Of a DNA stretch of 33,708 bases, positions 1 through 33,708 are shown piece after piece (the stretch's first letter is position 1; each line of letters begins with the position of its first letter). The stretch is from Bacteroidetes bacterium GWF2_49_14 (lineage in GTDB: Bacteria; Bacteroidota; Bacteroidia; Bacteroidales; UBA12481), in contig MEOR01000038.1 in assembly GCA_001769295.1 (NCBI GenBank), forward strand, positions 3,048 to 36,755, given 5' to 3'. Under the pieces are notes generated by a model. It saw only the letters and a program-made list of their open reading frames with translations, was not told the DNA's origin and made no database searches. The translations under genes were made by a program, and so were the position numbers.

Positions 1-38
1 GGACCGCGTGCCCCAGCTGAACAGCAACATCGGAGCAT

Positions 39-122
39 TTGTCATCCCCGCGAAAGCGGGGACCGGTTCCTATGCGTACCGCGCTTCAAGGGACGCGGTC
101 CCCGCTTTCGCGGGGATGACAA
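39..122. repeat. REPIN-like inverted repeat: two GTCATCCCCGCGAAAGCGGGGACCG elements head to head
   Basis: 39-65 ttgtcatccccgcgaaagcggggaccg is the perfect reverse complement of 96-122, with a 30-nt spacer; each arm has its own TCCCCGC-gaaa-GCGGGGA hairpin. Confidence 0.9.
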
Positions 123-131
123 GTACACCTG

Positions 132-159
132 GGTAACCAGCAACCAGCAACCAGCAATC
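132..159. repeat. Heptamer tandem tract, consensus RGYAAYC, 4 units
   Basis: GGTAACC AGCAACC AGCAACC AGCAATC, ending 2 nt before the pyrF stop codon (162-164). Confidence 0.85.
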
Positions 160-161
160 GC

Positions 162-962
162 CTACATCCCTTTAGTCATCCTCTCGGCCGCGCCCCTCGC
201 CTTTTCAGCAAAATCGGAACCGCTGCCGGCAAAGATGATTCCGCGGGAGTTGTTGATCAGGAGGCCGCCATGGGTGCTTTTCCCGTTTTCAAGCACCATC
301 TCCAGCGAACCGCCCTGGGCTCCCACGCCCGGGACCAGCAGGAAGTGCTCCGGAACAATTTTTCGGATCCGCCGAAGGTATTCGGGGCGTGTGGCCCCCA
401 CCACAAACATCATGTTATCATGTGTACCCCAGGTTGCACTCTCACGCAGAACTTTCTCGTACAGGGGTTCGCCGTCGGAAAAACGCTGCATCTGAAAATC
501 ATTTGCGCCAGGGTTGGAGGTCAGCGCCAGAAGAATGGCCCATTTGCCGGTAAACTGAAGAAAAGGTTCTATCGAGTCCCTGCCCATATAAGGAGACAGG
601 GTGATGGCATCAAAATCATACCGGATGAAAAAGGCCCTGGCATATTGATCGGCGGTATTGCCTATATCCCCCCGCTTGGCATCGGCTATGATGAACAGGT
701 TGGGATCGACCGACCGGATATGGTCAACCGTCATCTCCAGCTGCTCCATGCCTTCGGTTCCCATGGCCTCATAAAAGGCCAGGTTCGGCTTGTAGGCAAC
801 CGCCAGGTCATGCGTCGCATCGATGATCGCCCGGTTAAAGGCAAAAACCGGATGCGCCTCCCGGTTCAGGTGCACCGGTATCTTTCCAGGATCACTGTCG
901 AGCCCGACACACAGGTAAGATCCCTTCCGCCGGATTTCGTGGTTCAGTTCTGCAGCAGTCAT
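162..962 (-). CDS. pyrF: Orotidine 5'-phosphate decarboxylase
   Basis: 266 aa; YLCVGLDSDP, IIADAKRGDIGNTA and GLLINNSRGIIFA motifs; start overlaps prfA stop (TAATG). Confidence 0.95.
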   Translation of the reverse strand: MTAAELNHEIRRKGSYLCVGLDSDPGKIPVHLNREAHPVFAFNRAIIDATHDLAVAYKPNLAFYEAMGTEGMEQLEMTVDHIRSVDPNLFIIADAKRGDIGNTADQYARAFFIRYDFDAITLSPYMGRDSIEPFLQFTGKWAILLALTSNPGANDFQMQRFSDGEPLYEKVLRESATWGTHDNMMFVVGATRPEYLRRIRKIVPEHFLLVPGVGAQGGSLEMVLENGKSTHGGLLINNSRGIIFAGSGSDFAEKARGAAERMTKGM

Positions 963-2041
963 TATTTCACAATATCAGAGGCTTTGAGTCGCTCAGCATT
1001 TTCCGCAATCTGCAATTTATCGATAATTTCCATGATATCCCCGTTGAGAACAGCCGGAAGGTTGTAGAGGGTAAAGTTGATCCGGTGATCGGTCATGCGC
1101 CCCTGCGGATAATTGTAGGTCCGGATCTTGGCCGACCGGTCTCCGGTGCTTACCATCGTTTTCCGCCTAGACGAGATCTCATCGAGGTATTTCTGATATT
1201 CAAGGTTGTACAGCCGGGTCCTGAGTTCAACCATGGCCTTTTCCTTATTCTTGATCTGCGATTTCTGGTCCTGGCAGGTGACCACCACGCCGGATGGCAC
1301 ATGGGTAAGCCGTACGGCGGAATACGTTGTGTTCACCGACTGGCCGCCGGGACCGGAGGAACAATAGGTGTCGACACGGATATCGGAATTATTCAGTTCG
1401 ATGTCGAATTCTTCGGCCTCGGGCAATACCGCTATCGTTGCTGCCGAGGTGTGAATCCGGCCCTGCGTTTCGGTTTGCGGCACCCGCTGTACCCGGTGGA
1501 CACCAGATTCATATTTCATGATTCCATATACCCCATCTCCGGTAACAGAGAGAATAACTTCCTTATACCCACCGTTGGTTCCCTCGGTGAAGCTGGTGAT
1601 ACTGTACTTCCATCCCTTTATGTCGAAGAACTTGACATACATCCTGAACAGGTCACCGGCAAAAATACTGGCTTCATCCCCGCCGGTACCGGCCCTGATT
1701 TCCATCACGGCATTCTTGGCATCCTCGGGATCCGCAGGCAATAATAAAACTTTGATCTCCTCCTCCATCTCCTCCCGGCGGTGAACCAGCATATCCATCT
1801 CCTCCTTGGCCATCTCACGCATTTCTTCATCCTTCTCGGTTTCGAGGATTTTCTTGGTGGAATCCAGATTTTCCGTGATATTCTTGTATTCACGATAAAA
1901 CTCAACAATCTTGCTGAGTTCCTTATATTCTTTATTCAGAAGAACATACCGCTTCATGTCATTGATCACTTCCGGTTCTGTAATTAACCGGGCGACCTCT
2001 TCAAATCGGGCGGCGATGCCCTCAAGTTTTAACAACAACAT
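962..2041 (-). CDS. prfA: Peptide chain release factor 1
   Basis: 359 aa; GGQ motif in [67 protein letters not shown]. Confidence 0.97.
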
Positions 2042-2078
2042 AATTCCAGTTTTACGATTAACAAGTTACGATTAGTTG

Positions 2079-2210
2079 GTAATTGGCCTCCCTGCGGTCG
2101 GCTAATTGGCTCCGCTGCGCTCCGCTAATTGGGGCTTCGCCCTAATTAGCCCGAAGGGCCAATTAGCGACCGTAGGGAGCCAATTAGCCGACCGCAGGGA
2201 GGCCAATTAC
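2079..2210. repeat. 132-bp compound palindrome between purM and prfA
   Basis: 2079-2113 and 2176-2210 are perfect 35-nt inverted repeats; the interior has further nested inverted repeats and regularly spaced AATT cores. Confidence 0.95.
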
Positions 2211-3380
2211 TTAATAGAAATAATCCCCATAACCACCGGAAATGGTAAGGCTGCGCGAATTGGCAGGAGCACACCGTCCAATTACCTGCGCGTCGATTCC
2301 GAATCCCGCAGCAATCTGGACAATACGGTCGGCAAATGGTTCAGGCAGGTAGATCTCAAACCGGTGGCCCATGTTGAAAACTTTGTACATCTCGGACCAG
2401 GGGGTGTTTGATTGCTGCTGTATCAGGCGAAAAAGGGGCGGAACCGGGAACAGGTTGTCCTTGATGATGTGAAGATTTTCGATAAAATGGAGAATCTTGG
2501 TCTGTCCGCCGCCTGAGCAGTGAACCATGCCGTGAATCTCATGGCGTAACTCTTTCAGTATCGCGATAACCACCGGCGCGTAGGTCCGCGTCGGGGACAA
2601 CACAAGCTTTCCCGCCGTAAGTCCTGTACCTTCAATCGGGTCAGTCAGCTGAACGGATCCCGAATAAACCAGATCATCAGGAACCTGGGGATCAAAGGAT
2701 TCAGGGTATTTTACAGCCAGATATTTCGCAAAAACATCGTGCCGCGCGGAAGTCAGGCCGTTGCTGCCCATCCCTCCGTTGTATTCATTCTCATAGTTTG
2801 CTTTGCCCGATGATGATAGCCCGACAATGACATCACCCGGCCGGATCCGGTCATTGGAGATCACTTCGGCTCTTTTCATCCGCGTCGTCACGGTACTGTC
2901 CACAATGATCGTGCGAACCAGATCGCCCACGTCGGCAGTCTCTCCTCCGCAGAAAACGGTTTGCATTCCGTAAGAGGTCAGCAAATCTGCAACCTCCTGT
3001 GTACCTTCAATCACCGCGGAGATCACTTCTGCCGGGATGAGGTTTTTATTTCTTCCGATAGTGGAACTGAGCATGATGGGACCTGTTGCCCCAATGCAAA
3101 GCAGGTCATCGGTATTCATTATTACGGCATCGTGTGCAATCCCTTTCCACACCGAAAGATCCCCGGTCTCTTTCCAGTACAGGTAAGCCAGTGAGGATTT
3201 GGTCCCGGCTCCGTCAGCGTGCATGATGCTGCACCAATCCGGGTCGCCGGCTAAAATATCAGGAATGATCTTACAAAAAGCACGGGGAAACAGCCCCTTG
3301 TCGAGGCTGCTGATTGCGCGGTGCACATCCTCCTTCGAGGAAGAGACACCCCGTTGTGCATAGCGGTTTCCGGGTTTCAT
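2211..3380 (-). CDS. purM: Phosphoribosylformylglycinamidine cyclo-ligase (AIR synthase)
   Basis: 389 aa; YAQRGVSSSKEDVHRAI, MHADGAGTKSSLAY, FCGGETADVGDLVRT, HCSGGGQTKILHF. Confidence 0.9.
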   Translation of the reverse strand: MKPGNRYAQRGVSSSKEDVHRAISSLDKGLFPRAFCKIIPDILAGDPDWCSIMHADGAGTKSSLAYLYWKETGDLSVWKGIAHDAVIMNTDDLLCIGATGPIMLSSTIGRNKNLIPAEVISAVIEGTQEVADLLTSYGMQTVFCGGETADVGDLVRTIIVDSTVTTRMKRAEVISNDRIRPGDVIVGLSSSGKANYENEYNGGMGSNGLTSARHDVFAKYLAVKYPESFDPQVPDDLVYSGSVQLTDPIEGTGLTAGKLVLSPTRTYAPVVIAILKELRHEIHGMVHCSGGGQTKILHFIENLHIIKDNLFPVPPLFRLIQQQSNTPWSEMYKVFNMGHRFEIYLPEPFADRIVQIAAGFGIDAQVIGRCAPANSRSLTISGGYGDYFY

Positions 3381-5458
3381 TTCCTGATCTTCGTCTTTCC
3401 CTGCTGGAGCTCCTCCATACCACGCATAAGCAACTGTTTCTCAGCATCATAATCTCCCTTGCGCTGCTCCATGGGAACGTAATCATTGCTCAGCACCCGG
3501 AATTCCGTGCGACGGTTCAGCTGGTGTGCTATTTCACGGTTTTGCTCGACGGGCAGTTTTTCGATATACTCTTTCGAGAGGGTGTCACCTACCTGAATAA
3601 AGGAGTTCTGGGATGCGATCTTATCATCTGCAATGCGCGGTACATCGGGCCCGTATCCCCTGGCCTTCAGCCTGTCCTTCTCGATGCCCTTGGAGATCAG
3701 ATAATCAACAACCGATTGTGCCCGGTTCTGGGATAGTTCCAGGTTTGACATCACCCGAAAAGGCCTGATGTCGGTATGTGACATCAGCTCGATCGTAATA
3801 TTCGGGTTATCCTCAAGTGTTTCCACCAGTTGATCCAGTGCGATCATGGATTCCGGACGAAGATCCCACTTGGCCAGATCATAGAGGATATTCGGCAGTT
3901 CTATTGGCTTTTCATAGGGTGCGAGCACCAGGTTAACATTGAACTCCCTGCTCTCTTCGAGGCCCATGGTGGTTTCGCGTACCTTGCCGTTGAGGAAGCC
4001 CCGTTTAAAGGCGACAACCAGGTAATCTGTTTCGGCTTTCAGTTTGAAAGAGAACCCTCCGACGGAATCGCTCTTGCTTTCGAGCGAAGTGCCGTCACTG
4101 CCGATGAGCCTTACATCCGCAGCCGGAATGGGCATATCCGTCCGCTCGTTGAGTACCTTGCCCGCAAGGCTGAATCTTTTCTCCGGCAGAACGAAGGAAT
4201 AGATGTCGTCCCCGCCCTTCCCTCCGGTACGGCTGGAAACAAAATATCCGCGCTCCTCTTCTTTCTGAAAGATCATTCCGAAATCATCGCTTACACTGTT
4301 CACCGGATATTTCATATTCTCAACAATCCAGTTATCCTCCTCATCAGTATGTGCCTTGAAAACATCCAATCCTCCCAATCCGGGATGCCCGCTGGAAGAA
4401 AAATAGAACAGGGTATCCGTTTTGGCAAAGGGAAACATCTCATCCCTGGCTGTGTTGATAGCTTCACCCAGATTTTTCGGCTGACTCCAGGGGCCGTCGG
4501 TTTTCTCTCTTTGTATCATCCAGATATCTTTCCCGCCGAGGCTCCCAAGCATGTCACTGACAAAAAACATGGTCAGCTGGTCTGCCGTGAGGCTCGGATG
4601 AGCAATTACCACTGAATCCTTGGATATGGGTACAACCGTGGGCTCGCCCCATTTACCGCCCTGCTTTTTAGCCACCATCACCTGGCAGCCCAGTTCCTGC
4701 TGCTTGTCGAACCGGCAGCGGGTAAAATACATGGTGTTGCCATCCTCGGCAACCCATGGGGTACCGTCGTCGAACATGGAATTTATCGATTTATCGATCG
4801 GCGCCGGAACGGCCCATTTCTGCTTGTTATCCAGCCTGGTGAAAAAGATATCGGAAAAATTCTGACCGGTCGCGCCGTGAACCTTGTTTCCATCGGCACC
4901 CTCGCGTGAAGAGGTGATATAGAGTTCTTTATAATCTTCCGAAGCGAAGGCCGGACTGAAATCGTTGTCTTTGGTATTGAAGTCCTTAACGTTTTCTACC
5001 TGGTATCGGGTAGGGTTTTTCGTCCAGACCAGAATGGAATCACAGGACTGATATGCATTCAGTGCCATCACATCGGTTGGTTCTATCTTCAGGTACTCTT
5101 CATACCGGGCTTTGGCATCGGCGTATTTGCCGTTCATTTTCAGCATTTCAGCGCTGTAAAGGATGGCCAGCGGATTGCTGTATTTCTGCTTGACCAAGCG
5201 CACAAAATAAGTTTCGGCACGCTTGGTGTCATTGATCAGGCGGTAACAGTTCCCGATCCGGAAATTGATGTCGGCGCGCCTTGTGCGGTCCTTTTCCTTG
5301 GCATAGGCCTTCTTGTACTTTTCAATAGCCTTGAAATACTCGCCCATGGCAAAGGTCTTATCGGCCTGAACCATAAGGTCACGCTTCTGCGCCATGGCCG
5401 GGCCTCCGGCAAGAATGGCCAGGATCACAAATAGTAGTAGTACCCGTTCTGATTTCAT
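3377..5458 (-). CDS. PorE-like OmpA-family protein (TPR + PD40/beta-propeller + carboxypeptidase regulatory-like + OmpA C-terminal domain)
   Basis: The longest ORF starts at 5617, but an internal Met at 5458 begins a signal peptide (MKSERVLLLFVILAILAGGPAMAQ). TPR-like N-terminus, PD40-like ITSSREGADG/YFSSSGHPGLGGLDVF segments, FSLAGKVLNERTDMPIPAADVRL, OmpA-like IELMSHTDIRPF...LSQNRAQSVVDYLISKGI. Confidence 0.85.
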   Translation of the reverse strand: MKSERVLLLFVILAILAGGPAMAQKRDLMVQADKTFAMGEYFKAIEKYKKAYAKEKDRTRRADINFRIGNCYRLINDTKRAETYFVRLVKQKYSNPLAILYSAEMLKMNGKYADAKARYEEYLKIEPTDVMALNAYQSCDSILVWTKNPTRYQVENVKDFNTKDNDFSPAFASEDYKELYITSSREGADGNKVHGATGQNFSDIFFTRLDNKQKWAVPAPIDKSINSMFDDGTPWVAEDGNTMYFTRCRFDKQQELGCQVMVAKKQGGKWGEPTVVPISKDSVVIAHPSLTADQLTMFFVSDMLGSLGGKDIWMIQREKTDGPWSQPKNLGEAINTARDEMFPFAKTDTLFYFSSSGHPGLGGLDVFKAHTDEEDNWIVENMKYPVNSVSDDFGMIFQKEEERGYFVSSRTGGKGGDDIYSFVLPEKRFSLAGKVLNERTDMPIPAADVRLIGSDGTSLESKSDSVGGFSFKLKAETDYLVVAFKRGFLNGKVRETTMGLEESREFNVNLVLAPYEKPIELPNILYDLAKWDLRPESMIALDQLVETLEDNPNITIELMSHTDIRPFRVMSNLELSQNRAQSVVDYLISKGIEKDRLKARGYGPDVPRIADDKIASQNSFIQVGDTLSKEYIEKLPVEQNREIAHQLNRRTEFRVLSNDYVPMEQRKGDYDAEKQLLMRGMEELQQGKTKIRK

Positions 5459-5574
5459 ACCCGATGCTTTTCTGCTGGAGGTCGTAAAAATAGGCAATAT
5501 TTGCCTCATTTGTAGTATAAACGAAGCAAATACTGCCCTTGGTATATCGGGGTGAACCTTCGGCGAGACCCGTG

Positions 5575-7764
5575 TTAGCGGGCGAACAACAACTCGCGGT
5601 ACTTCGGCAGCGGCCAAAGATCGTCGTCAACGATCAGTTCAAGCTTGTCGATATGGTACCGGATTTCATCAAGATAATGCTTGACCTTCTGATTATAGGC
5701 ATCGGCCAGCTCACGGACATCCTCGATGGTGTTTGCCTCTTTTCTGGCGCTGACCATCTCGTCGACCATCTCCAGAATCAATGCCTTGTGTTTGGAAATC
5801 TTGCGGATCGCGCTGAGCTGGTAACTTGCTGCATCCGCAAATTCACTGGCCGGCAGGATTTCTTTTAATCCCTTTACATTCTCGATCAGCCTGTTCTGAT
5901 ATTTAATAACCGTTGGAATGATATGGTTTACAGCCAGATCGCCGAGAACGCGAGCTTCAATCTGTACTTTTTTCGTGAACAACTCGAGCTGGATGTCAAA
6001 CCGTGCATTCAATTCCCTCTCGGTCAGCACATTCATTCTCTTTAAAAGTTCGACGGACCGTGGCTCGATGTATGCTTTCAGAGCCTCAGGGGCATTCATG
6101 ACATTGGTCAGGCCCCTGCGTGCAGCTTCCTGAATCCACTCTTCGCTGTATCCGTTGCCTTCAAAAAGAACTTTTCTGGAGTGAATGATATATTTCCTGA
6201 GTATCCTCAGGATCGCCTCATCTTTTTTTACGTTTTGCTCCATCAGGGCATCCACATCCTTCCGGAACTCCTGCAACTGGTTTGCAACTGCCGAGTTCAG
6301 GACAGTCATCGGGGCGGCGCAGTTCATCGAGGAACCTACTGCCCGGAATTCAAAACGGTTGCCGGTGAAAGCAAAAGGAGAGGTACGGTTGCGATCGGTA
6401 TTGTCGAGCATGATCTCGGGAATCTTGCCGATATTGAGTTTAAGTTCGGTTTTTTGGTCCGGAGTCATCTTATCCGACGGAACCTTTTGCTCGATTTCGT
6501 TCAGTACACGGGTCAGATGTTCGCCGATAAAAACTGAAATGATGGCCGGAGGAGCCTCGTGGGCACCCAGGCGGTGTTCATTGCCCGCAGACATTACGCT
6601 GGCCCTGAGAAGATCGGCATAATCATGAACAGCCTTTACCGTATTGACAACAAAGGTCAGAAGCTGCAGGTTCGATTTTGGATTGGTTCCCGGAGCCAGG
6701 AGGTTTACTCCGGTATTGGTCAGCATCGACCAGTTGTTATGCTTGCCCGATCCATTGATTCCCTTGTAGGGTTTCTCATGCAGCAGCGCACGGAAGTGAT
6801 GCTTCCTTGCCACCCGCTTCATGATATCCATGAGAAGCTGGTTGTGATCCACGGCAAGGTTGGCCTCTTCAAACACAGGGGCGCACTCAAACTGATTTGG
6901 AGCCACCTCATTGTGGCGGGTTCGGAGCGGAATACCAAGCTTATAGCACTCGAATTCAAGCTCTTTCATAAAAGCTGTAACCCTTTCAGGAATGGATCCG
7001 AAATAGTTGTCGGCCAGCTGCTGGTCACGCGCCGAAGCGTGGCCCATCAGGGTACGGTCGGTGAGAACCAGGTCGGGACGGGCATAATACAGGGCCTCGT
7101 CAACCAAGAAATATTCCTGCTCCCAACCCAGCGTGGCTATAACCTTGGTCACATCCTTGTCAAATAGCTGGCAAACATCAACGGCAGCCTTGTCCAGCGC
7201 AAACAAAGATTTCAGCAGGGGGGTTTTGAAGTCAAGAGCCTCACCGGTATAGGAAACAAAAACCGTGGGAATGCAAAGGGTCTTCTCCACAATAAAGGCA
7301 GGGGAAGAGGGATCCCAGGCTGAATATCCCCGGGCCTCGAACGTATTTCGTATTCCACCGCTGGGAAATGAGGAGGCATCAGGTTCCTGCTGGGTAAGCT
7401 CCTTTCCGGAAAAATGCTCAAACATTTTGCCATCCTTTGTAGGTTCAAAGAAAGCATCATGCTTCTCAGCGGTTGATCCATTGAGCGGTTGGAACCAGTG
7501 GGTGTAATGCGTAACCCCGAAGCCCATAGCCCAGGCCTTCATGGCCGCAGCCACCGATGCAGCTGATTTCCGGTCGATGTATCCCCAGGTATCAACAGCT
7601 TTTTTTACATTCTCATAGGCCTCTGTAGGCAGGTACTTCTTCATGGTCTCCAAACCGAAGGTGTGGACACCATAATAATCTGACACTTTCTCCCCCGGGG
7701 CCTCAACGGCCAGCGGCTTGCGGGAAAAAAGTTCCTTGACGGCTTCGACGCGGATGTTGCTCAT
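5575..7764 (-). CDS. glnN: Glutamine synthetase type III
   Basis: 729 aa; THWFQPLNGSTAEKHDAFFEP, RHNEVAPNQFECAPVFEEANLAVDHNQLLMD, KGINGSGKHNNWSM. Confidence 0.95.
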   Translation of the reverse strand: MSNIRVEAVKELFSRKPLAVEAPGEKVSDYYGVHTFGLETMKKYLPTEAYENVKKAVDTWGYIDRKSAASVAAAMKAWAMGFGVTHYTHWFQPLNGSTAEKHDAFFEPTKDGKMFEHFSGKELTQQEPDASSFPSGGIRNTFEARGYSAWDPSSPAFIVEKTLCIPTVFVSYTGEALDFKTPLLKSLFALDKAAVDVCQLFDKDVTKVIATLGWEQEYFLVDEALYYARPDLVLTDRTLMGHASARDQQLADNYFGSIPERVTAFMKELEFECYKLGIPLRTRHNEVAPNQFECAPVFEEANLAVDHNQLLMDIMKRVARKHHFRALLHEKPYKGINGSGKHNNWSMLTNTGVNLLAPGTNPKSNLQLLTFVVNTVKAVHDYADLLRASVMSAGNEHRLGAHEAPPAIISVFIGEHLTRVLNEIEQKVPSDKMTPDQKTELKLNIGKIPEIMLDNTDRNRTSPFAFTGNRFEFRAVGSSMNCAAPMTVLNSAVANQLQEFRKDVDALMEQNVKKDEAILRILRKYIIHSRKVLFEGNGYSEEWIQEAARRGLTNVMNAPEALKAYIEPRSVELLKRMNVLTERELNARFDIQLELFTKKVQIEARVLGDLAVNHIIPTVIKYQNRLIENVKGLKEILPASEFADAASYQLSAIRKISKHKALILEMVDEMVSARKEANTIEDVRELADAYNQKVKHYLDEIRYHIDKLELIVDDDLWPLPKYRELLFAR

Positions 7765-7767
7765 AGT

Positions 7768-7802
7768 AGTTACCAGTTACCGGTTACCGGTTACCAGTTA
7801 GG
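7768..7802. repeat. Heptamer tandem tract RGTTACC, 5 units
   Basis: AGTTACC AGTTACC GGTTACC GGTTACC AGTTAGG, starting 4 nt upstream of the glnN ATG. Confidence 0.85.
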
Positions 7803-7960
7803 GTTAGTGATTAAAAGTTACTTATTGACATTGGGATAATAGAAATGTACTTATCGGCTACAAAATTACACTTTTTTTACAATGACCCCTATTTTTTTAG
7901 GGGTATTCCTATTATTTTTCAACATTTTTATCCACCACCCCCAAAATTTAACGCATCACT

Positions 7961-7989
7961 AAAAAAAAGCCCGGAATTTCTCCCGGGCT
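7961..7989 (-). terminator. Rho-independent terminator for the M20 peptidase gene
   Basis: On the minus strand AGCCCGG-gagaaatt-CCGGGCT followed by TTTTTTT. Confidence 0.85.
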
Positions 7990-8032
7990 CCTCCCTATTA
8001 CTTCTTCCTTTTAACCGGCAACCGTCTTCAGT

Positions 8033-8067
8033 CCTCCGTCATCGGTCGTCGGTCATCGGTCATCGGT
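8033..8067. repeat. Heptamer tandem tract CATCGGT (sense ACCGATG), 5 units
   Basis: CCTCCGT CATCGGT CGTCGGT CATCGGT CATCGGT, directly abutting the stop codon (8068-8070) of the M20 peptidase. Confidence 0.85.
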
Positions 8068-9429
8068 CTACTCCGTATAGTAATGGTAAAATCTCGTTAT
8101 CGTCTCAATCCCTTTGTAAAGATTCCACAGGGGGAAGTTCTCGTTGGGCGAATGGATGGCGTCGGATTCGAGCCCGAAGCCCATCAGGATTGATTTGACA
8201 CCCAGCACATTCTCGAAGGTGGAGATAATCGGAATACTACCTCCACTCCGGAATGGAACCGGACGCTTGCCGAAGGTTTCCGCATAGGCTTTCTCCGCGG
8301 CCTTGTATGCCGGCATGGTTATCGGTGAAACATAGGCTGCTCCGCCATGGAGGTTTTCTACCTTTACCTTTACCTGCGGTGGTGCTATGGATTCGAAGTA
8401 TTCCTGGATCAATCGGGCAATTTTATGATGGTCCTGATGCGGCACAATCCGTGAACTGATCTTTGCAAAAGCCTTTGAAGGCAGCACGGTTTTGGTTCCC
8501 TCTCCGGTGTAGCCGCCCCAGATCCCACAGACTTCGAAAGTTGGCCGGATGCCGGTACGCTCGGTTACGCGGTAGCCCTTCTCACCCCAGACTTCATCGA
8601 CACCCACCGCAGCCCTGTATTTCTCTTCATTAAAAGGGGCCTGTGAGAGCAGTGCGCGTTCCTCATCGGTGGCCTCCAGTACGTCATCATAAAAACCCGG
8701 AATGGTGATCCGGTTGTTTTCGTCGTGAACGGTGGCAAGCATTTTCGACAGGATAACGATCGGGTTGGCAACGGCGCCTCCAAACAAGCCTGAATGCAGG
8801 TCCTTATCGGGACCGGTCACCTCGATTTGCAGGTAGGTGAGCCCGCGGAGTCCGGTGGTTATTGAGGGGGTATCCTGTCCGATCATGGAGGTATCGGAGA
8901 CGAGAATAATATCGGATTTCAGCATTTCCTTATGCTCCTCGCAGAATTTACCCAGGTTGGGCGACCCGATCTCCTCTTCTCCCTCGATCATGAACTTGAC
9001 GTTGCATCTGAGCTGCCCGGTTTTAGCCAGATATTCGAAGGCCTTGATATGCATGAACGACTGGCCTTTGTCATCATCCGCGCCGCGGGCGAATATCTTA
9101 TCCTCCCGGATAACCGGATCAAAGGGATCCGACTTCCAGAGGTCGAGCGGATCCACCGGCATCACGTCCATGTGAGCATAAACCATTACGGTAGGCCAAT
9201 CGGGGTTAACCATCTTTTGGGCATAGATGACCGGATTCCCTTCGGTTTCATAAATTTCCGCCGAATCCACACCGGCCTGCAGGAGCAATTTTTTCAGACT
9301 GGCTGCCGCCCGGTACATATCGGGCTTATGGGAAGCGATGGAACTGATCGAAGGAATTCGTATCAGACCGAAGAGCTCTTCGAGAAACCGCTCCTTATGC
9401 TGATCGATGTATTCGTTAATTGTTATCAT
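8068..9429 (-). CDS. M20 family dipeptidase/metallopeptidase
   Basis: 453 aa; VMVYAHMDVMPVDPLDLWKSDPFDP, FARGADDDKGQ, MIEGEEEIGSPNL, FRSGGSIPIISTFENVLG. Confidence 0.92.
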   Translation of the reverse strand: MITINEYIDQHKERFLEELFGLIRIPSISSIASHKPDMYRAAASLKKLLLQAGVDSAEIYETEGNPVIYAQKMVNPDWPTVMVYAHMDVMPVDPLDLWKSDPFDPVIREDKIFARGADDDKGQSFMHIKAFEYLAKTGQLRCNVKFMIEGEEEIGSPNLGKFCEEHKEMLKSDIILVSDTSMIGQDTPSITTGLRGLTYLQIEVTGPDKDLHSGLFGGAVANPIVILSKMLATVHDENNRITIPGFYDDVLEATDEERALLSQAPFNEEKYRAAVGVDEVWGEKGYRVTERTGIRPTFEVCGIWGGYTGEGTKTVLPSKAFAKISSRIVPHQDHHKIARLIQEYFESIAPPQVKVKVENLHGGAAYVSPITMPAYKAAEKAYAETFGKRPVPFRSGGSIPIISTFENVLGVKSILMGFGLESDAIHSPNENFPLWNLYKGIETITRFYHYYTE

Positions 9430-9438
9430 GGTTTCTTG

Positions 9439-10041
9439 TTAATCATAGTTTCTCACAAAGGATGTGGAAAAGAACAGGTGAACCTGTGCACCCGCAACTG
9501 AGTATTCCTGGTTCAGGCTGCCGTAGGCGGAGAGCCCGACACCAATGTCATACATAATCTTATACGTGACCCCGGCTTCCAGATAGATTCCGGGAGTAAT
9601 AAACCCGTAGGCGAACTCCTTTTGTTTCTCTTCGTTCCAGGCGATATAGCTGCCCCGCGCAAGACTCGGTCCGGCGAAAACAGCCAGATTAAACCGGTTA
9701 CCCTCCCACCGTTTGCCAGCCACCAGGTAAAAATCATTCAGTTTCTGCCACGATCTCCACCAGGGGGGCAGGTCGGATGAAGCATGATAGCCGATCCCGA
9801 GTCCGAGCCCTTTGATAAAATGATGATAGGCCAGGTTCATGTTTTGTTGAACAAGACTGGTTCTGAACCCATAGCCGGCTCCGTATCCGAACGTGACATA
9901 GGGGGCATTCTGCCTGTAAATGTGGCCTTTGTAAACAATCCTGTTCTTGCGGAGGACCATGGCTGTATCGGCCTCCTGGCCAAGGGATGGAAGAGCAAAA
10001 AGGAAAGACAACGGCAGCACAATCAACATTTTCCTGATCAT
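9439..10041 (-). CDS. Putative secreted/outer-membrane protein of unknown function
   Basis: Signal peptide from internal Met at 10041 (MIRKMLIVLPLSFLFALPSLGQ); beta-rich, ends in aromatic-rich segments. The longest ORF starts at 10098. Confidence 0.6.
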   Translation of the reverse strand: MIRKMLIVLPLSFLFALPSLGQEADTAMVLRKNRIVYKGHIYRQNAPYVTFGYGAGYGFRTSLVQQNMNLAYHHFIKGLGLGIGYHASSDLPPWWRSWQKLNDFYLVAGKRWEGNRFNLAVFAGPSLARGSYIAWNEEKQKEFAYGFITPGIYLEAGVTYKIMYDIGVGLSAYGSLNQEYSVAGAQVHLFFSTSFVRNYD

Positions 10042-10081
10042 AACTGCATATTTTATATAAAGGGCTAATATAGGCACAATA

Positions 10082-10669
10082 TTATTCTTCGGGTACAAGC
10101 TTCTTCAAATCCAGGTTACTGGCCGCATAATCGAGCTGATCATACCATTCCGTCCCGTATTTCCGGATCAGGGCTTCCCTTACAAACTGATAAACCGGAA
10201 GTCCCTGCCTTTCACCTTCCGGCAGCGCCGGCTTGCAGATATCCCATTCATCGAAATTTATCGCGTCAAAATCATCATAGGATTTTATCCTGATAGGGTA
10301 CAGATGGCAGGAGACCGGCTTGTTAAACGGGATGTCGCCCGCATGGAAAGCCTTTTCAATTGCACAGAAGCTGATGCCATCCTCGAAAACGGTATAGGCG
10401 CACTCGCCTCCGCGGATCAGGGTTGTCACCAGCTCACCATCGATATCCCGCATGTACATCCCTTCCTCTACCAGGGCCATAATTCCGTCGGTGCTCAGGT
10501 AGGGCCTCAATTCGTCCATATAGTCGTCCAGATAGCCAGTCTCCTCAATGGTCAGGGGTGCGCCGGCATCCCCGTGAACGCAGCAGGAGCCTTTGCAGGC
10601 CTGCAGGTTACAGCAGAATTTGCGGCTGAGAACCTCAAGACTGACGAGTGTCCGGTCGATCTCCAGCAT
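10082..10669 (-). CDS. DUF3109 family cysteine-rich protein
   Basis: 195 aa; KFCCNLQACKGSCCVHGDAGAPLTIEE and PVSCHLYPIRI; start overlaps gpmI stop (ATGA-type). Confidence 0.85.
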   Translation of the reverse strand: MLEIDRTLVSLEVLSRKFCCNLQACKGSCCVHGDAGAPLTIEETGYLDDYMDELRPYLSTDGIMALVEEGMYMRDIDGELVTTLIRGGECAYTVFEDGISFCAIEKAFHAGDIPFNKPVSCHLYPIRIKSYDDFDAINFDEWDICKPALPEGERQGLPVYQFVREALIRKYGTEWYDQLDYAASNLDLKKLVPEE

Positions 10670-12186
10670 CAGACCAGCGATCGTCCGGCCATAACCGGAG
10701 GCTGTTTCATTCCCATGATCTTCAGGATAGTCGGTGCCACATCGGCCAGGATGCCGTTATGGATCTCCTTGTATTCATCACTGACCAGAATACAGGGAAC
10801 AGGATTAAGTGAATGTGCGGTGTTTGGCGACCCATCGGGATTTATCGCATTGTCGGCATTCCCGTGATCGGCAATGACGATAACCGTATAGCCATTGGCT
10901 TTGGCCGTTTCCACAACCGCCTGCACGCAGGAATCCACAGCCTCAACCGCCTGGATGATGGCATCCCATACGCCGGTATGGCCCACCATGTCTCCGTTGG
11001 CAAAATTAAGACAGATGAAATCGGGCTGGCCCGTCTTCAGCTCCTTTACGATAGCATCACGCACGAGAAAAGCGCTCATTTCCGGCTGCAGGTCATAGGT
11101 GGCTACTTTGGGCGACGGAATCATGATTCGTTTTTCTCCGGGAAAAGCTTCCTCGCGCCCGCCAGAGAAAAAGAAGGTAACATGGGCGTATTTTTCAGTC
11201 TCGGCAATACGGATCTGTTTCTTGCCCGCTACCGACATCAGTTCGCCAATTGTCTGGCTCAGGTTATCCTTATCGTATATAATTCCGACCCCCTCAAAGG
11301 TGTCATCATACCGTGTCATGGTATAGTATTTCAGCGTCAGCGTCTTCATTCCGAATTCCGGCATGTCGCGTTGCGTGAGAACCACGGTCAGCTCCCGGAG
11401 CCGGTCGGTGCGGAAATTGAAACAGATCACCACATCCCCTTCCGTAATCGTTGCAACAGGCTTACCGTCAGCATCCACCAGGATGGCGGGCTTGATGAAC
11501 TCATCGGTAATCCCCTCGTCATAGCTCTCCTGTATGGCATCCAGAATGCTGGTAACCGGTTTTCCCGTGCCATGAACATAAAGGTCATAGCCCAACTTGA
11601 TCCGCTCCCACCGCTTATCGCGGTCCATGGAATAATAGCGCCCGATCAGCGTGGCAATGGTTCCATTCGAATGTTCCAGATGCTGCTCCAGCTGCCCGAG
11701 AAATCCCTTGCCGCTGAATGGATCCGTATCCCGGCCATCGGTGATGGCATGGATGAAGACCTGATCCAGTCCAAACTTTTTGGTCATGTCACAAAGGGCA
11801 TACAGGTGACGGTCGAGGGAGTGAACGCCGCCATCGGAAACCAGCCCGATAAAGTGCACTTTTTTACCGCTCTGCTTTGCATAGGTAAAGGCCTCCTTGA
11901 GGACTTTATTTTTCTTGATGCTTCCGTCAGAAACAGCACGGTTGATCCTGACCAGGTCCTGATAAATCACCCTACCTGCTCCGATATTGAGGTGCCCTAC
12001 CTCAGAATTCCCCATCTGACCTTCGGGCAAACCCACATCCTCGCCAGATGTTTTCAGCTTTGAATGCGGATATTTCTTTTTGAGGGAATCCATATAGGGT
12101 GTATTTGCCTGGCGGATGGCATCGGCTTCCGGACGCACGCCACATCCCCAGCCATCCAGAATCATCAGAAGAACTTTTTTGCTCAT
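10669..12186 (-). CDS. gpmI: 2,3-bisphosphoglycerate-independent phosphoglycerate mutase
   Basis: 505 aa; [60 protein letters not shown]. Confidence 0.97.
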
Positions 12187-12196
12187 TGTATATTTT

Positions 12197-12649
12197 TTAC
12201 GGATAAATGACCTTTTCCAGCACCTTGAAGGATGGGATCACGGCATACCCGCGTTTCCCCATGTAGGTATATCCAATCAAACCTTCACCCTGATAGGCGA
12301 CCGGCTTGTCTTTTCTTTCACCGGTGACAATACGCATCTGGCCATCCTGATCAGGTTTCCAGGTAACCCCGGCCGTGACGTACACGATATCTTTCTTTTT
12401 GAAATTCCGGGTCGACATGTCCCTCAGGTTGGTAACCGCCCTCGCAGCAAGGCGCAGGTCTCCCACCCAAATCTCATCGATTTGTAGCCGGTCGGACCCT
12501 GCCTTTACTTTCATAACTAACTTATAATCTGTGCCATAGCCACTCTCTTGCAAGCCGCCAACCCATTCCTGCGAAGTCGACTCCGTAACCTTGAACTTCC
12601 CGCCCCCAGCCATCGCCAGCGCCACCAATACAAAAGTTAATATTTTCAT
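12197..12649 (-). CDS. Hypothetical secreted protein
   Basis: 150 aa ORF with a short hydrophobic N-terminus ([17 protein letters not shown]), in line with neighbouring minus-strand genes. Confidence 0.6.
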
Positions 12650-12665
12650 CTCTGCATTATTATTT

Positions 12666-12698
12666 CCTCAATCGTCACATCATCACATCATCACATCA
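12666..12698 (-). repeat. Octamer tract GATGTGAT, about 4 units, overlapping the stop codon of the 12696..13385 gene
   Basis: Sense strand: T[GATGTGAT][GATGTGAT][GATGTGAC][GATTGAGG]; the TGA stop is the first T plus GA of unit 1. Confidence 0.85.
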
Positions 12699-13385
12699 TT
12701 TGAGTTTCTGCCGTATCCCCAGCCTCACAAACTCATTCTCATACAGCTGTTTATCATAAAAAAACCGTTCCTTGAACTTATCGTACCATTCCTGTGCTTC
12801 CGGGATTCGGTTAAGCTGCACCAGGAGGTAAATAATATTAAAATAGGCCAGTCCGTATTCGAAATAGAGGTCCGCCTCTGCCATCTCCTTGAACGCCAGG
12901 AGGGCTCCCTCGCGATCGCCCTTTGCAAAGGACTGGAATCCCCTGGAGACCATTTTGTTAAGTGGTGGATCCAGAATGATTCCCTGGAGGTAAAACTCAC
13001 GCTTCGGGAGATCTTCCAAAAGATCGAAATACTTGGTGTTCTTCGGCAGCGGGCCAAAAACGAGCGTAAACTCAAATATCTCATTCAGGGCAGTAAACGC
13101 ATGCTTTTCCGGCGTAAAGGGCGCCTTGACCGAACGTTTCAGCTTTATCCGGTCAGGATCGCTCACCGGGCGGATAAAAAGGTTTTTCGTCCGCAGGGTA
13201 AACGGAGGCATCTGCTTATCATTGATCATCCTCACCACAATAGTGGTGGTAGTGTCCGTCATCTCCACCTTAAAGATCGACATAGACGGGATCGGTTTGA
13301 TCGCGATATTCGGATTATACACAATCTGGCCTTGCAAACTCCAAATCCCAAAAAACAAAACCAAAAAAACAACTAGCTTCTTCAT
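12696..13385 (-). CDS. Hypothetical secreted protein
   Basis: 229 aa; signal peptide MKKLVVFLVLFFGIWSLQGQ; possible TPR-like C-terminal half (inference). Confidence 0.65.
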   Translation of the reverse strand: MKKLVVFLVLFFGIWSLQGQIVYNPNIAIKPIPSMSIFKVEMTDTTTTIVVRMINDKQMPPFTLRTKNLFIRPVSDPDRIKLKRSVKAPFTPEKHAFTALNEIFEFTLVFGPLPKNTKYFDLLEDLPKREFYLQGIILDPPLNKMVSRGFQSFAKGDREGALLAFKEMAEADLYFEYGLAYFNIIYLLVQLNRIPEAQEWYDKFKERFFYDKQLYENEFVRLGIRQKLK

Positions 13386-13404
13386 CTTAAATCACATTAT
13401 CTCA

Positions 13405-13456
13405 ATCATCAAATCATCGAATCAACAAATCAACACATCATCACATCATCAAATCA
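13405..13456 (-). repeat. Octamer tract GATKTGAT, 6.5 units, overlapping the stop codon of the M28 peptidase
   Basis: Plus strand ATCATCAA ATCATCGA ATCAACAA ATCAACAC ATCATCAC ATCATCAA ATCA, exact period 8. Confidence 0.9.
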
Positions 13457-14836
13457 CAGCCCATATTTATCCACGAGATAAACAAGGCACGCAATCCCCG
13501 CCGCTCCCATCTGCATCTCCCTCCGGTCAACCATTTCAAAGGTGTCGGAGGCCGCGTGGTGATATCTGAAATAACGGCTGTCGTCCGGAATTATTCCCAT
13601 AAAGAGAATATCGGGGTAAAAGGTTTTGAGCGGACCGATATCGGCACCACCACCGCCACGGTTGAGGCGGATTCTGTAAGGATCGAAGAGCGGCTGCCAT
13701 TCGGCGGCTCTCTCCATCTGGGCTTCATTGCCGATGATCCCTAAAAACTGTGGGAAAAATACGCCCCGGTCAGATTCCAGGGCGGCAATATGCTTTTCAC
13801 CTTTTTCCGAGGCTTCCCGGGCATAAGCCAGTCCGCCCCGCTGGGCTACCTCCTCATCCATAAACATCACGGCCCTTATCGAGTGGCGCGGCCTGATACC
13901 GCAGGTCCTGAACAGGCGAAGCATCTCAATGGACTGAATGCAGCCGCCACCGTCATCGTGGGCGCCTTCGGCAATATCCCATGCATCGAGGTGGCCACCA
14001 ACGGTAATATATTCATTCGGATATTCGGATCCCCGAATCTCGCCGATCACGTTAAAGGAAGGCACTTCCGGTCCCTCTTCGCAGGTGGTCCGGAAATAGA
14101 AATTGAGTGATGGGTCACCCTTCAGCCATTGGCTAAGTGTTTCCGCTGCCCGCGTGGAGATGGCTATCGCCGGCACCGACCTGACACCCTCCGCAGCCCG
14201 GGTTACTCCGGTATGCGGAAAATCATCAATCTCGATAGTCATCGAGCGGACTACTACCGCAGCGGCACCCAGGCGGGCAGCCTCAGCGGGCCCGTTGGTG
14301 CGCTGCCATACGGCCTCCCCGTAAGCGGAGAAAGTTCCCAGGTGTGTAGCGTTCATTGGCTGATTGAAGAACACAATCCTGCCTTGCACCTCCGGGCGGG
14401 TTATATTCTTCCAGTCCGCAGCGGATTTTACCTCCACCACGCTCCCGGACAATCCGTCAGGCCCGGTGCCGACCGACCAGCCCAGTGCACACGAGGGAAC
14501 TTCCATTGTGCCAAATCTTGATGAAATGATCCGTGCCTTTTCCGGCTCGCCACGATCCCAGCTTTTTACCATCACCGACTGGAGCCAGACCGAGTCGAGC
14601 CCTATCTTTTCCATCACCTGGCGGGTGAATTCAACCGCTGCAGCAGCCTGGGGCCTGCCACCAATGCGCCCTTTGGTGTTTTTGCACAGCCATTCAAGAT
14701 TATGATACGCCTCATAGCTGGTAAGGGCTTCATTAAACACCGAACGAAATACATCGGGGTCCTTCGCTTCCTGGGCCGGGAGCATGAACAGGCTGCCCGA
14801 GAGCAGGATTATAGTTCCGAATAGTTTGATCTGCAT
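13454..14836 (-). CDS. M28 family metallopeptidase, secreted
   Basis: 460 aa; signal peptide MQIKLFGTIILLSGSLFMLPAQ; GGHLDAWDIAEGAHDDGGGCIQSIEMLRLF, MFMDEEVAQRGG. Confidence 0.9.
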   Translation of the reverse strand: MQIKLFGTIILLSGSLFMLPAQEAKDPDVFRSVFNEALTSYEAYHNLEWLCKNTKGRIGGRPQAAAAVEFTRQVMEKIGLDSVWLQSVMVKSWDRGEPEKARIISSRFGTMEVPSCALGWSVGTGPDGLSGSVVEVKSAADWKNITRPEVQGRIVFFNQPMNATHLGTFSAYGEAVWQRTNGPAEAARLGAAAVVVRSMTIEIDDFPHTGVTRAAEGVRSVPAIAISTRAAETLSQWLKGDPSLNFYFRTTCEEGPEVPSFNVIGEIRGSEYPNEYITVGGHLDAWDIAEGAHDDGGGCIQSIEMLRLFRTCGIRPRHSIRAVMFMDEEVAQRGGLAYAREASEKGEKHIAALESDRGVFFPQFLGIIGNEAQMERAAEWQPLFDPYRIRLNRGGGGADIGPLKTFYPDILFMGIIPDDSRYFRYHHAASDTFEMVDRREMQMGAAGIACLVYLVDKYGL

Positions 14837-14932
14837 CGCTTTTTATTAATTCACAAATGTCTTAATAAAACCCACGCCACGGCCTTTTGGTTCTAAATTT
14901 TTATATTTTCACGTATAAAATCTGATGGTCTT

Positions 14933-16030
14933 ATGGACTCTTACAACGCTTTCCCCGGCAATCTCATTCTCGCAATCCATCCCCGTGTACCCTTCACAAA
15001 CATTGGATTATTTCGAAACCAGCAACTCATTTTCCTAAAGAAAATCATGCATACCGAAGAGGCAAGGAAGCAATCCCCGGATTATGCCGGAGAGTGCGGA
15101 ATGCGGTCAGAACAGATCTATAAGGAGATGGTGGAAAACAACCTTCCGGTTGCCGACATCAAGGTAGTGATCAGCCGCGGAGGGCTGGTCCACCCCGTGC
15201 AAGCCGGCGTTTACAGGGTAAACGAGAAAATGATCGAGGATCTTCGGGCAGGTGTTTCGGGTGAGGATGTGGTTAACCTCGGCGGCCTGGTTGCTGCGGA
15301 ACTTGCTAAAATGATCCGCGGAGCCTCCGCATTTGTGGCTGACCCGGTGGTGGTGGACGAATTCGATGAAATCGCCCGCGTTTCGGGCCATGCCGAATTC
15401 AAACGGAGATCAGTGTTTCACGCACTTGAGCAAAAAGCGGTTGCCAGAAAATATGCAAAGACAGTACAGAAAAAATATGAAGACCTTAACCTGATCGTCG
15501 GACAGATGGGCAATGGAATTACCATAGGCGCCCATCACAGGGGACGGGTGATCGATGCCAATCAGGGTCTCGACGGCGACGGTCCGTTTTCACCCTCCAG
15601 GGCCGGGCAGGTTCCGATCGGTGACCTGATCAACCTCTGCTACAGCGGGAAATACACCCGGGAGGTGCTCTATGACATGATCACGATCCACGGCGGACTC
15701 TATTCCTACCTTGGGGTGCATGACGGATATTCAGCAGAACACATGGCACTGAACGGGGACGAAAAAGCTGTTTTTTACCTGAAAGCGATGGCCTACCAGG
15801 TGGCCAAAACCATTGGGAGCATGTTTACCGTCCTCAGCGGTGATGTCGATGCGATCCTGCTTACTGGCGGACTTGTTCACAGCACCGTTTTCATGGAAGA
15901 ACTTCAGTCGCGCATCCGTCGCATTGCCCCCGTTCACACCTACGCCAGCGAAGACGACGTCGAAACCCTTGCACTCAATGGATATTATATTCTGCAAGGA
16001 GAGATTGCAGTGCAGGAGTACGAAGGGTGA
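14933..16030 (+). CDS. Divergent butyrate kinase/branched-chain fatty-acid kinase homologue with altered catalytic motifs
   Basis: 365 aa; RVNEKMIEDLRAGVSGEDVVNLGGLVAAELAK, DPVVVDEFDEIARVSGHAEFKRRSVFHALEQKAVARKYAK, GDGPFSPSRAGQVPIGDLINLCYSGKYT, AILLTGGL. The canonical NPGSTSTK reads HPRVPFTN. Confidence 0.85.
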   Translation: MDSYNAFPGNLILAIHPRVPFTNIGLFRNQQLIFLKKIMHTEEARKQSPDYAGECGMRSEQIYKEMVENNLPVADIKVVISRGGLVHPVQAGVYRVNEKMIEDLRAGVSGEDVVNLGGLVAAELAKMIRGASAFVADPVVVDEFDEIARVSGHAEFKRRSVFHALEQKAVARKYAKTVQKKYEDLNLIVGQMGNGITIGAHHRGRVIDANQGLDGDGPFSPSRAGQVPIGDLINLCYSGKYTREVLYDMITIHGGLYSYLGVHDGYSAEHMALNGDEKAVFYLKAMAYQVAKTIGSMFTVLSGDVDAILLTGGLVHSTVFMEELQSRIRRIAPVHTYASEDDVETLALNGYYILQGEIAVQEYEG

Positions 16031-16092
16031 TTCGATGATTTGTTGATGTGAAGATGTGATGATTTGTTGATGTGGTGATGTGGTAATGTGGT
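16029..16092 (+). repeat. Octamer tract GATNTGNT, 8 units, overlapping the stop codon of the butyrate kinase homologue
   Basis: T[GATTCGAT][GATTTGTT][GATGTGAA][GATGTGAT][GATTTGTT][GATGTGGT][GATGTGGT][AATGTGGT]; the leading T is base 1 of the TGA stop at 16028-16030. Confidence 0.92.
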
Positions 16093-16110
16093 AAAATGGG
16101 CAGGTGCTCT

Positions 16111-16136
16111 TGTCATCCCCGCGAAAGCGGGGACCG
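16111..16136. repeat. REP-like element tgtcatccccgcgaaagcggggaccg
   Basis: Matches the 40-65 arm over 26 nt; TCCCCGC-gaaa-GCGGGGA hairpin. Confidence 0.9.
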
Positions 16137-16229
16137 GATGATATACTACCATCTTTGGCCCACAATCAACAGGCGGTGACTGCTGCACTGATTCTGCACA
16201 ACGCGACTTTGCCAAACAGCTTTTTGACA

Positions 16230-16257
16230 GGAGATTCCGGCTTCCGCCGGAATGACA
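16230..16257. repeat. REP-like element, variant stem, inverted
   Basis: Plus strand attccggc-ttcc-gccggaat followed by gaca; reverse complement tgtcATTCCGGCggaaGCCGGAAT parallels tgtcATCCCCGCgaaaGCGGGGAc. Confidence 0.85.
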
Positions 16258-16267
16258 GCCTCTCGTC

Positions 16268-16315
16268 ACCACATCACCACATCACCACATCATCACATCG
16301 TCAAATCATCACATC
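16268..16315 (-). repeat. Octamer tract GATGTGRT, 6 units, 3 nt beyond the icmF stop codon
   Basis: Minus strand TAGGTT[GATGTGAT][GATTTGAC][GATGTGAT][GATGTGGT][GATGTGGT][GATGTGGT]. Confidence 0.9.
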
Positions 16316-16318
16316 AAC

Positions 16319-19300
16319 CTACAAGTTCCTTCGATACTGCCCCCCCACCTCAAACAGCGCCTGTGTGATCTGCCCGAGAGAGCAGTATTTGCAGGCTTCC
16401 ATGAGGACTTCAAAAACATTGGTCTGATGAATCGCAGCCTGCCGCACGCGCCGCAGCCATTCCTCTGATTTCTCCCCATTGACAGCCTTATAGCCGACCA
16501 GGGATTCCAACTGCTTTCTTTTTTCATCCTCCGTGGCACGGATCACTTCACCCGGCCTAACAATCGGCGAACCCTTGCTCGAAAGAAAGGTATTGACACC
16601 CATGATCGGGAGCTCGCCTGAATTTTTCATTTTCTCGTAATAGAGGGACTCCTCCTGTATCTGGTTCCGCTGATAATTCCGCTCCATGGCTCCCAGCACC
16701 CCGCCCCGTTCCGAGATCCGGTCAAATTCCGTCATCACAGCCTCCTCAACCAGCTGGGTCAGCTCCTCGATGATAAAGGAACCCTGCAGCGGATTCTGGT
16801 TTCGGGCCAGTCCCAGTTCATGGTTGATGATCAGCTGAATGGCAATGGCCCTGCGCACGGATTCTTCGGTAGGAGTGGTTATCGCTTCGTCATAAGCATT
16901 GGTATGCAGCGAGTTGCAATTGTCGTAAATCGCATACAGGGCCTGCAATGTAGTCCGGATATCGTTAAAATCAATCTCCTGGGCATGTAGCGAACGGCCG
17001 GAAGTTTGAATGTGATACTTCAGCATCTGCGAGCGCTCGTTGCCTCCATACCGATACCGTATGGTCTTGGCCCAGATGATCCGGGCCACACGCCCGATCA
17101 CCGAAAACTCAGGATCGAGGCCGTTCGAGAAGAAGAAGGATAGGTTCGGGGCAAATTCATCGATCTTCATTCCCCTCGCCAGATAATATTCAACGTAGGT
17201 AAAGCCATTGGAAAGGGTCAGCGCCAGCTGCGTTACCGGGTTGGCCCCGGCCTCCGCGATATGATATCCGGAGATGGAAACCGAATAGAAATTCCGCACC
17301 TTTTCCCGTATAAAGAACTCCTGCACGTCACCCATCAGCTTAAGGGAAAAATCGGTTGAAAAAAGACAGGTATTCTGCGCCTGGTCCTCTTTCAGGATGT
17401 CGGCCTGCAGCGTCCCCCGAAGGGTGCACAGGGTCTCCTTCCGGATCCGCTGGTAAACACCGGGAGGCAGCACCTCGTCGCCGGTTATTCCGAGTAATAA
17501 CAATCCCGAACCGTCGTGTCCGTCGGGAAGCTCTCCGCGATAGGACGGCACCTCCACTCCTGACTTCTTATATTTACTCCTGACCTTTTTCTTAACTTCC
17601 TCAGCGATCCCCAGTCTGATAATCTCCTTCTCGCACGCCTGGTCGATCGCCGTGTTGACAAAAAAGGCGGCCAGGATCGGAGCCGGTCCGTTGATGGTCA
17701 TAGATACCGATGTACGCGGATCAAGCAGGTCGAATCCGGAATAGAGACGTTTGGAATCATCCAGGGTACAGACGGACACCCCGCTGTTGCCCACCTTACC
17801 GTATATATCTTTTCTGGTTTCCGGATCTTGTCCGTACAGAGTAACTGAATCATAGGCAGTTGACAGTCTTTTACCCTTCTGCCCGGCCGACAGGTAATGA
17901 AATCTCCGGTTCGTCCGTTCCGGTCCGCCCTCCCCGGCAAACATGCGGGTAGGATCCTCCATCTCCCGTTTGAAAGGATAAACACCCGCTGCATAGGGAA
18001 ACTCCCCAGGCACATTCTCGAGCAACGCCCAGCGAACCAGGTCGCCCCAGTCATGTGTTTTGGGCAGGCTCACCTTGGGTATCCTGATGTGTGACAGGGA
18101 CTCGGTATGTGTTGATATCTGAACATCGGAACCCCGCACGGTAAAGGTGTAAACCGGCCCTTCCAGGGCCTTCTTTTTATCTTCCCAATGCTCCAGCCAG
18201 CTTTGCACATCTCCGTCCACCAGCTTCCGTGCCGTTTCGCACTGCTTATTCAATCCGGCCAGTTCGGCTGAATCCGGATGTTCTTCCGCAACAATGCGGG
18301 CCGATTCATTCAGCACATACCAGCGCCGTGCTTTCTCAGCCTGTGACTCCGCACGCCTGTTGTAATTTCGGATGGTTTCGGCGATTTCCGACAGGTATCG
18401 AACCCTTTTCCCCGGGATTATCTCCATTTTTGAATCTGATGCAGGGAGCGGCGATCCGGCCGAGAAATCCTTTGAAGTCTTTACAAGTAACTGGTTAACA
18501 ACTGCTTCGAACAATGAATTAACTCCGGGGTCGTTGAATTGCGAGGCAATGGTTCCATAAACCGGCATGGCCGACGGGTCCACATCGAATTGCCCGCGGT
18601 TGCGCTGGAACTGTTTCTTAACATCACGCAGGGCATCGAGGGCTCCCGGTTTATCGAACTTATTGAGAGCCACCAGGTCGGAGAAATCGAGCATGTCGAT
18701 CTTCTCCAGCTGGGTGGCTGCACCGTACTCAGGCGTCATTACGTAGAGGGAAACGTCGGCATAATCGGTTACTTCGGAGTCCGACTGGCCGATACCGGAT
18801 GTTTCGAGGATAATGAGATCAAAGCCGGCATAACCCGCCACACAGAGCACATCTGAAATATGTGCGGGAAGGGCCAGGTGTGACTGCCGGGTAGCCATGG
18901 ACCGCATAAAGATTCCCGCCTGATGAATGGAGTTCATCCGGATGCGGTCGCCAAGGAGGGCTCCGCCTGTCCGGCGTTTGGTGGGATCCACTGAGAAGAT
19001 TGCGAGTTTCAGCTCAGGCCGGGCCAGCTTGAATCGCCGTACAAGTTCGTCCACCAGGGACGATTTGCCGGCACCGCCTGTCCCGGTCACGCCCAGTATC
19101 GGCGGATGCATGCAATTGTTCTGGTCCCGGATCTGCTGCAGCACCGGCGCGGCCACATCGGAGTGATTCTCGATGGAAGAGATCATGGAAGCGAGGGCGG
19201 TGAAACTGCCTGATTGGATATTTTCAGGGGCTGCGGGACGGTTTCCCAACGGATAATCCGACTGCTTGACCAGTAGGCTGATCATACCCATGAGGCCAAG

Positions 19301-19690
19301 TACACGGCCGTCATCCGGAGAAAATATTTTTGTAATGCCTTTTTTTTCAAGCTGATAGATCTCTTCCGGAAGAATCACCCCTCCCCCGCCTCCGAATATC
19401 CGGATATGCGAGGCCCCGTTCTGGTCGAGCAGTTCGCGCATGTATTCGAAGAACTCCATGTGGCCGCCCTGGTAACTGGTGATGGCGACAGCCTGAACAT
19501 CTTCCTGGATCGCGCTATCCACGATCTCTGCTACCGACCGGTTATGGCCTAGATGAATCACTTCCACCCCGGACTGCTGGATAATCCGTCGCATGATATT
19601 AATGGCGGCATCGTGACCGTCGAACAGCGACGAAGCAGTGATGATCCGCACCGGATTGACCGGCTGGTACAGGGTTCCTTCTTCTTTCAT
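16319..19690 (-). CDS. icmF: Fused isobutyryl-CoA mutase (B12-binding domain + MeaB-like G-protein chaperone + acyl-CoA mutase domain)
   Basis: 1123 aa; [17 protein letters not shown]...[13 protein letters not shown]-loop [17 protein letters not shown], catalytic [12 protein letters not shown] and [25 protein letters not shown]. Confidence 0.95.
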
Positions 19691-19696
19691 TCAGGG

Positions 19697-20839
19697 TTAC
19701 TCCGTGAGTAAAGATCTGGAAATGACTATTTTTTGTATCTCTGAGGTTCCTTCGTAGATCTGGGTAAGCTTGGCCTCGCGCATCAATCTTTCCACGTGAT
19801 AATCGGCCACGTAACCATAGCCGCCATGTATCTGGACCGCTTCGGTGGTCACCTCCATGGCCGAATCGGCGGCATACTGTTTGGCCATTGCGCTGGCGAT
19901 ACCGTAATTCTGGTTCTGATCCTTAAGCCAGGCTGCTTTCAGGCAGAAGTAGCGGGCAGCCTCAATCTTCACGGCCATATCAGAGAGTTTAAATGCAACA
20001 GCCTGGTGCTGGCTGATCGGCTTGCCGAAAGCTTTTCGCTCCTTGGAATATTGCAGTGCCCTTTCGAATGCCCCGGATGCGATACCCAGCGCCTGTGAGG
20101 CGATCCCGATGCGACCGCCGTCGAGGGTGCGCATGGCAAACTTAAAGCCGAAACCGTCCTCGCCGATCCGGTTCTCCTTGGGCACCACCACATCGGTAAA
20201 CATCACCGAATGTGTATCGGAACTTCGCATCCCCATCTTCTCCTCATGCGGCCCCAGGGTGATTCCCGGGGTATACTTTTCTACAATCAGTGCATTGATT
20301 CCATGATGCCCCTTCTCCCGGTCGGTTTGTGCGATGACGAGGTATATAGAGGCGCAGTTTGCATTGGTGATCCAGTTTTTGGTGCCGTTCAGCAAATAAT
20401 GGTCGCCCATGTCCACGGCGGTGGTTCTTTGCGAAGTGGCATCTGAACCGGCTTCCGGCTCCGAAAGCAGGAAGGCTCCGAGCTTTTCGCCCCGGGCCAG
20501 GGGTTTTAGGTATTTCTGCTTCTGTTCTTCCGTGCCGTATATCTCCAGTCCCCAGCAAACCAATGAGTTGTTTACCGACATGATGACTCCTGCCGCAGCG
20601 TCCACCTTGCTGATCTCCTCCATGGCCAGAACATAGGAGATCGTATCCATCCCGCCTCCGTCATATTCAGGACTCACCATCATTCCCATGAAACCAAGCT
20701 CGGCCAGCGCCTTAACCTGCTGATCGGGGAAAATGGCATGTTTATCACGATAGTTGACTTCGGGCAGGAGCTCCCGGCGTGCAAAATCCCGGGCTGCATC
20801 CCGGATCATCAGTTGTTCTTCGGAGAATGTAAAGTCCAT
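19697..20839 (-). CDS. Acyl-CoA dehydrogenase (short-chain/butyryl-CoA type)
   Basis: 380 aa; [68 protein letters not shown]. Confidence 0.95.
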
Positions 20840-20845
20840 GTTTTA

Positions 20846-22087
20846 TCAGGGTTTTTTATATAAGATAGCTACTACTGTTTTATCATCACCGCCCATATTT
20901 ACGGTTAATCCAAACGGACGATCTGAATGTATTCTGATTTGCGAATCACCGGCGCGGCCGGTAAGCTGTTCCCAGATGGTGACTGCCTGGTGTACTCCGG
21001 TGGCACCCGTTGGATGTCCCCATCCGATCAGTCCGCCGGTGGTGTTGAACGGAATCCTGCCCATCCGGGATGTGTGCCCGGCCAAGATAAACTCGCCTCC
21101 ATGCCCGGGCTTCGCCAGTCCCATGGCCTCAATGGCCAGTACGGCGGCGATTGTAAAGCAGTCGTGCGTTTCAACCGTTCCAACCTGGTCAATTGTGATT
21201 CCTGCTCGCTCAAGGACTTGTCTGACTGCCTCTTTTATGGTGGATACGACGGTCAGGTCAGCCGGCGGTTTCGTAATGTCCTCCTCAACCTGGGCCCAGG
21301 CAACCACTTCAACGGCCTGTTCCCGGGGGATCCCCGCCCGTTTCAGTCCCTCTTCGGATAAAATGGCAATAGCAGATGCGCCATCTGATACTTTCGAACA
21401 GTCGAATACATTCAGGTGATCCACAAAGGAGCGGCCATCAGGCTCGCTCAATCCAAGGGCATCGAGATCGCCGGTGCTATTGTGGTATTCCTGAGCGGTC
21501 GGGCACAGCCGTGCGTTCTCGATCATATTCCTGAACCAGCGCGCCATGCCCTGCCGTGCCGTTTCCCTGCCATACCGGTCAAAATAGGCCCCGGCCCGGT
21601 TGCTGAACTGCCCCGGGAAAAAATAGGCATGACCCGCTTTCCGGTCGGGATACCACCCGGCGCCCGCTAAAATATCGGCCCCATAAATGGCTTTCACGGA
21701 ATTCTGAACCTCAACGCCCAGGGCAAGCACCACCTCGGCCGACTCGGCGAGGACTGCACGTATCCCCGCAGTCAGCGCCAGTCCACCCGAGGCACATGCG
21801 CCTTCTACACGGGTAGCCGGCTTATACCGGAGTGCCTCGTCAATCATCGGGATAAATCCGCCCAGATGAGCCTGGCGGTTGAACCGCGAGGCCATGAAGT
21901 TGCCGATCACGCATTCGTCCACAGTAACGGCACCGCCTATTTGAGCCAGTGTCCCATTCCCGGCTTCCTTTATGTAAAGTTCCAGGCCCGGCCTCACTTT
22001 TTTGGGATTAAACTCTTTCCGGCCTGTTCCCAGCGAGATCGTGTTGTATCCGCCGGTCATATAAACTTTTCGTCTCAGATTACTCAT
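20846..22087 (-). CDS. SCP2/SCP-x-type thiolase
   Basis: 413 aa; nucleophile region VEGACASGGLAL, VETHDCFTIAAVLAIEAMGL, NTTGGLIGWGHPTGATGVHQAVTIWEQL. Confidence 0.88.
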   Translation of the reverse strand: MSNLRRKVYMTGGYNTISLGTGRKEFNPKKVRPGLELYIKEAGNGTLAQIGGAVTVDECVIGNFMASRFNRQAHLGGFIPMIDEALRYKPATRVEGACASGGLALTAGIRAVLAESAEVVLALGVEVQNSVKAIYGADILAGAGWYPDRKAGHAYFFPGQFSNRAGAYFDRYGRETARQGMARWFRNMIENARLCPTAQEYHNSTGDLDALGLSEPDGRSFVDHLNVFDCSKVSDGASAIAILSEEGLKRAGIPREQAVEVVAWAQVEEDITKPPADLTVVSTIKEAVRQVLERAGITIDQVGTVETHDCFTIAAVLAIEAMGLAKPGHGGEFILAGHTSRMGRIPFNTTGGLIGWGHPTGATGVHQAVTIWEQLTGRAGDSQIRIHSDRPFGLTVNMGGDDKTVVAILYKKP

Positions 22088-22093
22088 GTCAGG

Positions 22094-23419
22094 CTAATTG
22101 AAATATTCATTAATCGGACCGTATGCATGGAAAAATCCGGTCTTTAAAACAGTATTCACATCATCGGCCGATTGAGCCACACCGCTATTGACCAGCAGCT
22201 CGCCAATGAGGCGCGACTGCCTGCCGTAAGCCGACGCAAGCCTGGCGCCATGAGAATCCATGCCCTTCAGGCGGGCAAAAAAAGCGGAGAGTTTTTCAGC
22301 CTTGTCGGGTGCGAAATTTACTTCCTTCCAGGTCAGGCCGGGCAGTTCGCCGATCAATGCCTTTACCGCTTCATCCAGCGGTGCAGTTGACTCATAAACT
22401 CCGGTTACGGGATTCACGATGGCAACCGGCCTCCCTTTTTCATATTTAAAGAAACCGTCTTTCTGTGACCCATCGGAGAATTGACCGCCCCGTACCCCTT
22501 TCTCAAGAAGGGCATCCAGGAACGGACTGTGAAGATCCTCATCAGGAAGGAACGGATTCATCACCTGCATGATATAGATAACCACATCAACACCCACATA
22601 ATCAATTAGCTGGAAGATACCCATAGGCCTGAGCAGAAACTCCTGGCTCACTCGGTTGACGAACCAGATTGCCTGCTGCAGCGGCATGGTTTCAGCCATT
22701 TTCTCAGCTGTTTGGATCGCCCAGAGGGCATCCCGCATGAAATGGCCATTACCGATAAACCCGGCATGATCATTTGACGGGACCACCACTTTCCTCAGGT
22801 TTTTGGCATACATCCGGGCAAACTCAACAAGTTCCGGAAGCGTGTTTTTTCCGGGGATCAGTTCAACCAGCTTCTGAACGGCAGGTGGATTGTAAAAATG
22901 AAACCCGATAACTGCGCCATTCAGTCCGGCCTGTTCATCGAGACGGCTGATCGGAATGGAGGAGGTATTGGTAAAAAACCAGGTCTTCCCGCCACCCTGC
23001 TGTGCGATCTCGCTCAGCACCGGCACTTTTACGGATGGGTCTTCCTTGATGGCCTCAAAAACCATCGTGGATCCCCAGGCATCGGAAAGATGCGTGGAAG
23101 TACTCACCAAACCGAGAACATCTTCCACATAGGCTGATATTATGTCGCCGTTCTCAACCAGGTCAGGCCGGTCGGCATACACTCTCCTAAGCCATACCAT
23201 CTTCTTCTCGGCGGCCTTCAGCACCTGGGAACGCAGGTACCTGATCAGGCCGCGGAGCCCCTCCGGAGAGAGGTCAATGGCCCAGAGCTCCATTTTCTGC
23301 CCCTTGTTCTGAAGGAGCTGATCTGCCATCTCCATAGCCGTGAGCAGCAGGATGCCGCTCCCCATCTTACCGGCAGCTCCCAGTACGGAGACTTTCTGCA
23401 ATCGTTCGCAATAGTCCAT
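22094..23419 (-). CDS. 3-hydroxyacyl-CoA dehydrogenase family protein
   Basis: 441 aa; VSVLGAAGKMGSGI, FFTNTSSIPISRLDE, GFHFYNPPAVQKLVELIPG. Confidence 0.9.
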   Translation of the reverse strand: MDYCERLQKVSVLGAAGKMGSGILLLTAMEMADQLLQNKGQKMELWAIDLSPEGLRGLIRYLRSQVLKAAEKKMVWLRRVYADRPDLVENGDIISAYVEDVLGLVSTSTHLSDAWGSTMVFEAIKEDPSVKVPVLSEIAQQGGGKTWFFTNTSSIPISRLDEQAGLNGAVIGFHFYNPPAVQKLVELIPGKNTLPELVEFARMYAKNLRKVVVPSNDHAGFIGNGHFMRDALWAIQTAEKMAETMPLQQAIWFVNRVSQEFLLRPMGIFQLIDYVGVDVVIYIMQVMNPFLPDEDLHSPFLDALLEKGVRGGQFSDGSQKDGFFKYEKGRPVAIVNPVTGVYESTAPLDEAVKALIGELPGLTWKEVNFAPDKAEKLSAFFARLKGMDSHGARLASAYGRQSRLIGELLVNSGVAQSADDVNTVLKTGFFHAYGPINEYFN

Positions 23420-23450
23420 GTATGATTCTTATTTTGTTTTCATTTCCAGG

Positions 23451-24230
23451 TCAGAATTGACTCTCCCAGCTGGGCTTCCGCTTTTCAAGAAAAGCCTTCA
23501 TTCCTTCAATACCTTCATCCTCAAATAGTTCTGCAAATGCGTCCTTCTCCATGTCGAGAGCCTTCTGGAATTCCATGTCGATACCCTTCCGGAGCAGGTA
23601 TTTGGCAGCCTTGATGGCTTTGGGACCGCGTGATGCCAGCTTTCCGGCCAGCTCCAGAACATCGGCCATCAGTTTATCCGGTTCCGAAACCGACGAAACC
23701 AGGCCAACGCGTTTGGCTTCGGCCGCATCGAAGCTCTGTCCCGATAAAATCCATCGTAGGGCATTCCCGAGTCCGATAAGCCTTGATAACCGCTGCGTTC
23801 CGGCATAGCCCGGCACCAGTCCGAGATTCACTTCCGGCTGTCCGAAAAGGGCCTTTTCGGAGGCAATCCGGATATCGCAGGCCATAGCCAGCTCACATCC
23901 TCCACCCAGCGCATACCCGTTGACGGCAGCGATTACCGGGATATGGAGCTCTTCGATCATGAGGAAAGTCTGCTGGCCTTTCTCCGAGAACCGCCGTGCC
24001 CCTTCCGGACCCAGTTTCGACATCTCGGCAATGTCGGCGCCGGCAGCAAAGGCTTTTCCTTCGCCGGTAATCACGAGAACCCGGAACGGTTCATCGGTAA
24101 TAATATAATCGAGATAGTCGATCAGCTCGGAGAAAAAATCGGAATTCAGGGCGTTGAGAGATTCAGGACGACTGATGGTGAGTACCTCCACCTGCCCGAA
24201 CCGTTGGGTTTTCAATATTTTATAAGCCAT
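23451..24230 (-). CDS. Enoyl-CoA hydratase/3-hydroxybutyryl-CoA dehydratase (crotonase)
   Basis: 259 aa; AFAAGADIAEM, AVNGYALGGGCELAMACDIRIASEKALFGQPEVNLGLVPGYAGTQRL. Confidence 0.95.
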   Translation of the reverse strand: MAYKILKTQRFGQVEVLTISRPESLNALNSDFFSELIDYLDYIITDEPFRVLVITGEGKAFAAGADIAEMSKLGPEGARRFSEKGQQTFLMIEELHIPVIAAVNGYALGGGCELAMACDIRIASEKALFGQPEVNLGLVPGYAGTQRLSRLIGLGNALRWILSGQSFDAAEAKRVGLVSSVSEPDKLMADVLELAGKLASRGPKAIKAAKYLLRKGIDMEFQKALDMEKDAFAELFEDEGIEGMKAFLEKRKPSWESQF

Positions 24231-24313
24231 AATCAGGGTAATTAGGTTAGCAATTCAACCGGTGTTGTTGGTTGTAATTTAACACAATTATTGAAACCCC
24301 GCAAACAGGTACT

Positions 24314-26773
24314 TTATTTTGTCCGGATCATCTTGAACTGATCCCTGCGATGGCCTACTTTAATGCGGCAGATGTATATTCCCGTACCCGCATCTTGTCC
24401 GGGGCCGTTGGTTCCGGGCCATGTAACCTGATATTCAGAAGCATCCAGCTCAGTATCAACAAGGGTGGTAACCCGTCGTCCGGCAAGGTCGAAAATCTCC
24501 AGCAGGACCGCGGATTTCGCAGGGACCATAAAGGTTATCTGGGTTTGGCCGGCAAAGGGATTCGGAAAATTCTGGGGCAAAATATCGACGGAATCGGGAT
24601 TAACGGTGGAGACGAAAACCGATCCCGAGCCGGTAAGGTTATACTTATCACGGACCCTTACCCGGATCTCATACGTAGTTTTGGCCTCCATCGGCCTGCA
24701 GAAGAGCCACCCGGTGGCATCGAGCTTGGTTTCTTCAGGCAGGCGGGCCGGACTGAAGAGTATCGAGTTGATTTTTTCATCCTGATCGCTCAGGCTGGTT
24801 TGCTTGAACAGGCGATTGTCACCGTTGGAAACCCCTAATGAGTAGGTACTTTGCCCGGTGTGCAGAAACTCCGTGTTATCGTAGAAAAACCGGATTCTCC
24901 CGTCCCTGTTGAGGATGCAGGCGATCTTCACCGGCTTTGGCCCCTCGTTGGTTGGAGCAATGGCTTTCCAGGTAATCTGGGCGGAACTGTCCGACTGTTC
25001 ATACCAGATCTGATTATCTTCCATGTAGTAGTCAAGCGGCTTACCGAATGCCACAATCTTCTTTCTCGAGCGAAGAACCAGGGTGGTATCCACAACATAC
25101 GGATAATCACGCTCTTTCGGATCAAAAAGTATTTCCGCTTCTGTCGTTACAATCACATACCGGTATTTTTCACCATAGAAATCAAAATCAAAGGGAAGCC
25201 TGACTTTCGTTTCCAGTTCTCCGGCCCCCGCATTGAACAGGAGCGTTCCTTCAGCATCCGGAAAAGGCTGAACCGAAAACCTTTCATCATAATCGTAAAC
25301 CAGTTCCCAGCGGTAAGGGGATGCCGCACCGGTGGCCTCCAACTGAACCGATACATAATCACCGGTCTTTGCAAACTGGCGGGGTACGCGGGTCACCTCA
25401 ACCCGGTTGAATTCAGCCTTTCGGATTAACCCGACCAGGGTTCTGGAATTGTTGATGATAGGAACTTGTAAACCTTCCAGCAAAACAGAATCCTTGCCAT
25501 TGAAAAAATTATAGACCCCAAAGGAATAGATCGTTCCGGTTCCAAGGTCGGAACCATCCTTTTCATCCACAATCAGGAAGAATTTCACAGGGGCTCCCCT
25601 GCGGATAAACGAGGTAAGCGGGGTGATATCGAGCCCGAGCTCAAAATGCCTGTCGGGCCGGTCGTCATCGGCCAGCGCATTGACACCCTGGAAATTGAAC
25701 ATGGGGAACTCCAGAATCTGTTCAGGCTCCGTTGCTTCCGGATCATTGGCCACCCCGGCCATGATCCGGATCATGCCGCGGCGGGTGTGGCTCAGTTCAG
25801 CCCGCAGGGTAAGGATCGGCTGGTAACTCTTGACGGCCTCCACGATGTGAACCGATTTGTTCCAGATCCCGCCCTCGAAACCGAACCGGCCGAACAGGTG
25901 GTACGGAAGGTAAGCCATACCGTTGCGACCCCACCCTACACCCCAGCTATTGTAAATAATAAAAGCCCCCACCTCAAAATCATTCACGTCAACCACCCGG
26001 TCTCCATCCACATCTATATCATTGGTATATAATCCATCGCCGTTCCTGTCGAACCTGATATTGTCGTTATACCCGACAATGGTCAGTGCATGGCCCACCG
26101 CTGTGCCGAAAGTTGTCATGTATGGAGCCCCGGGATCTGAAGATTCGTCAGGAAGAAAGTTGTAGTGCATCCCCCCTGAGGCAATCTGAAAATTTGCCAA
26201 TCCGCCGAATTTGGATCCGTCGAAATGGTCATACAGGTACTTTTTCATCATCTGGATTCCTTCGGCGTCACCCAGGTAAAGTGAATAATTGCTGATCACG
26301 CGGTTTTGCATGCCGCGGTAATATTTTTCGTAGCCCGACATCCATCCGGCATAATCGTTAACGTAGGGAAAGTCGACCACGCTGGGGCAACCGTTGGCCT
26401 TGATGATCTCCCAGGAGTCGAAATAGCTGACTCCCATCCCGTTGGAACTGTTGTTCAGAAAATTCCAGGGATAAAGCGGCGGGTACCGGTTTTCGGGGTA
26501 ATCCCCGCTAAGATCCCGGAGGCGGTTCATCTCATAGGTAAAAAGGTATCCGATGGAACTGGCCTGGTTGCAGCTCGAGCCGTACTGATTGAAAACCGGC
26601 GGAAAATATTTGGATTTGGCGAGGTCGACTTTCGCCGGCAGGCTCTTTTCCGATTTCATCCGGAGCTCCTGTAAAACCGGGTACGGAGGGAAATTCTTTC
26701 CCTCCCTGGCTTCCTGCCCGCAAAGCAAAAGCCCAGCCAACAGCCCTGCAACCAAAAAGATACCCCTTCTCAT
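24314..26773 (-). CDS. Secreted C1 (papain-like) cysteine peptidase with T9SS type A sorting domain
   Basis: Signal peptide from internal Met at 26773 (MRRGIFLVAGLLAGLLLCGQ; the longest ORF starts at 26824). Catalytic-type VFNQYGSSCNQASS, VGHALTIVGYND, IYNSWGVGWGRNG; C-term LPQNFPNPFAGQTQITFMVP...LEIFDLAGRRVTTLVD...GIYICRIK. Confidence 0.88.
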   Translation of the reverse strand: MRRGIFLVAGLLAGLLLCGQEAREGKNFPPYPVLQELRMKSEKSLPAKVDLAKSKYFPPVFNQYGSSCNQASSIGYLFTYEMNRLRDLSGDYPENRYPPLYPWNFLNNSSNGMGVSYFDSWEIIKANGCPSVVDFPYVNDYAGWMSGYEKYYRGMQNRVISNYSLYLGDAEGIQMMKKYLYDHFDGSKFGGLANFQIASGGMHYNFLPDESSDPGAPYMTTFGTAVGHALTIVGYNDNIRFDRNGDGLYTNDIDVDGDRVVDVNDFEVGAFIIYNSWGVGWGRNGMAYLPYHLFGRFGFEGGIWNKSVHIVEAVKSYQPILTLRAELSHTRRGMIRIMAGVANDPEATEPEQILEFPMFNFQGVNALADDDRPDRHFELGLDITPLTSFIRRGAPVKFFLIVDEKDGSDLGTGTIYSFGVYNFFNGKDSVLLEGLQVPIINNSRTLVGLIRKAEFNRVEVTRVPRQFAKTGDYVSVQLEATGAASPYRWELVYDYDERFSVQPFPDAEGTLLFNAGAGELETKVRLPFDFDFYGEKYRYVIVTTEAEILFDPKERDYPYVVDTTLVLRSRKKIVAFGKPLDYYMEDNQIWYEQSDSSAQITWKAIAPTNEGPKPVKIACILNRDGRIRFFYDNTEFLHTGQSTYSLGVSNGDNRLFKQTSLSDQDEKINSILFSPARLPEETKLDATGWLFCRPMEAKTTYEIRVRVRDKYNLTGSGSVFVSTVNPDSVDILPQNFPNPFAGQTQITFMVPAKSAVLLEIFDLAGRRVTTLVDTELDASEYQVTWPGTNGPGQDAGTGIYICRIKVGHRRDQFKMIRTK

Positions 26774-26905
26774 CTGCCAGATTTTTTGGAAAAATACACA
26801 GTAATTCTGAAAAACACGCTGCAACTGTGAAATGATAACCCCCGGTGGGCAAACAATAGAATCGGGATTATCGGGCGAAAAGTCAGGCAGGAATATTTTT
26901 TTGTA

Positions 26906-26954
26906 TTACGATTTAGATTACGTAATTTTACTCATTCGAATGAGTAAATCGTAA
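26906..26954. promoter_or_regulatory. Nested palindromes upstream of the DUF4143 ATPase gene
   Basis: 22-bp perfect palindrome TTTACTCATTCGAATGAGTAAA at 26927-26948; ATTACGTAAT palindrome at 26917-26926; outer inverted repeat TTACGATTTA (26906-26915)/TAAATCGTAA (26945-26954). Confidence 0.85.
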
Positions 26955-26957
26955 ATT

Positions 26958-28142
26958 ATGTACCAAAGACCTTTATTTCAGGTTGTTAAATCCAGGATTC
27001 TCGAACCGAGAAGGTTTATTCAGGTTTTAGCAGGTCCGCGGCAAGTTGGGAAAACAACTTTGGTCACCCAGGTCATGAATGACCTGCCTTTTCCCGCCCA
27101 TTACGCCACGGCTGATGGCTTGGCAGCTGCAGGTCAGGTATGGATCCGTGAACAATGGGATATTGCAAGAATCAGGAAAAAGCAGAATCAATCCACCGAT
27201 TTTCTATTAATCCTGGATGAAATTCAAAAAGTTGATAACTGGAGCGAAACGGTTAAAAGGGAATGGGATGCGGATTCACTGACGGGTGATCCAATAAAAA
27301 TCATATTATCAGGATCTTCCAGGCTATTATTGCAGCAAGGATTATCGGAATCCCTAACTGGCCGGTTCGAGATGATCCACCCGGGTCATTGGTCCTTTCG
27401 TGAAATGCACGAGGCATTTGGCATGGATCTGAATCAGTTTATCTGGCTAGGCGGGTATCCGGGTTCGGCAGGAATCATGGAGAAGGAAGGCAGATGGAAA
27501 CAGTATATCTCTGATTCAATCATCGAAACCAGTATTTCCAAAGACATCCTGATGCTGACCCGTGTAGAAAAGCCTGCGTTGCTTCGTCGCTTATTTGAAC
27601 TTGGATGTCTGTACTCAGGCCAGATTTTCTCTTACACCAAAATGCTGGGTCAATTGATTAATGCCGGTAACACTACAACCCTTGCACATTACCTGGAACT
27701 TCTGAGCCAGGCCGGATTGCTGACAGGTATTGAGAAATACGCTTCGAATGAATTGACAAAGCGGTCATCCAGTCCGAAATTCCAGGTTTTTAATACCGCC
27801 CTGATTACCGCGCAACGTTACGAATCATTCAAGGATATCGTCAGCCAGCCAACCCTGTGGGGTCACCTGACGGAATCGGCAGTTGGCGCCCATCTTGTTA
27901 ACCATATTCTGACCGACAGAATCAGCGTGTTTTACTGGCGCGACCGGAATGACGAAGTTGATTTTATTATTCAGAAAGGTGAAAAGGTCATCGGATTGGA
28001 GGTTTCATCAGGAGAAAACCACAGCCGCAAAGGGATGGCGGCATTTCAAAAAAGATTTCAGCCCCATAGAATGATCCTGGTCGGAAAAACAGGAATCCTT
28101 GTCGAAGAATTCTTGCAAATTAACCCTGCTGATTTATTCTGA
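26958..28142 (+). CDS. AAA+ ATPase with DUF4143 C-terminal domain
   Basis: 394 aa; P-loop LAGPRQVGKTTLV, LILDEIQKVDNW, LSGSSRLLLQQGLSESLTGRFE, C-terminal VFYWRDRNDEVDFIIQKGEKVIGLEV. Confidence 0.92.
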   Translation: MYQRPLFQVVKSRILEPRRFIQVLAGPRQVGKTTLVTQVMNDLPFPAHYATADGLAAAGQVWIREQWDIARIRKKQNQSTDFLLILDEIQKVDNWSETVKREWDADSLTGDPIKIILSGSSRLLLQQGLSESLTGRFEMIHPGHWSFREMHEAFGMDLNQFIWLGGYPGSAGIMEKEGRWKQYISDSIIETSISKDILMLTRVEKPALLRRLFELGCLYSGQIFSYTKMLGQLINAGNTTTLAHYLELLSQAGLLTGIEKYASNELTKRSSSPKFQVFNTALITAQRYESFKDIVSQPTLWGHLTESAVGAHLVNHILTDRISVFYWRDRNDEVDFIIQKGEKVIGLEVSSGENHSRKGMAAFQKRFQPHRMILVGKTGILVEEFLQINPADLF

Positions 28143-28143
28143 A

Positions 28144-28260
28144 TCCCCTCTTTCCTCTCTCCTCTTTATTCTTTCTTCTTTAATCTTTCTTCTTTTATCT
28201 TTCTTTCGCCTTTCGCCTTTTCTCTTTCGCCTTTATCTCCCCCCTTTCTCCCCCCTTTTC
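28144..28260 (+). repeat. Polypyrimidine tract with TTTCGCC units (copy 1)
   Basis: About 117 nt almost entirely C/T, including ctttaatctttcttcttttatctttctttcgcctttcgcc. Confidence 0.85.
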
Positions 28261-28297
28261 ACACCCTGGAAAATTTCCTGAGTCACCAGACGGCCTC

Positions 28298-28305
28298 TAC
28301 CTTCG
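28298..28305 (+). promoter_or_regulatory. Candidate Bacteroidetes -7 element TACCTTCG
   Basis: 7 of 8 match to TAnnTTTG, about 40 nt upstream of the ATG at 28347; no clear -33 box. Confidence 0.4.
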
Positions 28306-28346
28306 CAGTAAACATTTCGAATCAGTAAATCATTAAATTTAGAGGT

Positions 28347-28988
28347 ATGAAAACAACAGTTAAATCGATCATCGGATCAGTCGCAATTCTGACCACTCTG
28401 GCTGTAAGCAGTTATGGGCAGAAAGCTTTAAAAGCCGAGTCCACAGTACAAATTGTAAAATCAGCCGGGATTGCCGATGCCAAGGATAAGAAAGGTCAAA
28501 TAACATTTGTTGATGGCATCAGAGTAAGTCCATCCACGCTATCTGTAGCACAGGAAAAGGTTAAAGAAGGCAAAACCTCATCCCAGGAAACCCTTTCCGT
28601 CCAAAGACACCGGCGGTTTCAGTTTGACGATGAATCCACTATAGCTGAAACAAAGATCAAAGCTACAGATGAGTTTAATACGCTATTGATCTCTATTGCA
28701 ACCGGCCTTGATAAAGGAACCATCATTGTTGACATCCTCGATCCCAAAGGAGTTAAGCAGGGTTCATACACTCTGGTTGCCGATGAGCCTACAGTTGTTG
28801 GGGGAAAGACGAAGTATAGCGGATCTGTCAACGGCCAGATACAAAAGCAATTTCGTTACCCTATGAAAGGAGAGTGGATTATCAGGGCAACTCCGACGAA
28901 TGCGAAAGGTTCCGTTAATATCATGATTGAACAGAAGTTCGTTCCCAATTTGGAATACTATGAAATGGGGCTCACCGAAAAGAGGTAA
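28347..28988 (+). CDS. Hypothetical secreted protein
   Basis: 213 aa; signal peptide MKTTVKSIIGSVAILTTLAVSSYGQ; stop overlaps the next ATG (TAATG). Confidence 0.75.
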   Translation: MKTTVKSIIGSVAILTTLAVSSYGQKALKAESTVQIVKSAGIADAKDKKGQITFVDGIRVSPSTLSVAQEKVKEGKTSSQETLSVQRHRRFQFDDESTIAETKIKATDEFNTLLISIATGLDKGTIIVDILDPKGVKQGSYTLVADEPTVVGGKTKYSGSVNGQIQKQFRYPMKGEWIIRATPTNAKGSVNIMIEQKFVPNLEYYEMGLTEKR

Positions 28989-29992
28989 TGCCAATGATCT
29001 GTTTAACATCCTGGATTAGGGCTTTAATTATACTTCTCGCAATGGTCGGGCTTCCGGGTTATTCCCAGTCACTCATACAGGGAACTATCCGCTATGACAC
29101 CACCCGGTGGAAGCCGGTGGCGAGTTTATCCCTGGTCCCCGACTTTTCAAGGATGTATGAGGTTTCCAATGAATCGATCATTCAGGAGGCGGAGATCGGG
29201 CCCGATGGGAACTTTGCCTTTACCGGTGAAAACATGCCTCCCGGGGATCACCTTTACCGGATTCATTTTTCGAGAAAGGAGGATCCCCGGGCTTCGCTGA
29301 TCATCGGGGGACCGGATGAAAATCACCTTTTTCTCCTGGCCAATCCCGGTTCAGAAATCGGAATCCGTATCCGCGGTGGCCGTCGGCTGATCGGAAGTAT
29401 CTCATTTGAAGGATATCCCGTAAACCAGTCCGTAAAGGACATCAACCAGATCGCCGGATTCCTCGATACCCTTGATTATTACGGGCCGGCTGTCAACCGT
29501 GATTTTGTCCGTGAGGCCGTTTACGAGCGCCTGCGGCGATATGCCGATACCTGTTCCAACCCCCTGATTTCCCTGTACGCCCTGTATCACAGTAGGTTTG
29601 AATCAGACTTCGAAAAAAATCCGGGCTACTACACCAAATATCTGAGGAAATGGCGGAAACAGGATTCTGAGTATTTCCGGACCTTCCGTGCCCAACTCCG
29701 GATGGATACGGAACAAAATAACATCGTACCGCTTGTATCGGCCCTGCTTTTTATCCTGATGAGTATTGCGGTGTATTATTACCGTCGCCGGAAAAAATCG
29801 GAAATAAACCCATTCCGGTCGCTCACCGTTCAGGAGCGGAAAATCTTCGCGCTTCTCAAGGAAGGGAAATCGAACAAAGAGATCTCCGAATCCTGCTCAA
29901 TCAGCCTGAGTACGGTAAAAACCCACGTCAACAGCATCTACTCAAAACTGAACCTCAGCTCCCGGACGGATGTGATGGACTTTGGGGAGTGA
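28988..29992 (+). CDS. Membrane-anchored LuxR-family HTH regulator with extracytoplasmic N-terminal domain
   Basis: N-terminal signal/TM segment, DUF4369-like beta-rich region, TM IVPLVSALLFILMSIAVYYY, C-terminal HTH LTVQERKIFALLKEGKSNKEISESCSISLSTVKTHVNSIYSKLNLSSR. ATG at 28994 is an alternative start. Confidence 0.85.
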   Translation: MPMICLTSWIRALIILLAMVGLPGYSQSLIQGTIRYDTTRWKPVASLSLVPDFSRMYEVSNESIIQEAEIGPDGNFAFTGENMPPGDHLYRIHFSRKEDPRASLIIGGPDENHLFLLANPGSEIGIRIRGGRRLIGSISFEGYPVNQSVKDINQIAGFLDTLDYYGPAVNRDFVREAVYERLRRYADTCSNPLISLYALYHSRFESDFEKNPGYYTKYLRKWRKQDSEYFRTFRAQLRMDTEQNNIVPLVSALLFILMSIAVYYYRRRKKSEINPFRSLTVQERKIFALLKEGKSNKEISESCSISLSTVKTHVNSIYSKLNLSSRTDVMDFGE

Positions 29993-30123
29993 TCTCTCCG
30001 GAAGCCGCCCAGGGGGTGTTCGGGGTAAATCCCCGGCCTGAAGGCCAGGGTTACTGATCTCTCCGAAAGCCACGATGGTACTAGGCCCCCGGCCTGAAGG
30101 CCGGGGTTACTGATCTCTCCGAA
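29990..30123 (+). repeat. Tandem 56-65 bp repeat (2 full copies plus a partial), each full copy with a CCCCGGCCTGAAGGCCGGGG-type hairpin
   Basis: TGATCTCTCCG at 29990, 30055 and 30111; hairpin-containing segments end in GGGTTAC. Confidence 0.9.
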
Positions 30124-30126
30124 CCC

Positions 30127-30190
30127 TATTTCTTCTTTAATCTTTTTTCTTTCTTCTTTCTTTCGCCTTTCGCCTTTCGCCTTATCTTCA
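30127..30190 (+). repeat. Polypyrimidine tract with TTTCGCC units (copy 2)
   Basis: tatttcttctttaatcttttttctttcttctttctttcgcctttcgcctttcgcc. Confidence 0.8.
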
Positions 30191-30198
30191 TATCTTTA
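30191..30198 (+). promoter_or_regulatory. Candidate Bacteroidetes -7 element TATCTTTA
   Basis: 7 of 8 match to TAnnTTTG, about 24 nt upstream of the ATG at 30222. Confidence 0.4.
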
Positions 30199-30221
30199 GA
30201 TCACTAATCTCCTCTCCTTCC

Positions 30222-31574
30222 ATGAAAAAACATTTACTCATTGCCCTGTGCCTGATCTGCACCTTGCAGACCGGACATGCGCAAAAGGTATTGGATTCCG
30301 TTTACACCTACTGTTTCTGGGAATCCGGAGATTCTGCCCTTTGTTTTGGACAGAAATGGGACTATGACCAGCGGGGAAATGTAACCCGGATGGCACGCTA
30401 TAGCTGGAACTCGCAAACGAAGCAATGGCATCCGTGGTACTTTTATCCGGGCGATGACTGGTTCTGTTGGGGGAGGTTTGATTTGGAATATGATAATTCA
30501 GGTAATCTTATCGCTAAAACCGGATACTATCCGGAAGATTGGGGTGAACGTAAAGCCTGGAATAATATTACCAGGGAGTTATTTGAATACGATGGAGATG
30601 GAAACCGTGTGACCTCGCAGTGGCTGGAATGGGACTATTTCGCAAAAGACTGGAAAAATGTCCGGTCAGCAGAATACCGATATGTCGAATATGACTACAA
30701 GATAATTCAGGACCAATACACCTGGAACCCCGACAAGTCAGAATGGAAACCTGCATCAAGGGAAATACTTAACAAAGACACCTTCGGAAAGCTTGTTGGC
30801 AAAATTGGGTATCTCTGGGATTCCGTTACCCGGGATTGGATCCTCAACACCAAAACGGATTTTGTTTTCAATTCAGCCGGAATCCCAATCCTTCGTATTT
30901 CTTATAAGCGTATCCGGGTTAATTCTGCGGATACCTGGCAGGAAACGGAAAGGTATGAGGTCAATCTGGATAGCCATGGAAGACCTCAAACCGAATTTTA
31001 TAACTGGAACTCCCAACCGAACGATAAATTTGAATACACGTATGACCATGACAATCATTTAGTTTCAAAGGCCTGGATGTTTTGTCCCAATTATCCTGAT
31101 TGGAATATTTATAAACAGTGGGAATGGAGATATCATCCATCAGGACAGCGGCAAACGGAAATTTACAGGGGCTCATTTATGGACTTCGACATGGTGTTTA
31201 GTATGGAAATCGTAACAGCCTTCGATCCGGAAGGAGACACCATCAGCCGCACTTACTATTATTTACACGATCTTCCCGGCTCTCCCCCCATCCAGACCGA
31301 TTATTATTATTACCATGGAGCATCAACAGGAACTGGATTACCGATTACATCAAAGGTTTCAATCTTCCCAAACCCCACCAGCGGCCCGATCCACATCACC
31401 GGCCTCACCGCTCCCGCCGAACTCAGGATCTGGTCCATGCAGGGGCAACTCATGCGTAAAACCAATCAAACCGGGGAAACTGCAGACCTCACCGACCTGC
31501 CAAAAGGAATGTATATTCTGGAGTTATTAACAGTTGACGGGAAAGTACAGCGGTCCCGAATTATCCGCGAATAA
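30222..31574 (+). CDS. T9SS type A sorting domain protein with YD/RHS-like degenerate repeats
   Basis: 450 aa; signal peptide MKKHLLIALCLICTLQTGHAQ; repeated YDQRGNV/YDNSGNL/YDGDGNRV-type segments; C-term KVSIFPNPTSGPIHI...GMYILELLTVDGKVQRSRIIRE. Confidence 0.82.
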   Translation: MKKHLLIALCLICTLQTGHAQKVLDSVYTYCFWESGDSALCFGQKWDYDQRGNVTRMARYSWNSQTKQWHPWYFYPGDDWFCWGRFDLEYDNSGNLIAKTGYYPEDWGERKAWNNITRELFEYDGDGNRVTSQWLEWDYFAKDWKNVRSAEYRYVEYDYKIIQDQYTWNPDKSEWKPASREILNKDTFGKLVGKIGYLWDSVTRDWILNTKTDFVFNSAGIPILRISYKRIRVNSADTWQETERYEVNLDSHGRPQTEFYNWNSQPNDKFEYTYDHDNHLVSKAWMFCPNYPDWNIYKQWEWRYHPSGQRQTEIYRGSFMDFDMVFSMEIVTAFDPEGDTISRTYYYLHDLPGSPPIQTDYYYYHGASTGTGLPITSKVSIFPNPTSGPIHITGLTAPAELRIWSMQGQLMRKTNQTGETADLTDLPKGMYILELLTVDGKVQRSRIIRE

Positions 31575-31576
31575 TC

Positions 31577-31635
31577 TTAATTTCTTCCCCCTCTTTAATC
31601 TTTCTTTCGCCTTTTATCTTTCTTCTTTTATCTTA
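31577..31635 (+). repeat. Polypyrimidine tract with TTTCGCC units (copy 3)
   Basis: tcttaatttcttccccctctttaatctttctttcgccttttatctttcttcttttatctta. Confidence 0.8.
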
Positions 31636-31636
31636 T

Positions 31637-31667
31637 AGAAAAAGCCGGCTGCAGGCCGGCTTTTTCT
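31637..31667. terminator. Bidirectional rho-independent terminator
   Basis: Perfect 13-bp stem agaaaaagccggc / gccggctttttct with loop tgcag; A/T tails suit both strands, between a plus-strand CDS and the minus-strand tRNA. Confidence 0.9.
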
Positions 31668-31668
31668 G

Positions 31669-31741
<73 letters not shown>

Positions 31742-31825
31742 ATTTCTTTCGGGCAACAAAAATAAGGAAAAAATGTTCAAAGCCAATATCAGAATAAAAA
31801 AAGTCTCGCCGAAGTGGCGTTTTTA

Positions 31826-31833
31826 TATCTTTG
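31826..31833 (+). promoter_or_regulatory. Candidate Bacteroidetes -7 element TATCTTTG
   Basis: Perfect TAnnTTTG, about 22 nt upstream of the M16 peptidase ATG at 31855; no convincing -33 TTTG. Confidence 0.55.
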
Positions 31834-31854
31834 CAACCCGATTAATAAGCTGAA

Positions 31855-33075
31855 ATGGAGTATTTTATTCATACCCTTAAAAATGGCATCCGCGTGGTCC
31901 ACATGCCGTCAGAAAGCGAAGTGGCCTATTGTGGTCTGCTGATCAATACGGGTTCAAGGGATGAAACTGAACGCGAGAACGGTATCGCTCATTTCATTGA
32001 ACACGTGATCTTTAAGGGCACCACCCGCCGGAAAGCCTATCATATCCTGAGCCGGCTCGATGATGTGGGCGGCGAGATCAACGCATACACCACCAAGGAG
32101 GAGACCGCCTATCATGCCGGATTCCTTTGCCAGCATTACGACCGGGCGATTGAACTGATAGCCGATATCGTGTTCAACTCCACCTTCCCGGCCGTGGAAC
32201 TCGACAAGGAGCGCGAGGTGATCATCGATGAGATCAATTCGTTCAAGGACAACCCATCGGACCTGATCTATGACGACTTTGAGGAGCTGATCTTCGGGGC
32301 GCATCCGATCGCTCACAATATCCTGGGAACGGCTGAAACGCTGAACACTTTCGACAAAAAGGCGATCCAGCACTTCATGGCCCGCACCTACGATACCGAC
32401 CAGATGATCTTCTGCTCGGTCGGCCGCATCTCCCTCGCCCGCCTGATCCATCTCGCTGAAAAATACTTCGGCGAAGTCGACGCTCGTCCCCGCACATTCA
32501 CCCGAGTCCCGTTCAGTGCATATCAACCGGCAACCGGCAACCGGCAACTGGCAACCTACCAGTCCCACTGTATAATAGGAAACCTGGCCTACAGCGCCAT
32601 GGACAACAGGCGGATGAACCTTATCCTTCTGAACAATATCCTCGGCGGCCAGGGCCTGAATAGCCGGCTTAACCTGTCGCTCCGCGAGAAGCACGGTTAC
32701 GCCTACAATGTGGAGTCTACCTTTACACCCTATATTGACACCGGGGTCCTGACTATCTATTTCGGCACCGACCCTGAAAAGCTGAACAAAAGCATCGCAC
32801 TGGTTCACAAGGAGTTCGACAGGCTCAGAACTCAAAAGCTCGGCACATTGCAACTGCATCGGGCTAAAAACCAGATCATCGGCCAGATTGCCATGTCGGC
32901 CGACAACAAGGAAAACCTCCTCTTCACCCTCGCCAAATCGGTGATGCTCTTCAATAAATTCGATTCCCTTGAAACGGTGACCCGCCGGATCCAGTCGATC
33001 ACCACAGAACAACTGCAGGAGACGGCCAACGAAGTTCTCGCCCCCGACCAGTTGTCCATGCTGATATTCCAATGA
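31855..33075 (+). CDS. M16 family (pitrilysin-like) zinc peptidase
   Basis: 406 aa; HXXEH motif HFIEHVIFKGT, YTTKEETAYHAGFL, EREVIIDEINSFKDNPSDLIYDDFEELIF. Confidence 0.95.
   Translation: MEYFIHTLKNGIRVVHMPSESEVAYCGLLINTGSRDETERENGIAHFIEHVIFKGTTRRKAYHILSRLDDVGGEINAYTTKEETAYHAGFLCQHYDRAIELIADIVFNSTFPAVELDKEREVIIDEINSFKDNPSDLIYDDFEELIFGAHPIAHNILGTAETLNTFDKKAIQHFMARTYDTDQMIFCSVGRISLARLIHLAEKYFGEVDARPRTFTRVPFSAYQPATGNRQLATYQSHCIIGNLAYSAMDNRRMNLILLNNILGGQGLNSRLNLSLREKHGYAYNVESTFTPYIDTGVLTIYFGTDPEKLNKSIALVHKEFDRLRTQKLGTLQLHRAKNQIIGQIAMSADNKENLLFTLAKSVMLFNKFDSLETVTRRIQSITTEQLQETANEVLAPDQLSMLIFQ
32524..32556. repeat. Heptamer tract CAACCGG, 4.7 units, inside the M16 peptidase CDS
   Basis: CAACCGG CAACCGG CAACCGG CAACTGG CAACC, translated in frame as QPATGNRQLAT. 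Confidence 0.95.
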
Positions 33076-33708
33076 GCGACCATTTCAAGCATAAGGGCAT
33101 CTCGCATCCCGACCTCGACCGCTACCTCACGGAGCACACCAGCCCAGAACCTGTGCTGCTTAAAAAACTATTCAGGGAAACGCATGTGAAGATCCACCAT
33201 CCGCGCCGGACCTCAGATCACCTCACGGGAAAGCTTCTGGAGATGATCTGCCTCATGCTCAAACCCATGCGGGTGCTGGAGATCGGAACCTTTACCGGTT
33301 ACGGTGCACTGGTGATGGCCGCCGCGCTTCCCGAAGGCGGGGAGCTGCATACCATTGAAGTGAATGATGAGATGGAGCCGTTTATCCGGAAATGGATCGA
33401 TGAATCGGGCCTGAACAACCGCATCATCCTCCACATCGGCGATGCCCTCAGCATCATGCCCGGATTTGAATTTCCCTTTGACCTGATATTTATTGACGGC
33501 GACAAGGACCAGTACGTGGAGTATTACGAGGCCGCCATGCTGAAAAGCCATCCAGGCACTTTCATTATTGCCGATAATACCCTCTGGAGCGGCAAGGTCC
33601 TGCAAAAAGAGATCCCCGAAGGCGACCATTTCACCCGTGGCGTGATGCGGTTCAACGATCATGTGCAGGCAGACGGGCGGGTGGAAAACCTGTTGCTGCC
33701 GGTGTTTG
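33072..33708 (+). CDS. Class I SAM-dependent O-methyltransferase (truncated by window end)
   Basis: Not in the ORF track because it is open at the edge. MSDHFKHKGISHPDLDRYLTEHTS...VLEIGTFTGYGALVMAAALPEGGELHTIEVNDE...FDLIFIDGDKDQYVEYYEAA...IIADNTLWSGKV; start overlaps the M16 stop (ATGA). Confidence 0.9.
   Translation, partial: MSDHFKHKGISHPDLDRYLTEHTSPEPVLLKKLFRETHVKIHHPRRTSDHLTGKLLEMICLMLKPMRVLEIGTFTGYGALVMAAALPEGGELHTIEVNDEMEPFIRKWIDESGLNNRIILHIGDALSIMPGFEFPFDLIFIDGDKDQYVEYYEAAMLKSHPGTFIIADNTLWSGKVLQKEIPEGDHFTRGVMRFNDHVQADGRVENLLLPVF

Follow-up and report, generated by a model that had tools for sequence, protein, structure and literature searches.

The four octamer tracts of the window, by which is meant the whole analysed stretch of 33,708 nucleotides from Bacteroidetes bacterium GWF2_49_14 (contig MEOR01000038.1; positions are those of the window), belong to a pattern that recurs across the genome: intergenic gaps are filled, right to the edges of the coding sequences, by arrays of units 7 or 8 letters long. 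The reading favoured here, with a probability of roughly 0.55, is that these are non-coding intergenic repeat arrays with a fast turnover, anchored at stop codons through tiny ancestral gaps and through stop letters that fall in register with the unit. The arrays are a variant of a layout described in other bacteria in 2015, not a new kind of system.

Octamer tracts and flanking genes in the window

The tracts share the consensus GATNTGNT and lie close to where the sequence-only reading had placed them (Table 1). They are, however, not the exact repeats it had described, as TRF unit matches of 79–95% mark them as imperfect. Its account of the stop codons was confirmed: the TGA stops of the 229-aa, M28 and kinase genes (coding-strand positions 12698-12696, 13456-13454 and 16028-16030) each combine a T with the GA that opens unit 1, and the fourth array begins 3 nt after a TAG, the 3' end of icmF reading TAG-GTT-GATGTGAT.

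Table 1. Repeat tracts, REP-like palindromes and flanking genes (window positions)
Feature	Position	Strand	Description
229-aa gene	12696..13385	-	Upstream of tract 1; no Pfam match
Tract 1	12671..12699	-	Octamer array, GATGTGAT x3; begins as T+GA of the TGA of the 229-aa gene
M28-family peptidase gene	13454..14836	-	Upstream of tract 2
Tract 2	13404..13456	-	Octamer array, ~6.5 units; begins as T+GA of the peptidase TGA; extends towards the start of the next gene
Acetokinase-family (butyrate kinase-like) gene	14933..16030	+	Upstream of tract 3
Tract 3	16028..16092	+	Octamer array, ~8 units; begins as T+GA of the kinase TGA; left arm of a composite inverted structure
REP-like palindrome TGTCATCCCCGCGAAAGCGGGGA	16111..16134	+	Inside the spacer between tracts 3 and 4
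Second REP-like palindrome GATTCCGGCTTCCGCCGGAATGACA	16233..16257	-	Inverted relative to the first palindrome
Tract 4	16266..16316	-	Octamer array, ~6 units; begins 3 nt past the icmF TAG; right arm of the structure with tract 3
icmF-like fused methylmalonyl-CoA-mutase-type gene	16319..19690	-	Upstream of tract 4; B12-binding, MeaB-like GTPase and mutase domains

Tracts 3 and 4 cannot be counted separately, because they form the arms of a single inverted structure of 288 bp that encloses two REP-like hairpins, and in the predicted fold the two arrays pair together (MFE -137.6 kcal/mol, z = -10.8). The two inverted palindromes of this spacer (16031-16318), separated by a short loop, have the build of a REPIN core, to which the arrays do not belong; ends made of arrays of 7–8 nt units are not known to belong to the definition of a REPIN.

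Families, strand and register across the genome

The genome-wide counts come from a sample of ~1.78 Mb out of a draft genome of 3.52 Mb, roughly half. This sample holds 26 GATNTGNT tracts and about nine other families of 7- or 8-nt units, nearly all intergenic. Such tracts occupy many loci, as do those of Rehm et al.: 79 period-7 and 48 period-8 tracts lie between genes (127 of 156 in all), whereas 16 of 27 period-9 arrays lie inside genes, a difference expected from coding constraint. Chance is excluded as an explanation of the four window tracts, because 41 period-8 tracts of this score occur in 1.14 Mb of the GWF2_49_14 genome against none in order-2 Markov shuffles. No literature match was obtained for the string GATGTGATGATGTG.

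At a ratio of 22:3 (26 tracts, p = 1.6e-4), the GATGTG strand of GATNTGNT points away from the edge of a gene and into the spacer. Near stops it is sense 13 times and antisense once, which upholds the proposed association with stop codons in sense orientation, this bias being partly definitional where arrays overlap the reading frame. Before starts it is mostly antisense (6:2, numbers too small for a test). The claim that the repeat always reads in sense therefore stands within the window but not genome-wide, and sense orientation is one instance of the wider rule that the strand points from gene edges into spacers, start codons included. Counting only non-overlapping arrays, orientation is 15:3 within 9 nt of the stop and 17:9 within 15 nt. 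Loci of GATNTGNT type in other species gave sense:antisense ratios at stops of 16:3 and 22:6 in two counts, and 16:6 at starts. When every period-7/8 tract whose G and C counts differ is included, the G-rich strand runs into the spacer at 93:29. Repeat-free spacers have no strand skew at stop edges (192:190). Repeat-free upstream regions have a similar near-start skew (374:160), and the near-start bias was therefore left out of the evidence. The arrays thus follow the rule of sense at stops and antisense at starts, the start half of which is not significant alone and matches the background skew.

The shared phase seen in the window recurs as well, since the T+GA register is found in 8 of 10 GATNTGNT tracts contiguous with a stop. 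Across families, the last two stop letters are in register in 25 of 39 contiguous arrays against 8.6 expected, although where a stop-containing unit overlaps the stop, its register and orientation follow in part from the definition; for units without stop codons the count is 5 against 2.3 expected. The idea that reading frames simply run into arrays was rejected, because, if so, a start at the stop in 8 of 10 arrays would have p ~1e-7, and the expected overlaps of 7–26 nt are rare in the GWF2_49_14 genome.

Relatives and described repeat systems

The gap between the kinase and icmF genes is 2 nt in a same-family genome vs 288 nt in GWF2_49_14, and gaps of 1, 12 and -4 nt in genome G004 stand against 46, 94 and 56 nt with arrays. 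At the tract 1 junction G004 reads QKLK-TGA-AATG-ATG, the C-terminus and TGA stop being unchanged. The comparison of C-termini suggested earlier was carried out: three of the four flanking genes agree with relatives at this end, the 229-aa and M28 products being matched in congeners and icmF differing by one conservative residue, which argues that the arrays altered only non-coding DNA.

The M28 junction amounts to a natural experiment, with congeners carrying unrelated units or none. In G000, GATTTGAT runs from the TGA; in G007, AAGGCAC runs from a TAA; in G004, TAAAGA and then AAGGCTC run from a TAA; and in G001, AAGGCAT begins a few nt past a TAA. Three congeners have units unrelated to GATNTGNT, namely AAGGCNC and TAAAGA, that lie at the M28 stop or a little beyond it, and two, G005 and G006, have no array. 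One array that precedes a start codon is conserved in a congener, so that some arrays may be under selection.

Rehm et al. (2015; PMC4692102) described GGGNATC and GGGGA(C/T)T heptamer arrays in Xanthomonas and Nostoc that occur genome-wide, are mostly intergenic, lie on the coding strand within 50 bp of stops (stop overlap included) and on the non-coding strand within 50 bp upstream of starts, and include inverted pairs. The arrays of GWF2_49_14 are likewise short-unit, intergenic and genome-wide, with the same strand rule and inverted pairs. However, the units of Rehm et al. form G-quadruplexes and prefer four units, whereas GATGTGAT has no GG run and the consensus GATNTGNT no G-tract of 3; a quadruplex reading was therefore rejected, and quadruplexes cannot explain the strand rule here. 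Further, about ten unrelated 7–8 nt families occur together in a single genome here, with units differing between congeners at one junction. While Xcc and Xac keep 83% of their arrays in place (PMC4692102), array-bearing junctions conserved with G004, a more distant pair, have arrays in both genomes in 2 of 7 cases. As the rule of the quadruplex heptamers recurs with non-quadruplex octamers and several unrelated units in one genome, quadruplex formation is not its general cause, and the pattern becomes a testable question about the birth of short repeats at gene boundaries.

The TAACTGA heptamer repeats of Beggiatoaceae, Cyanobacteria and some Bacteroidetes (MacGregor 2015; PMC4679880) are also short intergenic direct repeats with stop codons in one orientation, as in GATNTGNT; some overlap upstream gene ends, and their stop content was considered to constrain their placement. 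They differ in being a single heptamer, oriented in the main genome mostly to the downstream start, and TAACTGA is absent among the units listed for GWF2_49_14, where the unit is the octamer GATNTGNT. The long simple sequence repeats of Mrazek et al. (2007), as summarized in PMC4679880, have 5–11 nt units and include a heptamer-rich class for which slippage was proposed as the source; the description given there does not include a stop-anchored layout.

Proposed origin and possible roles of the arrays

On the favoured reading, period 7–8 direct-repeat arrays would be born and quickly turned over in very short gaps in a Bacteroidota-like lineage, spreading and expanding as non-coding DNA with no selected function, probably by replication slippage and copying between loci. 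They would end exactly at the coding boundary because selection removes changes inside genes, and would abut stops because the ancestral gaps were a few bases long and the last letters of the stop (GA, AA or AG) are the first of the unit. This match would determine phase and, for arrays running in sense, orientation as well, through seeding or junction microhomology. Some spacers would have become inverted, with REP-like hairpins between two arrays, so that the array at the opposite edge is a mirror image of the first. Of the three hypotheses offered earlier, a mobile or expanding repeat fares best, although its copying is our inference: unit families are common to many loci, which speaks against local slippage alone, so that a copying step is needed. 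A dedicated, gene-boundary-directed addition of repeats, proceeding outward from edges with the G/purine-rich strand in the lead, primed by stop letters and with units exchanged between species, is quite improbable. If true, bacteria would have an equivalent of end-directed repeat addition as opposed to random slippage; such telomere-like addition was rejected as the main reading and kept only as a low-probability case.

The arrays could instead, though this is unlikely, be the outer arms of a composite REPIN-like mobile element that inserts between genes, REP-less arrays being remnants. In such an element two inverted halves, each an array followed by a REP hairpin, would meet at a loop. The spacer between tracts 3 and 4 has exactly this build in one predicted hairpin, and of 39 cases in which a spacer holds both features, 29 (for GATNTGNT, 13 of 14) have the array on the side of the TGTCAT REP head and oriented alike, TGTCAT[CT]CC heads numbering 123 in 149 kb of spacers. 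As with BIMEs and REPINs, outward-head inverted palindrome pairs lie within array-flanked spacers. The genome also has one Y1/TnpA-REP-like transposase gene (~7% of the genome is possibly missing), but this is flanked not by the same REP, as a cognate RAYT would be, but by a palindrome of another family, GGCCTGAAGGCCGGGGTTACTGAT. Many arrays, including tracts 1 and 2, have no REP in their spacer, some spacers have different unit families on their two sides, and no target duplication was recognised. A functional 3'-end element, in which the transcribed array, alone or paired with an inverted partner, would form or attract a factor that ends or protects the mRNA, is a doubtful candidate role. 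The sense bias after stops, its recurrence in other species (16:3), the very stable predicted pairing at tracts 3 and 4 and the recurrence of unrelated units as arrays at the M28 junction are in its favour, as is the report that transcripts start or end more often at G4-capable arrays than at controls (Rehm et al., PMC4692102). However, on reading the sequence no U-run follows the arrays or REP hairpins at tracts 3 and 4, as an intrinsic terminator would have; no Rfam family matched, so that a known RNA element was rejected; only 106 of ~1,318 sampled junctions bear arrays; G005 and G006 have the M28 gene without one; and arrays also occur upstream of start codons.

The suggestion that the repeat is kept or spread as a translational fail-safe supplying its own stops is largely refuted as a general cause and is the most improbable reading of all. 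TGA does fall in all three frames within 24 nt of GATNTGNT in sense, but AAGGCNC and GGTTRCC units without a sense-frame stop have similar placement, AAGGCNC on the same side too. The C-termini, and often the stops, were already present in comparable orthologues and thus predate the arrays, and antisense arrays lie before starts. In favour of the suggestion, TGA is used at 11 of 15 array-adjacent stops vs 28% in the background (p = 4e-4). In-frame copies in other species are antisense in 20 of 20 cases, an in-gene strand bias that stop codons alone explain.

Gene ends and array edges

Period-8 arrays of consensus GATGTGRT (the GATNTGNT family) adjoin four gene ends in the window, which were checked by direct sequence reading and with Tandem Repeats Finder. 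On the coding strand, these ends read CTC AAA TGA TGTGATGATG for a 229-aa gene, GGG CTG TGA TTTGATGATG for an M28 peptidase, GAA GGG TGA TTCGATGATT for an acetokinase-family kinase and AAC TTG TAG GTTGATGTGATG for a fused mutase/GTPase of the icmF type. The sequence-only reading held that three stops are formed by a T plus the GA of unit 1, and that the fourth array starts 3 nt past TAG; this is correct within the window. Three heptamer arrays of other families in the window have the same edge layout (Table).

Across this genome, 8 of 10 GATNTGNT arrays contiguous with a stop begin right at the stop, matching the repeat for no more than two bases before it (p ~1e-7 under a model of reading frames running into arrays, which expects the stop 7-26 nt inside the array in most cases). 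When all families are considered, the final two stop letters are in register in 25 of the 39 contiguous arrays, where codon use predicts 8.6; this count is confounded for stop-containing units. In AAGGCNC and GGTTRCC, both free of stops in sense, register was found in 5 cases against 2.3 expected, so that the excess in such units is suggestive only. The proposal of a translational fail-safe was not borne out.

Unit families and orientation

The window derives from a draft genome of 3.52 Mb in 163 contigs, an assembly that long arrays may break. Stretches totalling about 1.78 Mb, or half the genome, were sampled, some picked for holding hits and the remainder irrespective of hits. Tracts were located with a lag-match finder and genes with a purpose-written hexamer-based caller, whose stops match the ORF list in the window and whose starts are less certain. 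Period-7 tracts were intergenic in 79 cases versus 26 coding, period-8 tracts in 48 versus 3 and period-9 tracts in 11 versus 16; shuffled sequence, compared for the first 1.14 Mb, gave no period-7 or period-8 tracts. Sorted post hoc, after inspection, the tracts fall into families with small numbers each, namely GGTTRCC (38), GATNTGNT (26), GACSGAY (20), GAGACTNN (15), AAGGCNC (13), GGGGCAT-type (8), CGTGAYG (5) and others. In contrast to the 7- and 8-nt families, the 9-nt family GGTTGAA(A/T)T lies mostly within genes and forms arrays as long as 237 nt. AAGGCNC arrays frequently begin with TAAGGC and end with AAGTAA(G/A), a recurrent terminus resembling a flanking direct repeat TAAGG.

The GATGTG strand of GATNTGNT tracts runs into the gap, away from whichever gene edge is nearer (22:3), being sense near stops (13:1) and antisense near starts (6:2). 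Among period-7/8 tracts of all families with unequal G and C, the G-rich strand runs into the gap 93:29. Repeat-free control spacers showed no skew in the 30 nt after stops (192:190); the 30 nt before starts were already skewed (374:160), which leaves the stop side alone as informative on orientation. Even there the bias is partly definitional, because a sense array overlapping an ORF must end it, whereas an antisense array is read through. Among the matches listed from other species (80 loci), all 20 arrays within reading frames were antisense, several of these frames being short and doubtful. Arrays without stop overlap gave 15:3 at up to 9 nt and 17:9 at up to 15 nt (hand count). We judge the orientation bias to be real, yet weaker than the raw count. 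A pyrimidine-rich heptamer family, CTTTCGC/CTTTCTT, breaks the inward rule (1 into the gap, 5 out).

Orthologous junctions and published counterparts

The kinase and icmF stops lie 2 nt apart in the same-family genome G010 and 288 nt apart here, the gap holding two arrays and two REP-like hairpins. The icmF product ends YRRNL-TAG here and YRRNM-TAG in genome G009, and the kinase C-terminus differs slightly (VQEYEG here, VDDYYPA in the congener G004). At the tract 1 junction, QKLK-TGA-AATG-ATG in G004 corresponds to QKLK-TGA-[array]-ATG here. The YGL C-terminus at tract 2 is common to all congeners, G007 having four extra residues. Downstream of it lie GATTTGAT units here, TAAAGA and then AAGGCTC in G004, AAGGCAT a few nt past the stop in G001, and AAGGCAC in G007; G005 and G006 have no array there. 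Arrays are present in one or both genomes at 7 of 86 neighbour pairs conserved with G004, and in both at 2 of these, one of the latter with an identical unit upstream of a start codon. In the same comparison, an antisense GATNTGNT array directly before a start codon is kept in two congeners, the downstream gene putatively encoding an arsenite-transporter-type membrane protein.

Of 198 genomes in the order, 24 contain the three-unit GATNTGNT pattern. Among the matches listed, the four-unit pattern is found in scattered species, mainly Bacteroidota, and arrays near stops at other-species loci are sense to antisense 16:3. The layout is that of GGGNATC-type heptamers in Xanthomonas and Nostoc (2015), which lie on the sense strand within 50 bp of the stop, overlap included, or on the antisense strand within 50 bp upstream of a start, with inverted pairs present, and for which the authors identified no role (PMC4692102). 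For TAACTGA arrays, MacGregor considered that stop content probably controls placement (PMC4679880). The original observation stands, as a variant of a published phenomenon. The present analysis adds that the rule extends to units incapable of quadruplexes, that it covers several unrelated units within one genome, and that units are replaced between congeners at one junction. The mechanism generating the arrays is one that we infer.

Inverted pairs and palindromes

All four spacers with two GATNTGNT arrays hold them head-to-head. The spacer between tracts 3 and 4 is predicted to fold as one long hairpin (z = -10.8) and contains REP-like palindromes. These belong to the TGTCATCCCCGCG / TGTCATTCCGGCG type, whose heads number 123 in 149 kb of sampled spacer. 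The sole Y1 transposase gene found has a different flanking palindrome, GGCCTGAAGGCCGGGGTTACTGAT, which is also present in the window. Another spacer in the window is a large palindrome built from GCTAATTGGC / CTCCCTGCGGTC pieces; CTCCCTGCGGTC is present in 26 sampled spacers.

Table. Positions of arrays and associated features (window positions unless a genome (G000, this genome), contig (C) or sampled locus (L) is named)
Feature	Position	Remark
Tract 1	12671-12699	Tandem Repeats Finder
Tract 2	13404-13456	Tandem Repeats Finder
Tract 3	16034-16090	Tandem Repeats Finder
Tract 4	16266-16316	Tandem Repeats Finder
GACCGAT array	8038-8068	starts from TAG stop
GGTTGCT array	135-157	right behind TAG stop
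GGTAACC array	7768-7800	upstream of start
CTTTCGC/CTTTCTT tracts	28149-28258, 30129-30183, 31603-31634	downstream of + strand genes
GGTTGAA(A/T)T examples	G000 C108:96206-96442, C3:10550-10673, C146:9017-9660, others
AAGGCNC arrays with TAAGGC/AAGTAA(G/A) ends	G000 C53, C39, C103; G004/G001 loci
Kept antisense GATNTGNT array	G000 C145:3907-3948, L171 7306-7342
Y1/TnpA-REP-like transposase gene	L077 4000-4900 (G000:C30:49193-49531)	flanked by GGCCTGAAGGCCGGGGTTACTGAT palindromes
GGCCTGAAGGCCGGGGTTACTGAT palindrome	~30030-30110
GCTAATTGGC / CTCCCTGCGGTC palindromic spacer	2041-2215
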